From Isosphaera sp. (lineage in GTDB: Bacteria > Planctomycetota > Planctomycetia > Gemmatales > Gemmataceae): a stretch of DNA of 64,000 bases. The notes beneath the pieces are model-generated. The model saw only the letters and a list, made by a program, of their open reading frames with translations. It was not told the DNA's origin and made no database searches. The translations under genes and the position numbers were made by a program. Positions 1 through 64,000 of the stretch are shown here, one piece after another (the first letter of the stretch is position 1; every line of letters starts with the position of its first letter). Where the stretch lies: positions 1 to 64,000 of the forward strand of contig PNKH01000012.1 in assembly GCA_013822345.1 (NCBI GenBank), read 5' to 3'.

Positions 1-85
1 AGTGTGGGGTGTGAGTGTGAGTGTGAGGGAAGACAGAAGACCGCGGGTTCCGGTTTTCCCTCACACTCACACTCGCACCCACACT
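1..85. repeat. Imperfect long inverted repeat at the 3' end of pilC
   Basis: The left arm (about 1-31) and right arm (about 56-85) are near reverse complements built on a GTGTGAGTGTGAG-type sequence. The right arm runs into the pilC stop codon. It resembles the other intergenic hairpins of this window and could end transcription from either side; there is no T tract. Confidence 0.65.
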
Positions 86-1328
86 ACTTGCTGAGCCCTT
101 CCAGCAGCTTGATGAGCGGCAGGAACAGCGAGATCACGATGGCCCCGATGGTGAACCCGAGGAACACGATCATGATCGGCTCGAGCAGCGAGATCAGCGA
201 CTTCACGAGCACGTCCACCTGCTCGTCGTAGAAGTCGGCGATCTTGTACAGCATGGTGTCCAGGTCGCCGGTCTCCTCCCCGACCTCCACCATGTTCACC
301 ACCATGTCGTCGACCAGCCGGGCCTCCTTGAGCGGCTCGGCGATCGTGTCGCCCTCCCGGATCGACTCGAGCACCCGCTGGAACATCCGCTCGAAGACGG
401 CGTTGTTGGCCGTCTCCTTCACGATGTTGATCGCCTCCAGGATCGGCACCCCGGAGCTGATCAGCGTCCCGAGGGTCCGCATCGTCCGGGCGACGATGGT
501 CTTCTCGATGAGCTGGCCGATGATCGGTATCCACAGCACGGCGCGGTCGAGGGCGAAGTTCCCGGCCCGCGACAGCCTCATGAGTTTCATGAGGAAGTAC
601 AGCGTCATCGGGAACAGCGGCAGGGTCCACCAGAACTCGGACATCCAGCCGCTGACCTTGATCAGGGTCTGCGTCGCCCACGGCAGGGTCAGGCCGAACT
701 CGTCGAAGATCTTCTTGAACTTCGGGATGATGGCCACCATGATGAACGTCAGGATGGCGACCGCGACGAAGATCACGACGGCCGGGTAGACCATCGCCCC
801 GATGATCTTGGCCTTCAGGCTGGCCGCCTTCTCGAGGAAGTCGGCGAGCCGCTGGAGGATCACCTCCAGGGCCCCGCCGGCCTCGCCGGCCTTGACCATG
901 TTCACGTACAGCTTGCTGAAGCACTTCGGGTGCTTCCCCAGCGCCTCCGACAGGCTCATCCCGCCCTCGACGTCCTCGACCACGTCGATCAGGGCGTTCT
1001 TCAGGACACTCGGCTTCATCTGCCGCTCCAGGATGCGGAGCGACCGGAGGACCGGCAGGCCGGCGTCCTGGAGGGTGGAGAACTGGCGGGTGAACGTCAC
1101 CAGGTGCTTGTTCTTCACCCCGCCGATGGTGAACGTCTTGCGGCTCTTGCCGGCCTTCTTCTTCTTCTTCCCCTTCGCCCCGGCCGCCCCGGCCATGGCC
1201 GTCAGCTTGGTGACGAAGTACCCCTTGGACTTGACCTTCGCCTGGGCCTCCTCCTCGTTCGCCGCCTCGATCGAGTCCTTGACCTCGTTCCCCGAGGTGT
1301 CCAAGGCCTCGTACTTATAGGTTGGCAT
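84..1328 (-). CDS. pilC: Type II secretion/type IV pilus inner-membrane platform protein (GspF/PilC family)
   Basis: This is a 414-residue polytopic inner-membrane protein of the GspF/PilC family, the platform on which extension and retraction ATPases act. Two GspF domains are visible (about residues 75-195 and 280-400). Hydrophobic segments lie near 172-198, 230-246 and 375-408, the family's usual pattern. A Lys-rich stretch (about 52-64) sits between the short N-terminal region and the first domain. The start has a GAGG ribosome-binding site about 6 bases upstream. It is the last gene of a minus-strand set with two PilB/GspE ATPases and PilT, which supports a pilus or secretion role. No pilin or secretin lies in the window, so type IV pilus versus type II secretion cannot be settled here. 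Confidence 0.93.
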   Translation of the reverse strand: MPTYKYEALDTSGNEVKDSIEAANEEEAQAKVKSKGYFVTKLTAMAGAAGAKGKKKKKAGKSRKTFTIGGVKNKHLVTFTRQFSTLQDAGLPVLRSLRILERQMKPSVLKNALIDVVEDVEGGMSLSEALGKHPKCFSKLYVNMVKAGEAGGALEVILQRLADFLEKAASLKAKIIGAMVYPAVVIFVAVAILTFIMVAIIPKFKKIFDEFGLTLPWATQTLIKVSGWMSEFWWTLPLFPMTLYFLMKLMRLSRAGNFALDRAVLWIPIIGQLIEKTIVARTMRTLGTLISSGVPILEAINIVKETANNAVFERMFQRVLESIREGDTIAEPLKEARLVDDMVVNMVEVGEETGDLDTMLYKIADFYDEQVDVLVKSLISLLEPIMIVFLGFTIGAIVISLFLPLIKLLEGLSK

Positions 1329-1485
1329 TCCCGTCCTCGGTCGGTGGTCGGTCGGTGCGAGTCAGGCCCGTTCCTGCCCCTCGGGTGTCCTAACGTCCGT
1401 CGGGGGCGTCCATTCCAGCGCGGCCGGTGCGGGTCGTTCCGTGCCGCCCGCCGGGCGTCCGGGGGCCGCCGGGGGTTGCGCTGCG

Positions 1486-1574
1486 CTCCACCCCCGGCTA
1501 CCGGCGGTCGTCCCTCCGGGACTACACCTCGGTTAGAGCCCCGGAGGGGCGACCGAGTGTAGCCGGGGGTGGAG
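1486..1574. repeat. Intergenic inverted repeat, type H
   Basis: Arms CTCCACCCCCGGCTAC (1486-1501) and its exact complement (1559-1574) flank a second internal pairing (CCTCCGGG with CCCGGAGG). The same CCACCCC(C/T)GGCTAC motif recurs at 42,477-42,575. It fills the 296-base gap between the pilB-like gene and pilC, in which I see no coding sequence. Confidence 0.75.
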
Positions 1575-1624
1575 GACCCGCCCGCTCCGGGCGGGGCCGG
1601 AACCCCTGGCGGCGTACCCGGTCC

Positions 1625-3484
1625 TCAGCTCTCGTCGTCCTGGACCGTCTCCCGGACCACCTCGTCCAGGGTGGTGAGGCCGGAGAACAGGGCCTTCAGC
1701 CCGGCGTCCCGGAGGCTCGCCGCCCCCATCTTCCGGGTGTACTGGCGGATCGCGTCGGTGCTCGCCCCGCGGCTGATCATGTCCCGCAGGTCGTCGTTGA
1801 GCACCACCAGCTCGTACAGCCCGGTCCGGCCCTTGAACCCCAGGTTGTTACACTTGTCGCACCCCTCGCCGTAGAAGAACTGCTTCCCCCGGACCTGGTC
1901 CGGCGACAGGTTCACCTCCATCAGCTGCTCGCGCGTCGGGTCGTACCCGGCCCGGCAGGCCGGGCAGATCTTCCGCACCAGCCGCTGGGCCTGGATCGCC
2001 TCGACGGTGGCGGTGATGAGGAACGGCTCGACCCCCATGTCCCGCAGCCGGGTGACCGAGCTGGGGGCGTCGTTGGTGTGGAGGGTCGAGAACACCAGGT
2101 GCCCGGTGAGCGACGCCTGGATCGCGATCTGGGCCGTCTCCAGGTCGCGGATCTCGCCGACCAGGATGATGTCCGGGTCCTGCCGCAGGATCGCCCGCAG
2201 GGCGGACGCGAAGGTCAGGTCGATCTCGTGGTTGATCGGGCACTGGGTGATGCCGTCGATCTCGTACTCGACCGGGTCCTCGGTGGTGATGATCTTGGTG
2301 TCGATCTCGTTCAACTCGGACAGCGCCGAGTACAGCGTCGTCGTCTTCCCGGACCCGGTCGGGCCGGTGACGAGCACGATCCCGTTCGGCTTCCGGATCA
2401 CCGCCCGGAACTGCCCCAGGAGGTCCGGCGGCATCCCGATCCGGTCGAGCGACAGGCCGACGTTGGTCCGGTCCAGCACCCGGATGACGACGCTCTCGCC
2501 GAACAGGGTCGGGAGGACGCTGACCCGCATGTCGACCGGGTTCCCGCCGACGTTCAGCTCGATCCGCCCGTCCTGCGGGAGCCGCCGCTCGGCGATGTCC
2601 AGGTTCGACATGACCTTGATGCGGCTGGCGATCGCGCTGGCCAAGTGCCGCGGCGGCGGGACCATCTCGTAGAGGACGCCGTCGCACCGGTACCGCATCT
2701 TGTACTCGTCCTCGAACGGCTCGAAGTGCACGTCCGAGGCGTGGTCCCGGATGGCCATCAGCAGGACCATGTTGATCAGCTTCCGGACCGGGGCCGAGTT
2801 GGCCATCTCGATCACGTCGTCCAGGTCGATCGAGTTCTCCCGCCCGTACGACTTCCCCCCGATGTCGGTCGACTCGAGCTGCGAGATCAGGTTGGAGATC
2901 GACTCTTCCTTCTCCCCCGAGTACGCCCGGGCGACCAGGGCCTCGACCTGCTTCGGCGGGGCCAGGACCGGGGTGACGTGCGGGATCCCGAGGAGCCCCT
3001 TCAGCCCGTCCATCGCCTGCAGGTTGTTCGGGTCGGCCAGGGCGACGGTCAGGGTGTCGTTCTCGAACGTCAGCGGGACGATGTTGTACAGCTCGGCCAT
3101 CTGCTTGGTGACCAGCTTGACCGCGGCCGGCTCCGGCTTGGTGTCCTCCAGGTTGGCGACCCGCATCCCGTGGACCTCGGCCGTCGCCTGGAGCAGTTGG
3201 TCCTCGGTGACCAGCCCGCGCTCCAGGGCGAGGTCGGCGAGCCGGCCCTCGGCCGTCCGCATGTCCTCGTAGATCGCCTCCAGCTGGATCTCGTCGAGGA
3301 ACCCGAGGTCGGTCAGCTTCTGGCCGAGTTGCTTGGTGTTCGGGTCGACGTGGGCGTGCTTGTTCTTCGCCTGGGGCGGGCGGCGGGCCGGGCCGGCGGC
3401 CGGCTTGGCCGGCTGCGCCCCGGGCTTCGACGGCTGGGCGGCCGGCTTCTTCGGGTTCTTGTCGTTCGGGTTCGGCGAGGACAT
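1625..3484 (-). CDS. PilB/GspE-family secretion or pilus assembly ATPase
   Basis: This is a 619-residue hexameric AAA-type ATPase of the GspE/PulE/PilB family, which powers pilus extension or pseudopilus assembly at the cytoplasmic face. It starts with a Pro/Ala/Lys-rich segment (about 1-45), then an MshEN-type N-terminal domain, then the motor domain with Walker A GPTGSGKTTT and a Walker B/Asp box around RQDPDIILVGEIRD. A tetracysteine zinc motif (CPAC ... CDKC) lies near the C-terminus, as in extension ATPases and unlike PilT. An AAGGA ribosome-binding site precedes the ATG. It lies between pilT and pilC on the same strand. A second ATPase of the same family lies upstream, so one may serve pili and the other secretion; that split is inference. 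Confidence 0.93.
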   Translation of the reverse strand: MSSPNPNDKNPKKPAAQPSKPGAQPAKPAAGPARRPPQAKNKHAHVDPNTKQLGQKLTDLGFLDEIQLEAIYEDMRTAEGRLADLALERGLVTEDQLLQATAEVHGMRVANLEDTKPEPAAVKLVTKQMAELYNIVPLTFENDTLTVALADPNNLQAMDGLKGLLGIPHVTPVLAPPKQVEALVARAYSGEKEESISNLISQLESTDIGGKSYGRENSIDLDDVIEMANSAPVRKLINMVLLMAIRDHASDVHFEPFEDEYKMRYRCDGVLYEMVPPPRHLASAIASRIKVMSNLDIAERRLPQDGRIELNVGGNPVDMRVSVLPTLFGESVVIRVLDRTNVGLSLDRIGMPPDLLGQFRAVIRKPNGIVLVTGPTGSGKTTTLYSALSELNEIDTKIITTEDPVEYEIDGITQCPINHEIDLTFASALRAILRQDPDIILVGEIRDLETAQIAIQASLTGHLVFSTLHTNDAPSSVTRLRDMGVEPFLITATVEAIQAQRLVRKICPACRAGYDPTREQLMEVNLSPDQVRGKQFFYGEGCDKCNNLGFKGRTGLYELVVLNDDLRDMISRGASTDAIRQYTRKMGAASLRDAGLKALFSGLTTLDEVVRETVQDDES

Positions 3485-3533
3485 CGCGGTCGGTCCTTGG
3501 TGTCGGTTCGGGGCGGGGAGGGTGCGGGCGCGG

Positions 3534-4694
3534 TCACTCGTCGTCTTCGTCCTCGTCTTCCTCCTCCTCGTCTTCGTCCTCGTCGTCCTCCTCGTCCTCG
3601 TCCTCCTCGTCCTCCAGGCCGCGCTCGGCCTGGGCGATCTTGGCGGCCAGCTCGTTCGGCCGGCTCGACTTCAGCAGCAACTCCTCCTTCTCGACCAGGT
3701 CCTCGCGCCAGTACCGGAACAGCGAGTCGTCGAGCAGGAACATCCCCTCCTTCCGGCCGGTCTGGATGCTGGAGTCGATGCGGTACGTCTTGTTCTCGCG
3801 GATCAGGTTCCGGATGGCCGGGGTGACGACCATCATCTCGTAGGCGGCGATCAGGCCCTCGGGCTTCTTCGGCAGGAGGGCCTGGGAGAGCACCCCGATG
3901 AGGGCCCCGGCGAGCTGGGTGCGGATCTGGTCCTGCTCGTTCTCCGGGAAGACGGTGACGACCCGGTCGATGGTGCTGGCCGCCCCGCTGGTGTGGAGGG
4001 TGCCGAACACCAGGTGCCCGGTCTCGGCGGCTTCCAGGGCGGCGCGGATCGTCTCGAGGTCGCGCATTTCGCCGACCAGGATGACGTCCGGGTCCATCCG
4101 CAGGGCCCGCCGGATCCCCTCCTTGAAGTCCGGCACGTCGATCCCGATCTCCCGCTGGTTGACCGTGCTCTTCTTGTGCTTGTGGAAGTACTCGATCGGG
4201 TCTTCCAGGGTGATGATGTGCCGGTCGTAGTTGTCGTTGAGGAAGTTGATCATCGACGCCAGGCTGGTGGTCTTGCCGGACCCGGTCGGGCCGGTGACCA
4301 GGAGCAGCCCGCGCGGGCGGATGATCAGGTTGCGGATCACCTCCGGGGTGCGGAGTTGCTCGAACGTCAGGAACTGGCTCGGGATCCGCCGCAAGACCAT
4401 TCCCACGGACTGCTTCTGCTTGAAGACGGCGACCCGGAACCGGTACCCGTCGACGTACTCGATGGCGAAGTCGGACCCGCCCTTCTGCTGCAGCTCCTGC
4501 TGGCAGCGGTCGGGGGTGATCGACTTCATCAGGGCGGTGGTGTCCTCGTTGTCGAGGATGCCGCCGCCGATGTCGAGCTTGCGCAGCCGGCCCTGGTGGC
4601 GGACCACCGGCGGCTGGCCGATGCTGATGTGCAGGTCGCTGGCCTTGATCTGGATGACCGTGGCCAGCAACTTCTCCATCGACACTTTCGGCAC
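3534..4694 (-). CDS. pilT: PilT-family twitching/retraction ATPase with acidic C-terminal tail
   Basis: This is a PilT-type retraction ATPase with Walker A GPTGSGKTTS, the Asp box DPDVILVGEMRD and the AIRNLIRE-like C-terminal motif of PilT. It lacks the zinc tetracysteine of PilB, as PilT does. I place the start at GTG 4694 because a GACGAGGG sequence lies about 7 bases upstream; an ATG five codons later (4679) is the alternative. The open frame extends further to 4808, but those residues look unlike PilT. The last 28 or so residues (3537-3620) are almost entirely Asp and Glu, which is not usual for PilT and could affect solubility or partner binding. It lies between the two PilB/GspE genes on the same strand. 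Confidence 0.92.
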   Translation of the reverse strand: MPKVSMEKLLATVIQIKASDLHISIGQPPVVRHQGRLRKLDIGGGILDNEDTTALMKSITPDRCQQELQQKGGSDFAIEYVDGYRFRVAVFKQKQSVGMVLRRIPSQFLTFEQLRTPEVIRNLIIRPRGLLLVTGPTGSGKTTSLASMINFLNDNYDRHIITLEDPIEYFHKHKKSTVNQREIGIDVPDFKEGIRRALRMDPDVILVGEMRDLETIRAALEAAETGHLVFGTLHTSGAASTIDRVVTVFPENEQDQIRTQLAGALIGVLSQALLPKKPEGLIAAYEMMVVTPAIRNLIRENKTYRIDSSIQTGRKEGMFLLDDSLFRYWREDLVEKEELLLKSSRPNELAAKIAQAERGLEDEEDEDEEDDEDEDEEEEDEDEDDE

Positions 4695-4916
4695 GGAAGA
4701 CCCTCGTCCGTCTGGGACGACAGCGGCGCCGGCCGCGGAGCGGTGCGGGTGTTCGGCCACGAACCTGCGAGCGAGTCCGGGGCGGACGGGCAGGCCGGGC
4801 GGAACCACCCGGCCTCTGGCCCCGGTGTCGCATTATCGAGCCGGGCGCGTGTCGTGCCAAAAAATCGGGGAAAAATCCCCGCCGTTCCAGGACGTTGTGT
4901 TCGAGCGGTGTCGTGT

Positions 4917-4961
4917 CCGCCGCTTGCGGCGTTGCGGGCGACGCAACGCCGCAAGCGGCGG
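4917..4961. repeat. Perfect 20-bp hairpin, type A family
   Basis: Arms CCGCCGCTTGCGGCGTTGCG (4917-4936) and its exact complement (4942-4961) have a 5-base loop. The core GCCGCTTGCGGCGTTGC recurs, with small changes, in hairpins at 19,546, 20,953 and 40,206. It lies just 3' of the gspE-like gene and upstream of pilT. Confidence 0.9.
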
Positions 4962-4974
4962 CCCCAACACCTCC

Positions 4975-6696
<1,722 letters not shown>

Positions 6697-7081
6697 GAGG
6701 GTACTCCTGCGCTGCGGCGGAAACGGTTCCGTCGGTGGGGTTACGGTTGTGACGTTCGGCGGCGGACGGGCGGACAGACCATGACGTGGACGATCGGCGT
6801 TCCGCCAGGATGAGAGATTCGGTCGGTTCGGAGGCGTCAGGCGCGACGGTCGAATTTACCGGAGATTCACAAGGGCCGGGGCGAGTCACGAACGGCGACG
6901 CAAGATGAAGGCCTGATGAGTCCAGTGTGACGGCGGGACGCGGCCGTGGCAAGTGAAAAGTCGGTGACCGCGCCGCATTTCATTCATCGACCGGCACGTC
7001 GGCTGACTATCCGTAGCACAAGCGTCCTCGCTTGTGCCGCGCCGTAAGAGGCACAAGCGAGGACGCTTGTGCTACGGATGG
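6697..7081. other. Non-coding gap upstream of the gspE-like gene
   Basis: This 385-base stretch lies between the 3' end of the kinase gene and the start of the gspE-like gene. I find no convincing coding sequence. The left two thirds (6,700-7,000) is the likely promoter region of the motor gene set, but I could not pick a clear -35/-10 pair. The right end holds a perfect 30-bp hairpin (separate entry). Confidence 0.6.
7009..7079. repeat. Perfect 30-bp inverted repeat
   Basis: Arms 7009-7038 and 7050-7079 are exact complements (key motif AGCACAAGCGTCCTCGCTTG) with an 11-base loop. Pairing extends outward several bases with one mismatch. It sits directly after the stop codon of the minus-strand kinase gene, the position of a terminator, though no T tract follows. 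Confidence 0.92.
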
Positions 7082-8602
7082 TCAGCTCTCGTCCGGCGGT
7101 TCCTCCGGCTTCTTCCGGGCGAGCCGGGCCAGGCCGTAGCCGAGGCCGACGGCGGCGAGCACCCCGGCCGCCCCGGCGGCGAGCATGATCCAGTCGCGGC
7201 GGTCGAGTTCGGTGAGCGGCCGTGCCGTGACCGGCGCGGCGCCGGTCACCAGTTCCACGTCCACCTCCTCGGTGGCGTCCAGCGGGACCGGGACCGGCCG
7301 CATCCGCGCGGACTTCGGGCCGGGCGGGGGGCCGTTGCCGAGCGGGACGGCGGCCACCGGGGCCGGCTTCGCGGGCGGGGCCGGGACGGCCCGGGGCTTC
7401 GGGGTCGGGGGCAGCGGGGTCGGCTTCGGCGGGGGCGGGGTCGGCACCCCGTGCTGCGACTCGGTCTCCAGCCACGCCTTGTACTCCGGCACCAGTAGTG
7501 CCGGGGCCGGGGCGGTGCCGTGGGTGCCGACGAACCCCGCCAGGGCGTCGGCGGCCGCGGCCGGGGTCGGGTAGCGGTCGTCCGGGGACTTGGCGAGCAT
7601 CCGGTCGAGGACCGGCTGGAGGCCGGGCGGGATGTCCGGGGCGGAGTCGGCCAGCGGGGCCGGCATCTCGGTCGCGTGCAGCAACATCTGCGTCATGATG
7701 TTGGTTTCGGGGAACGGCGGGCGGCCGGTCAGGCAGTGGTACAGGACGCACCCGAGGCTGTAGATGTCGGCCCGGATGTCGGAGCTGCGGGCGTCCCGGG
7801 CCTGCTCCGGGGCCAGGTAGTCGGGCGTCCCGAGGACCGACCCCTCGACCGTCAGTTGGGTCTCGATCTGGCCCTCGGGGGTGGCGTCGTCGAACAGCTC
7901 GCGGCCGAGGCCGATGTCGAGGATCTTGACGGTCGCGTCCCAGGTGTGGTCCGGGCGGCCGGCGGCCAGGCCGGGGGTGAGCATCAGGTTGGCGGGCTTC
8001 AGGTCGCGGTGGACCATCCGCCGGTCGTGCAGGTGCTGGAGGCCGCTGGCGGTCTGGTGGGCGAGGCGGACGGCCTCGGCCCACGGGAGCCGGCCGCGGC
8101 GGCCGAGCACGTCGTCGAGGGTTTCCCCTTCGAGGTACTCCATGCCGATGAAGTGGACGCCGTTCTCCTCGCCGAACTGGTACGACCGGACGACGTTCGG
8201 GTGGTCGAGCTGGGTGAGGAGGCGGGCCTCGCGCTGGAACCGGCCGAGGAGGTGCTGGTCCTTGGCCTTGGAGGCGGGGAGGATCTTCAGGGCGACGAGC
8301 TGGCCGAAGGTGTGGACGGCCTTGTACACCCCACCCATCTGGCCCTTGCCGATCCGGTCGAGGATCTTGTACCCGCCGATGAAGAACCCGTCGGCCCGGC
8401 CGCGCTGGACCATGTGGCCCTGCCAGTCGGTCAGGTGGCGGCGGGAGACGAGGTACTTGCGGAACCGGTCGACCTGGTCGTCCCCGCCGCGGCCGTCGTC
8501 GAGCCACTTGCGGTGGATCGCCTCGACCTCCTCCGTGGGGAGGAGCTTGCTCTTGGCGAGCAGGGCACAGAACTCCCGGACGGTCGTGGTTTGGGTGGCC
8601 AT
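7082..8602 (-). CDS. Membrane-anchored Ser/Thr protein kinase (PknB-like)
   Basis: This is a 506-residue Hanks-type kinase. Residues 1-85 form the short helical N-terminal region often found on planctomycete kinases. The kinase domain follows, with glycine loop GKGQMGGVY, Lys in VALKILP, catalytic loop HRDLKPANLML (His about residue 198) and GTPDYLAPEQA. The DFG motif reads DIG, which keeps the metal-binding Asp. A Pro/Ala-rich linker leads to one membrane helix (about 475-495) and a basic tail, so the catalytic domain should face the cytoplasm. I chose ATG 8602; the frame is open further upstream but has no kinase-like sequence there. A second kinase-like gene lies immediately upstream on the same strand. 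Confidence 0.93.
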   Translation of the reverse strand: MATQTTTVREFCALLAKSKLLPTEEVEAIHRKWLDDGRGGDDQVDRFRKYLVSRRHLTDWQGHMVQRGRADGFFIGGYKILDRIGKGQMGGVYKAVHTFGQLVALKILPASKAKDQHLLGRFQREARLLTQLDHPNVVRSYQFGEENGVHFIGMEYLEGETLDDVLGRRGRLPWAEAVRLAHQTASGLQHLHDRRMVHRDLKPANLMLTPGLAAGRPDHTWDATVKILDIGLGRELFDDATPEGQIETQLTVEGSVLGTPDYLAPEQARDARSSDIRADIYSLGCVLYHCLTGRPPFPETNIMTQMLLHATEMPAPLADSAPDIPPGLQPVLDRMLAKSPDDRYPTPAAAADALAGFVGTHGTAPAPALLVPEYKAWLETESQHGVPTPPPPKPTPLPPTPKPRAVPAPPAKPAPVAAVPLGNGPPPGPKSARMRPVPVPLDATEEVDVELVTGAAPVTARPLTELDRRDWIMLAAGAAGVLAAVGLGYGLARLARKKPEEPPDES

Positions 8603-8659
8603 GTCGGGGCGGGTCGGGGGTCGGTTGTCGGGTGTCGGTGAACCGGGGCGGGTCTGGTC

Positions 8660-8688
8660 TTCACCTCTCCCCAGCGGGGAGAGGTGAA
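8660..8688. repeat. Type F hairpin (CTCTCCCC/GGGGAGAG)
   Basis: TTCACCTCTCCCC, AGC loop, then GGGGAGAGGTGAA form a perfect 13-bp stem. The 23-base core at 8663-8685 recurs exactly at 37,171-37,193 and 55,640-55,662, and inverted at 37,259-37,281. It lies between the two kinase genes. Confidence 0.92.
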
Positions 8689-8712
8689 AACCAAGGCCCG
8701 CCGGGCCGGGCG

Positions 8713-10281
8713 TCAGTTCCCGTCCCGGGCGCGGCGGACGAGGTCGGCCAGGCCCGGGTCGTCGCGGGTCAACTCCTCCAGCGCCCGGAAGGCGGCGGCC
8801 CGCTGCGGGTCGGGCAGGCTCTGGGCGTGGGCGACGGCCGCGTCCAGGGCGGTCCGGTCCGGCGGCGGCCGGGTTGGGCGGGCGTCGGGACGGTCGAGGG
8901 CCGCCAAGCCGGCCCTCGCCAGGTTCACCCACCGGGCCTCCGACGCGACCGGGCCGAACGCCACCTCCACCGCCCGCCACGTCCGCCGGGCCGCGTCCGG
9001 GTCGCCGGCCTGGGCCAGCCGCAGCCCCCGCAGGTACGCCCGCTCGGCGTCGGACTTCGGGTCGACCCGGGCCCCGTCGGCGACCGCCCGCCGCAGCTCC
9101 CGCCGGTCCCGCACCTTCGCCCGGGCCTCCGCCGCCTCGTCCGCGAACCGCCCCGGGTACTTCGCCGCGAGCGGGTCCAGGTACTTCTCGACCGCCCGGT
9201 CCCAGTCGTCCGGGTCGTCCGACGCCAGCAGCGGCTTCGCCGCGTCCCACAACTCGTCCGCGGTCGGCGCCGGCCAGGCGAACGCCAGCACCAGCCCGGC
9301 CAGCGTGAGCAGGAACAGCGGGACGACGACCAGCGGCCGCTTCATCAGCGGCCGGGGCGGGGCCGGCTCGTCCTCGCCCCGGTCCCCGGCCAGGGACGCG
9401 GGCAGTGCCGCCGTCTCGGCCGTGTCCGGGGTGATCTTCGCCGGCCAGTCGACCCGCTCGCCCTTCCGCTCCAGCTTCCCGCGGATCCGCTCCAGCTCGT
9501 CGAGGATCGCGGTCGCCGACGCCGGGCGGCGGCCCGGGGCCTTGTCGAGCAGGGCGCAGACGAACTCGTCGAGTTCCGGCGGGAGGTCCGGGACGAGCAT
9601 CGCCGGACGCTCGGGGAGGGTGTAGCACTGCTTGTGCATCAGCTCGACGAGGGTCGGGGCGGCGAACGGGGGCCGGCCGGTCACGAGAGTATAGAGCACG
9701 CCGCCGAGGGCGTAGAAGTCACTCCGGCGGGTGAACGGTTTTCCGTTGGCGGCCTCCGGCGGGAGGTAGGCGGCGGACCCGAGCGGGTCGGTGGCGGACG
9801 CGGCGGCGGGGGCGGCCTTGGCCAGGCCGAACCCGAGGATCTTGAGGGTGCCGTCGGCGGCGAGCATCAGGTGGGCGGGCTTGAGGTCGCGGTGGAGGAC
9901 GTTCCGGTTGTGGGCGTGCTTCAGCGCCCGGGCGGCCTGGACGGCGACCTGGAGGACCTCGCGCCACGGCCGGCGGCCGGTCGCCAGGAGGCGGGCGAGG
10001 TCGGTGCCGTCGACGAGTTCGCAGGCGACGAACGGGAGCCCGCCGTGGGTGCCGCTCTCGTAGAACTTGGGGATGTTGGCGTGGTCGAGCCGCTGGACGG
10101 GGAGCATCTCGGCGGCGAACTTCTGGGCGAACGCGGGGTCGGCGGCGCCGGGGCTGGTGAGGACCTTGACGGCGGCGACCCGGGTCGGGTCGTCGTACCC
10201 GCGGGCGCGGTACACCAGCCCGAGCGGGCCGCGGCCGATCTCGGCTTCCAGGTACCAGTTCCCGACCCGCGCCCCGGTCAT
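8713..10281 (-). CDS. Membrane-anchored kinase-like protein, probable pseudokinase
   Basis: This 522-residue protein has a Hanks-kinase fold: glycine loop IGRGPLGLVY, Lys39 in VAAVKVL, and HRD at 130-132. The catalytic-loop Asn is His137 (HRDLKPAH), and the DFG motif is GFG (150-152), so both Mg-binding side chains are missing. Known pseudokinases show such losses, so it more likely binds or scaffolds than phosphorylates; this is inference. A membrane helix spans about 317-335. The C-terminal part (about 340-522) is helical with TPR-like periodicity. The ATG at 10281 is 37 bases from the divergent CbiX-like start, so the two genes share a promoter region. The open frame beyond 10281 is not kinase-like. 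Confidence 0.88.
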   Translation of the reverse strand: MTGARVGNWYLEAEIGRGPLGLVYRARGYDDPTRVAAVKVLTSPGAADPAFAQKFAAEMLPVQRLDHANIPKFYESGTHGGLPFVACELVDGTDLARLLATGRRPWREVLQVAVQAARALKHAHNRNVLHRDLKPAHLMLAADGTLKILGFGLAKAAPAAASATDPLGSAAYLPPEAANGKPFTRRSDFYALGGVLYTLVTGRPPFAAPTLVELMHKQCYTLPERPAMLVPDLPPELDEFVCALLDKAPGRRPASATAILDELERIRGKLERKGERVDWPAKITPDTAETAALPASLAGDRGEDEPAPPRPLMKRPLVVVPLFLLTLAGLVLAFAWPAPTADELWDAAKPLLASDDPDDWDRAVEKYLDPLAAKYPGRFADEAAEARAKVRDRRELRRAVADGARVDPKSDAERAYLRGLRLAQAGDPDAARRTWRAVEVAFGPVASEARWVNLARAGLAALDRPDARPTRPPPDRTALDAAVAHAQSLPDPQRAAAFRALEELTRDDPGLADLVRRARDGN

Positions 10282-10318
10282 GGGGGTAATATACCCGGAA
10301 CCGCGCCGGGAGGGTCGG

Positions 10319-10687
10319 ATGCGCCGGACCGCGTTACTGCTGATCGCCCACGGGAGCCGCCGGCCGGAGGCGAACGCCGACCTGGAGCACGTCGCGGCGG
10401 GGATGCGCGACCGCGGCCGGTACCCGGTGGTGCGGGTGTCGTACCTGGAGCTGGCGGAGCCGGACATCGAGGCCGGCGGGGAGTCGTGCGTGGCGGACGG
10501 GGCGACGGACGTGATCCTGTTACCGTACTTCCTGTCGCCGGGGAAGCACGTGGCCGAGGACCTGGCGGCGGCGCGCGACCGGCTGGGGGTGCGGTTCCCG
10601 GGGGTGCGTTTCGTGCTGGCGGAGCCGCTCGGCCGGCACCCGCTGCTGCTCGACGTGGTCGAGCAGCGGGCGCGGGCGGTGGAGTAA
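10319..10687 (+). CDS. CbiX/SirB-like sirohydrochlorin chelatase family protein
   Basis: This is a 122-residue single-domain member of the CbiX/SirB chelatase family, which inserts cobalt or iron into sirohydrochlorin for cobalamin or siroheme. The N-terminal AHGSRRPEAN motif (His ligand) and the PYFLSPGKHVAEDL motif (second His) are the family's metal-site motifs. The length fits the small single-domain form found in archaea and planctomycetes. It is divergent from the pseudokinase gene and is followed 44 bases later by a lipoprotein gene. No other tetrapyrrole gene lies nearby, so the metal and pathway are not shown. Confidence 0.85.
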   Translation: MRRTALLLIAHGSRRPEANADLEHVAAGMRDRGRYPVVRVSYLELAEPDIEAGGESCVADGATDVILLPYFLSPGKHVAEDLAAARDRLGVRFPGVRFVLAEPLGRHPLLLDVVEQRARAVE

Positions 10688-10731
10688 TCGTCTGGTATGC
10701 TGGGGCGATCGACCTCGGCGGAGGAAGACCG

Positions 10732-12213
10732 ATGCGCCGGTTCGCGTGGGCGGGGGTGGTCGTGGTGGTCGTCGGGTGCGGGCCGGAGCCCGCGGCCGAC
10801 GAGGCGTGCGGCGGGGCGCCGGTCCCGAGGGAGGCGGACCGGCGGCGCCCGGTCGCCCCGCCGCCCGGGTACACGAAGCCGCCGGAGGCGGACCGGGCGT
10901 TCGCCGTGCTCGACGCCGCGCTCGGGAAGGTGTGGGAACTGCCGGACCCGCGGGACGGGCTGGCCGAGCTGATCCGGACGGCGAACGAGGTCGACCCGGT
11001 CCGGACGTGCGACCGGGTGTGGGCGGTGTCCGACCGGCTGGAGAAGCTGAAGTTGCCGCCGGCCCGGCGGGCGGTGTGGGGGTCGTTCGCGGTGGCGGTC
11101 GCCCCGCACGCCCCGGACCTGCGGAACCATCTGCTCCGGCGGGCGGTGGCCGACGCCCGCCGGGCGCTCGCCGACCCCGACCTGTGGAAGGCCCCGGCGA
11201 AGAAGCCGGGGGACGGCATCCCGTTCGTCGAGCCGCAGAAGGCCGCCGACCAGGGGAAGCGGCTGCTCGAGCACCAGTTGCGGCTGTGGGAGGCGGTGCT
11301 GGAGGGGGAGGGGTCCGGGGCGGCGGGCGGTCTCCTCGACCGGCTCCTCGCCGACGCGACGGCGTGCGGGCACCTCGGCGGGTGCACGATGACCCCTTAC
11401 TCCTACTTCGTCGAGGAGGGGTTGGCGAACCTCGACGCCGACCTGTACCTCGCGGTCGCGGCCCGGTTGTGGGACAAGAAGACCGTCGCGGAGACGTGCG
11501 GGAGTCGGGCTTACCGGCGGTGGCAGGACCGCCGGAAGGACGCGTTCACCTGGACGTACGTCCGGTACGCGGTGGCGAACGGGGTCACCCGGCCGGACGT
11601 GGTCCGGCTGTTCGCCCGGTACGACCTGGCAGCGGCACTGGAGCGGGCGGCCGAACCGGACGACCCGGGCTCGGTCCGGCTCGCCGCGGCGGGGCCGTTC
11701 TTCGACCTGTGGGCGTGGCACGACCCGGACGCGGCCCTGGCGGTGGCCGAGCGGCAGCCCGAAGGGATGGCCCGCCGGGACGCCGTCGACTGTGTCTCCC
11801 GGATCTGGGCGTACAAGAAGCCGGAGCAGATCGAGCGGGCGGTGGAGAACCAGGACAACGAGGTCCGGCGGGCGTGGGCGCGGGACCTGGCGGCGAAGGA
11901 ACTGGCGTGGCGGAAGGCGGGGAACCCGCCCCGCGACACCCGCGAGGCGGCCCCTCGGCTCGGGCACCCCGAGCCGGCGAAGCCGGTCGGGTTCCCGTGG
12001 GAGCCGGAGGGCGGCCTCAAGGCGCTGCTCGCCGACCCGAACCGGGTCGCGGAGGCCGACACCCACCTGTGCGAGTTGGCGCAGGGGGCCTCCCAGTGGG
12101 GGCCCGCGGACCACGCCGTCGACGTGCTGAACCGCGTCACGTCGCCGCAGCGGTTCGTGTACACCGCCCCGTGGGTGGCGCGGAACCTGATCCGGCGGGG
12201 CGAGGTGGAATAA
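10732..12213 (+). CDS. Hypothetical lipoprotein
   Basis: I do not recognise this 493-residue protein. It opens with a short signal peptide ending in VVVGC, which fits a lipoprotein site with Cys16 as the lipidated residue. The rest is rich in Arg, Ala and Trp, mostly helical, with repeated blocks such as RRDAVDCVSR and short runs resembling HEAT or TPR-type solenoids. A GGAGGA ribosome-binding site lies about 7 bases before the ATG, which fixes the start. It may be cotranscribed with the CbiX-like gene. It ends in a perfect 32-bp hairpin. Confidence 0.75.
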   Translation: MRRFAWAGVVVVVVGCGPEPAADEACGGAPVPREADRRRPVAPPPGYTKPPEADRAFAVLDAALGKVWELPDPRDGLAELIRTANEVDPVRTCDRVWAVSDRLEKLKLPPARRAVWGSFAVAVAPHAPDLRNHLLRRAVADARRALADPDLWKAPAKKPGDGIPFVEPQKAADQGKRLLEHQLRLWEAVLEGEGSGAAGGLLDRLLADATACGHLGGCTMTPYSYFVEEGLANLDADLYLAVAARLWDKKTVAETCGSRAYRRWQDRRKDAFTWTYVRYAVANGVTRPDVVRLFARYDLAAALERAAEPDDPGSVRLAAAGPFFDLWAWHDPDAALAVAERQPEGMARRDAVDCVSRIWAYKKPEQIERAVENQDNEVRRAWARDLAAKELAWRKAGNPPRDTREAAPRLGHPEPAKPVGFPWEPEGGLKALLADPNRVAEADTHLCELAQGASQWGPADHAVDVLNRVTSPQRFVYTAPWVARNLIRRGEVE

Positions 12214-12214
12214 C

Positions 12215-12286
12215 CCCGGCGAGCCGGGAGCGTGAGCGACCGGAGGCTCCCCCCCCTCCGGTCGCTCACGCTCCCGGCTCGCCGGG
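12215..12286. repeat. Perfect 32-bp inverted repeat, type B family
   Basis: Arms 12215-12246 and 12255-12286 are exact complements with core GAGCCGGGAGCGTGAGCGAC. The same arm recurs at 62,132-62,195 with one change, and a related GGAGCGACCGGAGGG arm at 29,734-29,800. It lies between the convergent lipoprotein gene and mtdB, where it could stop transcription from both sides. Confidence 0.95.
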
Positions 12287-12302
12287 CCGAACCCGTCCCT
12301 CG

Positions 12303-13169
12303 CTACGGCATCTCTCGCGCGAGGGCGTACACCTCCTCGGCGTCCAGCACCAGGTTGCTCGCGGTGAACAACTTCGCCACCGCCGCCCGGTGCACCTTCA
12401 TCTTCGTGTTCCCGACCCCGATCGCCCCGTAACAGATCGTCCCGTCGCGGTCGGCCCCGGCGTCGAACAGTTCCACCCCCTCGATCCCCGCCGGCGGGAC
12501 GCCGTTCAGGTCGATCGCCACCTTCAGCCCCTTCGCCGTGTCGCGGATCTTCTTCGGCAGCAGCACCGCCCCCGCCGCCCCCGCCGCGACCACCAGCGTC
12601 CGCCCGGCCAGCGCCGCCGGGCCGTCCGCCGCCGACGCCACCCCGACCGCCTCCAGCTTCGCCCCCGGCACCCGCGCCCGCACCGCGGCGCACACCACCT
12701 CCGCCTTCGCCCGGTCCCGCGAGCCCACCCGGACGTGCCCGCCGTGGGCGGCCAACAGCCGCACCACCCGCTGCCCGACCGGCCCGGTCGCCCCGAGCAC
12801 CAGCGACGCCGCGGACGCCAGGTCGAGGTGCCGGGACGCCGCCCGGACCGCCGCCGCGGCGGTCGTGTTCGCCCCGTTCGAGTCGAGCAGCACCGACACG
12901 GTGAACGGGTTCAGCGCCGCCCGGACGGCCGCCACCACCGCCTCGCCGGCGGCCACGTCCGACCCGCCGACGAAGATCGCGGTGCGGTGCAGGTCCTTCG
13001 GCCCGCGGGTGAAGATGCAGCCGTGGACCAGCGGGGTGACGTTCCCCGGCGTCACCCCGCCGTAGCCGAACAGGTGCCCGACGCCGGAGTCGACCGCGAC
13101 GACCCGGTCGAACACGCTCGGGAGCGGGTCGGTGTCGAGTTGGACGAGGATGGTCTGCTTCTCGGACAT
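12303..13169 (-). CDS. mtdB: Methylene-tetrahydromethanopterin dehydrogenase (MtdA/MtdB family)
   Basis: This 288-residue protein matches the NAD(P)-dependent methylene-H4MPT dehydrogenase family, which oxidises methylene-H4MPT to methenyl-H4MPT in formaldehyde oxidation. The N-terminal part has the family's VDSGVGHLFGYGGV and VHGCIFTRG motifs. The Rossmann part has LVLGATGPVGQRVV (dinucleotide loop, about 123-136), and the C-terminal part has IDLNGVPPAGIEG and YGAIGVGNTKMK. The neighbour upstream on the same strand is fae, which supplies its substrate, so the pair works in sequence. A long hairpin separates the two genes. MtdB (H4MPT-specific) is favoured over MtdA because of the fae partner; the cofactor preference is not proven by sequence. 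Confidence 0.9.
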   Translation of the reverse strand: MSEKQTILVQLDTDPLPSVFDRVVAVDSGVGHLFGYGGVTPGNVTPLVHGCIFTRGPKDLHRTAIFVGGSDVAAGEAVVAAVRAALNPFTVSVLLDSNGANTTAAAAVRAASRHLDLASAASLVLGATGPVGQRVVRLLAAHGGHVRVGSRDRAKAEVVCAAVRARVPGAKLEAVGVASAADGPAALAGRTLVVAAGAAGAVLLPKKIRDTAKGLKVAIDLNGVPPAGIEGVELFDAGADRDGTICYGAIGVGNTKMKVHRAAVAKLFTASNLVLDAEEVYALAREMP

Positions 13170-13180
13170 GACGGGCTTCC

Positions 13181-13277
13181 GAAGAGAGGGGGTGAACGGG
13201 TGAGGGGGTGAAGGGGTGAGAAGACAGGGGTTGTCTTGTCACCCCTTCACCCCCTCACCCGTTCACCCCCTCTCTTC
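13181..13277. repeat. 39-bp inverted repeat, type E family
   Basis: Arms 13181-13219 and 13239-13277 are exact complements built on GGTGAACGGGTGAGGGGGTG. A near copy with 34-bp arms is at 23,902-23,986. It lies in the fae-mtdB gap, inside what would otherwise be an operon. Confidence 0.95.
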
Positions 13278-13282
13278 CGAAG

Positions 13283-13783
13283 TCACTCGAACGGGTGCTT
13301 GGTTTCCTTCTTGGCGATGATCTCGTCGATCGTCGGGGACTTCTGGACGGCGTTCTTGATGGCGAGCTTGGTGGCCTCGTAGTTGTTCTTGTAGATCTTC
13401 TTGTTGTCGTTCGCGGTCGGGGCGATGAACACCCCGCAGACGATCACCCAGTTCTCGGCCTCGGCCTTCGGCAGCACCCCGTCGACGACGCTGTCCACGA
13501 CGGCGCGGGCGACGGCGGCCTGGGCCGGGCCGAACATCTGCACCACCTGGCCGCCCTTCTTCAGGGTGACCTTGGTGATCATGACGGTGGCCGGCTTGGC
13601 CGGGATGTTCGGGCTGACGACGGCGAGGAGGTTGGTGTGCCCGGCGGACTGGTTGGCCAGGGCGGTGGCGAACGCCTGCCCGACCGGCCCGTCCTTCGGC
13701 CCGATCAGCAGGTCGATGTGGGCGACGTTGTCCAGGTCGCTCCCCTCGATGACCAGGGCCTCGCCGACGTACATGACGGACAT
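13283..13783 (-). CDS. fae: Formaldehyde-activating enzyme
   Basis: Fae condenses formaldehyde with tetrahydromethanopterin to give methylene-H4MPT. The 166-residue protein has the usual length. It shows the family's N-terminal VGEALVIEG ... AHIDLLIGPKDGPVG block, whose His corresponds to the conserved catalytic His, and the later QMFGPAQAAVA and CGVFIAPTANDN blocks. It is followed on the same strand by mtdB. A -35/-10 candidate lies upstream (13,824-13,851). The protein should be cytosolic. Together with mtdB and the fwdB-like gene at 58.3 kb it shows that this organism carries the H4MPT C1 route known from methylotrophs and planctomycetes. Confidence 0.96.
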   Translation of the reverse strand: MSVMYVGEALVIEGSDLDNVAHIDLLIGPKDGPVGQAFATALANQSAGHTNLLAVVSPNIPAKPATVMITKVTLKKGGQVVQMFGPAQAAVARAVVDSVVDGVLPKAEAENWVIVCGVFIAPTANDNKKIYKNNYEATKLAIKNAVQKSPTIDEIIAKKETKHPFE

Positions 13784-13823
13784 GGGTGCCTCGTGCGATG
13801 GGTTCTGTTGACCGACGGCGTAG

Positions 13824-13851
13824 ATGCTAGCCGCGGGCCGGGGGAAGGCAA
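13824..13851 (-). promoter_or_regulatory. Candidate sigma70-type promoter of fae
   Basis: On the minus strand TTGCCT (13846-13851) is followed after 16 bases by TAGCAT (13824-13829), about 40 bases before the fae ATG. The fit is good for such GC-rich DNA, but nothing beyond sequence supports it. Confidence 0.5.
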
Positions 13852-13856
13852 CCGGA

Positions 13857-14270
13857 TTACCCCCAGAACCGCCACCACGGCCGCCGCGGGTCGAGGCGGA
13901 CGAGGCCGCGGGCGAAGTCGAGGGTGAGGACCAGCCCGCGGAAGAAGTCGAGGCCGAGCAGGCCGTCGTACATCACGGCGGGTGGCAGGTCGAACGCCGC
14001 GACCGGGAAGTCGGCCCGGGTCCGGCCGAGCACGAGGAGTTGGCGGACCCGGACGAACGGGGCGGTCGCCCCTCCGGTCGCCGACCGCATCCGCCTGCGC
14101 GGGGCCGTCGCGGGCGGGACGATCCCGGCGGCGGCCAGGACCGTGGCCCGGATCAAGGTGTCGGTGGCCCCGGTGTCGAGCGCCAGCCGAACCTTGACGG
14201 TCCGCCGCGGGCCGGTCACCCAACCTTCGAGGATGATCGGCGGGTGAGCCGGGTCGAACGAGACGGTCAT
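13857..14270 (-). CDS. Retropepsin-like aspartyl protease family protein
   Basis: This 137-residue protein has the single-domain retropepsin layout: LALDTGATDTLI holds the catalytic DTG (about residues 31-33), and GLLGLDFFRG near the C-terminus matches the conserved second hydrophobic-GLD element of clan AA peptidases. Such proteins work as dimers. No signal peptide or membrane helix is evident. The ATG overlaps the stop of the 88-residue gene upstream by 4 bases (ATGA), so the two are translationally coupled. The substrate is unknown. Confidence 0.8.
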   Translation of the reverse strand: MTVSFDPAHPPIILEGWVTGPRRTVKVRLALDTGATDTLIRATVLAAAGIVPPATAPRRRMRSATGGATAPFVRVRQLLVLGRTRADFPVAAFDLPPAVMYDGLLGLDFFRGLVLTLDFARGLVRLDPRRPWWRFWG

Positions 14271-14533
14271 GGTGCGTGCTTGAACCAGAAGAGATCGACG
14301 CCCGGCTCCTCGGTCGGCTTCCCGGTGTACAGGATCGCACACCGCACGACGTGCGGGAACTCGTCCCGGTCGACCAGCCGGTGGTCGAACTCGGCCCGGT
14401 CCGGGGTGTGCATCACCACCCGCCCGCCGGACACCCGATCCGTCCGCCTGTCGACCGTCGGCTCGTCGATCAGCACCCACTCGTTCGGGTACGTCGCCTC
14501 GATCTCGGCCATCGTCCGGTACGGCTCGGCCAT
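14267..14533 (-). CDS. Small conserved hypothetical protein coupled to retropepsin gene
   Basis: This is an 88-residue acidic protein, with a motif near residues 9-26 (IEATYPNEWVLIDEPTVD) typical of small proteins found beside retropepsin-like genes in planctomycetes and cyanobacteria. The catalytic partner follows with a 4-base overlap. It has no signal or membrane segment. It may be an inhibitor, chaperone or substrate of the protease; this is inferred only from the coupling. Confidence 0.75.
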   Translation of the reverse strand: MAEPYRTMAEIEATYPNEWVLIDEPTVDRRTDRVSGGRVVMHTPDRAEFDHRLVDRDEFPHVVRCAILYTGKPTEEPGVDLFWFKHAP

Positions 14534-14554
14534 GCGGCACCTCCCCCGTCCAGT

Positions 14555-15883
14555 CTACCCGATCAGGTCGCGGACCGGGCTGCCCCACGGGCACAGCACG
14601 AACGGCCGGCCCAGCCGGTCGCGCACCTCCAGGTCCGGCGGCACCCCTAACAACTCGTACATCGTCGCGATCACGTCCGCCGGGGTCAGCGGGTTGCGGC
14701 TCGGCCGGCCGCCGATCCGGTCGCTCGCCCCGTGCACGTACCCCGCCTTCACCCCGCCGCCGGCGAGCACCAGCGAGTAGCAGAAGTTCCAGTGGTCCCG
14801 GCCGGCCCCGTTCGTGTTGACCTTCGGCGTCCGCCCGAAGTCGCCCATCACGCACACCAGGGTCCGCTCCAGCATCCCGCGAGCGGCCAGGTCGTCGAGC
14901 AGGGCCGAGAACGCGGCGTCGAGCTGCGGCAGCAGCTCGCCCTTCAGCTTCTTGAAGTTGTTCCCGTGCGTGTCCCAGGTGGCGTTCGCGTCCGGGGCCC
15001 ACGACACGCACGCCACCCGCGTCCCGGCCTCGATCATGCGACGCGCCAAGAGCGCGCTCTGGCCGTAGATGTTCCGGCCGTAGGCGTCGCGCAGCTTCGC
15101 CGGCTCCCGGTCGATCCGCACCGCCTCCCGCAGCGCCGGGGCGGTCAGCAGGTCGAACGCCCGCGCCCGCACCCCGTCGGCGTCCCCGCGCGCCGCCGCG
15201 AACCCGTCGGCGAGCCGCCGGCGCGCGTCGAACCGGTCGGGGGTGATGTCCGGCCCGAGGGTCAGCTCCGGCAGCCCGAACCCGGGGTCGTTCGGGTTCC
15301 GCAGGATGACCAGCGGGTCGTGCGTCTTGCCGAGCCACCCGCCGAAGAACCCCGGTTGCGGCGGACCGCCGGCACCTTCCTTCGTGATGAACGGGAGCAG
15401 GACGTGCGGGACGACGGCCGCCTCCGGCGGGCGGCGCGTCCCGAGCACCGCCCCGACGCACGGGTGGTCGTCCGGCCTGGCCCCGCCACCGATCTCGCCG
15501 CGGTCGTGCCCGGTCAGGGCGCAGTACACGGCCGCCGCGTGGGCGTTGTTCACCGTGTGGTACATCGACCGGATCAGGGTGCAGTGGTGCATCCGGGCGG
15601 CGAACTTCGGCAGGTGCTCGCCGAACCGCACCCCGGGCACGCTCGTCGGGATTGTCCCGAACTCGCCGCGGACCTCGGCGGGGGCGTCCGGCTTCGGGTC
15701 CCACAGGTCGAGGTGGCTCGGCCCGCCGTTCAGGAACAGGACGATGCAGGCGTCGGCGCTCGCGGCGGTGGCCCGCGCCTCGTCGGCCCGGAGGAGCGTC
15801 GGCAGGTTGAGGCCGAGGTACGACGCGGCCCCGGCCTGGATCATCTCGCGGCGGGACAGGCGCGGGCCGGGGCAGGGCGTCAT
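14555..15883 (-). CDS. DUF1501 domain-containing protein
   Basis: This 442-residue protein belongs to the DUF1501 family, sulfatase-like proteins abundant in planctomycetes. An RRE segment near the start (LSRREMIQAGA) looks like a Tat leader. The family motifs LFLNGGPSHLDLWDPKPDAP, NNAHAAAVYCALTGHDR and GDFGRTPKVNTNGAGRDHW are present in order. The C-terminal GGRPSRNPLTPADVIATMYELLG is also standard. It should be exported folded to the periplasm; its substrate is unknown. In planctomycetes these genes often pair with a DUF1553/DUF1549 cytochrome gene, which is absent here. It is divergent from the WD40-like gene. Confidence 0.92.
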   Translation of the reverse strand: MTPCPGPRLSRREMIQAGAASYLGLNLPTLLRADEARATAASADACIVLFLNGGPSHLDLWDPKPDAPAEVRGEFGTIPTSVPGVRFGEHLPKFAARMHHCTLIRSMYHTVNNAHAAAVYCALTGHDRGEIGGGARPDDHPCVGAVLGTRRPPEAAVVPHVLLPFITKEGAGGPPQPGFFGGWLGKTHDPLVILRNPNDPGFGLPELTLGPDITPDRFDARRRLADGFAAARGDADGVRARAFDLLTAPALREAVRIDREPAKLRDAYGRNIYGQSALLARRMIEAGTRVACVSWAPDANATWDTHGNNFKKLKGELLPQLDAAFSALLDDLAARGMLERTLVCVMGDFGRTPKVNTNGAGRDHWNFCYSLVLAGGGVKAGYVHGASDRIGGRPSRNPLTPADVIATMYELLGVPPDLEVRDRLGRPFVLCPWGSPVRDLIG

Positions 15884-15991
15884 GGCAGGACCCGGGGAGG
15901 AGCGGGGGTCGGCGGGTGTGAGTATCATCACCCGGCGGGCCGGCCGACGCAAGGAGGTCGTTCCGACCAGGCGTGTGTGCGGAGGGGCGTC

Positions 15992-16957
15992 GTGCGGCAG
16001 CTGTCCGGGCACCGGCGGGACGTGCGGGCGGTGGCGTTCACCCCGGACGGGCGGGTCGTCTCCGGCGGCGGCGACGGCACCCTCCGGGTCTGGGACGCGG
16101 CGACCGGCGAGTGCCAGGTGGTGGTGAAGGCGAAGGGGCCGGTGTACGCGGTCGCCGTCGCGCCGGACGGCGCCACGATCGCGTACGCCGGCCGGGCCGT
16201 CCGGCGGGCCGAGTCGAACTTCGTGTACCTGTGCGACCCCGCGGGGAAGCCGCTCGGGCGGTACGAGGTGCGGACCGTCGCCCAGAGGAGGTGGTGGAAC
16301 GCGGCCGCCGGGGTGCTCGTGCAGGAGAATGTCAGCGAGGCCCGGTCGATCTGGTCGCTGGTGTACTCGGCGGACGGGGCATACCTGGCCGCGGCGTGCC
16401 GGCGGATCGGCGGCGGGAACGTCCCGGACGGCGGCGGCGGGCGGGTCTGGGCACTGCGGCCCGGCGCCGACCACCCCGGCACCCCGCTGGCCGACAACGC
16501 CTACGCCGTCGCGTTCGCCCCGACCGGCCGCCGGCTGGCCGTGACCCGGCTGTACGGGGTCGCGTTCCACGACGACCCGGCCGGGCCGGAGCGGGTGAGC
16601 CACCGGTTCACCGCGATGTGGTCGCCGGCGGCGGCGTTCGTCCCGGGCGCCGACTTGGCCGCGGTCGGGTCGAACAGCTTCCTGTACTTCGTCAACCCGA
16701 CCGGGCCGGAGAAGCCGGCGGTGGTGAAGACCGGGAGCCGGGCGGTGGCGGCGGTGGCCGCGTCGCCGGACGGGAGGACGCTGCTGGTCGGCGGGCGGCC
16801 GGGGGCGGTGGAACTGTACGACGTGGCGGCCCGGGCCCGGACGACGACCTACGACTTCGGGATCGGCGGGCTGCAGGCGGTGGCGTTCGCCCCGGACGGG
16901 CTGACGTTCGCGGCGGCCGGGGACGCCGGCCTGGTGGTGTGCGACGCCCCCGGCTGA
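15992..16957 (+). CDS. WD40-repeat-like protein
   Basis: This 321-residue protein is a cytosolic beta-propeller with WD40-type repeats: GHRRDVRAVAFTPDG, SGGGDGTLRVWDAATGE, later VYAVAVAPDG, and SPDGRTLLVGG near the end. No signal peptide is seen. No suitable ATG exists at the N-terminus; I use GTG 15992 because GGAGGGG lies about 5 bases upstream and the first repeat begins right after. The later blades are degenerate. It precedes the dual-kinase gene by 38 bases, and such propellers often accompany or fuse with kinases in planctomycetes, so a regulatory role is possible. Confidence 0.8.
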   Translation: MRQLSGHRRDVRAVAFTPDGRVVSGGGDGTLRVWDAATGECQVVVKAKGPVYAVAVAPDGATIAYAGRAVRRAESNFVYLCDPAGKPLGRYEVRTVAQRRWWNAAAGVLVQENVSEARSIWSLVYSADGAYLAAACRRIGGGNVPDGGGGRVWALRPGADHPGTPLADNAYAVAFAPTGRRLAVTRLYGVAFHDDPAGPERVSHRFTAMWSPAAAFVPGADLAAVGSNSFLYFVNPTGPEKPAVVKTGSRAVAAVAASPDGRTLLVGGRPGAVELYDVAARARTTTYDFGIGGLQAVAFAPDGLTFAAAGDAGLVVCDAPG

Positions 16958-16995
16958 GATACACTGGCGGCGTTCCCCCCGTCGGACGCATTCCG

Positions 16996-19527
16996 ATGAA
17001 CGGCCCCGACCCGCCCGCCGACGGCCCGACCGGGTCCTACGCCCCGCCCGGCACCTTCCCGGACGGCCGCCCGCTGCCCGACGCGCCGACGCCCCCGTAC
17101 CTCCCCGCCGACCCGGCGGCGGACGCCCCGCCCCCGTCGGCCCGGTTCCGCCCGCACACCCTCCACAAGGAGGGCGGGATGGGCCGGGTCCACCGGGCGG
17201 CCGACGGTGAGCTGAACCGGGAGGTGGCGTTCAAGGACATCAAGCCGAAGTACGCGGACTCGGACGCGGCCCGGCAGCGGTTCATCTTCGAGGCCGAGGT
17301 GACCGGCCGGCTGGAGCACCCGGGGATCGTGCCGGTGTACGGGTTCGGGCGGTGCCCGGCCGGCCGGCCGTACTACGGGATGCGGTTCATCGACGGGCAG
17401 ACGCTCGGGGAGGCGGCGGCCGCGTTCCACGCGGCGGCCGGCCCGGCGACCGTGGACCGGGCGCTGGCGCTGCGCCGGCTGCTGACCCGGTTCGTGTCGG
17501 TCTGCCAGACGGTCGCGTTCGCCCACAGCCGGGGGGTGATCCACCGGGACCTGAAGCCGGCGAACGTGATGCTCGGGCCGTTCGGCGAGACGCTGGTGAT
17601 GGACTGGGGGGTGGCGAAGCGGCTGCGGGCCGGGGAGGGGGAGGCGGAGGCCGCCGCACCGACCGCGGACCCGACCGGGGACCCGGCCGGCGTGACCCGG
17701 TCGGCCCCCGGGAGCCTGTTCGGCACCCCCGGGTACTGGTCCCCCGAGCAGGCCGCCGGGCGGCCGGACCTGCACGACGAGCGGACCGACGTGTACGGGC
17801 TGGGGGCGGTACTGTTCCACCTCCTGACCGGCCGGGCCCCGAACCCGGGCGGGGTGATCCCGCCGGACCCGCCGAGCCCGCGGGCCGACCGGGCGTGGGT
17901 CGACGAGGTGCTCGACGCGATCACCCGGCGGGCGCTGGCCCGGGCCCGGGAGGACCGGTACCCGTCGGCCGCGGCGGTGGCGGTCGAGGTGGAGCGGTGG
18001 CTGGCGGACCAGCCGGTGGCGGCCCAGCGGGCGGTGGTCGCGGCCCTGGTCGCGGCGGTCAAGTCCCAGCCCGGCGACTACCGCCTGACCGAGCAGCTGG
18101 CCCGGCAGCAGGCGAACCTCGGGCTGATGCTCGGGGGGATGGGGCGGGACGCGGACGCGGTGGCCGAGTTGACGGCCGCCATCCTGCTGTTCGCCCGGCT
18201 GGCCGCGGACCGGGGCCGGCCGCGGTTCCGGGCCGACGAGGCGAACTGCTACCTGGCGCTGGCCCGGTGCCTCGCCGCCCTCGGCCGGCCGGAGGACGCG
18301 CACGCGGCCAACGTGAAGGCGGCCGAGTTGTACCGCGGGCTGGTCGCCGCCCGGCCGGACGAGTTCCCGGAGGGCCTGGCGACGGCCATGCTCACCCTGG
18401 CCGCCCCGCTCCGACCGTCCGGGGCGTCCGCCCCGGCCCCCGACACACCCGCCCCGGCGACCACCCCGGTCGAGACCCGTACCGCGGACCCGGACCCGAA
18501 CGTGACCCTCGACGAGTTGCCGGTGCCCGCGGACCCGAACAAGACGGTGGTTCCGGACACGGCCCCGGTCGGTCGGCCGGCCCCGGACTCAGCCGATCCG
18601 GCCGAGACGGCGGTCCCCGGCTACACCCTGCTCCGGGAGGTCGGCCGCGGCGGGCTCGGGTCCGTTTGGCTCGCCCGGGACGAGGCCCTGGGCCGGCGCG
18701 TCGCGGTCAAGGTCCTGGCCCACGGCTTCGCCACCGGCGGCGCGGCCGAGCGGTTCGCCCGGGAGGCCCGGGTGACGGCCGGGCTGGAGCACCCGAACAT
18801 CATCCGGGTGTACGCCGCCGGCCGGCGGGCGGACGGGGGCCAGTACCTCGTCATGGAGTACCTGACCGGGACGACCCTACTGGAGGCGATCGGGGCGCGC
18901 GGGACGGGGCCGAACCGGACCCTGCTGAGGGCCCTGGCCCAGGTATGCGACGGGCTCCACTACGCCCACGGCCGGGGGGTCGTTCACCGGGACGCGAAGC
19001 CGGCGAACGTGATGCTCGTGCGGAACGGGCGGGTCGTCCTCCTCGACTGGGGGGTGGCGCGGGTGGTCGGCCAGCCGGACGGGGACGACGCGGACGACCG
19101 GCTCCCCCCCGACCGGGACGACGGGATGGACACGGCCTCGGGGGGCGTCGTCGGGACCCCGGCGTACATGGCCCCGGAGCAGGCCCGCGGGGACCAAGCT
19201 GCGGTCGGCCCGCGGACGGACGTATACGTCGTCGGGGCCGGGCTGTTCCACCTGCTGACCGGTCGCACCCCGATCGACGCCCGCGGGGGCGTGGCGGAGG
19301 CGCTCGGCCGGCTCATCCAGGGCGGCATCCCCCGCCCGCGGGACGTGCGGCCGGACGTGCCGCCGGCGCTGGACGCGATCTGCGCCAAGGCGATGGCGTT
19401 CCGTCCCGGGGACCGGTACCCGTCGGCCGCCGCCCTGGCCGCCGACCTGCGGGCGTACCTCGCCGGCCGGCCGGTGTCGGCGCTGCCGCGCCGCGGGCTG
19501 TGGGGGTGGCTGACCGGTCGCCGCTGA
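16996..19527 (+). CDS. Protein with two Ser/Thr kinase domains
   Basis: This 843-residue protein contains two complete Hanks-type kinase domains. Domain 1 (about 50-345) has glycine loop KEGGMGRV, Lys80 in VAFKDIK, HRDLKPANVML (HRD 183-185) and DWG at 203. Domain 2 (about 545-830) has GRGGLGSVW, Lys in VAVKVLA (about 572), HRDAKPANVML (HRD 664-666) and DWG at 684. Both keep Lys, HRD and the metal Asp, so both could be active, although domain 2 has Ala for the usual Leu in the catalytic loop. Between them lie a TPR-like helical stretch (about 350-460) and a Pro/Ala/Thr-rich linker. No membrane helix is seen, so it is probably cytosolic, unlike the kinases at 7-10 kb. Confidence 0.9.
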   Translation: MNGPDPPADGPTGSYAPPGTFPDGRPLPDAPTPPYLPADPAADAPPPSARFRPHTLHKEGGMGRVHRAADGELNREVAFKDIKPKYADSDAARQRFIFEAEVTGRLEHPGIVPVYGFGRCPAGRPYYGMRFIDGQTLGEAAAAFHAAAGPATVDRALALRRLLTRFVSVCQTVAFAHSRGVIHRDLKPANVMLGPFGETLVMDWGVAKRLRAGEGEAEAAAPTADPTGDPAGVTRSAPGSLFGTPGYWSPEQAAGRPDLHDERTDVYGLGAVLFHLLTGRAPNPGGVIPPDPPSPRADRAWVDEVLDAITRRALARAREDRYPSAAAVAVEVERWLADQPVAAQRAVVAALVAAVKSQPGDYRLTEQLARQQANLGLMLGGMGRDADAVAELTAAILLFARLAADRGRPRFRADEANCYLALARCLAALGRPEDAHAANVKAAELYRGLVAARPDEFPEGLATAMLTLAAPLRPSGASAPAPDTPAPATTPVETRTADPDPNVTLDELPVPADPNKTVVPDTAPVGRPAPDSADPAETAVPGYTLLREVGRGGLGSVWLARDEALGRRVAVKVLAHGFATGGAAERFAREARVTAGLEHPNIIRVYAAGRRADGGQYLVMEYLTGTTLLEAIGARGTGPNRTLLRALAQVCDGLHYAHGRGVVHRDAKPANVMLVRNGRVVLLDWGVARVVGQPDGDDADDRLPPDRDDGMDTASGGVVGTPAYMAPEQARGDQAAVGPRTDVYVVGAGLFHLLTGRTPIDARGGVAEALGRLIQGGIPRPRDVRPDVPPALDAICAKAMAFRPGDRYPSAAALAADLRAYLAGRPVSALPRRGLWGWLTGRR

Positions 19528-19545
19528 CCGGGCCGGGACTGTGGT

Positions 19546-19611
19546 GTCTCCGTTCCGCCGCTCGCGGCGTTGCGCGCCGGCGCGCAACGCCGCGAGCGGC
19601 GGAACGGAGAC
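19546..19611. repeat. Perfect 66-bp palindrome, type A family
   Basis: The two 33-base halves are exact reverse complements with no loop, containing the type A core GCCGCTCGCGGCGTTGCG. It lies just after the dual-kinase stop codon and upstream of the rho promoter, a position expected for a terminator or an inserted repeat. Confidence 0.95.
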
Positions 19612-19632
19612 GCGACCCGTCCGGGTTCCCCT

Positions 19633-19661
19633 TTGCACCGGGCGGGGGGGTCGGGTAGAAT
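19633..19661 (+). promoter_or_regulatory. Strong sigma70-type promoter of rho
   Basis: TTGCAC (19633-19638), a 17-base spacer and TAGAAT (19656-19661) make a good sigma70-type promoter. The expected start near 19,668 leaves about 109 bases before the rho ATG at 19,777. A long leader fits rho autoregulation known in other bacteria; this is inference. Confidence 0.65.
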
Positions 19662-19776
19662 CCACCCCACCACCGGCGACCCCGTCCCGCTCCGCGACCC
19701 GACCGCCCGACCGTCCGTCCCGGTTGTCCGCCCGCCGCCCGGCCCTCGCCCGGCGGCCTCCGAGTTAGGATCACGC

Positions 19777-20943
19777 ATGTCCGACCCGCGCACGACGGCG
19801 CAGGGGGTGCTCGAAATGCACCCCAAGGGGTACGGGTTCCTCCGCAACCCGGCCCGCCACTACGCCCCCGCCCCGGCCGACGCCTACGTGTCCGGCCAAC
19901 TCATCGGCAAGCACTCCCTCGCCGAAGGGCTTCACCTCGCCGGCCCCCTCGAGCCCGCCCGCCGCGGGGCCACCGGCCCCCGCCTGGCCGCCGTCGAGTC
20001 GGTCGAGGGGGCCGACCCGAAGCTGTTCAAGCGGCGCCTCTGGGACGAGCTGACCGCCGTCGACCCGACCCGGTGGATCCGGCTGGAGACCGGCCCGGAA
20101 CCGCTGACGACCCGCGTCATGGACATGTTCACGCCCATCGGCATGGGCCAGCGCGGGCTGATCGTCGCCCCGCCCCGGACCGGCAAGACCGTCCTGCTGC
20201 AGCACGTCGCCCAGGCGGTCATCGCCAACCACCCGGCCATGCACCTGATGGTGCTGCTCGTCGACGAGCGGCCGGAAGAGGTGACCGACATCCGCCGCAC
20301 CCTGACCGGGTCCGGCAAGCCGGGCGACCCGGTCGCCCCCGGGGCCCCGCCGTGCGAGGTGCTGGCGTCCAGCTCCGACCGCGACACCGCCAGCCACATC
20401 CGGCTGGCGAACCTGGTCGTCGAGCGGGCGAAGCGGCTGACCGAGATGGGCCGGGACGTGCTCGTCCTGCTCGACAGCCTGACCCGGCTGGCCCGGGCGC
20501 ACAACAAGACATCCGGGAGCGGGAAGACGATGTCCGGCGGGGTGGACGCGAAGGCCCTGGAGGTGCCGAAGCGGCTGTTCGGCAGCGCCCGGGCGTTCGA
20601 CGAGGGCGGCACCCTGACCATCCTCGGGACGGCCCTCATCGAGACCGGGAGCCGGATGGACGAGGTCATCTTCCAGGAGTTCAAGGGGACCGGGAACATG
20701 GAGCTGGTGCTGAGCCGGCCGCTGGCCGAGCGCCGCGTCTACCCGGCCATCGACCTGGGTGCGAGCGGCACCCGCAAGGAGGAGCGGCTGCTCCCGGCGG
20801 AGATGCTGGAGCAGATCACGCTCGTCCGGCGGAGCCTGATGCAGTTGAAGCCGGTCGAGGCGATGGAGGGCCTGGTGAAGCAGCTGGGCAAGACGAAGTC
20901 GAACGCCGAGTTCCTGATGACGGTGAGCAAGTTCGTCCGGTGA
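19777..20943 (+). CDS. rho: Transcription termination factor Rho
   Basis: Rho is the RNA-dependent hexameric helicase that ends transcription at unstructured C-rich sites. This 388-residue copy is somewhat shorter than the roughly 419-residue E. coli protein because the N-terminal part is reduced. A cold-shock-like RNA-binding segment (about 7-60, with GVLEMHPKGYGFLR) leads into the motor. Walker A reads APPRTGKTVLLQ where the common form is APPKAGKT, a small change beside the bicyclomycin pocket. Q-loop and R-loop motifs follow (LLDSLTRLARAHN, GTGNMELVLSR). The ATG and upstream promoter give the start. It stands alone, with a type A hairpin on each side. Confidence 0.95.
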   Translation: MSDPRTTAQGVLEMHPKGYGFLRNPARHYAPAPADAYVSGQLIGKHSLAEGLHLAGPLEPARRGATGPRLAAVESVEGADPKLFKRRLWDELTAVDPTRWIRLETGPEPLTTRVMDMFTPIGMGQRGLIVAPPRTGKTVLLQHVAQAVIANHPAMHLMVLLVDERPEEVTDIRRTLTGSGKPGDPVAPGAPPCEVLASSSDRDTASHIRLANLVVERAKRLTEMGRDVLVLLDSLTRLARAHNKTSGSGKTMSGGVDAKALEVPKRLFGSARAFDEGGTLTILGTALIETGSRMDEVIFQEFKGTGNMELVLSRPLAERRVYPAIDLGASGTRKEERLLPAEMLEQITLVRRSLMQLKPVEAMEGLVKQLGKTKSNAEFLMTVSKFVR

Positions 20944-20952
20944 CCCCGTTCC

Positions 20953-21007
20953 GTTTCGCCGCTCGCGGCGTTGCACGCGTTGGCAGGCAACGCCGCAAGC
21001 GGCGAAC
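20953..21007. repeat. Imperfect type A hairpin after rho
   Basis: Arms around 20,953-20,974 and 20,987-21,007 share the GTTTCGCCGC...GGCGTTGC core of the type A family and pair with a few mismatches. It directly follows the rho stop codon. Confidence 0.85.
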
Positions 21008-21035
21008 CTGAGACGCGACCCGGACCCGCGGGCGC

Positions 21036-21064
21036 TTGATTCGACACCTCCCGGTGGCTACCCT
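21036..21064 (+). promoter_or_regulatory. Candidate promoter of the STAS gene
   Basis: TTGATT (21036-21041), 17 bases, TACCCT (21059-21064), about 55 bases before the ATG at 21,119. The match is moderate. Confidence 0.45.
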
Positions 21065-21118
21065 TGGGGTGGCCGCCGGCCGGCGGCGCACCTCGCCCGA
21101 CCCAGGAGGGTTCCCCGA

Positions 21119-21502
21119 ATGGCCCCCGACGCCGACCTGACGAACGAGTTCTTCCAGGTCCGGCGGCACGGGGACGTGGCCGTGATCGTCCCGTCGCCGC
21201 AGATCGAGCACCTGCCGGAGACGCTGCTCCAGCCGGCCGCCCAGATGGTGCTGGCCCCGCTGAAGGAGGACCCGCCGAACCAGATCATCGTCGACCTGTC
21301 GGACGTCGGGTACTTCGGGTCGGCGTTCATCACCTTCCTGCTCCGCTGCCACCTGATGACCAAGACGCGGGGGAGCGAGCTGGTGCTGGCCGGGGTGAAC
21401 AAGGAGATCCGCGAGTTGCTGCGGACGACCGCCCTGGACACCCTGTGGGCGCTGTACGACACCCCGGACGAGGCGATCGAGGCGCTCAGCGGGGTGGACT
21501 GA
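21119..21502 (+). CDS. STAS-domain protein (anti-sigma factor antagonist-like)
   Basis: This 127-residue single-domain protein is of the STAS/SpoIIAA type. The diagnostic segment is IIVDLSDVGYFGSAFITFLL (about 59-78), whose Ser (about 71) is the site phosphorylated by a partner kinase in known members. It has no membrane part. No anti-sigma factor or kinase of the SpoIIAB/RsbW type is adjacent, but several Hanks kinases lie within 15 kb. AGGAGG-like sequence precedes the ATG. It is followed 58 bases later by a small membrane protein. Confidence 0.85.
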   Translation: MAPDADLTNEFFQVRRHGDVAVIVPSPQIEHLPETLLQPAAQMVLAPLKEDPPNQIIVDLSDVGYFGSAFITFLLRCHLMTKTRGSELVLAGVNKEIRELLRTTALDTLWALYDTPDEAIEALSGVD

Positions 21503-21560
21503 CGGGAATAACCGCCCCGCGGCGGGATCGGCCCGGTAGCCGGCCCGCCGCGGGGGTGTC

Positions 21561-21848
21561 ATGCTCCGCATCACGTCCCGACACGTCGGCCTGTTCTTCG
21601 CCGTGGGCGGCGTGCTCCTCCTCGTCTGGGCGCTGCGGTCCGACCCGCCGGCCCCGCCCCGGCTACCCAAACCGGTGGTCGAAGTCGTTGTCGCGCCCGT
21701 CAAGATGATCGGCGAGGGGCTCGCCGAGGCCATCGGGAAGGCCGGCGATCGACTGGTGGCGGAACTCGTCGCCAGGAGCGCCGCCCTGGTGATCGAGCTC
21801 TCCTGCTCGCCGGAAGCCCGTGTCGCGTTCTGGGCCGGGGGGCGGTGA
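21561..21848 (+). CDS. Small membrane protein, hypothetical
   Basis: This 95-residue protein has one N-terminal membrane helix (about 8-25), a short Pro-rich stretch and an amphipathic C-terminal part. I do not recognise it. It follows the STAS gene on the same strand. The promoter of the SAM riboswitch unit lies just after its stop codon. Confidence 0.6.
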   Translation: MLRITSRHVGLFFAVGGVLLLVWALRSDPPAPPRLPKPVVEVVVAPVKMIGEGLAEAIGKAGDRLVAELVARSAALVIELSCSPEARVAFWAGGR

Positions 21849-21866
21849 GTTTTCCGACATTCCCCG

Positions 21867-21895
21867 TTGCCGTCGGCCGCCCCGGCACTTACACT
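21867..21895 (+). promoter_or_regulatory. Promoter of the SAM-riboswitch unit
   Basis: TTGCCG (21867-21872), 17 bases, TACACT (21890-21895). The expected start near 21,902 is about 46 bases ahead of the riboswitch, a usual spacing for leader-controlled units. Confidence 0.6.
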
Positions 21896-21947
21896 TCTCC
21901 CAACCCCAGCGCCCGCCGCCGGGGGCTGACAACTTGCGCTGGTGAGC

Positions 21948-22105
21948 ATCTTATCCAGAGTGGCTGAGGGGCCAGGCCCGACGACGCCACAGCAACCGGC
22001 CCGGAACCCGCGTCGCCCGACGCGGCCCGAGGTGCAGGTGCTAACTCCTGCCCGGCAAACGCCCCGACCGACGACGGGTCGCGGTATGGCCGGGGAAGAT
22101 AAGAT
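21948..22105 (+). promoter_or_regulatory. SAM-I riboswitch (S-box)
   Basis: The leader carries the S-box consensus in order: CTTATCCAGAG with CTGAGGGGCCAGGCCCGACG, then CCACAGCAACCGG, then AGGTGCTAACTCCTG, and a closing GATAAGAT. P1 is an exact 8-bp pairing of 21948-21955 with 22098-22105. These are the S-adenosylmethionine-binding core elements, so it should sense SAM and lower expression when SAM is plentiful. It precedes a threonine-synthase-like gene with a ThiS/MoaD-like and an E1-like gene behind it, which places that set in methionine or sulfur metabolism. Confidence 0.9.
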
Positions 22106-22141
22106 CTCGCGCGGGGGCGACCCCGCCGACCCCTCTTATCT
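22097..22141 (+). promoter_or_regulatory. Riboswitch expression platform with competing pairing
   Basis: AGATAAGA (22097-22104), the 3' strand of P1, is also exactly complementary to TCTTATCT (22134-22141). Between them is a perfect 6-bp hairpin, GCGGGG with CCCCGC (22111-22126). SAM-bound RNA would use P1, and SAM-free RNA could use the distal pairing. No U tract follows, so control of a downstream structure, of Rho access or of translation is more likely than a simple intrinsic terminator; that is inference. Confidence 0.6.
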
Positions 22142-22252
22142 CACCGCACCCGCCGGGGCCCACCCGCGGGCCTCACACTGGACGAGACCGACTCACCCCG
22201 CCACCGGACCCGCCGCGCCCCCCGCGCCGCGCCCACCACAGGGGTGTTCTCC

Positions 22253-23515
22253 GTGCCCAGGACCGACTTCGCCACCGGGATGACCTGCCGCGTCTGCGGC
22301 AAGCTCTACCCGAAGTCCGCCATCAACTTCTGCGTCGACGACTTCGGCCCGCTCGAGGTCAGCTACGACTACGACGCGGCCCGGCCGGCCCTCACCCGGG
22401 CGGAACTCGCCCGGCGGCCGTGGAACATGTGGCGCTACCGCGAGCTGCTGCCGCTCGACGGCGAGCCGACCGTCGGCCGGGATGTCGGCGGCACCCCGCT
22501 CGTCCGCGCCGACCGCCTCGCCGACGCGCTGGGCGTCGAGCGGTTGTGGATCAAGAACGACGCGGTCAACTTCCCGACGCTGTCGTTCAAGGACCGGGTC
22601 GTGTCGGTCGCCCTGAGTAAGGCCCGCGAGTTCGGGATGCGGACGGTCGGGTGCGCCAGCACCGGGAACCTGGCGAACAGCGTCGCGGCGCAGGCGGCCA
22701 GCGCCGGCCTCGAAACCTTCATCCTCGTCCCGGCCGACCTGGAGCGGACGAAGATCTTCGGCACGGCCGTGTACGGGGCGAAGGTGATCGGGGTGACCGG
22801 CACCTACGACGAGGTGAACCGGGTCTGCACCCAGATCGCGCTGAAGTACGGGTGGGGGTTCGTGAACGTCAACCTCCGGCCGTTCTACGCCGAGGGGTCG
22901 AAGACGATGGGGTTCGAGATCGCCGAGGAGTTGGGCTGGCGGTTCCCGCAGCACGTCGTCGCGCCGATGGCCGGCGGGGCGCTGATCGGCAAGATCCACA
23001 AGGCGTTCACCGAGTTGCACAACATCGGCCTGGTGGACGCACCGGTGACGACGAAGATGTACGGGGCGCAGGCGACCGGGTGCAACCCGATCGCGGACTG
23101 CGTGAAGTCGGGGCGGGAGCGGCACAAGCCGGTGCGGAAGCCGGCCACGATCTGCAAGAGCCTGGCCATCGGCGACCCGGCCGACGGGTACTTCGCGGCG
23201 AAGCTGATCCGCCAGACCGGCGGGTGGGCGGAGGACGTGTCGGATGAGGAGATCGTCGACGGGATGCTGCTGCTGGCGAAGACGGAGGGCGTGTTCGCGG
23301 AGACGGCCGGCGGGACGACGGTGGCGGTGGCCCGGAAGCTGATCGAGGCCGGGCGGATCCCGCGGGACGAGGAGATCGTGCTCTGCGTCACGGGGAACGG
23401 GTTGAAGACGCAGGACGCGGTGTTCGACGCGCTGGAGCCGCCGGCGACGATCGCCGCGACGCTGGCCGCGTTCGAGGAGCTGGCCGGGCTGAAGGCGGAG
23501 CCGGTGCTGGTGTGA
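22253..23515 (+). CDS. Threonine synthase-like PLP enzyme under a SAM riboswitch
   Basis: This protein of about 420 residues is of the threonine synthase family (fold type II PLP enzymes). A CRVCGKLYP ... C segment at the N-terminus is the small Cys-rich leader of many bacterial threonine synthases. PLP Lys is about residue 113 in TLSFKDRVV, followed by ASTGNLANSVAAQ (phosphate loop) and VAPMAGGALIGK. GTG 22253 is my start because AGGGG lies about 8 bases upstream; GTG 22244 and ATG 22280 are alternatives. A true threonine synthase repressed by SAM would be odd. The gene is followed by a Gly-Gly carrier and an E1 enzyme, so use of a protein thiocarboxylate as sulfur donor is possible. The substrate is not shown. 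Confidence 0.88.
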   Translation: MPRTDFATGMTCRVCGKLYPKSAINFCVDDFGPLEVSYDYDAARPALTRAELARRPWNMWRYRELLPLDGEPTVGRDVGGTPLVRADRLADALGVERLWIKNDAVNFPTLSFKDRVVSVALSKAREFGMRTVGCASTGNLANSVAAQAASAGLETFILVPADLERTKIFGTAVYGAKVIGVTGTYDEVNRVCTQIALKYGWGFVNVNLRPFYAEGSKTMGFEIAEELGWRFPQHVVAPMAGGALIGKIHKAFTELHNIGLVDAPVTTKMYGAQATGCNPIADCVKSGRERHKPVRKPATICKSLAIGDPADGYFAAKLIRQTGGWAEDVSDEEIVDGMLLLAKTEGVFAETAGGTTVAVARKLIEAGRIPRDEEIVLCVTGNGLKTQDAVFDALEPPATIAATLAAFEELAGLKAEPVLV

Positions 23516-23525
23516 GTTGGTGTCG

Positions 23526-23562
23526 GGTGGGCCGAGGCCGCGCCTCGCGGCCTCGGCCCACC
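23526..23562. repeat. Perfect 17-bp hairpin
   Basis: GGTGGGCCGAGGCCGCG, CCT, then its exact complement. It lies 10 bases after the PLP-enzyme stop codon, between that gene and the carrier-protein gene, with a second partial pairing (GCCGGCG) to 23,600. Confidence 0.9.
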
Positions 23563-23625
23563 GTGGGGCGCGTGGTGGGACTCGCCGGCGAAGCGCCGGC
23601 TCGGCCCACCCTACGAGAGGAACCG

Positions 23626-23898
23626 ATGGCGATCCGCGTCGAGATCCCCGGTCCGCTGCGCGAGCAGGCCGGGGGGAACACCGAGGTGGCGGTGACCGGG
23701 GCGACAGTCGGGGCGGCCCTGGCCGACCTCGTCCGCCAGCACCCGGCGCTGGAGCCGAAACTGTTCCAGAACGGCGCCCTCCGGCCGTACATCAACGTGT
23801 TCGTCAACGACGAGGACATCCGCTACCTCGACGAGATGGACACGAAGGTGACCGACGGCGTGATCGTGGCGCTGATCCCCGCGGTCGCCGGGGGGTGA
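23626..23898 (+). CDS. MoaD/ThiS-family sulfur-carrier protein
   Basis: This is a 90-residue beta-grasp protein ending in VAGG. The C-terminal Gly-Gly is the site adenylated and thiocarboxylated by an E1 partner in ThiS, MoaD, CysO and HcyS. The pattern LREQAGG ... ATVGAALADLVRQHPAL ... INVFVNDEDIRYL ... ALIPAVAGG is that of the MoaD/ThiS family. GAGAGG lies 7 bases before the ATG. The E1-like gene that could load it starts 545 bases downstream. The PLP enzyme upstream would be the acceptor if it acts as in CysO/CysM. Confidence 0.9.
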   Translation: MAIRVEIPGPLREQAGGNTEVAVTGATVGAALADLVRQHPALEPKLFQNGALRPYINVFVNDEDIRYLDEMDTKVTDGVIVALIPAVAGG

Positions 23899-23901
23899 GG
23901 A

Positions 23902-23986
23902 GATGGGGTGAACGGGTGAGGGAGTGAAGGGGTGAGAAGAGGGCTGGTTTTGTCACCCCTTCACCCCCTCACCCGTTCACCCCTTC
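23902..23986. repeat. 34-bp inverted repeat, type E family
   Basis: Arms 23902-23935 and 23953-23986 pair with one or two mismatches and match the fae/mtdB element (13,181) in sequence and orientation of the GGTGAACGGGTGAGGG motif. It lies right after the carrier-protein stop codon. Confidence 0.92.
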
Positions 23987-24009
23987 ATGGAGATCGGTGG
24001 GCAGCACGC

Positions 24010-24342
24010 ATGGCCGACGACGCACCCCCGACCGAGGCCCCCGACGGGGCGGCCGTGTTCCCGCTGATCCCGGCGGAGCTGGGCGTCCACCCGCTGCTGC
24101 TGGCGGTGCTACACGCCTACGTCTTCCTCGAAGGCTCCGACGCGGCGGTGCTGAACCCGGCGGCCGCCGAGGAGGCGATGCAGTACCTGGTCGGGTACCT
24201 CCAGCGGCTCCGCGGCGACGCCCTCCGCAAGGCCCGCGAGGACATGGCCGCCCTCGCCGGGTTCGCCAAGGCCGAGAAGTGGCCGAAGCAGCAGGTCCGG
24301 TTCCTGCAAGACTTCCTGAAGGACAACGGCATCACCACCTGA
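24010..24342 (+). CDS. Small helical protein in the sulfur-carrier cluster, hypothetical
   Basis: I do not recognise this 110-residue protein. After an acidic, Pro-rich start, it is nearly all helical and Leu/Ala-rich, with a VLHAYVFLEGSDAAVLNPAAAEEA-like segment (about 35-58) and a charged second half. There is no JAMM/MPN metalloprotease motif (HxHxxxxxxxxSxxD), so it is not the missing peptidase of the CysO or HcyS systems. It lies between the carrier gene and the E1 gene on the same strand, so it may be an accessory subunit. Confidence 0.7.
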   Translation: MADDAPPTEAPDGAAVFPLIPAELGVHPLLLAVLHAYVFLEGSDAAVLNPAAAEEAMQYLVGYLQRLRGDALRKAREDMAALAGFAKAEKWPKQQVRFLQDFLKDNGITT

Positions 24343-24343
24343 C

Positions 24344-24428
24344 GCGTAGCCGCGACGCGGAGTCCTCGGAGCGGAGCGCGGGCGCCTGCCCCGCGCTCCG
24401 CTCCGAGGACTCCGCGTCGCGGCTACGC
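24344..24428. repeat. Perfect 39-bp inverted repeat
   Basis: Arms 24344-24382 and 24390-24428 are exact complements with a 7-base loop; motif CGGAGTCCTCGGAGCGGAGC. It lies between the helical-protein gene and the E1-like gene, 15 bases before the E1 ATG, and would fold into the longest perfect stem in the window. Confidence 0.96.
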
Positions 24429-24442
24429 GGGGACGTTCACCC

Positions 24443-25498
24443 ATGACCGACCCGAACCCGCTCGAGCGCTACTCCCGGCAGATGCGGTTCCCCGGCCTCG
24501 GCAAGGCCGGACAGGAGAAGTTGCTCGCGTCCCGGGTCACCCTGTGCGGGTGCGGGGCGCTCGGCACCGTGCTCGCGAACACCCTGGTCCGGGCCGGGGT
24601 CGGGTTCGTCCGCGTCATCGACCGCGACTTCGTCGAGCCGTCCAACCTCCAGCGGCAGGTGCTGTTCGACGAGGCGGACGTGGCGAACAACCTGCCGAAG
24701 GCCGAGGCCGCGGCGGTGAAGCTGCGGCAGATCAACTCGTCGGTCCGCGTCGAGCCGGTGGTCGCCGACATCAACCGCACCAACATCGAGGAGTTCTGCC
24801 GGGACGCCGACCTGATCCTCGACGGGAGCGACAACTTCGAGATCCGCTACCTCATCAACGACGTGGCGATCAAGCACGGCAAGCCGTGGGTGTACGGCGG
24901 GGCGGTCGGGGCGGAGGGGATGACGATGACGGTCATCCCGGGCGAGACGCCGTGCCTGCGGTGCGTGTTCGAGGCGGCCCCGGCGCCGGGTGAGACCGGG
25001 ACGTGCGAGACGGCCGGGGTGCTCGCCCCGGTGGTCAGCATCGTGGCCAGCTACCAGGCGACGGAGGCGATCAAGCTGCTGTCGGGGAACAAGGCGGCGG
25101 TGAACCGCGAGCTGTTGATGCTGAACGTGTGGGAGAACACGACCCGGCGGGTGAAGGTGGCGCCGCTGGCCGGGCGGAAGGGGAAGTGCCCGTGCTGCGC
25201 GGTACGGAACTTCGAGTGGCTGGACGGGGCGCACGGGACGCAGACGACGACGCTGTGCGGGCGGAACGCGGTGCAGGTGTCGCACCGGGCGGCGGGCACG
25301 CTCGACTTCGGGTACCTGGCGGGGGTGCTGAGGCAGACCGGGACGGTGAGCTACAACAAGTTCCTGTTGAAGTTCAGCCTGGTGGAGAACGGGGACCCGT
25401 TCGAGTTCACGGTGTTCCCGGACGGGCGGGCGATCATCAAGGGGACGAGCGAGCCGGACCGGGCCCGCACCCTGTACGCGAAGTACGTCGGGCACTGA
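24443..25498 (+). CDS. ThiF/MoeB/HesA-type E1-like adenylyltransferase
   Basis: This 351-residue protein is an E1-like enzyme that adenylates the C-terminal glycine of a ThiS/MoaD-type carrier. Residues 1-250 have the ThiF fold: YSRQMRFPGLGKAGQEKL, the nucleotide loop CGCGALGTVLANTL, RDFVEPSNLQRQ, and SDNFEIRYLINDV. A CLRC (about 172-175) and CPCC pair forms the zinc site, and the Cys in TGTCETAGV is in the catalytic-Cys position. An additional C-terminal domain of about 90 residues follows. The carrier (23,626) and PLP enzyme (22,253) lie upstream on the same strand. This set resembles the CysO and HcyS relays in type, but no JAMM peptidase is in the window. Confidence 0.92.
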   Translation: MTDPNPLERYSRQMRFPGLGKAGQEKLLASRVTLCGCGALGTVLANTLVRAGVGFVRVIDRDFVEPSNLQRQVLFDEADVANNLPKAEAAAVKLRQINSSVRVEPVVADINRTNIEEFCRDADLILDGSDNFEIRYLINDVAIKHGKPWVYGGAVGAEGMTMTVIPGETPCLRCVFEAAPAPGETGTCETAGVLAPVVSIVASYQATEAIKLLSGNKAAVNRELLMLNVWENTTRRVKVAPLAGRKGKCPCCAVRNFEWLDGAHGTQTTTLCGRNAVQVSHRAAGTLDFGYLAGVLRQTGTVSYNKFLLKFSLVENGDPFEFTVFPDGRAIIKGTSEPDRARTLYAKYVGH

Positions 25499-25514
25499 TC
25501 GGAGGAGGACGCCG

Positions 25515-26144
25515 ATGGGTTCCGCCGCCCGCGTGACGACGCCGCCCGTGCCGGCGACCCCGCCGGTCGCCCTGGCCGGCCGCCCCGTCTACCGGGTTAC
25601 CCTCGACCAGTACCACCGGATGATCGACGCCGGGGTGTTCGTCGGCGCCCCGAAGTGCGAGCTGATCCACGGCGTCCTGCTGGAGAAGCCGGTGCCCGAC
25701 CCGCCCCACTCGACCTCGACCCGGCGCCTCCTCCGCCGCCTCCTCCCGTACTTCCCCGAACCGGACTGGGTCGTCGGCGTCCAGGACTCGATCACCCTGT
25801 CGGACAGTGAGCCGGAGCCGGACTTCTTCGCCGCCACCGGCCCGGAGGGGAAGTACGCCGACCGGCACCCCGGGCCGAAGGACTTGGTCCTGGTCGTGGA
25901 GGTGTCGGACAGCCGGGTCGGGTTCGACCGCGGGACGAAGCTGGCGCTGTACGCCGGGTCGAAGGTCGTTCAGTACTGGATCGTGAACCTCGTCGACCGC
26001 CGCGTCGAGGTGTACACGCAGCCGCGCGGCGGCAAGAACCCCGGGTACAAGCAGCAGACGAACTACGGCCCGGGCGACGAGGTGCCGGTCGTCGTGGGCG
26101 GCACGGAACTCGGCCGCATCCCGGTGGACGAACTCCTGCCGTGA
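25515..26144 (+). CDS. Uma2-family PD-(D/E)XK endonuclease-like protein
   Basis: This 209-residue protein has the Uma2 (DUF820) layout of the PD-(D/E)XK superfamily: CELIHGVLLEK (Glu), PEPDFF (Asp), LVVEVSDS (Glu) and the following FDRGTKLALYA (Lys). Such genes are very abundant in planctomycetes and cyanobacteria, with unknown function. It starts with GGAGGAGG about 5 bases upstream. It follows the E1-like gene by 16 bases, so it may share its transcript; a functional link to sulfur transfer is not shown. Confidence 0.85.
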   Translation: MGSAARVTTPPVPATPPVALAGRPVYRVTLDQYHRMIDAGVFVGAPKCELIHGVLLEKPVPDPPHSTSTRRLLRRLLPYFPEPDWVVGVQDSITLSDSEPEPDFFAATGPEGKYADRHPGPKDLVLVVEVSDSRVGFDRGTKLALYAGSKVVQYWIVNLVDRRVEVYTQPRGGKNPGYKQQTNYGPGDEVPVVVGGTELGRIPVDELLP

Positions 26145-26173
26145 CGTGGTACGATGGCGGGTGGAGGTGCCCC

Positions 26174-26470
26174 ATGCCGGAGATCGTGCTGACCGACGAG
26201 CAGGCGCGGGTGGTCGCCGGGGCGACCGCCGCGGTCTGGGTCCGGGACCCGAGCGGCGGGCTGGTCGGGACCATCGACCCGCGGGACGCCGAGTGGATCG
26301 AGGTGGCGAAGCGGCGGCTCGCCGCCCCGCGGGGGCCGGGGATCCCGGGCCGGACGGTGCAGGCCCACCTGGCGGCCCTCCAGGCCGAGTGGGACCGGCT
26401 CGGCGGGTTCGACCGCGAGTACGCCCTGGCCTTCCTCGCCAAGCTCCGGGCCGAGGGCGGGGATGGATGA
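26174..26470 (+). CDS. Antitoxin-like small protein
   Basis: This 98-residue acidic/helical protein immediately precedes a ParE/RelE-like toxin gene, overlapping it by 8 bases, the usual order and coupling of a type II toxin-antitoxin pair. No classical DNA-binding motif is clear; the sequence starts with IVLTDEQARVVAGA. The start ATG has GGAGG upstream. Confidence 0.65.
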   Translation: MPEIVLTDEQARVVAGATAAVWVRDPSGGLVGTIDPRDAEWIEVAKRRLAAPRGPGIPGRTVQAHLAALQAEWDRLGGFDREYALAFLAKLRAEGGDG

Positions 26471-26735
26471 CTTCGAGCTGAGGTTGCTGCCGGCCGCCGA
26501 GGACGACCTGGCCGACATCTGGGTCCGCGCCCCGGACCGGGCGGCCGTCAACCGGGCGGACGCGCTCGCCGACCAGCTGCTCCGCCGCGACCCGGTCGGG
26601 AACGGCCGGCTCGTCGCCGAAGGGCTGTACCGCCTCACCCTCCCGCCGCTCGCCTACTACTACGCCGTGGACACCGACCGGCGGCTGGTCGAGGTGTCCG
26701 TCATCCGCGAGGTCCGGCCGTCGTCACCCCCATGA
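26463..26735 (+). CDS. ParE/RelE-family toxin
   Basis: This 90-residue protein has the ParE/RelE layout: LLPAAEDDLADIW at the start, a short helical hairpin with LADQLLRRDPVGNGRL, and the C-terminal beta strands YRLTLPPLAYYYAVD and VEVSVIREVRP. It overlaps the antitoxin by 8 bases, and its stop codon overlaps the ATG of the cysteine desulfurase gene by 4 bases. Whether it targets gyrase (ParE) or mRNA (RelE) cannot be told. Confidence 0.8.
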   Translation: MDDFELRLLPAAEDDLADIWVRAPDRAAVNRADALADQLLRRDPVGNGRLVAEGLYRLTLPPLAYYYAVDTDRRLVEVSVIREVRPSSPP

Positions 26736-27877
26736 TCTACCTCGACAACGCGGCCACCAGCTTCCCCAAGCCGGAGGGCGTGTACGCCGCCCTCGACCGG
26801 TTCGCCCGCACCAGCCTGGCCAACCCCGGCCGGGCCGGGCACAAGATGGCGCTGGCCGCCGAGCACGCCCTCGACGACGCCCGCCACCGCCTCAACCGCC
26901 ACTTCAACGGCCGCAGCCCCGACCGCTGGGTCTTCACCCTCAACGGCACCGACGCCCTGAACATGGCGTTCAAGGGCGTCCTGAACGACGGCGACCACGT
27001 CGTCACCACCGACCTCGAGCACAACAGCGTCTCCCGCCCGCTCGTCGCCCTCGCCGAGGCCGGCCGCATCACCCTCACCCGCGTCCCGGCCGACGCCGGC
27101 GGGACGGTCGACCCCGCGGCCGTCGCCGCCGCCCTCACCCCGAAGACCCGGCTCGTCGCCGTCACCCACGCCAGCAACGTCCTCGGCACCGTCCAGCCGG
27201 TCGTCGACATCGCTGCGGTCGCCCGGACCCGCGACGCCCTGGTCCTCGTCGACGCGGCCCAGACCGCCGGCGTCGTCCCGCTCGACGTGCAGGCCGCCGG
27301 CATCGACCTCCTCGCCTTCCCCGGGCACAAGTCGCTCCTCGGCCCGACCGGCACCGGCGCCCTGTACGTCGGCCCGCGCGTCCACCTCCGGCCGTGGCGC
27401 GAGGGCGGCACCGGCGGCGACTCGTCCACCCCGACGCAGCCGAAGGAGTTCCCGTACTACCTGGAGGGCGGCACCCCGAACGTCCTCGGCGTCGCCGGGC
27501 TGGTCGCCGGCCTCGACTACGTCGAGGAGCACGGCGTCGATGCGATCCGCCGGCACGAGGTCGAGCTGTGCGACCGGCTGCGGGCGTCGCTCGCGGAGGT
27601 GCCCGGGTTCGAGGTGTTCGGCCACGCCGACCCGGCCCGCCGCGTCGGGACGGTCGCGTTCCGGTGCGAGGTCATGCCGGCGGCCGACCTCGGGGCGATC
27701 CTCGACCAGTCGTTCGACATCGCCCTCCGCCCCGGGCTGCACTGCGCCCCGTACGTCCACCGGGCGCTCGGCAGCTACCCGGACGGCCTCGTCCGGGTCA
27801 GCCCCGGGCCGTTCAGCACCCCCGCCGACATCGACCACCTGATCGGGGCGCTCCGGGAGGTCACCGGCGGGATTTGA
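26732..27877 (+). CDS. Cysteine desulfurase-type PLP enzyme (class V aminotransferase)
   Basis: This 381-residue protein is of the NifS/SufS/Csd group, which takes sulfur from cysteine as an enzyme persulfide. Conserved parts are IYLDNAATSFPKP (N-terminus), DLEHNSVSRP, VDAAQTAG, and PLP Lys in FPGHKSLLGPTG. The C-terminal GLHCAPYVH holds a Cys in the group II (SufS-like) persulfide position. It has a 4-base overlap (ATGA) with the toxin gene. It could supply sulfur to the ThiF-like enzyme at 24.4 kb; this is inference from proximity. Confidence 0.9.
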   Translation: MIYLDNAATSFPKPEGVYAALDRFARTSLANPGRAGHKMALAAEHALDDARHRLNRHFNGRSPDRWVFTLNGTDALNMAFKGVLNDGDHVVTTDLEHNSVSRPLVALAEAGRITLTRVPADAGGTVDPAAVAAALTPKTRLVAVTHASNVLGTVQPVVDIAAVARTRDALVLVDAAQTAGVVPLDVQAAGIDLLAFPGHKSLLGPTGTGALYVGPRVHLRPWREGGTGGDSSTPTQPKEFPYYLEGGTPNVLGVAGLVAGLDYVEEHGVDAIRRHEVELCDRLRASLAEVPGFEVFGHADPARRVGTVAFRCEVMPAADLGAILDQSFDIALRPGLHCAPYVHRALGSYPDGLVRVSPGPFSTPADIDHLIGALREVTGGI

Positions 27878-27958
27878 GTGGCCCCGCCCGGCCCGGGGCT
27901 TTACCCTGACCGGTGTCCCGGTAACCTCTCCCGTTCGCCCGTCCCCCGGAGTCCCGTC

Positions 27959-29719
27959 ATGCTCCGCCCCGCCTTGTTCGCGGCCGCGGCCCTGGCGCTC
28001 GTCGCCCCGGCCCCCGCCGCCGACCCCGACCTGTCCGGCACCTGGCTGCTGTCGTACTCCGCCCGCGCCGGCAGCGACCAGAACCTCATGATCGTCAAGG
28101 TCGAGACGAAGGACGGGAAGACGACCGCGTCCGCCGTCTTCCCGGCGGGCGCGGCGGTCAGCGGGTTCGAGGTGAAGGACAAGGCGGTGAAGTTCGGCAC
28201 CGGCTTCGGCCCGTCGTTCGAGGGCACCGTCGGGGCGGACGGGGCGGCGGTCGGGAACCTCGGCGACGACCGGCTGATGTTCCGGGCGAAGCTGACCAAG
28301 ACGGACAAGACCGAGATCGGCCAGGCCGACCGGGTCGTCACCACCCCGGCCCCGGCCCCGGCGGCCGAGGCGCAGAAGCTGGCGACGGCCGCCGCGATCG
28401 CCCGCGGGGCGGTGGCCCGGGAGAAGGACGCGGAGAAGAAGAAGGAGCTTCAGGAGAAGGCCGACGCGGCCCAGAAGGAGCTCGACACGAAGGCCCCGGC
28501 CCTGCTCCGCGAGGTGGTCGCCAAGCACGCCGACACCCCGTTCGCGATCGACGCCGCCGCCGACCTGATCCGCGGCGGGGCGAAGTTCGGGGTGACCGCC
28601 GACGAGGCCGGCAAGCTCCTGGCCGCCGCCGAGAAGGCCGCCGCCCCGTTCGGCCAACGGTACGCCGCCACCGCCGCCCTCGTGACGGTCGAGGCGCTGG
28701 CCGGGTCGAAGGGGCTGGAGCCCGCCGCGGTGACCGCCGCCGAGCGGCTGTCCAAGAACCTGCCGGCCGACGCCCCGGCCGCCCTGCAGGCGCGGGTGCT
28801 GGGGGTGTACAAGCTGGCCCTGGAGAAGTCGGACGGCCCGGGCCGGGACGCCGCCCTGAAGACCGTGTCCGCGGAGCTGGCGAAGATCGAGGGGAAGATC
28901 GACGCGGAGTACTTGGCGAAGGTCCCGCCGTTCAAGCCGGCGGCGTTCGCCGGGCGGAAGGACAAGAGCGCCAACCGGGTGGCGGTGATGGAGCTGTTCA
29001 CCGGGGCCCAGTGCCCGCCGTGCGTCGCCGCGGACGTGGCGTTCGACGCCCTGCTGAAGGCGTACAAGCCGACCGACGTGGTGCTGATCCAGTACCACCT
29101 CCACATCCCCGGCCCCGACCCGCTGACCAACCCGGACGCGGTCGAGCGGGCCCGGTACTACGGGGCGAACAGCACCCCGAACACGTTCTTCAACGGCAAG
29201 GCGGCGGCCGCCGGCGGCGGCGGGATGGCGAACGCGGAGAACAAGTTCAAGCAGTACACCGGCGTCATCGACCCGCTCCTGGAGCAGACGACCGAGGTGA
29301 AGGTGGCCGGGAAGGCGACCCGCGCCGGGGACAAGCTGGACATCGCCGTCGAGGTGGCCGGCGGCGACGGGGAGGACATGCGGCTGCGGCTCCTGGTGGT
29401 CGAGGAAGACGTGAAGTACGTGGGCGGGAACGGGCTGCGGTTCCACCACCAGGTGGTGCGGGCGATGCCCGGCGGGGCGGCCGGGGTGGCGGTCAAGGAC
29501 AAGGTGTTCCGGCACACCGCGGCCGCCGACCTGACCGAGGTCCGGGCCGGGCTGACCAAGTACCTGGACGACTTCGCCGCCACCCGCCCGTTCCCGAACC
29601 CGAACCGGCCGATGGACATGAAGGCGGTGCGGGTGATCGCCCTGGTCCAGAACGACAAGACCAAGGAGATCGCCCAGGCGGTGCAGATCGAGGTCGAGGC
29701 GAAGCCGGGCGGGCGGTGA
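27959..29719 (+). CDS. Secreted protein with thioredoxin-like domain
   Basis: This 586-residue protein starts with a signal peptide (about 1-20, ending APAPA). Residues 22-110 form a lipocalin-like beta region. A helical, Ala/Lys-rich middle follows. A thioredoxin-like domain begins near residue 337 with AVMELFTGAQCPPC, whose CPPC redox motif is at about 352-355, and continues with FFNGKAAA. The C-terminal part is beta-rich, with a VQIEVEAKPG ending. It should act in the periplasm as a thiol oxidoreductase or redox sensor. The next gene lies 105 bases downstream, after a perfect hairpin. Confidence 0.82.
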   Translation: MLRPALFAAAALALVAPAPAADPDLSGTWLLSYSARAGSDQNLMIVKVETKDGKTTASAVFPAGAAVSGFEVKDKAVKFGTGFGPSFEGTVGADGAAVGNLGDDRLMFRAKLTKTDKTEIGQADRVVTTPAPAPAAEAQKLATAAAIARGAVAREKDAEKKKELQEKADAAQKELDTKAPALLREVVAKHADTPFAIDAAADLIRGGAKFGVTADEAGKLLAAAEKAAAPFGQRYAATAALVTVEALAGSKGLEPAAVTAAERLSKNLPADAPAALQARVLGVYKLALEKSDGPGRDAALKTVSAELAKIEGKIDAEYLAKVPPFKPAAFAGRKDKSANRVAVMELFTGAQCPPCVAADVAFDALLKAYKPTDVVLIQYHLHIPGPDPLTNPDAVERARYYGANSTPNTFFNGKAAAAGGGGMANAENKFKQYTGVIDPLLEQTTEVKVAGKATRAGDKLDIAVEVAGGDGEDMRLRLLVVEEDVKYVGGNGLRFHHQVVRAMPGGAAGVAVKDKVFRHTAAADLTEVRAGLTKYLDDFAATRPFPNPNRPMDMKAVRVIALVQNDKTKEIAQAVQIEVEAKPGGR

Positions 29720-29733
29720 CGGGCGGGGTAACC

Positions 29734-29800
29734 GGCGGGCCGGGGGCGGGAGCGACCGGAGGGGCCGACGCCCTCCGGTCGCTCCCGCCCCCGGCCCGCC
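29734..29800. repeat. Perfect 30-bp inverted repeat, type B-related
   Basis: Arms 29734-29763 and 29771-29800 are exact complements; they share the GGAGCGACCGGAGGG-like part of the type B family. It follows the thioredoxin-like gene. Confidence 0.94.
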
Positions 29801-29824
29801 ACGGTCTGACACGACGGGTGCCGC

Positions 29825-30958
29825 ATGCACCTCGACCCCGCCCCCGACGCCGTCGCCGCCCGCCGGGCCGACATCGACGCCAAGCAGGCCGCCGTCGCCC
29901 CGGTCCTGGCGGCGATGGGGGTCGAGGCGGTCCTGCTGTTCATGCCGGCCCACGTCGCGTGGTTCACCGCCGGGCTGTCCGCCCGCGGGCTCGTCTCCGA
30001 CTCCGACCGCCCGGGGGTGTACACCAACGGCCGGGCCCGGTGGCTGGTCTGCTCGAACGCCGACACCCACCGGCTGTTCGACGAGGAGCTGGACGGCCTC
30101 GGGTTCCAGCTCAAGGAGTGGCAGTGGGAGGCCGGGCGGGCGGACCTGCTCGCCCACCTGACGGCCGGCCGGCAGGTGGCGGCCGACCGCCCGTACCCGA
30201 ACACCCCGATGGCCAACGACCGCCTCCGCCCGCTGCTGCGGGTGCTGTCCCCGTTCGAGCGGCGGCAGTACGCCGGGCTGGGGGCGGCGGTGGTCCACGC
30301 GGTCGAGGCGACGGCCCGGAACCTGGCCGCCGGGGACACCGAGGAGGAGGTGGCCGGGCACCTCGCGCACCGGCTCCTGCGGCACGGGGTGGAGCCGGCG
30401 GCGGCGAGCGTGACCGGCGGGGGCCGGGGGGCGAAGTACCGGCGGGCCGGGTACGGGCCGACCCCGGTGTCCGGGACGGTGGTGGTGCAGGGGACCGGGC
30501 AGCGGGCCGGGCTGTTCGCCACCTGCTCCCGGACGGTCAGCTTCGGCCCGGCCCCGCCGGCCGTCCGCCTCGCCCACGACCTGGCCGTCCGCCAGGCCGC
30601 GGCCCTCCGGTCGCTGACCGCCCCGGACGCGACCGTCGGGTCGGTCGGGCAGGCGGCCCGGGCGGTCCTGGCCGGCACCCCGCACGAGTTCGACTGGCGG
30701 CTCAGCCCGCCGGGGTACGGGGCCGGGCGGTTCGCCGCCGAGGAGCTGCGGCGGGGCGGGGCGGAGGAGCCGCTGGCGGCCGGGATGGCGGTGGTGTGGC
30801 AGCCGCGGGTCGGCCCGGCGGCGTGCGTCGATACACTGGTGGTGACCGGGGCCGAGCCGGAGGTGGTGACCCCGCCGGAGGACTGGCCGGTCCGGCGGTT
30901 GGCGGTCCGCGGCGGCCCGCCCCACGACATCCCGGACATCCTCGTCCGGGACGACTAG
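29825..30958 (+). CDS. M24-family peptidase-like protein lacking metal ligands
   Basis: This 377-residue protein has the two-domain layout of aminopeptidase P/proline dipeptidases (creatinase N-domain then pita-bread domain). The five metal ligands (D, D, H, E, E) are absent: the DxG...SD segment reads QGTGQRAGLFATCSRTV, the His motif reads SPPGYGAG and the last Glu pair reads WQPRVGPAACVDT. It is therefore a likely pseudo-peptidase. It is close to the DUF4198 gene (13 bases), so they may be cotranscribed. The role is unknown. Confidence 0.75.
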   Translation: MHLDPAPDAVAARRADIDAKQAAVAPVLAAMGVEAVLLFMPAHVAWFTAGLSARGLVSDSDRPGVYTNGRARWLVCSNADTHRLFDEELDGLGFQLKEWQWEAGRADLLAHLTAGRQVAADRPYPNTPMANDRLRPLLRVLSPFERRQYAGLGAAVVHAVEATARNLAAGDTEEEVAGHLAHRLLRHGVEPAAASVTGGGRGAKYRRAGYGPTPVSGTVVVQGTGQRAGLFATCSRTVSFGPAPPAVRLAHDLAVRQAAALRSLTAPDATVGSVGQAARAVLAGTPHEFDWRLSPPGYGAGRFAAEELRRGGAEEPLAAGMAVVWQPRVGPAACVDTLVVTGAEPEVVTPPEDWPVRRLAVRGGPPHDIPDILVRDD

Positions 30959-30970
30959 CGGAGGAGTGGC

Positions 30971-31648
30971 ATGAGGGCGAAGGTGGTCGGGGCGGCCCTG
31001 GTCGGGCTGCTGGCGGCGTCGGCGGCCCGCGGGCACTTCCCGTTCGTCGTCCCGGACGACAAGGGGGACGCGGCGAAGGTGGTGTTCAGCGACGACCTGA
31101 TGCCGGACACCGGGGTGAACATCGAGAAGCTGGCGAACACGAAGCTGACGCTGCGGGACGCCGGCGGGAAGGAGTCCGGGCTGGAGTGGAAGAAGGGGGA
31201 CGGGTTCTACGCGGTGCCGGTGCCGGGGGCCGGCACCCGGGTGGTGTACGGGGTGACGGACTACGGGGTGCTACAGAAGGGCGACGCGAAGCCGTTCAAG
31301 CTGACCTACTACCCGAAGGCGGTGTTCGGGGACGGGACGGCGAAGGCCGCGACGGTCGGGGAGAAGCTGCCGCTGGAGGTCGCGGCCGAGGGCGGGGCGG
31401 GGAAGGCGCGGTTCCGGGTGCTGTCGGCCGGGAAGCCGCTGGCCGACGCCGAGGTCACGGTGCTGCTGCCGGAGGGGGGGAAGAAGGCGGTGAAGACGGA
31501 CAAGGACGGGTACACGCCGGAGTTCTCGGGGGCCGGGCGGTACGGGGTGGTCGCCAAGCACTTCGAGGCGAAGCCGGGCGAGCACGGCGGGAAGAAGTAC
31601 GACGAGGCCCGGAACTACGCGACGCTGGTGTGCGACGTTTCCAAGTGA
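30971..31648 (+). CDS. DUF4198-type periplasmic protein (NikM-like)
   Basis: This 225-residue protein has a signal peptide (cleavage around ASAARG) and then GHFPFVVP, the start typical of DUF4198/NikM-like periplasmic proteins, where the N-terminal His after cleavage is a metal ligand in nickel/cobalt uptake. The remainder is two beta-rich halves. No ECF transporter gene lies nearby, so a metal-uptake role is not certain. Confidence 0.75.
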   Translation: MRAKVVGAALVGLLAASAARGHFPFVVPDDKGDAAKVVFSDDLMPDTGVNIEKLANTKLTLRDAGGKESGLEWKKGDGFYAVPVPGAGTRVVYGVTDYGVLQKGDAKPFKLTYYPKAVFGDGTAKAATVGEKLPLEVAAEGGAGKARFRVLSAGKPLADAEVTVLLPEGGKKAVKTDKDGYTPEFSGAGRYGVVAKHFEAKPGEHGGKKYDEARNYATLVCDVSK

Positions 31649-31651
31649 TGA

Positions 31652-31710
31652 GTGGTGAGCGGTGAGTGGACGACACGGCGGTTTCGTGTCGTCCACTCAC
31701 CGCTCACCAC
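31652..31710. repeat. Perfect 26-bp inverted repeat
   Basis: GTGGTGAGCGGTGAGTGGAC-type arms at 31652-31677 and 31685-31710 are exact complements with a 7-base loop. It lies between the DUF4198 gene and the tRNA-Val gene, 3' to both. Confidence 0.94.
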
Positions 31711-31718
31711 CCGGTGAA

Positions 31719-31791
31719 TGACCTCGGAAGGAGTCGAACCTTCGTGTCCTGGTTGTGATCCAGGCGCCCTGAGCCGTTAGACCACGAGGTC
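31719..31791 (-). tRNA. tRNA-Val (CAC)
   Basis: On the minus strand the acceptor stem GACCTCG pairs fully with CGAGGTC, discriminator A. The D arm reads GTCT ... GGGC. The anticodon arm CCTGG-ATCACAA-CCAGG gives anticodon CAC (Val, GTG codon), and the T arm is GAAGG-TTCGACT-CCTTC. No CCA is encoded. Read on the plus strand the loop would suggest His (GTG), but the T-arm orientation shows it is minus-strand. Confidence 0.92.
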
Positions 31792-31898
31792 GGCAACCCG
31801 TCCGCAACCAGGGACGCGCCCCCCGCCGTCGGGGTTCGCGCCCCCGCGGGCCGCGCTTCCGGGTCGGCCGGTACCGTTCAACCCGGCAGGGGCCTGCC

Positions 31899-32672
31899 AT
31901 GCCGCCGCGACCGTTCGTTCTGCACGAGGCGAATTACCAACAACTCCGCGAGCACCGGCCGGCCGTGGCCGTGCTCCCGTGGGGGGCGACCGAGGCCCAC
32001 AACTACCACCTGCCGCACGGGACCGACGTGATCGAGGCGTGCGCCGTCGCCGAGCGGGCCGCGGCCCTCGCCCACGAGGCCGGCGCCCGGGTCGTCGTGC
32101 TCCCGGCGGTCCCGTTCGGGAACAACGCCCAGCAGCTCGACCAGGTCGCCACCGTCAGCATCCGCACCGCCACCGCGTTCGCGATCCTCGAGGACGTCGC
32201 CCGGTCCCTCGCGGCCCAGGGGATCGACCGGCTGGTGCTGGTCAACGGCCACGGCGGGAACGACTTCAAGCCGCTCGTCCGCGACATCCGCGCCGAGTCC
32301 GGGGTGCTGGTCGTGCTGGCCAACTTCTACCAGATGGCCCCGGCCGCGCTGCGGGAGATCTTCGACGACCCGGGCGACCACGCGGGGGAGATGGAGACCA
32401 GCCTGCTCCTCCACCTGTGCCCGGACTGGGTGGCGACCGGCCAGGCCGGCGACGGGCGGACGGTGCCGTTCGCGGTCGAGGCCCTCCGCGGGACGCCGGG
32501 GGTGTGGACGCCCCGCCCGTGGTCGGCCACCCACCCGGACACCGGGTGCGGCGACCCGGCCAAGGCGACGGCCGAGAAGGGTCGCCGGTACCTGGAGGCG
32601 GTGAGCCGGGAGCTGGCGCGGGTGCTGGTCGGGCTGGCCGCGGCGACCAAGGGCCAGTCCCCGTACCTGTGA
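31899..32672 (+). CDS. Creatininase-family amidohydrolase
   Basis: This 257-residue protein is of the creatininase family, zinc amidohydrolases acting on creatinine or, in other members, on N-formyl pyrimidine or mycofactocin-type substrates. Metal ligands are visible in GATEAHNYHLPHGTD (Glu, His and Asp) and NGHGGN (His), with the catalytic HAGEMETS. The length fits. It stands between the tRNA and the big surface protein with no obvious partner, so the substrate is unknown. Confidence 0.85.
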   Translation: MPPRPFVLHEANYQQLREHRPAVAVLPWGATEAHNYHLPHGTDVIEACAVAERAAALAHEAGARVVVLPAVPFGNNAQQLDQVATVSIRTATAFAILEDVARSLAAQGIDRLVLVNGHGGNDFKPLVRDIRAESGVLVVLANFYQMAPAALREIFDDPGDHAGEMETSLLLHLCPDWVATGQAGDGRTVPFAVEALRGTPGVWTPRPWSATHPDTGCGDPAKATAEKGRRYLEAVSRELARVLVGLAAATKGQSPYL

Positions 32673-32924
32673 CCGGGCGGCGTCGGCGCGCAGGGCCGTT
32701 CGGGGTGTGGGTCGGGGTCGGTTTCACCCGCTCCCTGACGGTCGCGGTTCCCCCGGCAACTCGGGACTCGTATCAGAAACAGGCCGATCTTCTCGACATC
32801 TTCATTGTCCCCCCGTCCGGTCCGGCCATACCCCTGTCTTAACTTTCGCACCGCGACACACCCCCGGCGAGTCCCGCCCGCCCGACGGCGCGCGGACTCC
32901 GACCCCTCCGACGGAGTGACACGA

Positions 32925-35900
32925 ATGTCCCGCCCGCCGTCCACCGCCCTCCGCGTGGAGACGCTCGAAGACCGGTCCCTTCTCACCGCCGCGCCGGGGT
33001 CCGTCGAGCTGGAGTTCCTGTCGCGGTACACCACCGGCCTCGGGGCGACCAACGCGGAGATCGTCGCCTACGACCCGGCCACCCGCCGGCTGTTCGTCAA
33101 CAACTCCAACGCCCCGGCGGCCGCGGACGACATCGACATCGTCGACATCAGCGACCCGTCCGCCCCGGTCAAGGTCGGCGGCATCAACTTCGCCTTCCCG
33201 GGGTTCGCCGGGTCGAACAGCGCCGCGTTCCGGAACGGCGTCCTGGCCGTCGCGGTCGAGGCGGCGGTGAAGACCGACCCCGGCCTGGTCGCGTTCTACA
33301 CCGCCGACGGCACGTTCCTCGGTCAGGTCGGCGTCGGCGCCCTGCCGGACATGCTCACCTTCACCCCGGACGGCACCAAGGTGCTCGTCGCCAACGAGGG
33401 CGAGCCGAACTCGTACAACCAGCCGGACAGCGTCGACCCGGAGGGGTCGGTCAGCATCATCGACCTGTCCGGCGGGGTCGCCGCCGCGACGGTGACGACG
33501 GTGAGCTTCGCCGCGTTCAACGGCCGGGAGGCGGCCCTGCGGGCCCAGGGGGTCCGGATCTTCGGGCCGAACGCCACCGCCGCCCAGGACTTCGAGCCCG
33601 AGTTCATCACCACCGACGGGACGACCGCCTGGGTCACCCTCCAGGAGAACAACGCCCTCGCCGTCATCGACCTCGCGGCCGCCCTGGCGAACCCCTCCAC
33701 CTACGTCCCGGTGATCACGCCCCTGGGCCTGAAGGATCACAACGCCACCCGCCTGGAGACGTTCAACTTCGACCTGTCCGGCGAGAGCGCCGGCACGACC
33801 GCGGCCGGGCAGAGCGTGCTGTTCGGCGGGTTCTCCGGGCTGTTCTTCGAGGGGTACGCCGCGAACGGGAACCTGAAGTTCATCACCAATACCGACCGCG
33901 GCCCGAACGGCGAGCCGGTCGGGCAGAATCGGCCGTTCCTGGTGCCGACGTTCAACCCGACCCTCGTCCGGTTCGAGCTGGACCGCACGACCGGCCGGAT
34001 CACCATCACCCAGCGGATCGGCCTGGTCGACCGGGACGGCGTTGCCCTGACCGGCCTGCCGAACATCAACCGCCCGGCCGACCCCGGCCTCACCGCCGAG
34101 CAGACCCCGAACAACGACGAGGCCGCGGTCGACCTGCAGGGGAACCCGCTGGCCGGCGGCCTCGACCCGCTCGGCGGGGACTTCGAGGGGATCGCCGTCG
34201 CCGCCGACGGCACCTTCTGGCTGTGCGACGAGTACCGCCCGGCGATCTACCACTTCGACGCGACCGGCCGGTTGATCGACCGGTTCATCCCGATCGGGAC
34301 GCACGCGGCCGCCGGCGTGCCGTACACCCCCGGGACGTTCGGCACGTTCGGCACCGAGGCGCTGCCGGCGGTCCTCGGGCAGCGGCGGCAGAACCGCGGG
34401 TTCGAGGCGCTCGCGCTGGACGGCGGGAAGGTGTACGCGTTCGTCCAGAGCCCGGCCCGCAACCCGAGCACCCAGGCCAACGCCGCCCTCAACGCCCAGA
34501 CCAACGTGCGCCTCGTCGAGTTCGACCCGATCACTTTCGCCACCCGGCAGTTCATCTACCAGCTCGACAACCCCGCGCCCGCCTCCGGCTCCGACACCCG
34601 GGCGGACAAGATCGGCGACATGCTCGCGGTCGGCGACGGCGAGTTCCTGGTCGTCGAGCGGGACGACGACTCGGTCCTCACCGACCCGGCGTCGGCGGTC
34701 GAGAAGAAGGTGTACCGGTTCAACCTGGCGGGGGCGACCGACATCTCGTCGATCACGGCGGTGAACGGCCGGACGCCGGACCAGATGACCGCCGCCGAGC
34801 TGACCGCTGCCGGGATCACCGCGGTGCGGAAGGTGTTGCAGGTGGATCTGACCGCCGCCGGGTACAACACGGTGGAGAAGGTGGAGGGCCTGGCCCTGGT
34901 GGACAGCCGGACGATCGCCGTCATCAACGACAACGATTTCGGGGTCGGCGGGGCGGCGATCAACCCGGACGGCACGTTCACCCCGACCGGGGTGCAGACG
35001 GTGCTCGGGCTGATCACCTTCCCGAACGGGCTGGACGCGTCCGACCAGGACGGCGGCCGGATCAACATCCGCCCGTGGCCGGTGTTCGGCATGTACCAGC
35101 CGGACGCCGTCGCCCACTTCACGGTCGGCGGCCAGACGTTCCTGATCACGGCGAACGAGGGGGACGCCCGGGAGTACGCCGGGCTCCCGGGGGGGAGCGA
35201 GGAGCTGCGGGTCGGCAACGCCGCCTACGTGCTCGACCCGACCGCCTTCCCGAACGCCGCGGTGCTGAAGCAGAACGCCAACCTCGGCCGGCTGACCGTC
35301 AGCCGGCTGACCGGGGACACCGACGGGGACGGCGACTTCGACCAGATCCACGTCTTCGGGTCGCGGTCGTTCTCGATCCGGGACGCCCAGGGGAACCTGG
35401 TGTTCGACAGCGGGGACATGCTGGAGCAGATCACCGCCGCGGCGCTGCCGGGGGTGTTCAACGCCAGCAACGACAACAACAGCCTCGACAACCGGAGCGA
35501 CAACAAGGGGCCGGAGCCGGAGGGCGTGGCGGTCGGGGTCGTGGGCGGGAAGCCGTACGCGTTCATCACCCTGGAGCGGATCGGCGGGGTCGTGGTGTTC
35601 GACCTCTCGGTGCCGACCGCGCCGACCTTCGTGCAGTACATCAACCCGCGGAACTTCGCCGCCGCCCCGGGGAGCCCGCTCGTCGGCGACTCCGGCCCCG
35701 AGGGCGTGATCTTCATCTCGGCCGAGGACAGCCCGATCGGCCGGCCGCTCGTCGTCACCGCGAACGAGGTCAGCGGGACGGTCGGCATCTTCCAGGTGAC
35801 CGAGGCGGACCTGGTGTTCCGGGCCACCGCCGACAACCTCGTGCTGGCCCGCCGGACGGTCGGCCCGGCCGCGACCCCGAGCGTCGAGCTGACCGACGCC

Positions 35901-36875
35901 GATACCGGCCGGGTACTGCTCCGGCAGTCCCTGGCTGCCACGACCAGCCTCACGGTCGTCGGCCGGGACGGGGAGTCCGAGACGCTGACGGTCGACTTCG
36001 CCGCCGGCGGGGCGTTCACCCTGACCGGGGGCGTGACGTTCACCGCGGGCGACGGGGCGGTCGACACGCTCCGGCTGCGGGGCACCGCCGCGGGCGACGT
36101 GCTGGCGGTGGGCGACACCGGCGGCCGGCTCAACGACCTCTCCCTGTCCTGGACCGGGGTGGAACGGTACGGGCTCGACGGCGGGGCGGGCGACGACACC
36201 TACGGGGTCGGCACGACGCTCTCGGTGGTCCGGGTGACCGACGCGGCCGGGGCCGACACGCTCGACTTCTCGGCCGCCGTCGCCGGCGTCGTGGTGGACC
36301 TGGGCCAGGCGGCCGGCCAGCTGCAGCTGATCGGCGGCGGGCTGAACCTGCTGGCGATCGACGGGGCGGTCGAGAACGCCGTCGGCAGCGCCCAGGCGGA
36401 CGTGCTGCGCGGGTCGGCGGGCGACAACCGGCTGGAGGGCGGGGGCGGGTCCGACGCGCTGTTCGGTGGGGGTGGGGCGGACGTCCTGCTGGGTGGGGCC
36501 GGGGCGGATTTCCTCTCCGGCGGGGCCGGGAACGACATCCTGATCGGCGGGGACGGGGTCGACGTCCTCAACGGCGACGCCGGGGACGACATCCTGATCG
36601 GCGGCACGACCGCGTTCGACCTGGACCCGGTCGCCCTCGACGCCCTCCGGGCCGAGTGGATGTCCGGCCGGCCGTACGTGCAGCGGGTGCGGAACCTGAT
36701 CGACGGGACCGGGTCGCCGATGCGGGCCAACGGCGGCACGTTCCTGAACCTGGGGACGGTGTTCACGGACGGGGACGCGGACCTGCTGCGCGGCGGGGAC
36801 GGCCGCGACTGGTTCTTCGACTTCTTCGGCGACCTGCTGCTCGACCGCCGGCCGAACGAGCAGCGGAACGTGTGA
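32925..36875 (+). CDS. Large cell-surface protein: choice-of-anchor I/phytase-like, with RTX repeats
   Basis: This 1316-residue protein starts with the planctomycete export motif [13 protein letters not shown] (about 9-21). A choice-of-anchor I-type beta-propeller region follows ([35 protein letters not shown]). An esterase-like phytase-type region (about 275-560; [37 protein letters not shown]) appears inserted in it, because the propeller resumes with [19 protein letters not shown] and [11 protein letters not shown]. After about residue 980 a beta region leads to several Gly/Asp-rich RTX calcium repeats (about 1165-1230; [20 protein letters not shown]). It is probably exported and calcium-folded. 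It could bind or hydrolyse phosphoesters; no activity is shown. Confidence 0.88.
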
Positions 36876-36899
36876 CCGGCGCGGGGCGGCACCAGCGAA

Positions 36900-36972
36900 T
36901 GATCCCGGAGGGGGGCGAACCCCCGCCGCCTGGTTGTGACCCAGGCGTCGTGGGCCGTCGGACCACGGGGTT
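36900..36972 (-). pseudogene. Degenerate tRNA-Val(CAC)-like sequence
   Basis: The minus-strand sequence has the same length and anticodon arm as the tRNA-Val at 31.7 kb (CCTGG-GTCACAA-CCAGG, anticodon CAC), and a T arm GGGGG-TTCGCCC-CCCTC. The acceptor stem, AACCCCG against CGGGATC, has an A-C mismatch at 1-72 and a C-A mismatch at 3-70, and the D stem also has a mismatch. It may be a decayed tRNA gene or a divergent functional one. It is 4 bases downstream of tRNA-Ser. Confidence 0.6.
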
Positions 36973-36976
36973 GGAG

Positions 36977-37060
36977 CGGAGGAGGGGGGAGTCGAACCCC
37001 CAAGGCTTGCGCTCGCGCGGTTTTCGAGACCGGTGCCGTCGCCCGTCGGCTTGCCCCTCC
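36977..37060 (-). tRNA. tRNA-Ser (CGA)
   Basis: On the minus strand the acceptor GGAGGGG pairs with CTCCTCC (one G-T pair), discriminator G. The anticodon loop CTCGAAA gives CGA (Ser, UCG codon). A long variable arm (GCGAGCGCAAGC region) and T arm GGGGG-TTCGACT-CCCCC are present, the long variable arm being typical of tRNA-Ser. One mismatch lies at the base of the anticodon stem. Confidence 0.85.
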
Positions 37061-37149
37061 GCGGGAAGGGACACCCGCCCGGGCGGCGGGTTCGCGCGGG
37101 GCGCGTCGGGGTGGGGTTCGCGACCGGGTCTCTCGGGAGGTGGCTTCCC

Positions 37150-37311
37150 CTCACCCGCCGCTCCGCGGCGACCTCTCCCCAGCGGGGAGAGGTGGGGGCA
37201 CTGCGGCCCTCCACAGCCACCCCGACCCGGACAGCAATCGAGGTGGCCGGTGGCCCCCACCTCTCCCCGCTGGGGAGAGGTCGGCCCGGCGCTTCGCCGG
37301 AGCCGGGTGAG
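37150..37311. repeat. Composite type F inverted repeat
   Basis: Two copies of the 23-base type F palindrome (37171-37193, 37259-37281) face each other inside a perfect 30-bp inverted repeat (37170-37199 with 37253-37282). Outer arms CTCACCCG (about 37,150) and CGGGTGAG (about 37,304) also pair. The middle (37,200-37,252) is a loop. It lies upstream of the tRNA-Ser gene (minus strand) and 3' of the cytochrome gene. A single arm of the type G family follows at about 37,330. Confidence 0.9.
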
Positions 37312-37364
37312 GGGTCTGCCGACGGAGACCGTCGCTCACGCGTCCGGCTCGGACGGCACGGCGG

Positions 37365-39059
37365 TCACTTCCCGGCCGGGTCCAGGTACCGCCGCAGGCT
37401 CTCGTAGTCCTCGAACTTGATCTCGTCCTCCTCGCTCTCGTGGCACCGGAGGCACCGGGCGGTCACCAGCGACTTGATCTTCGCCTTCCCGGCCGCGACG
37501 AACTCCTCGGTCGGCTTCCCGGCCAGGTTCGGCGGCAGCGGGAACGCGTCCGCGTCGAACGTCCGCTTGCGGTCCGCGTCCGGCAACCTCGCCCACGCCA
37601 GCAGTGCGTCCCGCTCCCCGAGCCGCTGCGGGGTCAACTTCTCCTGCGCGTCCTTGTCCTTCTCCTTCACCGCCTCCTTGAACTCGGCCGCGTCCTTGTC
37701 GAAGAACGCCCGCACCATCCCACCCGGCGCCGCCTTGCTCCACTTCAAGTCCAGGACCGGCGTCTCCTTGTTCGCCACCAGCGGGTACTGGAGCAGCTCC
37801 TCCAGCCGGCTCGGCGGCGCCGGGTCCGTCCCGGCCGGCCCGTCGGCCTTCGCCAGCGGGATCGGCGGCGGGTCCACCCCGGCGACCGGCTTCTTCGGGT
37901 CCGTCTTCGCCGGCCCGTCCGCCGGCTTCCCGTTCTCGGCCGGCTTGTCGGCCTTCGCCGACCGCAACTCCTGTTGCTTCGCCTCCAGCCCCGGCTTCAC
38001 CACCGCGACCATCACCAGCCCGCCGGCCGCGGCCAGGAGGCCAAGCACCCCGAGCAGCACCACCTTCCCCTTCGGGCCGTACATGTTCCACAGGCTCAGC
38101 AGGATCTGGGCCGACAGCCCCATCCCGGCCGCCGCGCCGGTCCCGATCACCCCCATCGCGAAGTACACCCCGTACCCGTCGCTCAGCCGGGCCAGCCACC
38201 AGAACGCCACGTCGGTGCAGATCGCCACCAGCGCCCACGGCCCGACGACGCACCGCACGACCGTCGGGTACGAGGTGAACGCGAACGTCAGCCCGGTGAG
38301 CGAGAACAGCATGGCGAAGCTGAGCAGGTGGGCGTGGGTCGACTGGGTCAGCTTCTCCAGCCCGATCGGCTCCTCCACCTTCGCCCACCCGCCCTTCGGC
38401 CCGACCGTCACCGCCGCCGGGGCCGCCAGGTACTTCTCGACCTGGGCGTACGTCTCCAGCGGGTACTTGGCGGCCTGGGTGTCGTCCCCGTCCGGCTTGT
38501 GGCACCGGGCGCACCGGGCGTCGATGATCGACTTCACCCTGTACCCGCCGCCCTGGATGTGGAAGTCGTCGGTGATCGCCTTCGGCTCCTTCCCGGCGTC
38601 CGGGTCGAACCGGTCGGCGTCGTACGCCTTCTTCCGCCCCTCCGGCGGGGACTCGGCCCACAGCACCAGGATGTCCCGCTCCCCGTCGCGCTCGGCGAGG
38701 ATCTCGTCCCGCCGGTGCGGTTCGTCCTTGACCGCCCTGAAGCCGGTCCCGTCCCGGGTCGTGAACGCCGGGGCCATCGTCCCGGCCCCGTTGAACGGCG
38801 CCCCGGGCGGGGCGGTGAGCAGCTTCACGAACTTGCTCGCCGGCTTCGGCGGGTCCGTCTCGAAGAACTTCTTCCCGGTGAACTTCAGGATCACGTCGTC
38901 CACCGACGGCATCGGCTTGCCGGACTTCGAGTCCTGGAAGTGGAGCTGCACCAGCGCCGTCGTGTACCCCAGGCCGACGGCCAGGAGGAAGCAGGTGAGG
39001 ACCAGCTTGGCCGGGAGGGGCAGGTCGCGGAGGGTGAACCGGGCGGCGGGAGCGGACAT
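37365..39059 (-). CDS. Membrane-bound cytochrome c-like protein with two CxxCH motifs
   Basis: This 564-residue protein has an N-terminal helix (about 14-40), a periplasmic part with CARCH (about 182-186), then four hydrophobic segments (about 230-360), a Lys/Pro/Ala-rich linker, and a second periplasmic part with CLRCH (about 535-539). The two CxxCH sites suggest two covalent c hemes on the periplasmic side of a membrane anchor. The heme sequences KSIIDARCARCH and KSLVTARCLRCH are similar, so the protein may have arisen by an internal duplication with a membrane domain between. I cannot name the redox partner; no oxidase or reductase gene is nearby. Confidence 0.8.
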   Translation of the reverse strand: MSAPAARFTLRDLPLPAKLVLTCFLLAVGLGYTTALVQLHFQDSKSGKPMPSVDDVILKFTGKKFFETDPPKPASKFVKLLTAPPGAPFNGAGTMAPAFTTRDGTGFRAVKDEPHRRDEILAERDGERDILVLWAESPPEGRKKAYDADRFDPDAGKEPKAITDDFHIQGGGYRVKSIIDARCARCHKPDGDDTQAAKYPLETYAQVEKYLAAPAAVTVGPKGGWAKVEEPIGLEKLTQSTHAHLLSFAMLFSLTGLTFAFTSYPTVVRCVVGPWALVAICTDVAFWWLARLSDGYGVYFAMGVIGTGAAAGMGLSAQILLSLWNMYGPKGKVVLLGVLGLLAAAGGLVMVAVVKPGLEAKQQELRSAKADKPAENGKPADGPAKTDPKKPVAGVDPPPIPLAKADGPAGTDPAPPSRLEELLQYPLVANKETPVLDLKWSKAAPGGMVRAFFDKDAAEFKEAVKEKDKDAQEKLTPQRLGERDALLAWARLPDADRKRTFDADAFPLPPNLAGKPTEEFVAAGKAKIKSLVTARCLRCHESEEDEIKFEDYESLRRYLDPAGK

Positions 39060-39080
39060 GGCGGGTTCTCCACTGCCGGG

Positions 39081-39138
39081 CGAACCGCGACCGTGAGGGA
39101 GGGGGTGACGTCACCCCCTCCCTCACGGTCGGGGTTCG
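39081..39138. repeat. 28-bp inverted repeat, type G family
   Basis: Arms 39081-39108 and 39111-39138 (CGACCGTGAGGGAGGGGGTGA) pair with one mismatch. A single arm (CTCCCTGACGGTCGCGGTTC) occurs at about 32,731. It lies between the cytochrome gene and the DHH gene. Confidence 0.9.
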
Positions 39139-39144
39139 CCGGAA

Positions 39145-40125
39145 TCACACCGGCCCCAAGGCGGTCTCGACGGCGGCCAGCACCAGGTCGCGGGTCTCGG
39201 GCACCGGCAGGCCCGTCCGGGCGCCGCTGGCGAGCCGGTGCCCGCCGCCGCCGAACCGCTCGGCCACGGCCGACACGTCCACCCGCGACCGGGCCCGGAA
39301 GCTCACCTTCGTCCCGCCGCCCGGCTGCTCGATGAACACCAGCCCGACCTCCACCCCGTCGACGCTCCGGGGGTAGTTGATCAGGTCCTCGGTGTCGCCC
39401 GGGACGGCCCCGGTGTCGGCGTAGTCGGCGAGGTACACCTCGGTGAACGCCACCCGCCCGCCGGACCGCACCTGCAACCGCCCCAGGGCCACCCCGGTTA
39501 ACCGCAGCCGGGCCAGGCTCGCCGCCTCGTACAGCGCCTCGTACAGGGCCGTCGGGTTCGCCCCCGCCGCCACCAGTTCCGCGGCCAGGGCGAACGTCGC
39601 CGGGCGGGTGTTCGGGTGGCGGAACCACCCGGTGTCCGTGGCCAGGGCCATGAACAGGTGGTCGGCGGCCGCCCGGCTCACCGGCAGGCCCAGCGCCCGG
39701 ATCAGCTCGTGGGCCAGCCGCCCGGTCGCCTCCGCCGCCACGTCCACCAGTTGTAACCCGCCCAGGTCGTCCTGGGTCCGGTGGTGGTCGACCACCGCCC
39801 GCGGCAGCGGCGACGCCCTCAGCCAGTCGCCGAACTCGCCCAACTGGTTCCACGTCCCGGTGTCGAGCACCACCACGCAGTCGCTGTCGGTGAAGGCCGC
39901 CGGCCGGAAGTCTTCGATCACCGCCCGGGTCGGGTCCAGGAACTCGTACCGCGGGAGGAGCTTGCTGGCGATCGCCACCCGCGGGTGCTTGCCGGCCGAC
40001 CGGAGGGCGTCGTGCAGGGCGAGCTGCGCGCCCAGCCCGTCGGCGTCCGGGCGGATGTGGGTCATCAGCAGGGGGCGTTCGTGCGTGCGGAGGAACTCGA
40101 CCAGCGGGGACCAATCTACGGGCAT
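39145..40125 (-). CDS. DHH-family phosphoesterase (NrnA-like)
   Basis: This 326-residue protein has the DHH/DHHA1 layout of oligoribonuclease/pAp-phosphatase NrnA. Motifs are LLMTHIRPDADGLGAQLAL (N-terminal DxD), VVLDTG, VDHH (about 120-123) and ATDTGWFRH in the DHH domain, then RFGGGGHRLASGA in the DHHA1 domain. It probably degrades nano-RNA and dephosphorylates pAp; both are known for NrnA, neither is shown here. It is divergent from the TetR gene, with a type A hairpin between. Confidence 0.9.
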   Translation of the reverse strand: MPVDWSPLVEFLRTHERPLLMTHIRPDADGLGAQLALHDALRSAGKHPRVAIASKLLPRYEFLDPTRAVIEDFRPAAFTDSDCVVVLDTGTWNQLGEFGDWLRASPLPRAVVDHHRTQDDLGGLQLVDVAAEATGRLAHELIRALGLPVSRAAADHLFMALATDTGWFRHPNTRPATFALAAELVAAGANPTALYEALYEAASLARLRLTGVALGRLQVRSGGRVAFTEVYLADYADTGAVPGDTEDLINYPRSVDGVEVGLVFIEQPGGGTKVSFRARSRVDVSAVAERFGGGGHRLASGARTGLPVPETRDLVLAAVETALGPV

Positions 40126-40205
40126 GCGTCGGCACCGGAGGCGGGATACCCCGATTGTATCGCCGCCCGAACGGCGCGTGCCAGGGAAAAGCCCCGATTC
40201 CGGTC

Positions 40206-40273
40206 GTCTCGGTTTCGCCGCTTGCGGCGTTGCGCTCCCCGGAGCGCAACGCCGCAAGCGGCGAAACCGAGAC
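40206..40273. repeat. Perfect 33-bp inverted repeat, type A family
   Basis: Arms 40206-40238 and 40241-40273 are exact complements with a 2-base loop; GTCTCGGTTTCGCCGC...GGCGTTGCGC is near the 19,546 copy. It lies in the divergent gap of the DHH and TetR genes. Confidence 0.95.
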
Positions 40274-40338
40274 ACGACCCCGATTCCGACCCTGTTGCTT
40301 CCCATCCAGCGGCCGCGGTCGATCTGTCGATGTTGGGG

Positions 40339-40388
40339 TTGTCGCTTCTTTCACAAGCGGCTATTATTTACCGGACGGACCAGTCCGT
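40339..40388 (+). promoter_or_regulatory. TetR-operon promoter with palindromic operator
   Basis: TTGTCG (40339-40344), 17 bases, TATTAT (40362-40367) is a good sigma70 promoter. The perfect palindrome ACGGACCAGTCCGT (40375-40388) lies around the expected start point. A TetR-family repressor gene starts at 40,419, so autorepression at this operator is likely. Confidence 0.75.
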
Positions 40389-40418
40389 TAATTACCCCTC
40401 GGCCTCACGCGGTGTCCC

Positions 40419-41093
40419 GTGACCACGCCGTCCGCGACCGACGCGACCGACCCGGCCCCGCCGCGGACCGCCCGCGGCCGGCCGCGCGACCCGGAGCTGG
40501 AGGCCCGGCGGCGGGCGGAGATCCTCCGGGTCGCGGCCGGGGAGTTCGCCCGTCACGGGTTCGCCAACACCCAGGTGCAGACGATCGCGGACCGGGTCGG
40601 GGTCGGGAACGGGACGGTGTTCCGGTACTTCCCGACGAAGGAGAACCTGTTCCTGGAGGCGGTCCGGTGCGGGCTGGCCGAACTCGACGCGGCGATGGAC
40701 GCGGTGCTCGCGCTCCCGCTCGACCCGGTCGAGCAGTTGGCCGAGGCGGTCCGGGCGTACCTGGCGTTCTTCGCCGGCCGGCCGGACCTGGCGGAGCTGT
40801 TCATCCAGGAGCGGGCGGCGTTCCCGCACCACCACCGGCCGCTGTACTTCGCCACGCAAGAGGCCGGGGACCACGCCTGCAAGCACGCCGCGTTCTTCGA
40901 CCGGCTGATGGCCACCGGGCGGGTCCGGCGGATGCCGATGGACCGGCTGTTCGCGGTCCTCGGCGACCTGCTGTACGGGGTGATCCTGACGAACCTGCTG
41001 GCCGGCCGGCGGATCGACCCGGACGCCCAGGCCCGGGACATTCTCGACGTGATCTTCCACGGCATCCTGGCGGACGAGGAGGCACGGGCATGA
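40419..41093 (+). CDS. TetR/AcrR-family transcriptional regulator
   Basis: This 224-residue protein has a TetR N-terminal helix-turn-helix (AAGEFARHGFANTQVQTIADRVGVGNGTVFRYFPTKENLF, about 38-78) and an all-helical ligand domain. The start is GTG; it lies 31 bases after the palindromic operator. Its stop codon overlaps the ATG of the HlyD-like gene by 4 bases (ATGA). It therefore probably represses the operon encoding the adaptor and RND pump and is released by a pump substrate, the usual design of such systems. Confidence 0.92.
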   Translation: MTTPSATDATDPAPPRTARGRPRDPELEARRRAEILRVAAGEFARHGFANTQVQTIADRVGVGNGTVFRYFPTKENLFLEAVRCGLAELDAAMDAVLALPLDPVEQLAEAVRAYLAFFAGRPDLAELFIQERAAFPHHHRPLYFATQEAGDHACKHAAFFDRLMATGRVRRMPMDRLFAVLGDLLYGVILTNLLAGRRIDPDAQARDILDVIFHGILADEEARA

Positions 41094-42415
41094 AGGCGCC
41101 GTCACCGTTCCGGACGGTCTTCCCGGCCCGGTTAGCGACGCGTCGCAGACGCGTCTGCGACGCGTCGCTAACCGGGTCCGCGGTTCTCCTGGTGCTGCTC
41201 TGCGGCTGTTCCCCGAAGCCGGCCGCGACCCCCGCGTCGCCGGAGGTGAAGCCGGTCCCGGTAACTGTCGCCTCGGTCCGGCAGGTGAACCTGCGGCGGG
41301 CGGTGACGGCGGTCGGCACCCTGTGCGCCCACGAGGACGTGCTGATCGCCCCGAAGGCGGACGGGCGGGTGCTGCGGGTGCTGAAGAACGAGGGGGACGA
41401 GGCGTACCCGGGGGAGGTGCTGCTGGAGCTCGACCCGACCGACGCGCTCCTGGCCGTCGCCCAGGCCCGGGCGGCGCTCGACGCCGAGCTGCGGAAGCTC
41501 CAGCTCGCCGCCCTGCCGGCGTCCGACCGGGAGTTCGCCGAGCACCTGCCGACGGTCCCGACGGTCGCCCAGGCGGCGGCGAACCTGGAGCTGGCGACGA
41601 AGGAGGCGGCCCGGTTCGAGGAGGAGGCCCGCCGCGGGGTCGGGTCGGGGGCGAACCTGGACGCCGCCCGGGCGAAGGTCAAGGTCGCCAAGGCGGCCGC
41701 CGACCTAGCCGAGACCGAGGCCCGGGTGACGCTGGCCAACGCCCGCCGGCTCCAGACCGCCGTCGCCGAGGCGGACGAGCGGCTGCGGGAGACCAAGGTG
41801 TACGCCCCGGTCCCGGACGACTGGGCGGCGTGGGCGGCGGCCGTCGGCCCGGCGGCCAACCCGGTCCGGTACTCGGTCGCCGCCCGGATGGTGTCCAAGG
41901 GGGCGACGATCAGCCCGCAGCGGGTAACCAACGCGTACCGGCTGATCACCGACCACGTTCTGAAACTGCGGGTGCCGGTGCCGGAGCGTTACCGCCCGCT
42001 GGCCCGCGTCGGGCAGGCCGCGGACGTCAGGGTCGAGGCGTACCCCGGGGTGGTGTTCCCCGGCCGGGTGGCCCGGCTGTTCCCGACCGTCGACCCGGAG
42101 GGGCGGACGTTCGTGGCCGAGGTCGAGGTGCCGAACACCGACCGCCGGCTGAAGGCCGGGGGGTTCGCGACGGCCGACATCGTGACCGACGCGGCGGCGA
42201 CGGTGCTGACCGTCCCGCCGACGGCGGTGGTGGCGTTCGCCGGGGTGACGAAGGTGTACGTCGCGGACGGGCCGGTGGCGCGGGCGGTCGAGGTGGAGGT
42301 CGGGACCCGGGAGAAGGACTGGGTCGAGGTCCGCGGCGACCTGAAGCCGGGGGCGAAGGTGGTGACGAGCGGGCTGTCGCAGTTGGTGGACGGGAGTCCG
42401 ATCCGGGTGCGGTGA
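41090..42415 (+). CDS. RND efflux periplasmic adaptor (HlyD/MFP family) lipoprotein
   Basis: This 441-residue protein is a membrane-fusion protein. A lipoprotein signal sequence ends at LCGC (Cys40 lipidated). A barrel-sandwich hybrid half (VTAVGTLCAHEDVLIAPKADGRVLRVL), a coiled-coil hairpin (about 120-215) and the beta-barrel half (VPVPERYRPLARVGQAADVRVEAYPG) follow in order. It links the RND pump (next gene) to an outer-membrane channel. A perfect 50-bp palindrome (41127-41176) lies inside the n-region of the signal peptide and encodes residues 13-29, including a run of Arg. The palindrome reads in frame, so the gene appears intact. Confidence 0.9.
   Translation: MKAPSPFRTVFPARLATRRRRVCDASLTGSAVLLVLLCGCSPKPAATPASPEVKPVPVTVASVRQVNLRRAVTAVGTLCAHEDVLIAPKADGRVLRVLKNEGDEAYPGEVLLELDPTDALLAVAQARAALDAELRKLQLAALPASDREFAEHLPTVPTVAQAAANLELATKEAARFEEEARRGVGSGANLDAARAKVKVAKAAADLAETEARVTLANARRLQTAVAEADERLRETKVYAPVPDDWAAWAAAVGPAANPVRYSVAARMVSKGATISPQRVTNAYRLITDHVLKLRVPVPERYRPLARVGQAADVRVEAYPGVVFPGRVARLFPTVDPEGRTFVAEVEVPNTDRRLKAGGFATADIVTDAAATVLTVPPTAVVAFAGVTKVYVADGPVARAVEVEVGTREKDWVEVRGDLKPGAKVVTSGLSQLVDGSPIRVR
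41127..41176. repeat. Perfect 50-bp palindrome inside the adaptor signal sequence
   Basis: CCCGGTTAGCGACGCGTCGC and its complement meet with no loop. It lies in the first 90 bases of the adaptor gene, so it would form a stem near the start codon. It is one of three in-gene copies of the long-palindrome population. Confidence 0.95.
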
Positions 42416-42434
42416 CGCCCCGGTCCGTCCGTCT

Positions 42435-42604
42435 ACGCCCGCCAGGGGTTCCGCCCCCGCCCGGGGCGGGCGTGGCCTCCACCCCTGGCTACACTCGGCC
42501 GCCCCTACCGGGGCTCAAACCCTGTAGCCGCGGAGCGGCGGGCGAGTGTAGCCGGGGGTGGAGCGACGGGCCGCCAGGCCCAGAGCGCAACCCCTGGCGG
42601 GCGT
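42435..42604. repeat. Composite intergenic inverted repeat, type H
   Basis: ACGCCCGCCAGGGGTT (42435-42450) pairs exactly with 42589-42604. Inside, CTCCACCCCTGGCTACACTCG (about 42,477) pairs with CGAGTGTAGCCGGGGGTGGAG (about 42,543-42,563) with one mismatch. The motif is shared with 1,486-1,574. It separates the adaptor and pump genes. Confidence 0.88.
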
Positions 42605-42678
42605 CGCCGAGGGCCGGGGCGCAACCCCCGGCGGCGTACCGAGACGGGCGGAGCGCAAGGCGAGCGAGGTGACCGGTT

Positions 42679-45600
42679 ATGGCCATTTGGGACATCTGCA
42701 TCCGCCGCCCGGTGTTCACCACCATGCTCGTCCTCGGGCCGGTGGTGCTCGGGCTCGCGTCGTACGGCCGGCTCGGGGTCGAGCTGTTCCCGAACGTCGA
42801 CGTGCCGGTGGTCGTCGTCACCACCACCCTGCGCGGGGCGAGCGTCGAGGAGATGGAGTCGGCGGTCACCAGGCCGGTCGAGGAGGCGGTCAACACGGTC
42901 AGTGGGATCGACGAGCTGCGGAGCACTACCCGGGAAGGCATCTCGACGGTCGTCATCGGTTTCGTGCTGGAGAAGAACGGCGACGTCGCCGCCCAGGACG
43001 TCCGCGACAAGGTCTCCACCCTGCTCCCGCGGCTCCCGGTCGGGACCGACCCGCCGGTGGTCGAGAAGTTCAACCTGGACGCCGCCCCGGTCGTCACCGT
43101 CGCCGTCTCCGGCGGCCCCGGGCGGAAGCTCAAAGAAGTCACCGAGATCGCCCGGAAGCTGATCAAGGAGGACCTGGAGGGGGTGAACGGGGTCGGGGCG
43201 GTGGTGCTGGTCGGGGGCGAGACGCGGGCGGTGAACGTCACCCTCGACCCGACCGCCCTGCGGGCCCGCAACCTGACCGTCGAGCACGTCCGCCGGGTGC
43301 TCGTCGACGGCAACCTGGAGCTGCCCGGCGGGAAGGTCGAGGCCGGGGCGACCGAGTTCGGGCTGCGGGTCGTCGGCCGGGTCCGCCGGCCGAAGGACTT
43401 CGAGGAGATCGTCATCACCCGGACCGCCGACGACGGGTCGAAGCACACGTTCCGGCTGAAGGAGGTGGCGACGGTCACCGACGGGGTGGAGGAGCCGCGC
43501 GGGAAGTCCCGGCTGGACGGGAACGTGGCGGTCAGCCTGGTCATCCAGAAGAAGAGCGGCGGGAACACGGTGGCGGTCGCCGACGCGGTCAAGGCCCGGC
43601 TCGCGAAGATCGCCCCGACGCTGCCGGCCGACATCCGCCTGGAGGTGATCCGGGACCAGTCGAAGTTCATCAAGGGGTCGATCGAGGAGGTGAAGCTGCA
43701 CCTGCTGCTGGCGGCGGTGCTGGTGGCCGGGACGATCTTCCTGTTCATCCGCGACTGGCGGACCACGCTGATCGCGGCGACCGCGGTGCCGACGAGCATC
43801 ATCGGGACGTTCGCGTTCATGGACCTGATGGGGTTCAGCCTGAACAACATGACGCTGCTCGGGCTGGTGCTGGCGGTCGGGATCGTGATCGACGACGCGG
43901 TGGTGGTGCTGGAGAACGTGTTCCGGCACATGGAGGAGTACGGCAAGACCGGGTGGGAGGCGGCCAGCTCCGCCACCCAGGAGATCGCCCTGGCGGTGCT
44001 GGCGACGACGCTGTCGCTGGCGGTGATCTTCGCCCCGATCGCGTTCATGAGCGGCCAGGTCGGGCGGTTCTTCAACAGCTTCGGGTTCGTCGTCGGGTTC
44101 TCGGTCCTGCTCAGCATGGTGGTGAGCTTCACCCTGACCCCGATGCTGTGCGCCCGGTTCCTCAAACCGATCCACCCGGCGAGCGGGGGGCGTGAGCCCC
44201 CTGATGCGCCGAACCATCAGGGGGCTCACGCCCCCCGCTCGCCGGGTATCCTGACCCGCGCCTACGTCGCGGTGCTCGGGTGGTCGCTCCGGCACCGGTG
44301 GGTGATCGTCGTCGCCACCGTCCTCACCTTCCTCAGCACCCCGGTCCTGTTCGGCCTGGTCGGCAGCGACTTCGTCCCGAAGGACGACCAGAGCGAGTTC
44401 GAGTGCGCCCTGATCCTCCGCGAAGGCGCGACCCTCGCCGACGCCGAGAAGACCGTCGCCGAGCTGGAGGGCCGGCTGAAGGAGGTCCGCGGGGTGACGA
44501 ACGTGTTCAGCACGATCGGCCCGACCGACGGGCGGGCCCCGAAGGGGCAGGGCGACGTCACCCTGGTGAACATCTACTGCCGGATGGTCGACCTGAAGGC
44601 CCGCGACTTCTCGCAGCGGGACGCGATGGCCGACGCCCGGGTGGTGCTCGACGACTACCGCGACATCCGGGCCGCGGTGCAGGAGGTGAACCTGTTCAGC
44701 TCCAGCGCGTTCAAGCAGGCCCAGCTCGACCTGAGCGTCCGCGGCCCGGACCCGGACCGGCTCGACGAGTACGCGGCCAAGGTGGTGGCCCGGATGAAGG
44801 CCCGGCCGGACCTGTTCACCGACGTGGACACGAGCGCGGCGAGCCGCAGCCCGGAGCTGCAGGTGGTGGTGAACCGGGACCTGGCGGCCGACCAGGGGGT
44901 CGACCTGCGCGGGCTGGCGACCGCCCTGGCGGTGCTCGTCGGCGGGGACCCGGTGACCCGGTACAAGGAGGGGAGCGAGCAGTACGACGTGTGGCTCCGG
45001 GCGGACCTGTCGGCCCGCAGCCGGCCGGGGGCGGTCGACGCCCTGACGGTGCCGAACGCGGCCGGCAAGCCGGTCGAGCTGCGGACGTTCGCCGCGGTGT
45101 CGGCGGAGCGCGGCCCGGCGACGGTGGAGCGGCACAACCGGCAGCGGCAGGTCGGGATCGCGTGCAACTTCGTCCCGGGGGTGGCGCTCGGGGACGCCCT
45201 GCCGGTGGTCGACGGGTACGTCAAGGAGTTGGACCTGCCGCCGGAGTACCGGTACGAGTTCCTCGGCGAGGCGAAGCTGCTGGCGGATTCGAACTCGAAC
45301 TTCGCGGTCGCGTTCCTCCTGGCGTTCGTGTTCATGTACATGATTCTGGCGGCCCAGTTCGAGAGCCTGGTCCACCCGGTGACGATCCTGCTGGCGGTCC
45401 CGCTGACGCTGCCGTTCGCGCTGATCTCGCTCTTGATCCTGCGGACCCCGCTGGACGTGTACGCGATGATCGGGCTGTTCATGCTGTTCGGGATCGTGAA
45501 GAAGAACGGCATCCTGCAGGTGGACTACACGAACGTGCTGCGGGCGAAGGGGCTGCCGCGGGACGAGGCGATCCTGCGGGCGAACGCGGCGCGGTTCCGG

Positions 45601-45918
45601 CCGATCCTGATGACGACGGTGATGCTGGTGGCGGCGATGGTGCCGATCGCGACCGGCCAGGGGCCGGGGGCGGCGGCCCGGGCGAGCATGGCGAAGGTGA
45701 TCCTCGGCGGGCAGCTCTTGAGCCTGCTGCTGTCGCTGCTGGTGACCCCGGTCGCGTACTCGCTGTGGGACGACTTCTCGCGGCGCGTGCGGGGGTTGGC
45801 GGGGTGGGTCCGGCGGCGGGCCGGGGGCGACCGGAGTCCGCGGCCGGCGGACCACGGGTCGGTGGAGACGGTGCCGGACCGGCCGGCGGCGGTCGCGGCC
45901 ACGAAGCCGGCGGCCTGA
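42679..45918 (+). CDS. RND-family multidrug/metal efflux permease (AcrB/MdtB-like)
   Basis: This 1079-residue inner-membrane pump is of the HAE1-type RND family. The first helix (about 13-31) is followed by the porter domain, then helices 2-6 with the proton-relay acidic pair in LAVGIVIDDAVVVLENV (TM4). The second half repeats the layout and ends with a long helix bundle and the tail. It exports drugs or small organics with the adaptor upstream. A 72-base inverted repeat (44175-44246) lies in frame in the linker after LTPMLCARFLKP, adding about 24 residues (about 500-523) rich in Gly, Pro and Arg in what should be a cytoplasmic loop. An intrinsic terminator follows at 46,025. Confidence 0.93.
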   Translation: MAIWDICIRRPVFTTMLVLGPVVLGLASYGRLGVELFPNVDVPVVVVTTTLRGASVEEMESAVTRPVEEAVNTVSGIDELRSTTREGISTVVIGFVLEKNGDVAAQDVRDKVSTLLPRLPVGTDPPVVEKFNLDAAPVVTVAVSGGPGRKLKEVTEIARKLIKEDLEGVNGVGAVVLVGGETRAVNVTLDPTALRARNLTVEHVRRVLVDGNLELPGGKVEAGATEFGLRVVGRVRRPKDFEEIVITRTADDGSKHTFRLKEVATVTDGVEEPRGKSRLDGNVAVSLVIQKKSGGNTVAVADAVKARLAKIAPTLPADIRLEVIRDQSKFIKGSIEEVKLHLLLAAVLVAGTIFLFIRDWRTTLIAATAVPTSIIGTFAFMDLMGFSLNNMTLLGLVLAVGIVIDDAVVVLENVFRHMEEYGKTGWEAASSATQEIALAVLATTLSLAVIFAPIAFMSGQVGRFFNSFGFVVGFSVLLSMVVSFTLTPMLCARFLKPIHPASGGREPPDAPNHQGAHAPRSPGILTRAYVAVLGWSLRHRWVIVVATVLTFLSTPVLFGLVGSDFVPKDDQSEFECALILREGATLADAEKTVAELEGRLKEVRGVTNVFSTIGPTDGRAPKGQGDVTLVNIYCRMVDLKARDFSQRDAMADARVVLDDYRDIRAAVQEVNLFSSSAFKQAQLDLSVRGPDPDRLDEYAAKVVARMKARPDLFTDVDTSAASRSPELQVVVNRDLAADQGVDLRGLATALAVLVGGDPVTRYKEGSEQYDVWLRADLSARSRPGAVDALTVPNAAGKPVELRTFAAVSAERGPATVERHNRQRQVGIACNFVPGVALGDALPVVDGYVKELDLPPEYRYEFLGEAKLLADSNSNFAVAFLLAFVFMYMILAAQFESLVHPVTILLAVPLTLPFALISLLILRTPLDVYAMIGLFMLFGIVKKNGILQVDYTNVLRAKGLPRDEAILRANAARFRPILMTTVMLVAAMVPIATGQGPGAAARASMAKVILGGQLLSLLLSLLVTPVAYSLWDDFSRRVRGLAGWVRRRAGGDRSPRPADHGSVETVPDRPAAVAATKPAA
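44175..44246. repeat. Perfect 32-bp inverted repeat inside RND gene, type C family
   Basis: Arms 44175-44206 and 44215-44246 are exact complements (GGCGAGCGGGGGGCGTGAGC core). The intergenic element at 51,337-51,401 has the same 28-base arm core. Its length (72) is a multiple of 3, so the pump's frame is kept. Confidence 0.96.
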
Positions 45919-45938
45919 CCGGCGAGGCTCTGGTGTTT

Positions 45939-46010
45939 CTGTAGCCGGCCTCTGTGAGGCCGGTGCCTTACGGGTGGTGTCGCACCCGGGGTCACAGACC
46001 CCGGCTACAG
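45939..46010. repeat. Imperfect inverted repeat after the RND gene
   Basis: CTGTAGCCGGCCTCTGTGA (45939-45957) pairs with 45992-46010 with two mismatches; a GGGTG/CACCC pair lies within. It directly follows the pump gene. Confidence 0.8.
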
Positions 46011-46024
46011 CCCGACCGGCCGAC

Positions 46025-46049
46025 GCCCGCGCACCCGCGCGGGCTTTTT
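46025..46049 (+). terminator. Intrinsic terminator of the efflux operon
   Basis: GCCCGCGC, loop ACCC, GCGCGGGC, then TTTTT form a perfect 8-bp stem with T tract. It is the clearest factor-independent terminator in the window and ends the TetR-HlyD-RND transcript just before the PadR promoter. Confidence 0.9.
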
Positions 46050-46068
46050 CATCGCCCTGTCCCGGCCA

Positions 46069-46097
46069 TTGACAGCTACCTTGCGTGGCCATATAGT
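46069..46097 (+). promoter_or_regulatory. Promoter of leaderless padR gene
   Basis: TTGACA (46069-46074), exactly 17 bases, TATAGT (46092-46097). The expected start point falls on or next to the A of ATG 46104, so the transcript should be leaderless. Confidence 0.85.
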
Positions 46098-46103
46098 GTG
46101 GGC

Positions 46104-46451
46104 ATGGACGCCGACCTGCTCGGGAACTGGACGACGCAGCTGCGGAAGGGGCTCCTGGAGCTGTGCGTGCTGGCCACCCTGCGGGGCGAGCGGATGTACG
46201 GGTACGACCTGGCCAAGCGGCTGTCCGGGGTGGCCGGGCTGGTGACCGGGGAGGGGACGATCTACCCGATCCTGAGCCGGTTCAAGAAGGACGGGCTGGT
46301 CGAGACGGAGTTGGCCGAGTCGCCGGACGGGCCGGCCCGGAAGTACTACCGGCTCACCCCCCGGGGGCGGGCCCTGCTCGGGAAGATGCTGGCCGCGTGG
46401 GCCGAGGTGCGGGACGGGGTCGACCGGGTCGCCGGGGAGGGTCAGCCATGA
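46104..46451 (+). CDS. PadR-family transcriptional regulator
   Basis: This 115-residue protein has the PadR winged-helix layout: LRKGLLELCVLATLRGERMYGYDLAKRLS (helix 1-2), then GEGTIYPILSRFKKDGLVETEL (recognition helix and wing) and RKYYRLTPRGRALL. The start has the promoter -10 only 6 bases upstream, so translation must begin on the leaderless end. Its stop overlaps the ATG of the next gene by 4 bases (ATGA). PadR plus such a membrane partner is a common pair (PadR-HAAS), so it probably represses its own operon. Confidence 0.93.
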   Translation: MDADLLGNWTTQLRKGLLELCVLATLRGERMYGYDLAKRLSGVAGLVTGEGTIYPILSRFKKDGLVETELAESPDGPARKYYRLTPRGRALLGKMLAAWAEVRDGVDRVAGEGQP

Positions 46452-47470
46452 CCGACGTGCGGGGCGGGGTCGAGCTGGGGCCGGACGCCGAGGCCCGGCT
46501 CGGGGGGTACCTGGCGGACGTCCGGGCGGCGGTCGCCGGGCTGCCGGGCGTGAGCCCGGACGAGATCGAGGCGGACGTCCGGGAGCACGTCGGGCACGAG
46601 CTGCGGGACGCCCCGCGGCCGGTCCCGGCGGCGGCCCTGGAGGCGGTGCTGGCCCGGCTCGGGCCGCCGGCCGGGTGGGCGGCCGGGGAGCGGCCGGACC
46701 GGCTGCGGCGGGTCGGGCTGGCGGTGCAGCAGTGGGCGCGGGGGGCCCGGGCGTCGGTCGGGGCCCGGCTCCGGGCGGCCCGGGAGGCGGTGTGGAACGG
46801 GCCGGACGACTGGCGGCTGGCGTACCTGACGTTCGGGGTGTTCGCGGTCGGGGTGCTGACGGTGATCGCGTTCCCGGTCTGCCTGGTGGTGAGCTACCTG
46901 CTCGGCCGGGCCGGGGCGGCGGCCGCCCGGGAGAAGGGGGTCGAGCTGGGGGCGGCGCGGAAGTGGCTGCTGTACCCGCCGGCGGTGGTCGTGAGCGGGG
47001 TGCTGCTGGTCGCGGTCGTCGGGCTGCCGCTCGCGGCCGGGGGGTGGGCGTGGGACCGGGTGGATACGGCCGTCCACCGGGTCGCGCTGTTCGACGGGCC
47101 GGACCCGCCGCCGGCCGACCCGCGGGACCGGCAGGCGGTGCGGGAGTGGCAGGAGCGGCAGGCGTCGAGGCAGGCGCTGAGGCAGCGGAAGGCGCCGCAG
47201 TTGGAGGACGACCGGCGGCTGCTGGCGGTGGTGCCGGTCGACCCGCGGTGGGCGCCGGCCGCGGCCGGGGCGTTCGTCGGGGTGGGGGCGGGGGCGCTGT
47301 GGTGGGGGTTGTTCGGGGTGGCCGGGGGGTTGTTCCCCGGGGCGGTGCGGGGCGTGTTCTTCCCGCTCGCCGGGCGGTTCCGGGCCAGGTACGGGTGGGT
47401 GCTGGCGGTGCTGTGCGCCGGGGCCCTGGCGGCGTGGGGGGCGGCCGCGTACGAGCTGGCCGGCCGGTGA
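46448..47470 (+). CDS. Membrane protein coupled to PadR (HAAS/DUF1700-like N-terminus)
   Basis: This 340-residue protein starts with a short helical HAAS-like region (about 20-75; LAGLPGVSPDEIEADVREHVGHEL) followed by four hydrophobic segments (about 125-150, 175-205, 265-295, 315-335) and a charged, Gln/Arg-rich stretch (about 215-260) between them. The start overlaps PadR. It probably sits in the inner membrane and senses or transmits envelope state with PadR; this is inference from the known pairing. Confidence 0.8.
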   Translation: MTDVRGGVELGPDAEARLGGYLADVRAAVAGLPGVSPDEIEADVREHVGHELRDAPRPVPAAALEAVLARLGPPAGWAAGERPDRLRRVGLAVQQWARGARASVGARLRAAREAVWNGPDDWRLAYLTFGVFAVGVLTVIAFPVCLVVSYLLGRAGAAAAREKGVELGAARKWLLYPPAVVVSGVLLVAVVGLPLAAGGWAWDRVDTAVHRVALFDGPDPPPADPRDRQAVREWQERQASRQALRQRKAPQLEDDRRLLAVVPVDPRWAPAAAGAFVGVGAGALWWGLFGVAGGLFPGAVRGVFFPLAGRFRARYGWVLAVLCAGALAAWGAAAYELAGR

Positions 47471-47495
47471 CGCGGCGCGGCTCGAAGCCCCCGCG

Positions 47496-50054
47496 TCACC
47501 GGTCCCCGGGGTACGGCTTGTCGCCCATCTGGGCGAACCACAGGATCCGGTTGAACGTCTCCTCGTCCGCCCGGTCCTCCTTCTCGAAGTCCAGTTCCAG
47601 CGACTTCTTCGCCCACACCAGCGCCGCCCCCTTCAGCTTCGCCAGCGGCGGGTTCATCTCGTCCAGCGGGATCTTGTTCTTCGCGGCGACGTACGGGGTG
47701 AGGTCCGGCTTGTCGGTGAAGCAGCCGCGGAGCGGGGTCGCCGTCAGGTCGAGCTGGTTCATCGGCGGCAGCCCGAGCATCAGCTCGATCGTCTTCACCA
47801 GGCCGGTCTGGTTGTAGCACGTCGAGTCGACCGCCTTCCGCCGGGTGTACGGGCTGACGCACAGCCCCACCGTCCGGTGCCCGTCGACGTGGTCGAACCC
47901 GTTCTGCGGGTCGTCCTCCGTCGCCAGCACGCACGCCTTCGGCCAGAACTTGCTCTTGCTCAGCGCCTCCACCACCCGCCCGAGCGCGAGGTCGTTGTCG
48001 GCGACCATCGCCCGCGGCGTCGGCGAGTCCGGGCGCGTCCCGTTGGTGTGGTCGCACGGCAGGAACACGTACACCAGGTTCGGCATCGCCCCGGCCTTCT
48101 CCCACTTCGCCAGCTGCTCGACGAACAGGTCCGCCCGGTACACGTCGGGGGTCGTCAGCGGGAAGCCGGGGAAGCCGGGGTGCGTGTGCGGCTCCAGGCT
48201 CTTCACCGTCGGCTTCACGCTGATCTTCACCTTCCGCGTGCCGTTGACGTGGTCGGCGTACACGTCCTTCCAGGTCGTCTTCGGCTCGTACGTCGTGGTG
48301 CAGAACTCGCCGAAGTTGAAGATCGTCCGCTTGTGGGCGAGGGCGTTGTCCCACAGGAACCCGCTCGGGCTGTACGCCAGCGGGTCGCCGCCGAAGTACG
48401 GGTAGCTCCGGGCGAACCCGCCGAACTGCTTCTCCAGGTAGTCGACGACGTAGGCTTCCGTCACCCACTGGTGGCCGTCGGCGCTCAGCACCCCGGAGCA
48501 GTAGAAGTTGTCGAGCAGGACGAACTCGCGGGCCAGCTTGTGGTGGTTCGGCGTCACCTCCTCGCCGAAGAGGCACAGGCCGGGGTCGCCGTTCCCCTCC
48601 TTCACGTCGCCGAACACCTGGTCGTAGGTCCGGTTCTCCTTGATGACGTACACGACGTGCTCGATCAGGCTCGGCTCGCCGTGCCGCTCCGGCACCGGTA
48701 CCGGCTTCGCGTCCGGTCGCGGCTTCTCCAGCCCGGCCAAGGCGTACCCCAGGCGGTTGTTCGCGTTCGCCTTCACGGTGTGAGCCTTCAGGGCGTCGGC
48801 GGCCGGCACGTCGATCAGCGAGACGGTGCCGAGGTGGTCGTGCGAGTTGTGCCCCTTCTGGTCGCGCTTCCGCGGGCTGAGCGCCCCGTGCCCCTTCACG
48901 TTCGCCACGAACAGCCGCTTCCCGTCGGCCGACACCGCCACCGCCCCCGGATACCAGCCGGTCGAGATCAGCCCGGCCACCTTGCTGGGCCGCGGCACGC
49001 CCTCGGTCTGCGGCCCGCCGGACATCGACCCGAGGGCGACCACCGCGACGCAGTTGTTGGTGCCGTTGGCCACGTACAGGGTGCCGCCGTCCGGCGAGAC
49101 GGCGACCGCGTTCGCCCCGCTCCCGAACGGCAGCTTCGCCTCCGGCTTCACGTCCACCGTCTCGACCACCGCGTCCGTCTTCGCGTCGATCACGCTGACG
49201 GTGTCGCTGTTCGCGTTGGCGACGTAGACGAACCGGCCGTCAGGCGAAACCGCCATCCCGCTCGGGTGCAGGCCGACGCGGACCGTCTTCGTCTGCTTCC
49301 ACGCCCCGCCGGCCTTCTCGACGACGGAAACCGTGCCGGAGTTGGCGACGGTCGTCTTCGGGTCGACGGCGACCGGGGTGCCGGACGTGGTGAAGTCGGA
49401 CCCCTTCGGGTGGTCGCCGCCCCAGTTCGAGACGTACACCTTGTCGCCGACGACGAGCGGCCGGTACGGGGCGACGCCGACCGCGACCGCCGCCTCGACC
49501 TTCCCCGTGGCCGGGTCGAGCAACTGCACCTCGTTGCCGCGCGACGAGCAGACCCACAGCTTGCCGTCGGCGGTCGCGGCCAGGCCGGTCGGGTACGGCA
49601 CCCCGGTGACGTTCTTCGGGCCCTGCACCGTGAACCCGTCGCCGTCCCACGCGAACGATCCGTCGGCCCGCTTCTTCGCGACCCGCACGCCGTTGGCGGT
49701 GTCGGTGGCGAAGACGCGGTCCCCGACCGCCACCAGCCCGACGGCGCTGAACCCGCCGGCCCGGCCCTTCACCGCCCCGAGCGCGAGCGTCTGCGCCACC
49801 TTCCCGGTCGCCGGGTCGAGGAACACGAGGTCGCGCAGGTTCTTGGCGACGAGCGTCTTCCCGCCGTCGATCAGCAGCAGGTCGACCGGCCGGCCGGGGA
49901 ACGTCGCCTGGGTGCCGGCGGGGGTGAGGACCTGGTTGGTCGGGACGACGACCGAGCCGTCCGGCTGGGGGCCGACCTTGAGCCGGTCGCGGTCGTCGGC
50001 GGGGGCGGCCGACGCGGCGGCGAGGAGCAGCGGCAGCGCGAGGAGGCGGGACAT
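47496..50054 (-). CDS. YncE-like beta-propeller fused to phosphoesterase
   Basis: This 852-residue exported protein (signal peptide about 1-19, ending SAAPA) has an N-terminal YVTN/YncE-type propeller (about 40-420; SPDGRFVYVANANSDTVSVIDAKTD). A phosphoesterase domain (about 460-840) begins with IEHVVYVIKENRTYDQVFGD, the start motif of the PF04185 (phospholipase C/acid phosphatase-like) family. It continues with GHQWVTEAYVVDY and CDHTNGTRPDSPTPRAMVADND, the latter carrying conserved metal-binding Asp/His. This fusion is common in planctomycetes. The substrate is unknown. It is convergent with the PadR partner gene. Confidence 0.9.
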   Translation of the reverse strand: MSRLLALPLLLAAASAAPADDRDRLKVGPQPDGSVVVPTNQVLTPAGTQATFPGRPVDLLLIDGGKTLVAKNLRDLVFLDPATGKVAQTLALGAVKGRAGGFSAVGLVAVGDRVFATDTANGVRVAKKRADGSFAWDGDGFTVQGPKNVTGVPYPTGLAATADGKLWVCSSRGNEVQLLDPATGKVEAAVAVGVAPYRPLVVGDKVYVSNWGGDHPKGSDFTTSGTPVAVDPKTTVANSGTVSVVEKAGGAWKQTKTVRVGLHPSGMAVSPDGRFVYVANANSDTVSVIDAKTDAVVETVDVKPEAKLPFGSGANAVAVSPDGGTLYVANGTNNCVAVVALGSMSGGPQTEGVPRPSKVAGLISTGWYPGAVAVSADGKRLFVANVKGHGALSPRKRDQKGHNSHDHLGTVSLIDVPAADALKAHTVKANANNRLGYALAGLEKPRPDAKPVPVPERHGEPSLIEHVVYVIKENRTYDQVFGDVKEGNGDPGLCLFGEEVTPNHHKLAREFVLLDNFYCSGVLSADGHQWVTEAYVVDYLEKQFGGFARSYPYFGGDPLAYSPSGFLWDNALAHKRTIFNFGEFCTTTYEPKTTWKDVYADHVNGTRKVKISVKPTVKSLEPHTHPGFPGFPLTTPDVYRADLFVEQLAKWEKAGAMPNLVYVFLPCDHTNGTRPDSPTPRAMVADNDLALGRVVEALSKSKFWPKACVLATEDDPQNGFDHVDGHRTVGLCVSPYTRRKAVDSTCYNQTGLVKTIELMLGLPPMNQLDLTATPLRGCFTDKPDLTPYVAAKNKIPLDEMNPPLAKLKGAALVWAKKSLELDFEKEDRADEETFNRILWFAQMGDKPYPGDR

Positions 50055-50169
50055 GGCAGCGTCCGGTGCGGGTGGGGAGACCCACGGACGGTACGCCGGC
50101 CGGCCGCGGCGGTCAAGGAGTCGGCTGTCGATTCGCCGTTACAAACCCCGGCGCCGGCGGCTGGTGTCT

Positions 50170-50228
50170 CGGTGGGGCAGGCATTCCTGCCTGCCGCGCC
50201 TGGGCAGGCAGGAATGCCTGCCCCACCG
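50170..50228. repeat. Perfect 26-bp inverted repeat, type D family
   Basis: Arms 50170-50195 and 50203-50228 are exact complements (GGTGGGGCAGGCATTCCTGC) with a 7-base loop. A near copy (three mismatches in its stem) lies at 53,252-53,304. It lies in the divergent gap between the phosphoesterase and ABC genes. Confidence 0.95.
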
Positions 50229-50255
50229 CCCCGGGCGCCCCTGCCGTGGCGCGGC

Positions 50256-50283
50256 TTGTCGGCCCTTGCCGCCGTCATATCAT
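50256..50283 (+). promoter_or_regulatory. Candidate promoter of the ABC exporter operon
   Basis: TTGTCG (50256-50261), 16 bases, TATCAT (50278-50283), about 40 bases before the ABC ATPase ATG. Confidence 0.5.
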
Positions 50284-50322
50284 CTGCCTGCGTTCCCGGT
50301 CCCGCGGCCCGAGCGACCCGTC

Positions 50323-51327
50323 ATGGCGACGCCCGCGATCGACGTCCAGCACCTGACCAAGAGCTACGGCACCGTCCTGGCGGTGGACGACGTGTCGTTC
50401 CAGGTGAGGCCCGGGGAGCTGGTCGGGTTCCTCGGCCCGAACGGGGCCGGGAAGTCGACCTGCATGCGGGTCCTGACCACCTGGCAGCCGGCGTCCAGCG
50501 GGTACGCCCGGATCGCCGGGTTCGACGTGATGTACCAGTCGATGGAGGTCCGCCGGCGGGTCGGGTACCTGCCGGAGAGCGTCCCGCTGTACCCGGAGAT
50601 GCAGGTCCGCGAGTACCTGTCGTACCGGGCCCGGCTGAAGGGCGTCGACCGGCGCGGGCGGACCGCCCGGATCGACTACTGCCTGGACAAGTGCCGGATC
50701 AAGGGGGTGGAGCGGCGGCTCCTGGGGACCCTGTCGAAGGGGTACCGGCAGCGGGTCGGGCTGGCCGACGCGATGCTCGCCGACCCGCCGATCCTGATCC
50801 TGGACGAGCCGACCAGCGGGCTCGACCCGGTCCAGATCGCCGAGACCCTGAACACCATCAAGGAGCTCGGCGGCGGGCACACCGTGCTCCTCTCGACCCA
50901 CATCCTGTCCGAGGTCGAGAAGGTGTGCGAGCGGGTCATCATCATCAACCGCGGGCGGATCAAGTTCGACGACACCATGCGGGCGATCGCCGGGCGGGAG
51001 CCGACCCACGTCGTCGAGGTCCGCGGCCCGGCCGACGCCGTCCTGGCCTACCTCCGGGAACAGCCGGAGGTGGCCGCCGTCACCGCCCGCCCGGCCGACG
51101 GCGGGGTGACCGGGTTCGAGGTGAAGACCCGGGACCGGAAGGACCTGCGCGAGGACCTCGCCCGCCGCCTCCTCGGGAAGGGGTGGGGCGTCCGCCGGCT
51201 CGACCTGCGGCGGGAGAGCCTGGAAGACCTGTTCTCGGCGGTGGTGCTGCGGGACCTCGCGACCGCCTCCCCGGCCGCGGACGGCCAGGTCGCCCCGCCC
51301 GAACCGACCCCGACCCCGGCGGCGTAG
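50323..51327 (+). CDS. ABC transporter ATPase (GldA-like)
   Basis: This 334-residue ATPase of the CcmA/GldA type has Walker A GPNGAGKST, signature LSKGYRQRVGLADAML (variant of LSGGQ), Walker B ILILDEPTSGLDP and the H-loop LLSTHI. The C-terminal extension (about 225-334) is acidic and ends in a Pro/Ala tail. The next genes encode a GldF-like permease and a GldG-like protein. In bacteroidetes GldAFG are gliding-linked; in planctomycetes the same set occurs without gliding and its cargo is unknown. Confidence 0.92.
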   Translation: MATPAIDVQHLTKSYGTVLAVDDVSFQVRPGELVGFLGPNGAGKSTCMRVLTTWQPASSGYARIAGFDVMYQSMEVRRRVGYLPESVPLYPEMQVREYLSYRARLKGVDRRGRTARIDYCLDKCRIKGVERRLLGTLSKGYRQRVGLADAMLADPPILILDEPTSGLDPVQIAETLNTIKELGGGHTVLLSTHILSEVEKVCERVIIINRGRIKFDDTMRAIAGREPTHVVEVRGPADAVLAYLREQPEVAAVTARPADGGVTGFEVKTRDRKDLREDLARRLLGKGWGVRRLDLRRESLEDLFSAVVLRDLATASPAADGQVAPPEPTPTPAA

Positions 51328-51336
51328 TGGTTTCCG

Positions 51337-51401
51337 GGCGAGCGGGGGGCGTGAGCCCCCTGATCCGACAGAGATCAGGGGGCTCACGCCCCCCGCTCGC
51401 C
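51337..51401. repeat. Perfect 29-bp inverted repeat, type C family
   Basis: Arms 51337-51365 and 51373-51401 are exact complements (GGCGAGCGGGGGGCGTGAGC). The same arm lies within the RND gene at 44,175-44,246. It is 9 bases after the ATPase stop. Confidence 0.95.
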
Positions 51402-51427
51402 GAGGCGCACGCACAGAACCGAACCCC

Positions 51428-53233
51428 ATGAGCACCATCCCCCCGCCCGAGACGAGCCCGCTCCCGGACGGTCCCGCCCTGCGGGTCGGGGAGGCCGCCC
51501 CGAGTGCCCGGGTCGAGGAGGGGCCGACGCTCGTCCGGGCGATCGGGTTCGCCGGGCTGTTCCTGCTCGTCCTCGGGGCGGTGGTGGTGATCTCCACCCG
51601 GGCCGTCGGGCCGCGGTGGGTGCCGGAGGGGTGGGGGTTCCTGGCGGGGGCCACCGGCCTGGCCCTGATGCTGTACCACGCGTTCGCCGACGGGGAGCAG
51701 GAGGTCCGCCGGGCGTACGGCGGGTTCGCCCTGTTCTGGCTGGTGTTCGCGTTCGTCGCCGCCCTGGTCCCCGGCCCGTTCTCCGGGACCGCCGAGAAGG
51801 CGGTCGGGCACTACCTGCTGCCGTGGGGCGTCGGCGGGGCGGTCGTCGGGCTGCTGTTCCTCGTCCCGTTCTGCCGGCACGAGACGGACGAGCTGTTCCA
51901 CGACATCGGGGTGAACCTCCTCCTGGCGGTCGGCGGGCTGCTGGCGGTCGGGGGCGTGACCGCCGGGGTCGCCAAGCCGGAGCTGATGACCAGCCCGGGG
52001 CTGATTCTCGCCCTGCTCGGGCTGGCGTTCCTGTGCACCTACCTCGGCCAGGTGGACACGTCCGACGGGGTCGGGTACACGGTCGCGTTCTCGCTCGGGG
52101 CGTTCGGGGCGGTGGTCGTCCTGTACGCGGTCGGCCGGGCCGCCTTCCCGACCCTGCTGTTCGAGGGGCCGAACACCCTCCGCCTGCCGAACGGCGACCG
52201 GGACGTGTGGAAGACCGCGTTCCGGGTGCTCGGCGGGGTCGCGTTCCTCGTCCCGGCGCTCCTGGCGTTCGCCGCCGGGGCGCCGGGGTGGGTGCGGGCG
52301 GCGGCCGCGGCCGTCGGGGCGGCCGGGGCCGGGGTGGTGGCGGTCAGCCTGTTCGCCAACCCGGTCCACACCGCCCCGAAGCCGTTCCTGGTCCCGAACG
52401 GCCTGATCCTCGGGCTCCTCGGGCTCGTGTACGTGGCGGTGGCCGTCGGGGTGTGCTCGGACAACCCGTTCGTCGCCCTCACCCGGCGGGAGCTGTCGTC
52501 GTACTTCCTGTCCCCGGTCGGGTACCTCGTCCTGGCCGGGATGCTGATCGTCCAGTGGTTCGGGTACCAGGACTTCATCGACCGGCTGAGGGACGGGGAG
52601 CGCGGGCTGGGCACGGGGGTGACCCTGCAGCCGATCGTCCGGTACTACTTCTACGCCTTCCTGCCGGTGATCGCCCTGCTGCTGCTGGTCCCGGCCCTGA
52701 CGATGCGGCTGGTGGCCGAGGAGCGGCGGACCGGGAGCCTGGAGGTGCTCATGACCGCCCCGGTCGGGGAGTGGCCGGTGGTGCTGAGCAAGTTCGTGGC
52801 GACGTGGCTGTTCTTCCTCGTCTGCTGGCTCCCGTCCGGGCTGTTCCTGGTGGCCCTGCGGGTCGAGGTCGGGCAGCCGTTCGACTACCTGCCGCTGCTG
52901 AGCTTCTACCTGTGCCTGGCGGCCCAGGGGATGGCGTTCGTCGGGATGGGGCTGTTCTTCTCGACCCTGACCAAGAACCAGATCGTGGCGGCGGTGCTGA
53001 CGCTCGTCGGGATGCTCGCCTTCTTCGTCTGCTTCCTGATCCGGGAGGGGGCGTACACCCTCGGGCTGCCGCCGTTCGTCCGCACGGCCCTGGGCCGGCT
53101 GTCGTACATCCACATGTGGGGGACGGCGCTGTCCGGGCGGCTCCCGGTCCGGGACGTACTCCTGTTCGGGTCCCTCGGGGCGTTCTGGCTGTTCCTGTCG
53201 GCGAAGGTGTTGGAAGCCCGGAAGTGGAGCTGA
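51428..53233 (+). CDS. ABC-2-type permease with extra N-terminal membrane domain (GldF-like)
   Basis: This 601-residue polytopic protein contains a GldF-like permease in its C-terminal half (from about 350; NPFVALTRRELSSYFLSPVGYL, EERRTGSLEVLMTAPVGEW). The N-terminal half has about ten additional hydrophobic segments not found in standard GldF (about 240 residues). It should form the membrane channel with the upstream ATPase. The N-terminal half may be a domain for a further partner; its function is unknown. Confidence 0.88.
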   Translation: MSTIPPPETSPLPDGPALRVGEAAPSARVEEGPTLVRAIGFAGLFLLVLGAVVVISTRAVGPRWVPEGWGFLAGATGLALMLYHAFADGEQEVRRAYGGFALFWLVFAFVAALVPGPFSGTAEKAVGHYLLPWGVGGAVVGLLFLVPFCRHETDELFHDIGVNLLLAVGGLLAVGGVTAGVAKPELMTSPGLILALLGLAFLCTYLGQVDTSDGVGYTVAFSLGAFGAVVVLYAVGRAAFPTLLFEGPNTLRLPNGDRDVWKTAFRVLGGVAFLVPALLAFAAGAPGWVRAAAAAVGAAGAGVVAVSLFANPVHTAPKPFLVPNGLILGLLGLVYVAVAVGVCSDNPFVALTRRELSSYFLSPVGYLVLAGMLIVQWFGYQDFIDRLRDGERGLGTGVTLQPIVRYYFYAFLPVIALLLLVPALTMRLVAEERRTGSLEVLMTAPVGEWPVVLSKFVATWLFFLVCWLPSGLFLVALRVEVGQPFDYLPLLSFYLCLAAQGMAFVGMGLFFSTLTKNQIVAAVLTLVGMLAFFVCFLIREGAYTLGLPPFVRTALGRLSYIHMWGTALSGRLPVRDVLLFGSLGAFWLFLSAKVLEARKWS

Positions 53234-53251
53234 CGGGTGGGTTCGGTGCCC

Positions 53252-53304
53252 GGGTGGGGCAGACATTCCTGTCTGCCCGGCAGGCAAGAATGCCTGCCCC
53301 ACCC
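53252..53304. repeat. Imperfect inverted repeat, type D family
   Basis: Arms 53252-53277 and 53279-53304 pair with three mismatches and are close to the 50,170 element. It lies in the permease-gldG gap. Confidence 0.9.
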
Positions 53305-53357
53305 AGACCTTGAAACCACCTCTCACTGGCGGGTAGGCCGCGGACCGCGGAGCACTC

Positions 53358-55505
53358 ATGACCCCGACCGAACCGAACCCGTCGCCCGCGGCCCAGCCCC
53401 TGGTCGAGTACGTCCGCACCAACCGGGCGACGGCCGGGTACGTCCTGGCCGGGCTGTCGCTGCTCCTCCTGGTCGGGACGGTGCTCCTCGCCCGGGAGGC
53501 GATCCGGGCCGGCTCGGCCGCGGAGAAGCCGGCCGACAAGAAGCTCGACCCGCTCGACGGGGAGTTGCCGGAGTTGCCCCGGCCGGCCGACCCGGCGGCC
53601 GCCGGGCGGGGGCAGAGCCAGTACCACGTCGGGTGGATCGGGGCGCTGCTCGGGGCGCTGACGACCGGGGCGGCGGCGGCGTGGCTGCTGGCCGCGCCGG
53701 GGGCGGCGGACGAGGCCAAGGCCCGGTCCAACGCCCGGGTGCTGCTGCTGGCGGTCGGGGTGGAGGTCGGGGTGAGCCTGGTCGTCCTCGGCGGGATCTA
53801 CTTCTACCTGTGGAGCGAGAGCCTGACGGCGTGGCTGAACGAGGGGAAGGCGCGGCAGGCCCAGTGGGCGCTGATTCCGCTCCTGATGGTCGTGGCCGGG
53901 GCCGGGCTGGTGTTCGCGGCGGTCCAGCCGGCCCGGGCGGAGGAGCGGGACAACGCGGCCCTGCGGCGGGTGGTGTACGGGGCGAACTTCTCCCTGACGG
54001 TGTTGCTCCTGGGGGTGGCGCTGGTGGCCGCGAACGTGCTGTTCGCCCTCCGGGTGCCGGGCGAGCTGGACACCACCGAGAGCGGGTTCTACACGGTGGC
54101 GGACGAGACCAAGGCGGTGCTCCGGCGGGCCCCGACCTCGGTCACCGCGTACGCGGTGGTCGCCGACGGGGGCGGCCGGGCGATCGGGGACGTGCGGCAG
54201 TTCCTGCTCGCCTGCCAGGACGCGTCGGACGGGAAGTTCGTGGTCCGGACGGTCAGCCCGGTGGCGGACAAGAAGGAGTTGGCCCGGCTGGCCGGGCTGT
54301 CCCCGCAGCTCGACCTGCTCCTGAACGAGCGGCGCGGGGCGACCGGGGCGGTGCTCCTGGCGACCGGGGCCGGGCCGGACGAGAAGGTCCGGGCGGTCGT
54401 CCCGCTCCCCGAGTTCTTCTCCCCCGACGGGCTGGGGTTCGTCGGGGAGGGGCGGATGTTCCGGGAGCTGACCCTGCTCGCCGACCCGGTCCGGCCGGTG
54501 GTGTACTTCACCCAGGGGAGCGGGGAGCTGAGTCTCGACCCGGCGGCCGAGGTGGCGGACGACCAGAAGGGGGAGCGGCTCCGCCGGTTCCTGGAGAAGA
54601 GCAACCTGGAGGTCCGCCCGCTGCCGCTCGGCGGGGACGCCCCGGCGGTCCCGGCGGACGCGGCGGTGGTGGTGGTGGCCGGGCCGCGGGTGCCGGTCCC
54701 GGAGCCGGGGGTGAAGGCCCTGCGGGCGTACGTCAACACCCCCCGGGCGGACGGGAAGAAGGGGAAGCTGGTGGTGCTGGCCGGGGCGGTCCCGGGGCCG
54801 GGCGGCAAGGGGGTGGTGCGGACCGGGCTGGAGGGGCTGCTGGGCGAGCTGGGGGTGGAGGTCGGGGACAAGCTGGTGTACAGCCTGGTGACCGAGGACA
54901 CCACCGTCCTGGCCGGGTTCACCCAGCGTGCGGTGGCCGCCGGCCAGCCGATCGCGGCGACCATGCGGAAGGCGGTCGAGACGTTCAGCCTGCCGATGGC
55001 CCGGGAGGTGAGGGCCGCCCCGGGCGGGCCGCCGGGCCAGGTCACCGTCCTGATGGCGTCCGTCGGGCCGACGTGGCTGGAGGACGCCCGGCTGGACCGG
55101 CGGCGGGTCCCGGAGGTGATCCGGGAGTTGCGGCAGAGCGAGCCGGCCCGGGAGGCGAAGCAGGCGCGGGACGTGGGGCGGGCGCTGGCCGTGGTGGTGT
55201 CCGAGGGCCAGACCCCGCGGGCGGCGGTGGTCGGCAGCGCCGAGCTCGGGTCGGACGAGGCGGCCAAGGAGTCCCCGCCGGACTCGGCCCCGTTCTCCTT
55301 CGACCTGCTCGGGGCGACGATCGACTGGGCGCGGGAGCGGCCGTCCGTCGCCGCCGTGGACCTCAAGGCCAAGCAGTACCAGCAGTACAAGTTCCCGGAC
55401 CCGGCCGCGGTCGACACCACCCGGCTCCTGTACCTGCCGCTCGGGCTCGGGCTCCTGGCCGTGGTCGGGCTCGGGCTGGGGGTGTGGGTGGTCCGCCGCG
55501 CCTGA
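53358..55505 (+). CDS. GldG-like auxiliary protein of ABC exporter
   Basis: This 715-residue protein has four N-terminal membrane helices (about 22-45, 85-110, 125-150, 170-190), another near 205-230, then GldG's diagnostic ELDTTESGFYTVADETKAVLRR motif followed by a long periplasmic part and a C-terminal helix (about 690-712). The periplasmic part has ThDP-like or SGNH-less beta-sandwich features, as GldG does. It works with the GldA-like ATPase and GldF-like permease in the same operon. Confidence 0.87.
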   Translation: MTPTEPNPSPAAQPLVEYVRTNRATAGYVLAGLSLLLLVGTVLLAREAIRAGSAAEKPADKKLDPLDGELPELPRPADPAAAGRGQSQYHVGWIGALLGALTTGAAAAWLLAAPGAADEAKARSNARVLLLAVGVEVGVSLVVLGGIYFYLWSESLTAWLNEGKARQAQWALIPLLMVVAGAGLVFAAVQPARAEERDNAALRRVVYGANFSLTVLLLGVALVAANVLFALRVPGELDTTESGFYTVADETKAVLRRAPTSVTAYAVVADGGGRAIGDVRQFLLACQDASDGKFVVRTVSPVADKKELARLAGLSPQLDLLLNERRGATGAVLLATGAGPDEKVRAVVPLPEFFSPDGLGFVGEGRMFRELTLLADPVRPVVYFTQGSGELSLDPAAEVADDQKGERLRRFLEKSNLEVRPLPLGGDAPAVPADAAVVVVAGPRVPVPEPGVKALRAYVNTPRADGKKGKLVVLAGAVPGPGGKGVVRTGLEGLLGELGVEVGDKLVYSLVTEDTTVLAGFTQRAVAAGQPIAATMRKAVETFSLPMAREVRAAPGGPPGQVTVLMASVGPTWLEDARLDRRRVPEVIRELRQSEPAREAKQARDVGRALAVVVSEGQTPRAAVVGSAELGSDEAAKESPPDSAPFSFDLLGATIDWARERPSVAAVDLKAKQYQQYKFPDPAAVDTTRLLYLPLGLGLLAVVGLGLGVWVVRRA

Positions 55506-55520
55506 GACGGCGTTCGGGAG

Positions 55521-55662
55521 CCGGCGGGTGAGGGGCGCCACGCCGACGGTTCTCGGGAGGGCGTCGGCGCCTCCGGGCGGGGTTCGCCCCCGGGCGCTTC
55601 TTCAGGTGGTGCCCCTCACCCGCCGGCGGAGCGCCGGCGACCTCTCCCCAGCGGGGAGAGGT
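55521..55662. repeat. Inverted repeat with type F core
   Basis: CCGGCGGGTGAGGGGC (55521-55536) pairs exactly with 55611-55626; the 23-base type F palindrome follows at 55640-55662. It lies between the GldG-like and DUF4340 genes. Confidence 0.88.
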
Positions 55663-55750
55663 GAAGCCCCGAGCCCGCCCCGGGTTCCCGAACACCTTCT
55701 GACCGGCCGCGCCCGCGGCCGGGTCCGCACGCAACCGGGGGTCTCCGCCG

Positions 55751-58285
55751 ATGAACTTCCGCCTGCCGGCCGTCCTGTTCGGCACCATCCTGGTGCTCGG
55801 GGCGGTGCTCCTGATCTTCTCCCTGACCGGGGAGGAGAAGGAGACCGCCACCGGGGTGGCGGAGGAGCTGGCCGGGACCAAGCCGGACCAGGTCGACGCC
55901 GTCGAGGTGGCCCGCCCGGGCGGCGGCGGGTTCAAGTTCGTCCGCGACGGGAAGGCCCCGTGGCGGGTGGCCGAGCCGTACGCCGCCAAGGCCGACCAGG
56001 CCGCCGTCGGCCAGCTCGTCGCCGCCCTCCTCCAGGCTAAACCCGTCGCCCACCCGGAGCTGAAGAACAACCCGGCCGCCCACGGCCTCCAGCCGGCCGG
56101 CCTGTCGGTCACCCTCCGGGCCGGCGGGAAGGCGTCCACCGTCAACCTCGGGGACCTGACGTTCGGCGAGGGCGGGGGCGTGGTGTTCGTCACCACCTCG
56201 GCCCGCCCGACCCGGCCGATGGCGATCCCCCGGTCCGCGGTCGAGCCGCTGTTGCGCGGGTCGGCGGCGGTCGGGCCGGCGGCCGACCAGGCCAAGGGGG
56301 TCGCCGACTTCCGGGCCAAGACGGTGTTCCCGGCCGACGCCCGCGGGGCCGGGGACGACGTGGCCGCCGTCACCGTCGCCGCCAAGGGGAAGACGCTGTC
56401 GCTGGCCCGGTCGGCAGCCGGCGGGTGGACGTTCGTGAGCCCGCCCGACTGGGGCGCGGCCGACCCGTCCGGGGACGCGGCCGCCCCGCCCGGGACGTTC
56501 ACCGGGGTGAGCCGGCTGCTCGGGACGCTGACCAGCCTGCAGGCCCAGACCGCGGCCGACTTCGTCGACAACCCGAGCCCACAGGACCTGGAGAAGTACG
56601 GGCTGAACGACGGCAACCCGAACCGGGTGAAGGTGGAGCTGCGGACCAAGGAGGGGGAGACGACGACCGCCTACGTCGGGAACAAGGCGGACGCGGCGCC
56701 GGCCGCGGGCGCGCTGCCCGGGTCCGGCAAGTGGTGGGTGAAGGTGGACGGCCAGCCGGGGGTGGTGAGGGCGACCGGCGGGGACCTGGCCGGGCTGGCG
56801 GCGGTGGTCGAGAACCCGGACCCGCTCCGGGACCGGAACCTGCTGGCCTTCGACAAGTCCCGGGTCGACGGCCTCGACCTCGGGCCGGTGAAGCTCCGCA
56901 GGGTCGGGTTCGGGGCGGCCGCCCAGTGGAAGCTGTACGGCAACCCGGCGGCCGGCGACCCGCAGCCGGCGGCCCCGGCCGAGGTGAACCGGGTGCTGGA
57001 CCTCCTGACCGAGCGGCGGACGGTGACCGGGTTCCCGAAGGGCGACCCGGGGGCGTTCGGCCCGGCCGACCCGGTGGTGAAGGTGTGGGCGGACGGGTTC
57101 GAGCCGGCGGCCCCGCCGAAGAAGGACGAGAAGGTCGACCCGAAGGCCGAGCCGAAGGAGAAGGCCGGGCCGGTGACCCTGACGTTCGGGCGGAAGCAGG
57201 GGGACGCGGTGAACGTCCGGCGGGTGTCGGCCGACGGGAAGACGACCGACTACCTGCTGGTGTCGGACCGGGTCAAGGTGGAAGGCACGAAGGACCCGGT
57301 CGACCCGATGGCGGTCGTGACCAAGACGCGGCTCGACTTCCTCGACCGGGACCTGAAGCGGTTCACCGCGAGCACCGTCGGGAAGCTGGTGGTGCAGGGG
57401 GCGGCGACGTACGACCTGGACCGGGCGGAGGGGGCGGACCCGTCGGCCGGGGGGCCGGGGTGGAAGTTCGCCCAGGACGCGAAGGGGCCGCTCGGGCAGG
57501 CGTACAAGGCCGGCGACCTGGCCGACACCCCGACGGTGCAGGGGCTACTCGACCCGCTGGCCACCACCTTCATGGTGACCCGGTTCGTGGACGAGGCCCC
57601 GACCCCGCAGAAGCTGGACGAGTACGGGCTCGGGTCGAACGTCCGGATGCGGGTGACGGTCGGGCTGCGGGAGACCGGCCCGGACGACAAGGAGCGGGTG
57701 TTCGAGTTCGGGGCGGACGCCCCGGGCGGGGCCGAGGTGTACGCCCGGCAGAAGGGCCGGCAGGCGGTGTTCACACTGCCGAAGTCCCTGCCCGACCAGT
57801 TCACCGGGGCGGACCTGCGGAACAAGTCGATCTTCCGGATCGACCCGGCGGCGGTGACCTCGGTCACGGTGACCGGGTGGGGCGCGCCGTTCGGCGGAAC
57901 CCCGGGGAAGCTGGTGCTGCGGAAGAACAAGAGCGGGGTGTGGGAGGCGGCCGAGTCGGTGACGAAGGGGTACGCGGTGGACCCGGTGAAGGTGGCGGGG
58001 TTCCTGTCGCTGGTGTCGAACACCCGGGTGAGGGCGTTCACCGCCGACCGGCAGGAGCCGGGGGACCGGCACAAGTTCAACGACGGGAAGGTGCTGTTCG
58101 ACGTGCTGATCGGGACGGCGGCCGACACCCACGCCCTGTACTTCCGGCTCGGCGGCCCGGCCGACCCGGGCGGGTCTGAGGCGTACGCCCTGACCAACCG
58201 GCTCCCGGCGGACCGCAACATCTGTGTGGTGGACGCTGCTCTGTTCCGGGCGTACCGGGACGCCCCGGGGGCGTTCGCGAAGTGA
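55751..58285 (+). CDS. DUF4340-domain protein
   Basis: This 844-residue protein has an N-terminal membrane helix (about 5-25) and repeated DUF4340-type beta/alpha units (for example ADQAAVGQLVAALL, EVNRVLDLLTERRTVTGF), usually found beside GldFG in planctomycetes and other bacteria. Most is probably periplasmic. It ends with the GTG of the next gene overlapping its TGA by 4 bases, so the fwdB-like gene is translationally coupled to it. The partner role is inferred from the operon. Confidence 0.85.
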   Translation: MNFRLPAVLFGTILVLGAVLLIFSLTGEEKETATGVAEELAGTKPDQVDAVEVARPGGGGFKFVRDGKAPWRVAEPYAAKADQAAVGQLVAALLQAKPVAHPELKNNPAAHGLQPAGLSVTLRAGGKASTVNLGDLTFGEGGGVVFVTTSARPTRPMAIPRSAVEPLLRGSAAVGPAADQAKGVADFRAKTVFPADARGAGDDVAAVTVAAKGKTLSLARSAAGGWTFVSPPDWGAADPSGDAAAPPGTFTGVSRLLGTLTSLQAQTAADFVDNPSPQDLEKYGLNDGNPNRVKVELRTKEGETTTAYVGNKADAAPAAGALPGSGKWWVKVDGQPGVVRATGGDLAGLAAVVENPDPLRDRNLLAFDKSRVDGLDLGPVKLRRVGFGAAAQWKLYGNPAAGDPQPAAPAEVNRVLDLLTERRTVTGFPKGDPGAFGPADPVVKVWADGFEPAAPPKKDEKVDPKAEPKEKAGPVTLTFGRKQGDAVNVRRVSADGKTTDYLLVSDRVKVEGTKDPVDPMAVVTKTRLDFLDRDLKRFTASTVGKLVVQGAATYDLDRAEGADPSAGGPGWKFAQDAKGPLGQAYKAGDLADTPTVQGLLDPLATTFMVTRFVDEAPTPQKLDEYGLGSNVRMRVTVGLRETGPDDKERVFEFGADAPGGAEVYARQKGRQAVFTLPKSLPDQFTGADLRNKSIFRIDPAAVTSVTVTGWGAPFGGTPGKLVLRKNKSGVWEAAESVTKGYAVDPVKVAGFLSLVSNTRVRAFTADRQEPGDRHKFNDGKVLFDVLIGTAADTHALYFRLGGPADPGGSEAYALTNRLPADRNICVVDAALFRAYRDAPGAFAK

Positions 58286-59559
58286 CCGCCGGCAACGTCG
58301 CCTGCACCGTCTGCGGGTGCGTGTGCGACGACCTGCGGGTGACGGTCGCCGGCGGCCGGGTGGTCCGCGCCGACGGGGCGTGCCGCCTGGCCGAGCCGTG
58401 GTTCCTGTCGCAGAACGCGTCCCGCCCGCCGGCCGCCGAGGTCGGCGGCCTCCCCGCCGACCCGGACGCCGCGTTCGCCCGCGCCGCCGACCTCCTCCGG
58501 GCGGCGAAGTACCCGCTCATCTACGGCCTGTCGCGGAGCACGACCGAGGGCCAGCGGGCGGCGGTCGCCCTGGCCGACCGGCTCGGGGCGACGATCGACA
58601 CCACCGCCAGCACCGGCCACGCCCCGAGCCTCGTCGCCCTGCAGCAGGTGGGGGAGTCGACCAGCACGCTCGGGGAGGTGCGGAACCGGGCCGACCTGGT
58701 CGTGTTCTGGGGCTCGGACCCGGTGGTGACGCACCCGCGGCACCTGGAGCGGTACTCGCTGGAGCCGCGCGGGCGGTGGGTGCCGGGCGGCCGGGCGGAC
58801 CGGTTGCTGGTGGTCGTCGACGAGCACGAGACGGAGACGGCGCGGCTGGCCGACCTGTTCGTCCGGGTGCCGCCCGGCGGCCACTGGGAGGCGCTGTGGG
58901 AGCTGCGGCTGCTCGTCCGAGCCGGAAGCGTGAGCGACGGTTCAAGTCGGACCGTCGCTCACGCTTCCGGCTCGGACGGACTCGCGGACCTGGCCCGGCG
59001 GATGAAAGGGTGTCGGTGCGGGGTGATCTTCTTCGGGTCGGGGGTGACGGCGGGGAAGCTGGCGCACCGGACGGTCGAGGCGCTCTTGCGGCTGGTGACC
59101 GACCTGAACGAGCACACGCGGTTCTACGCCCGGCGGATGCGGCGGTACGGGGACGTGGCCGGGGCCGACTCGGTGCTGGCGTGGCAGACCGGGTACCCGT
59201 TCGGGGTGAACCTGAGCCGCGGGTACCCGCGGTACAACCCCGGCGAGTTCACCGGGCCCGAAATCCTGGCGAGGGGGGAGGCGGACGCGTGCCTGGTGGT
59301 CGGCGGGGAGACGGCGGCCGACTTCCCGCCGGCGGCCTTGGAGCACCTGCGGCGGATCCCGGTGGTGCTGCTCGACCCGCCGGGGGCGGCGGCGGTGGTG
59401 CCGGCGGCGGTGCGGTTCGCGACCGCGGTGTACGGGGTGCACCGGCCGGGGACGGCGTACCGGATGGACGAGGTGCCGGTGCCGCTGCGGGTGATCCTCC
59501 CGACCGACTACCCGAGCGACGCCGAGGTGCTGAACGAGTTGCTGCGGCGGGTGGGGTGA
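58282..59559 (+). CDS. fwdB: Formylmethanofuran dehydrogenase subunit B-like protein
   Basis: This 425-residue protein is of the FwdB/FmdB/FhcB family (molybdopterin-type fold). The N-terminal VACTVCGCVCDDLRV Cys cluster is typical. The segment KYPLIYGLSRSTTEGQ lacks a Cys at the place where tungsten or molybdenum ligates in archaeal FwdB, as in the hydrolytic FhcB of methylotrophs; this is inference. A 65-base inverted repeat (58914-58978) lies in the coding sequence (about residues 212-232). The start is GTG overlapping the DUF4340 stop. Other Fhc subunits are not in the window. With fae and mtdB it completes an H4MPT C1 pathway spread over several loci. Confidence 0.85.
   Translation: MTAGNVACTVCGCVCDDLRVTVAGGRVVRADGACRLAEPWFLSQNASRPPAAEVGGLPADPDAAFARAADLLRAAKYPLIYGLSRSTTEGQRAAVALADRLGATIDTTASTGHAPSLVALQQVGESTSTLGEVRNRADLVVFWGSDPVVTHPRHLERYSLEPRGRWVPGGRADRLLVVVDEHETETARLADLFVRVPPGGHWEALWELRLLVRAGSVSDGSSRTVAHASGSDGLADLARRMKGCRCGVIFFGSGVTAGKLAHRTVEALLRLVTDLNEHTRFYARRMRRYGDVAGADSVLAWQTGYPFGVNLSRGYPRYNPGEFTGPEILARGEADACLVVGGETAADFPPAALEHLRRIPVVLLDPPGAAAVVPAAVRFATAVYGVHRPGTAYRMDEVPVPLRVILPTDYPSDAEVLNELLRRVG
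58914..58978. repeat. Perfect 28-bp inverted repeat inside fwdB-like gene, type G family
   Basis: Arms 58914-58941 and 58951-58978 are exact complements (GAGCCGGAAGCGTGAGCGAC) with a 9-base loop. The arm resembles the single arm at about 37,330 and the type B arms. Confidence 0.95.
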
Positions 59560-59563
59560 CGGC

Positions 59564-59860
59564 TCACGCCCGGTCCGGCCACCCGGCCGGGTCACTCTTG
59601 GCGGGGAGGACGGCGAGGACGACCACCTCGGCGGCGGTCACCCGGTACAGGACGACGAACGGGAACTTCCGGACCGGGGCGCACCGCACGTCGCCGAACA
59701 GGACGGCGTACGACTCGGGGTGGGCGGTGACGCCACCCAAAAGGTCGCGCAGGGCGTCCGTGAACCGGGTGCCCAGGCCCGCCGCCCGCAGTTCGTACTG
59801 CTCCGCGACGGTCTCGGCCTCGGCCTGTGCCGCCCCGCGGACGACCAGCGGGCGGGTCAT
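59564..59860 (-). CDS. ParE/RelE-family toxin, second copy
   Basis: This 98-residue protein has the ParE/RelE fold: VVRGAAQAEAETVAEQYELRAAGLG, then TDALRDLL, VTAHPESYAVLFGDVRCAPVRKFPFVVLYRV and VVVLAVLPAKSDP. Its ATG overlaps the stop of the antitoxin by 4 bases, the standard arrangement. It is convergent with the fwdB-like gene. Confidence 0.85.
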   Translation of the reverse strand: MTRPLVVRGAAQAEAETVAEQYELRAAGLGTRFTDALRDLLGGVTAHPESYAVLFGDVRCAPVRKFPFVVLYRVTAAEVVVLAVLPAKSDPAGWPDRA

Positions 59861-60093
59861 CCCCGAACCCTCTTGAGCCGCTCGCGGATGGACGCCTCGA
59901 CCACCTCCCACGGGACCGAGTCGTGCGGGTTGGCTTCGGCGTCGGCGATCCGCCGCTCGATCTCGGCCTTCAGTTCCGGGGTCAACTCGATCGGCGGCCC
60001 GTCGTCCGCCGCCAGGTCCGCGACCTGCCGCTGCAGGGCCGCGACGGTCCGCTCCAGGTCCGCGACCCGCCGCTCCAGTTGCTCCGTGGTCAT
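59857..60093 (-). CDS. Antitoxin-like coiled-coil protein behind gatB
   Basis: This 78-residue protein (ATG 60093, with GGAGGG about 5 bases upstream) begins with a coiled coil (LERRVADLERTVAALQRQVADL) and ends with a helical segment common in antitoxins (VPWEVVEASIRERLKRV). An alternative ATG at 60126 overlaps the gatB stop and adds about 11 residues. The coupled toxin follows with a 4-base overlap. Confidence 0.75.
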   Translation of the reverse strand: MTTEQLERRVADLERTVAALQRQVADLAADDGPPIELTPELKAEIERRIADAEANPHDSVPWEVVEASIRERLKRVRG

Positions 60094-60122
60094 CCCGCCC
60101 TCCGGTTCCGGTGCCGCCCCCA

Positions 60123-61622
60123 TCATACCCGCGCCAGCTCCTCGTCCACCAGCCGGCGGACGAGGTCGTTCGGCGCCCCCTTGTGCGCCCGCATCACCGC
60201 CCCGACGAGCGACATCTTGGCCGCGTCCTTCCCCTTCTTGAAGTCGGCCACCGCCTTCGGGTTCGCCGCCACCGCCGCCGCCGCCGCCGCCCGCAGCGCC
60301 GCCTCGTCCACCTCCTTGATCCCCGCCTTCGCCTTCGCCGCCGCCAGGTCGAGGCCGTCGTCGAGCATCGCCCGGAACACGTCCCGCCGGTCCTGCGAGT
60401 TCGCCGGCGCCCCCTGCAGGAACGCCGCGAACCTCGCGGCGTCGAACGGGAACGCCTCGATCTCCTCTTTCCGCTCCGCCAGCGCCGGGTACACCAGGTC
60501 GCTCATCCGGTTCGCGGCGGTCTTGCCGTCGCCGACCGCCCGCGCCACCGCCTCGAAGTACGCCACCGTCCTGCGGCCCTTCGCGGTCAGCACCCGCGCG
60601 TCGTACGGCGACAGCCCGTACTCGGTCTGCAGCCGCGCCCGCTGCGCCGCCGGCAACTCGCCGGTCTCGGCCCTCACCGCGGCGATCAGCTCCGGCGACA
60701 CCACCACCGGCACCAGGTCCGGCTCCGGGAAGTAGCGGTAGTCCGACGCCTCCTCCTTGTGCCGCTGCACCTCCGTCCGGCCCTTCGCGTCGTCCCACCC
60801 GGCCGTCGTCTTCAACAACTTCCCGAAGCGGAACCCGTCCGGGTCGCGGCGGTACTCCTCGTAGTGCCGCTTCGCCTCGTAGGCGACCGCCCGGCCGACC
60901 CCGCGGAAGCTGTTCAGGTTCTTCACCTCGACCAGCGGGGTCGCGTGGACGGTGCCGTCCGGCCGCGGGACGTGGATGTTCACGTTCGCGTCGCACCGCA
61001 GCGACCCCTCCTGCATCTCGCAGTCGGACACCCCGATCTCGCGGAGCAAGAGCCGGATCTCCTCCAGGTACGCGACCGCCTCTTCCGGCGAGTTCAGCTG
61101 CGGCTCGGACACGATCTCCAGCAGCGGGGTGCCGGTCCGGTTCAGGTCCACCCGCGTGTCGCCGCCCCGCCCGCTCTCGTCGTGAAGGTTCTTGCCGGCG
61201 TCCTCTTCGAGGTGCGCCCGGATGATGCCGACCCGCTTCGGGACGTACTCCTTCTTCGGGTCGGCGGCGGCGTTGATCTCGAGCCACCCGCCGTGGCTGA
61301 ACGGCAGGTCGTACTGCGAGATCTGGAAGTTCTTCGGCAGGTCCGGGTAGTAGTAGTTCTTGCGGTCCCACTTGGTGAACCCGGGCGGCCGGCCGGGGTG
61401 GGCGGCGACGGTGCAGTTGAGGGCGAGGGCGGCCCGCAGGGCGAGGCGGAAGGCGTGCTCGTTCATCACCGGGAGCGCCCCCGGCAGGCCGAGGCAGACC
61501 GGGCAGGTGGCGGTGTTCGGCGGCAGCCCGAACCGGTTGAGGCAGCCGCAGAACAGCTTCGTCTTCGTGAGCAGTTGGACGTGCACCTCCAGCCCGACGA
61601 CGGTCTTGTACGGCTCGGCCAT
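60123..61622 (-). CDS. gatB: Aspartyl/glutamyl-tRNA(Asn/Gln) amidotransferase subunit B
   Basis: GatB transfers ammonia to Asp- or Glu-charged tRNA in indirect aminoacylation. The 499-residue protein has the family's conserved VGLEVHVQLLTKTKLFCGC and CPVCLGLPGALPV (zinc Cys set), NYYYPDLPKNFQISQYD and GSLRCDANVN motifs. A C-terminal tRNA-binding YqeY-like tail follows. GatA and GatC are not in the window, so they lie elsewhere. GGGGGTGG lies about 5 bases before the ATG. Its stop is overlapped by a possible start of the antitoxin. Confidence 0.96.
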   Translation of the reverse strand: MAEPYKTVVGLEVHVQLLTKTKLFCGCLNRFGLPPNTATCPVCLGLPGALPVMNEHAFRLALRAALALNCTVAAHPGRPPGFTKWDRKNYYYPDLPKNFQISQYDLPFSHGGWLEINAAADPKKEYVPKRVGIIRAHLEEDAGKNLHDESGRGGDTRVDLNRTGTPLLEIVSEPQLNSPEEAVAYLEEIRLLLREIGVSDCEMQEGSLRCDANVNIHVPRPDGTVHATPLVEVKNLNSFRGVGRAVAYEAKRHYEEYRRDPDGFRFGKLLKTTAGWDDAKGRTEVQRHKEEASDYRYFPEPDLVPVVVSPELIAAVRAETGELPAAQRARLQTEYGLSPYDARVLTAKGRRTVAYFEAVARAVGDGKTAANRMSDLVYPALAERKEEIEAFPFDAARFAAFLQGAPANSQDRRDVFRAMLDDGLDLAAAKAKAGIKEVDEAALRAAAAAAVAANPKAVADFKKGKDAAKMSLVGAVMRAHKGAPNDLVRRLVDEELARV

Positions 61623-61813
61623 CGCGCCACCCCCGCGTGAGGAACAGCGGGAATTGTAGCGGGTGCGGGGCCCGGGCGGGCGTCGGGGCGTGAGCGGGCC
61701 GGGCACGGCAGCGAGGGTCGAGCCGCACCCTCGCTCGCGCTCGGGCTCGGACGGGTGGGTCGGGCGGGGATTGCGCCGCGCGGCGGGCCGGGGTGCGATG
61801 TCGGAGCGGGAAG

Positions 61814-61847
61814 GCGAAGGCCCCGGAGTCGCCCCCGGGGCCTTCGC
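61814..61847. repeat. Perfect 13-bp hairpin
   Basis: GCGAAGGCCCCGG (61814-61826), 8-base loop, CCGGGGCCTTCGC (61835-61847). It has no T tract. It may be part of a larger RNA fold in this gap. Confidence 0.85.
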
Positions 61848-62131
61848 GTCGTCGCGGGCGTCGGTCTACTTCAAGACCTGGGGCGCGGAAGGCTCACGGC
61901 ACCGCCGCGAAGCTTCCTCATGGCTGAGGAGCGGAACCGCGGCCCGCGAGGTTGGACCAGGCCCGGGGGTACCGGTCCGACAGCGGTGCTGGAACAGCCT
62001 TCCCCGCGGCGGGTAGCGTGGAGTTCGCCCGGGTGACGCAACATCACCCCGCTGCAGGGCAGCGAGCTAGCTCACGACTCCCGCGACGGGGTGAAGAGTA
62101 CCCCGCCGGCGGTGCGGGGGCAAGCGCGGGA

Positions 62132-62195
62132 GGCGAGCCGGGAGCGTGGGCGACCGAAGTGACGTTCCTCCGGTCGCTCACGCTCCCGGCTCGCC
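62132..62195. repeat. Inverted repeat, type B family
   Basis: GGCGAGCCGGGAGCGT...GACCG (62132-62156) pairs with 62171-62195 with one mismatch. The arms match the 12,215 element. It follows the YdjY-domain gene's stop codon. Confidence 0.92.
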
Positions 62196-62202
62196 ACCAA
62201 CC

Positions 62203-62964
62203 CTACTTCTTCCCCGCGGCCGGCTCCAGGATCACCCACACCTTGGAGGCGAGCGGCGGGATCTTGTCGGTCCGCGCCTCGTAGGTGAGCTGGGCGTCGT
62301 CCTTGGAGATCTCGACCGGTATCTCCAGGGTCGAGTACGGGAAGTTCGAGATGCTGATCACGTCCCCGCTGTTGGCCCCGTAGAACACCCGCCCGCCGAT
62401 GTCCGGGTCCTTGATCTCCACGCTCCCGGCGAACACCCACCCGTGGGCCATCGGGGCCTTCTTCGTCCGGTCCCACACCCACTCCTGGGCCGGGTGGGTG
62501 AACGCCTTCCCGCCCCGGGTGTAGTGGACCAGGACGTTCACCTTCCCGCCGGTCGCGGCCTTCCACTTCGCCTGCTGGGTGGTCGGGTCGACGAACTGGG
62601 TCGGAGTCCCCTGCTCGACCCCGGCGGCGAGGATGGCGAGGTGGATCATCTTGGCGTCCACGTCCACCCGGACGACCGCCTCGTGCTCCTTCGTCCCCTT
62701 CTTGCACATGAACACCTCCAGCGCCCCCTCCCGCAGGCACACCTCCGCCTTCACCCCGACCCGGACCACCTTCTTCTTGTCCCCGGCGGCGGCCACCTCG
62801 GCGACGATCGCCCCGTCCTTGGTCAGGTCCGTGACCGCGTTCTTCGGGTCGAGCTTCGGGAACTCGGGCAACTTCTCGGCGTCCTTCGGCGGGTCCGGCT
62901 GGCCGGCGGGGGCGGCCAGGCCGGCGGCGACCAGGACGGCGAGCGACACGGCGAGCGTTCTCAT
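62203..62964 (-). CDS. YdjY-domain exported protein
   Basis: This 253-residue protein has a signal peptide (about 1-18, ending AAGLAAPAG) and a YdjY-type domain (about 55-245), a beta-rich periplasmic domain of unknown role: VRVGVKAEVCLREGALEVFMCKKGTKEHEAV then WVFAGSVEIKDP and the C-terminal GDVISISNFPYSTLEIPVEIS. Such genes are often near iron-sulfur or electron-transfer genes, none of which is seen here. It is the last complete gene of the window. Confidence 0.85.
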   Translation of the reverse strand: MRTLAVSLAVLVAAGLAAPAGQPDPPKDAEKLPEFPKLDPKNAVTDLTKDGAIVAEVAAAGDKKKVVRVGVKAEVCLREGALEVFMCKKGTKEHEAVVRVDVDAKMIHLAILAAGVEQGTPTQFVDPTTQQAKWKAATGGKVNVLVHYTRGGKAFTHPAQEWVWDRTKKAPMAHGWVFAGSVEIKDPDIGGRVFYGANSGDVISISNFPYSTLEIPVEISKDDAQLTYEARTDKIPPLASKVWVILEPAAGKK

Positions 62965-63803
62965 GCGCGGTTCTCCCGGACGGGGACGGCCGACCTCAGA
63001 CTACAACGACCCGGGCGGCGGGTCCAAACGCAAACCACCGGGTCGGTCGTAGGCCGCGCGCTCGTGCAACCGCCGCGCCGCGGCCGGTGCCCCAGGAATC
63101 CCAGCGGTTCCGGCGGCCGGACCGACTCCGGAGGGGCAGCCGGTGACCACCCCCGGTCGCCGCGTGGCCGCGCCGGACGAGGGGCCGTAAACGATGCGAG
63201 CCGGCGGGCTCGTGAGAGCCGCCGGCCGCGGGAACGTGTTCGGGGGACGGGAAGGGGGGCGGGTCCGACCCGGGGGCGTGCCCGGGTCGTCGGGGGAAGT
63301 TCTTGGAGACGCGAGTCCCTCGGCGGAAGCCGGCTGTTCTTCGCCACCGGTCGTCAGTGCGAGGGCGAAAGAGATTAAGCACCGGGCGTGCCAATCGGCC
63401 GTGGCAGGTCGGCGGTTTCCGGCCGGGCGTGAACCGGCTGCCGCTCGGGGCTCACGTAACCCCGCCGCGGCGAGCATTTTCCATGTCGGTCGCGAATCGC
63501 GGGGGCGTCGGGTCGGGACGGCGGGTGTCGGAAGGATACCGGACGCCGTCGGCACCCGCGGGAATAAACTTCAGGGAAAAGTTACACCTGCCGGTTGGGG
63601 GCGGCGGACCGGGGGCGAAGGGGTGTGCGCGGGTTGGGAAGTCGGTTTCCGCTTGACACGGGATCGGAAACCTGTGATGGATGGATTATCCGGATCATTC
63701 TCGGCGGTCGTTCTCCCATCGCCCGACTCGTCGACCGCCCCTCCCGTCGGCCCTTCTCCGGGGCGGACGCGGCGGCCTCGAAACGCCTGAGGACCCGACG
63801 GCC
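62965..63803. other. Long gap without recognisable genes
   Basis: I see no coding sequence with planctomycete-like composition or family match in these 839 bases. There are short stems and a TTGACA (63653-63658) without a well-placed -10. Part of it must hold the promoters of the outgoing 62.9 kb gene and the gene starting at 63,804. Confidence 0.6.
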
Positions 63804-64000
63804 ATGCGGCACTTCTCCTGTGATCTGTGTGGTAAGGACCTGACCCCGCCGGCGGCCCGGTACGTGGTGAAGTTGGAGGGGTTCGCGGCGACGGACCCGG
63901 CGGAGCTGACGGACGACGACCTGGACGAGGACCACGTCGCGGAGATGGCGCAGCTGCTGAGCGAGATGGAGGACGGGGAGTCGGACGGGCCGGAGGAGCC
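63804..64000 (+). CDS. Small Cys-containing protein, N-terminal part (cut by window end)
   Basis: The ATG at 63804 opens a frame to the window edge, about 65 residues. It starts MRHFSCDLCGKDL, a single CxxC zinc-ribbon-like knuckle, then turns very acidic (about 29-65). The same N-terminal pattern is seen in small conserved planctomycete proteins, but I cannot name it. The rest is outside the window. Confidence 0.6.
   Translation, partial: MRHFSCDLCGKDLTPPAARYVVKLEGFAATDPAELTDDDLDEDHVAEMAQLLSEMEDGESDGPEE

Follow-up and report, generated by a model that had tools for sequence, protein, structure and literature searches.

Known sulfur-carrier systems and the present locus

The CysO-CysM-Mec system of Mycobacterium comprises a PLP enzyme of the PALP fold, a MoaD-like carrier and a JAMM protein. 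In the HcyS-HcyF-HcyD system of Wolinella (Krishnamoorthy and Begley 2011), the carrier and the E1 reportedly give the thiocarboxylate used for homocysteine together with MetY, which we take to be a member of PF01053. Hasebe et al. (2024, Appl Environ Microbiol 90:e01247-24) are said to have found metO adjoining metM in Streptomyces and MetO to be thiocarboxylated. According to PMC12172450, which cites that work, O-phosphohomoserine is the substrate from which Streptomyces MetM forms homocysteine, and a SAM riboswitch precedes the MetM gene; a MetM-like ThrC of Microcystis, encoded beside a metO-like gene, was a threonine synthase and deaminase, and methionine was not raised. The CysO-CysM-Mec operon class is described in PMC1779556, and the available portion of that account does not mention "threonine synthase". 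Homocysteine synthesis in Desulfovibrio needs a NIL/ferredoxin protein, and in this DUF39/NIL-ferredoxin/COG2122 route aspartate semialdehyde is the presumed sulfur acceptor, according to the accessible text of PMC5764234 (2018), which also states that at least one further homocysteine route is still undiscovered and names Aquifex, Pyrolobus and Acidimicrobium. How homocysteine is made is a recognized gap in the annotation of metabolism.

The window analyzed here, a stretch of 64,000 nucleotides from Isosphaera sp. (Planctomycetota), contains a gene cluster which is not new in kind. The original prediction had left undecided whether the set was already described; its scheme is that of Streptomyces MetM/MetO, as far as the accessible text of PMC12172450 goes, with a ThrC-like PLP enzyme, a sulfur-carrier gene and a SAM riboswitch upstream. 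The window unit goes beyond the system described there in encoding an E1, a desulfurase and a helical protein, and a NIL domain is the extra component at many other loci. The actinomycete locus L226 (Nonomuraea) has riboswitch (68.7 bits), enzyme and carrier in that order and falls inside the same clade with support 100/100, the link to Streptomyces MetM at sequence level being made through this locus. In the window, too, the carrier gene is next to that of the enzyme, which is reportedly the Streptomyces order. The PALP-fold enzyme and MoaD-like carrier are shared with CysO-CysM-Mec, and a JAMM-like gene occurs in 12 of 80 related loci, but the window cluster is of ThrC type, under SAM control and in a methionine rather than a cysteine context. 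Carrier and E1 resemble those of HcyS-HcyF-HcyD/MetY, where they are said to supply a thiocarboxylate for homocysteine; here, however, the enzyme is of the PF00291 ThrC type and not PF01053, and no JAMM model of Pfam or NCBIfam was matched by the genes scanned from 22244 to 27877, in line with the predicted absence of this peptidase. The NIL domain is a participant in homocysteine synthesis in the DUF39/NIL-ferredoxin/COG2122 route, as described in the accessible text, but HcyBio (DUF39) was unmatched in 66 of the 67 genomes searched (one match in 33 clade genomes, none in 34 controls). What is new is a cluster that brings an E1 and a desulfurase of its own, the association of the carrier with NIL, the spread of the gene set through many little-studied bacterial groups, the carrier-less relatives that are the sole ThrC of their genomes (11 of 12), and a candidate for the published methionine gap of anammox bacteria.

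Organization of the gene cluster

The unit, on the + strand, opens with a SAM-I (S-box) riboswitch aptamer (21948..22105; RF00162, 70.1 bits versus a cut-off of 44.4, model positions 1-108 of 108) and a possible expression platform (22098..22142). The ThrC-like PLP enzyme, a candidate MetM-type homocysteine synthase (22244..23515), matches PF00291 and TIGR00260 thrC (290 bits, cut-off 167); its gene has a GTG start, with an alternative ATG possible at 22280. There follow, on the same strand, a MoaD/ThiS/SAMP1-like, MetO-like sulfur carrier (23626..23898; NCBIfam SAMP1 model, 65.5 bits, cut-off 60), reading from an ATG at 23626 to a stop that ends at 23898 and terminating in AVAGG, a Gly-Gly end; a small protein of 110 amino acids to which no function is assigned (24010..24342); and an E1-like adenylyltransferase, the expected carrier activator (24443..25498; PF00899, 258 bits), with CLRC and CPCC pairs readable in its translation and PRK12475 of the MoeB/ThiF family as its top NCBIfam match (361 bits, below the cut-off of 510). 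Beyond Uma2 (25515-26144, Pfam match) and two small ORFs (26141-26470 and 26463-26735) lies a cysteine desulfurase family protein, the expected sulfur source (26732..27877, + strand; TIGR01977, 397 bits, cut-off 377). The original prediction had named a SAM-I riboswitch heading the unit, a ThrC-like PLP enzyme, a MoaD/ThiS-like protein ending in Gly-Gly, an unfamiliar 110-residue protein, an E1-like ThiF enzyme with CxxC pairs, Uma2 and a cysteine desulfurase beyond the E1, and the family searches and translations agree with it on each of these; its "toxin pair" label for the two small ORFs is unconfirmed, as neither matched a Pfam or NCBIfam model at E 0.01.

The 110-amino acid protein gave no Pfam or NCBIfam match at E 0.01 and has relatives in seven of 80 related loci (L144-L150). 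Its model (mean pLDDT 87) consists of four helices and no strands; a hidden NIL domain was considered and is not supported, given this helical model and no Pfam match at E 0.1.

Proposed pathway

The cluster very probably encodes a MetM/MetO-type route to homocysteine. The assignment rests on which genes are present, the clade and neighborhood to which they belong, the riboswitch, and the way in which rival pathways are missing across the genomes. The cysteine desulfurase would draw sulfur from cysteine, and the E1 would adenylate the C-terminal glycine of the carrier, where sulfur would displace AMP to leave the carrier thiocarboxylate. The ThrC-like enzyme would convert O-phospho-L-homoserine to a beta,gamma-unsaturated PLP intermediate, as in threonine synthase, and the carrier sulfur would add at C-gamma in place of water at C-beta; the carrier would then be released and homocysteine remain. 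Plentiful SAM would turn the unit off through the riboswitch. Transfer of carrier sulfur onto O-phosphohomoserine under SAM control, as first proposed, is thus still the best reading; of two findings that would speak against it, each searched for in part, neither was seen, as set out in the next two sections.

Other homocysteine pathways

The search for rival pathways covered MetX, PF01053 (MetB/MetY/MetZ) and HcyBio. The 34 control genomes were hand-picked, all at least 90% complete and nine from one family, and 12 of the 33 clade genomes are below 90%. MetX at E 1e-40 was found in two of the 33 clade genomes versus 19 of the 34 controls, judged on E-value alone since the model cut-off (500 bits) was reached in none of the 67 genomes and none of 14 named ones. 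Strong PF01053 matches (E 1e-50) were missing from seven of the 33 clade genomes versus one of the 34 controls; in the wider set they were missing from 25 of 41. Since the genomes are related, the Fisher values obtained are too small. The window genome has no MetX at E 1e-40 and no HcyBio; its single strong PF01053 gene has a CBS-like gene about 1.3 kb away, and a separate CysK over cut-off lies at C14. In the searches for MetX, HcyBio, PF01053 and SAM-I, nothing amounted to a full canonical pathway to homocysteine under SAM control. Two genomes (G185 and G111) contain the cluster plus MetX plus a PF01053 gene, so that the cluster need not be the sole homocysteine route.

These counts bear on a very improbable alternative, in which the enzyme is a homocysteine synthase but takes its sulfur from free sulfide, or has a different activated homoserine as acceptor (for instance an acyl ester), the carrier acting as a regulator or helper. 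MetX was not seen in 31 of the 33 genomes with the ThrC-like gene, which argues against it, as do the E1 and desulfurase of the window cluster and the use of O-phosphohomoserine by the published MetM (PMC12172450, accessible text). In its favor, acyl-homoserine may yet be the acceptor, the search having covered MetX and not MetA, the clade has a rewritten region around the canonical NSxNPxR, and many carriers have tails beyond Gly-Gly, some of them whole NIL domains, so that not all carriers end ready for activation.

The ThrC-like clade

The ThrC-like enzyme belongs to a distinct clade. It is spread across more than 10 phyla and present in 33 of 199 genomes of the phylum, the window genome counted; the other 32 are 51 to 64% identical to the window enzyme, and the next best matches reach at most 42%. 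In both trees a branch with full support separates the clade from the rest; the first tree has a long stem and long branches flagged by the program's own warning, and the placement of the carrier-less rows differs between the two. Haladaptatus L227 (about 40% identity) fell outside the clade with the tree's two 40% rows from the phylum and was dropped, and L082, L083 and L084 served as outgroup only.

In the alignment, solved threonine synthases have an NSxNPxRxEGQK stretch where the window enzyme reads NVNLRPFYAEGSK. The pattern NxNxRxxYxEGxK occurs in 105 of 112 clade rows; L193 is one residue off and six rows gave no match. As a mark of carrier-linked function this pattern was rejected, as all 13 carrier-less rows among those listed keep it. 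No carrier adjoins the ThrC-like gene in nine genomes of group f26, two of f68 and one of f25 (G021), and 11 of these 12 have no second TIGR00260 match at E 1e-20. Part of the clade is thus likely to serve threonine synthesis, a point against the MetM/MetO-type reading. Another ThrC-type gene at E 1e-20 is present in 18 of 18 carrier-linked genomes of the phylum (over the TIGR00260 cut-off in 15) versus one of the 12 carrier-less; the wider set gave such a gene in 39 of its 41 genomes, including that of the carrier-less L181. In G088 and G195 a riboswitch and ThrC-like gene were found with no carrier within the 17 to 19 kb fetched, and the gene of G131 is cut by a contig end, beyond which a carrier may lie.

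That the window enzyme is itself an ordinary threonine synthase, with carrier and riboswitch present for some other reason, is a reading to which we give almost no weight. It would fit the TIGR00260 score (290 versus 167 bits), the solved folds, whose four highest Z scores (43.9 to 40.5) all belong to threonine synthases (the fifth, at 40.2, to a cysteate synthase), the gene's standing alone among TIGR00260 matches in 11 of the 12 genomes with no adjoining carrier, and the Microcystis relative, which made threonine in vitro and whose synthase and deaminase activity counts against a homocysteine product (PMC12172450, in the text available). Had the ThrC-like protein been the only threonine synthase of its genome, the original prediction would have been in doubt; family scores point to two further ThrC-type genes in the window genome (C1:40277-41311 and C139:10429-11481), and every carrier-linked genome of the phylum has another. 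The replacement of NSxNPxRxEGQK in the clade also argues against an ordinary threonine synthase, though the C1 copy of the window genome likewise lacks NSxNP (STLKEPYRLEGKK), and SAM-I control and the NIL company would be left unexplained.

The SAM-I riboswitch

The aptamer is the only SAM-I found in the 7.47 Mb window genome. SAM-I lies upstream of the ThrC-like gene in 47 of the 80 best-matching loci and, over the Rfam cut-off, in 17 of the 33 genomes of the phylum with the clade; any SAM-I at all is present in three of the 34 controls. In a fold of 22092-22300, the P1 3' strand GATAAGAT is able to pair with CTCTTATC downstream instead. The energy of this fold is ordinary (z -1.19); the downstream copy of the P1 strand is 7/8 identical, which was matched by one of 200 shuffles (p 0.005). 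Such copies stand out in the window and in some of its relatives but not in most of the 47 other loci, so the alternative pairing is not claimed as general. An intrinsic terminator was considered as the expression platform, and no T run is visible in 22106-22243; control may instead be translational or Rho-dependent.

Conserved gene neighborhood

The co-occurrence search proposed with the original prediction was run on the 80 best-matching loci from a scan of named genomes; by tblastn, 78 of them have a carrier gene in the same orientation at most 1.7 kb downstream, the misses being L153, whose contig ends 353 bases past the gene, and L181. With an HMM the count was 77 of 80, L194 being missed besides L153 and L181, and the carrier of L152 is cut by a contig end. 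Together with SAM-I in 47 of the 80, this association exceeds chance. A desulfurase relative follows the E1 in six other genomes of the phylum; among the eight nearest loci it was found in six (L145-L149, L151) and not seen in L150, and L144 ends early. Another very improbable alternative is a cysteine-making unit like CysO-CysM acting on O-phosphoserine or O-acetylserine, for which speak the MoaD-like carrier with E1, the JAMM-like genes of 12 of 80 loci and the cysteine-synthase-like genes near many (two proteins of such loci are, in NCBIfam, a CysK and an E1), but it can be dismissed almost entirely on an enzyme of ThrC and not CysK/CysM type (the sole cysteine-synthase model among the 25 of 41 matches listed is PRK10717, 38.8 versus a cut-off of 387), the separate CysK, a riboswitch sensing SAM and a cysteine-consuming desulfurase that would make the route circular.

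In 45 of 80 loci a NIL domain either forms part of the carrier protein or has its own gene no more than 3 kb away on the same strand, and 13 of 13 proteins checked passed the Pfam NIL cut-off; the count leaves out a hit on the opposite strand at L166 and one 3.2 kb off at L213, a locus that is among the five HMM seed rows. We suggest, quite tentatively and at less than even odds, that many little-studied phyla have a SAM-gated MetM relay whose NIL partner, fused to or beside the carrier, binds methionine or homocysteine and gates the relay, that in the Gemmatales a small helical protein takes the place of NIL and the relay is complete in itself, an E1 and a desulfurase being encoded with it, and that this relay supplies the methionine pathway still missing in anammox bacteria. 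Kuenenia makes methionine with no pathway annotated, and its methionine label shows a considerable M+1 pool where canonical precursors predict M+2, according to the accessible text of PMC8027424 (2020); a MetM-type route does not explain the M+1 pool.

Since the clade scores as TIGR00260 threonine synthase, routine annotation would label its members as spare ThrC. If the proposed route is correct, a ThrC of this clade beside a Gly-Gly carrier, with or without SAM-I or NIL, would be a presumptive homocysteine synthase, and organisms with such a gene pair that lack MetB/MetY/MetZ should not be labelled methionine auxotrophs on that ground. At L207, the ThrC-like gene, carrier, NIL, an ordinary ThrC, a proposed homoserine kinase and an aspartate kinase lie in series.

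Gene content of the cluster

The unit lies entirely on the plus strand and comprises a SAM-I riboswitch (70.1 bits, the sole SAM-I element detected in the window genome), a ThrC-like PLP enzyme, a carrier ending in Gly-Gly, a small protein, an E1, Uma2, two small genes and a cysteine desulfurase. The original prediction described the riboswitch and these genes correctly, except that its "toxin pair" label for the two small genes was unsupported by Pfam and NCBIfam searches. No JAMM protease was found among the genes of the window cluster. The order ThrC-like gene, carrier, E1, desulfurase was also found in six further genomes of the phylum (G141, G076, G171, G056, G185 and G111). Uma2 and the two small genes occupy nucleotides 25515-26735, between E1 and the desulfurase, and Uma2-looking genes were seen near the cluster in four of the nearest relatives (loci L145, L146, L147 and L149). 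Long inverted repeats, noted by eye in both gaps flanking the 110-amino acid gene (23899-24000 and 24343-24440), are possibly REP-like elements or hairpins.

The ThrC-like clade

The clade is present in 33 of 199 Planctomycetota genomes, namely that of the window and 32 whose relative is 51 to 64% identical (the genes of G131, at a contig end, and G138 being fragmented); the next matches reach only 42%. The 112 clade proteins form one side of a long, fully supported branch in a quick tree, for which the program gave its own long-branch warning, and a careful tree of 48 rows recovered the same split with support of 100/100. A scan of named genomes yielded at least 588 relatives, of which the best 80 were kept as the basis of all counts out of 80 below. 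By record, these 80 include Planctomycetota, Verrucomicrobiota, Kiritimatiellota, Omnitrophota, Nitrospirota, Nitrospinota, Pseudomonadota (Mariprofundus), Thermodesulfobacteriota, Myxococcota, Methylomirabilota, Acidobacteriota, Binatota, Rokuibacteriota, Elusimicrobiota and Armatimonadota.

Relationship to MetM and MetO

The accessible part of PMC12172450 describes MetM of Streptomyces (Hasebe et al. 2024) as a homocysteine synthase acting on O-phosphohomoserine, with a SAM riboswitch upstream and with metO, a carrier-family gene, as its partner. The window unit shares the ThrC-like enzyme, the carrier gene and the upstream riboswitch with this system, the link being made through the actinomycete Nonomuraea gerenzanensis (plasmid collection). 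Its ThrC-like relative (49.8% identity) falls inside the clade in the tree, and its locus runs from SAM-I (68.7 bits) through the ThrC-like gene to a carrier ending AVAGG. On this gene order and placement we file the window unit, from sequence, as a putative new member of the MetM/MetO kind. The transfer of carrier sulfur to an O-phosphorylated amino acid under SAM control, originally predicted from the sequence alone, matches this already published route. What is new is its taxonomic reach, the NIL partner, the joining of E1 and desulfurase in one SAM-I-headed cluster, the contrast of carrier-linked and carrier-less forms, and a candidate pathway for anammox bacteria.

Threonine synthase converts O-phosphohomoserine to a beta,gamma-unsaturated PLP intermediate, to which water is then added. 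Addition of sulfur at C-gamma of that intermediate would instead give homocysteine, and the nucleophile would be the carrier thiocarboxylate, by analogy with CysO-CysM, in which a carrier thiocarboxylate plays this part. Hasebe and colleagues are said to have found that MetO adjoins MetM and is thiocarboxylated. For the predicted structure of the window enzyme (pLDDT 90), the top four solved chains by Z are threonine synthases (43.9 to 40.5), followed by a cysteate synthase (40.2). Counting against the homocysteine-synthase reading is a Microcystis relative, which in the accessible part of PMC12172450 acted as a threonine synthase and deaminase and did not raise methionine.

Carrier, NIL and JAMM neighbours

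Among the best 80 of at least 588 relatives, tblastn placed a carrier gene no more than 1.7 kb downstream, in the same orientation, in 78, and an HMM found one downstream in 77. Our own HMM found a NIL domain fused to the carrier in six of these loci and a separate NIL gene on the same strand within 3 kb in 39; fusions also occur in five planctomycete loci (L051, L057, L060, L061 and L063). All 13 proteins submitted (three planctomycete fusions and 10 separate) passed the Pfam NIL cut-off. JAMM-like genes occur in 12 of the 80, and the only one compared with NCBIfam reached a score of 100, short of the desampylase cut-off of 130. In locus L053 of G198 (5647-7589), a JAMM-like ORF and then a carrier-E1 fusion ORF precede the riboswitch/ThrC-like/carrier unit. 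In loci L186, L201 and L203 the ThrC-like gene is followed by a tandem pair of carrier genes, each with the ending AGG.

SAM-I riboswitches

A SAM-I model made from 15 sequences of the phylum placed the riboswitch upstream of the ThrC-like match, in the same orientation, in 47 of the best 80 loci, at distances of 42 to 999 bases; the weakest accepted hit had an E-value of 5.2e-11 and the next one 0.67. In the phylum set, 17 of 33 genomes have SAM-I above the Rfam cut-off ahead of the ThrC-like gene, counting G138, where it adjoins the gene's other piece; in G141 it occupies the same place below the cut-off. A strict-filter search revealed SAM-I elsewhere in G193 and G086, second copies in G198 and G056, and any SAM-I in three of 34 controls. 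In loci L077 and L080 (G146 and G115), SAM-I heads homoserine dehydrogenase, homoserine kinase (both named by eye) and a carrier-less ThrC-like gene, the sole match of its genome to the thrC model TIGR00260, which looks like SAM control of an apparent threonine operon.

Competing homocysteine routes

The 33 clade genomes were compared with 34 controls hand-picked from the 166 clade-free genomes; every control was at least 90% complete, and nine came from one family. MetX was found in 2/33 versus 19/34 at E 1e-40, the calls resting on E-value since no genome reached the model cut-off of 500 bits; HcyBio was found in 1/33 versus 0/34. Seven of the 33, six of them at least 93% complete, had no PF01053 (MetB/MetY/MetZ) protein at E 1e-50, versus one of 34 controls. 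In the wider set (41 genomes, drawn from 42 of the best 80 loci), PF01053 was absent from 25, completeness not being given. Neither MetX nor HcyBio was found in the window genome. It has one strong PF01053 gene (C31:18138-19259; cystathionine gamma-synthase model, 555 bits, cut-off 513) and, separated from it by about 1.3 kb that contain an open frame, a CBS-like gene (C31:20539-21405; 508 bits versus a cut-off of 510), a pair that looks like reverse transsulfuration.

Second ThrC genes

All 18 phylum genomes in which a carrier adjoins the ThrC-like gene have another TIGR00260 match at E 1e-20, above the model cut-off in 15 and below it in G001 and in G171 and G182, whose matches are partial, whereas among the 12 genomes with no adjoining carrier (nine of group f26, two of f68, and G021) solely G151 has a second match, below cut-off. 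A second match is also present in G131 and in two genomes that have the riboswitch but showed no carrier close to the gene, G088 and G195. In the wider set, 39 of 41 genomes, including the carrier-less one of L181, have at least two matches; those of L218 and L167 have one. Both ThrC types can share one operon in Nitrospirota, where the L207 series encodes ThrC-like protein, carrier, NIL, ordinary ThrC (TIGR00260, 328 bits), a proposed homoserine kinase (TIGR02535, 565 bits) and aspartate kinase. The carrier-less members lie inside the clade on long branches, at positions that differ between the two trees. This suggests that the family had its carrier early on and gave it up wherever the enzyme turned into, or reverted to, threonine synthase.

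Probable anammox bacteria

PF18582 (hydrazine synthase alpha), which we take as a mark of anammox, scored 84 to 108 bits, above its cut-off, in seven of the eight genomes of group f45 as well as in G182, G138 and G114; on these matches they are probably anammox bacteria. Those of the window genome, also over cut-off, are weaker (G000:C8:411-725 and 108775-108924; 47 and 40 bits). No carrier was found near the ThrC-like gene in the f45 genomes G088 and G195. In the accessible part of PMC8027424, Kuenenia stuttgartiensis is without an annotated methionine pathway, yet its methionine was labelled from formate and bicarbonate. The ThrC-like/carrier clade is a candidate for the missing pathway; the M+1 methionine pool reported in the same part of PMC8027424 is unexplained by its route. 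In loci L052 and L081 (G182 and G138), a gene that by eye resembles an AMP-forming ligase and a small gene follow the carrier at the place that E1 takes in other loci; the former could be an alternative carrier activator or a chance neighbour.
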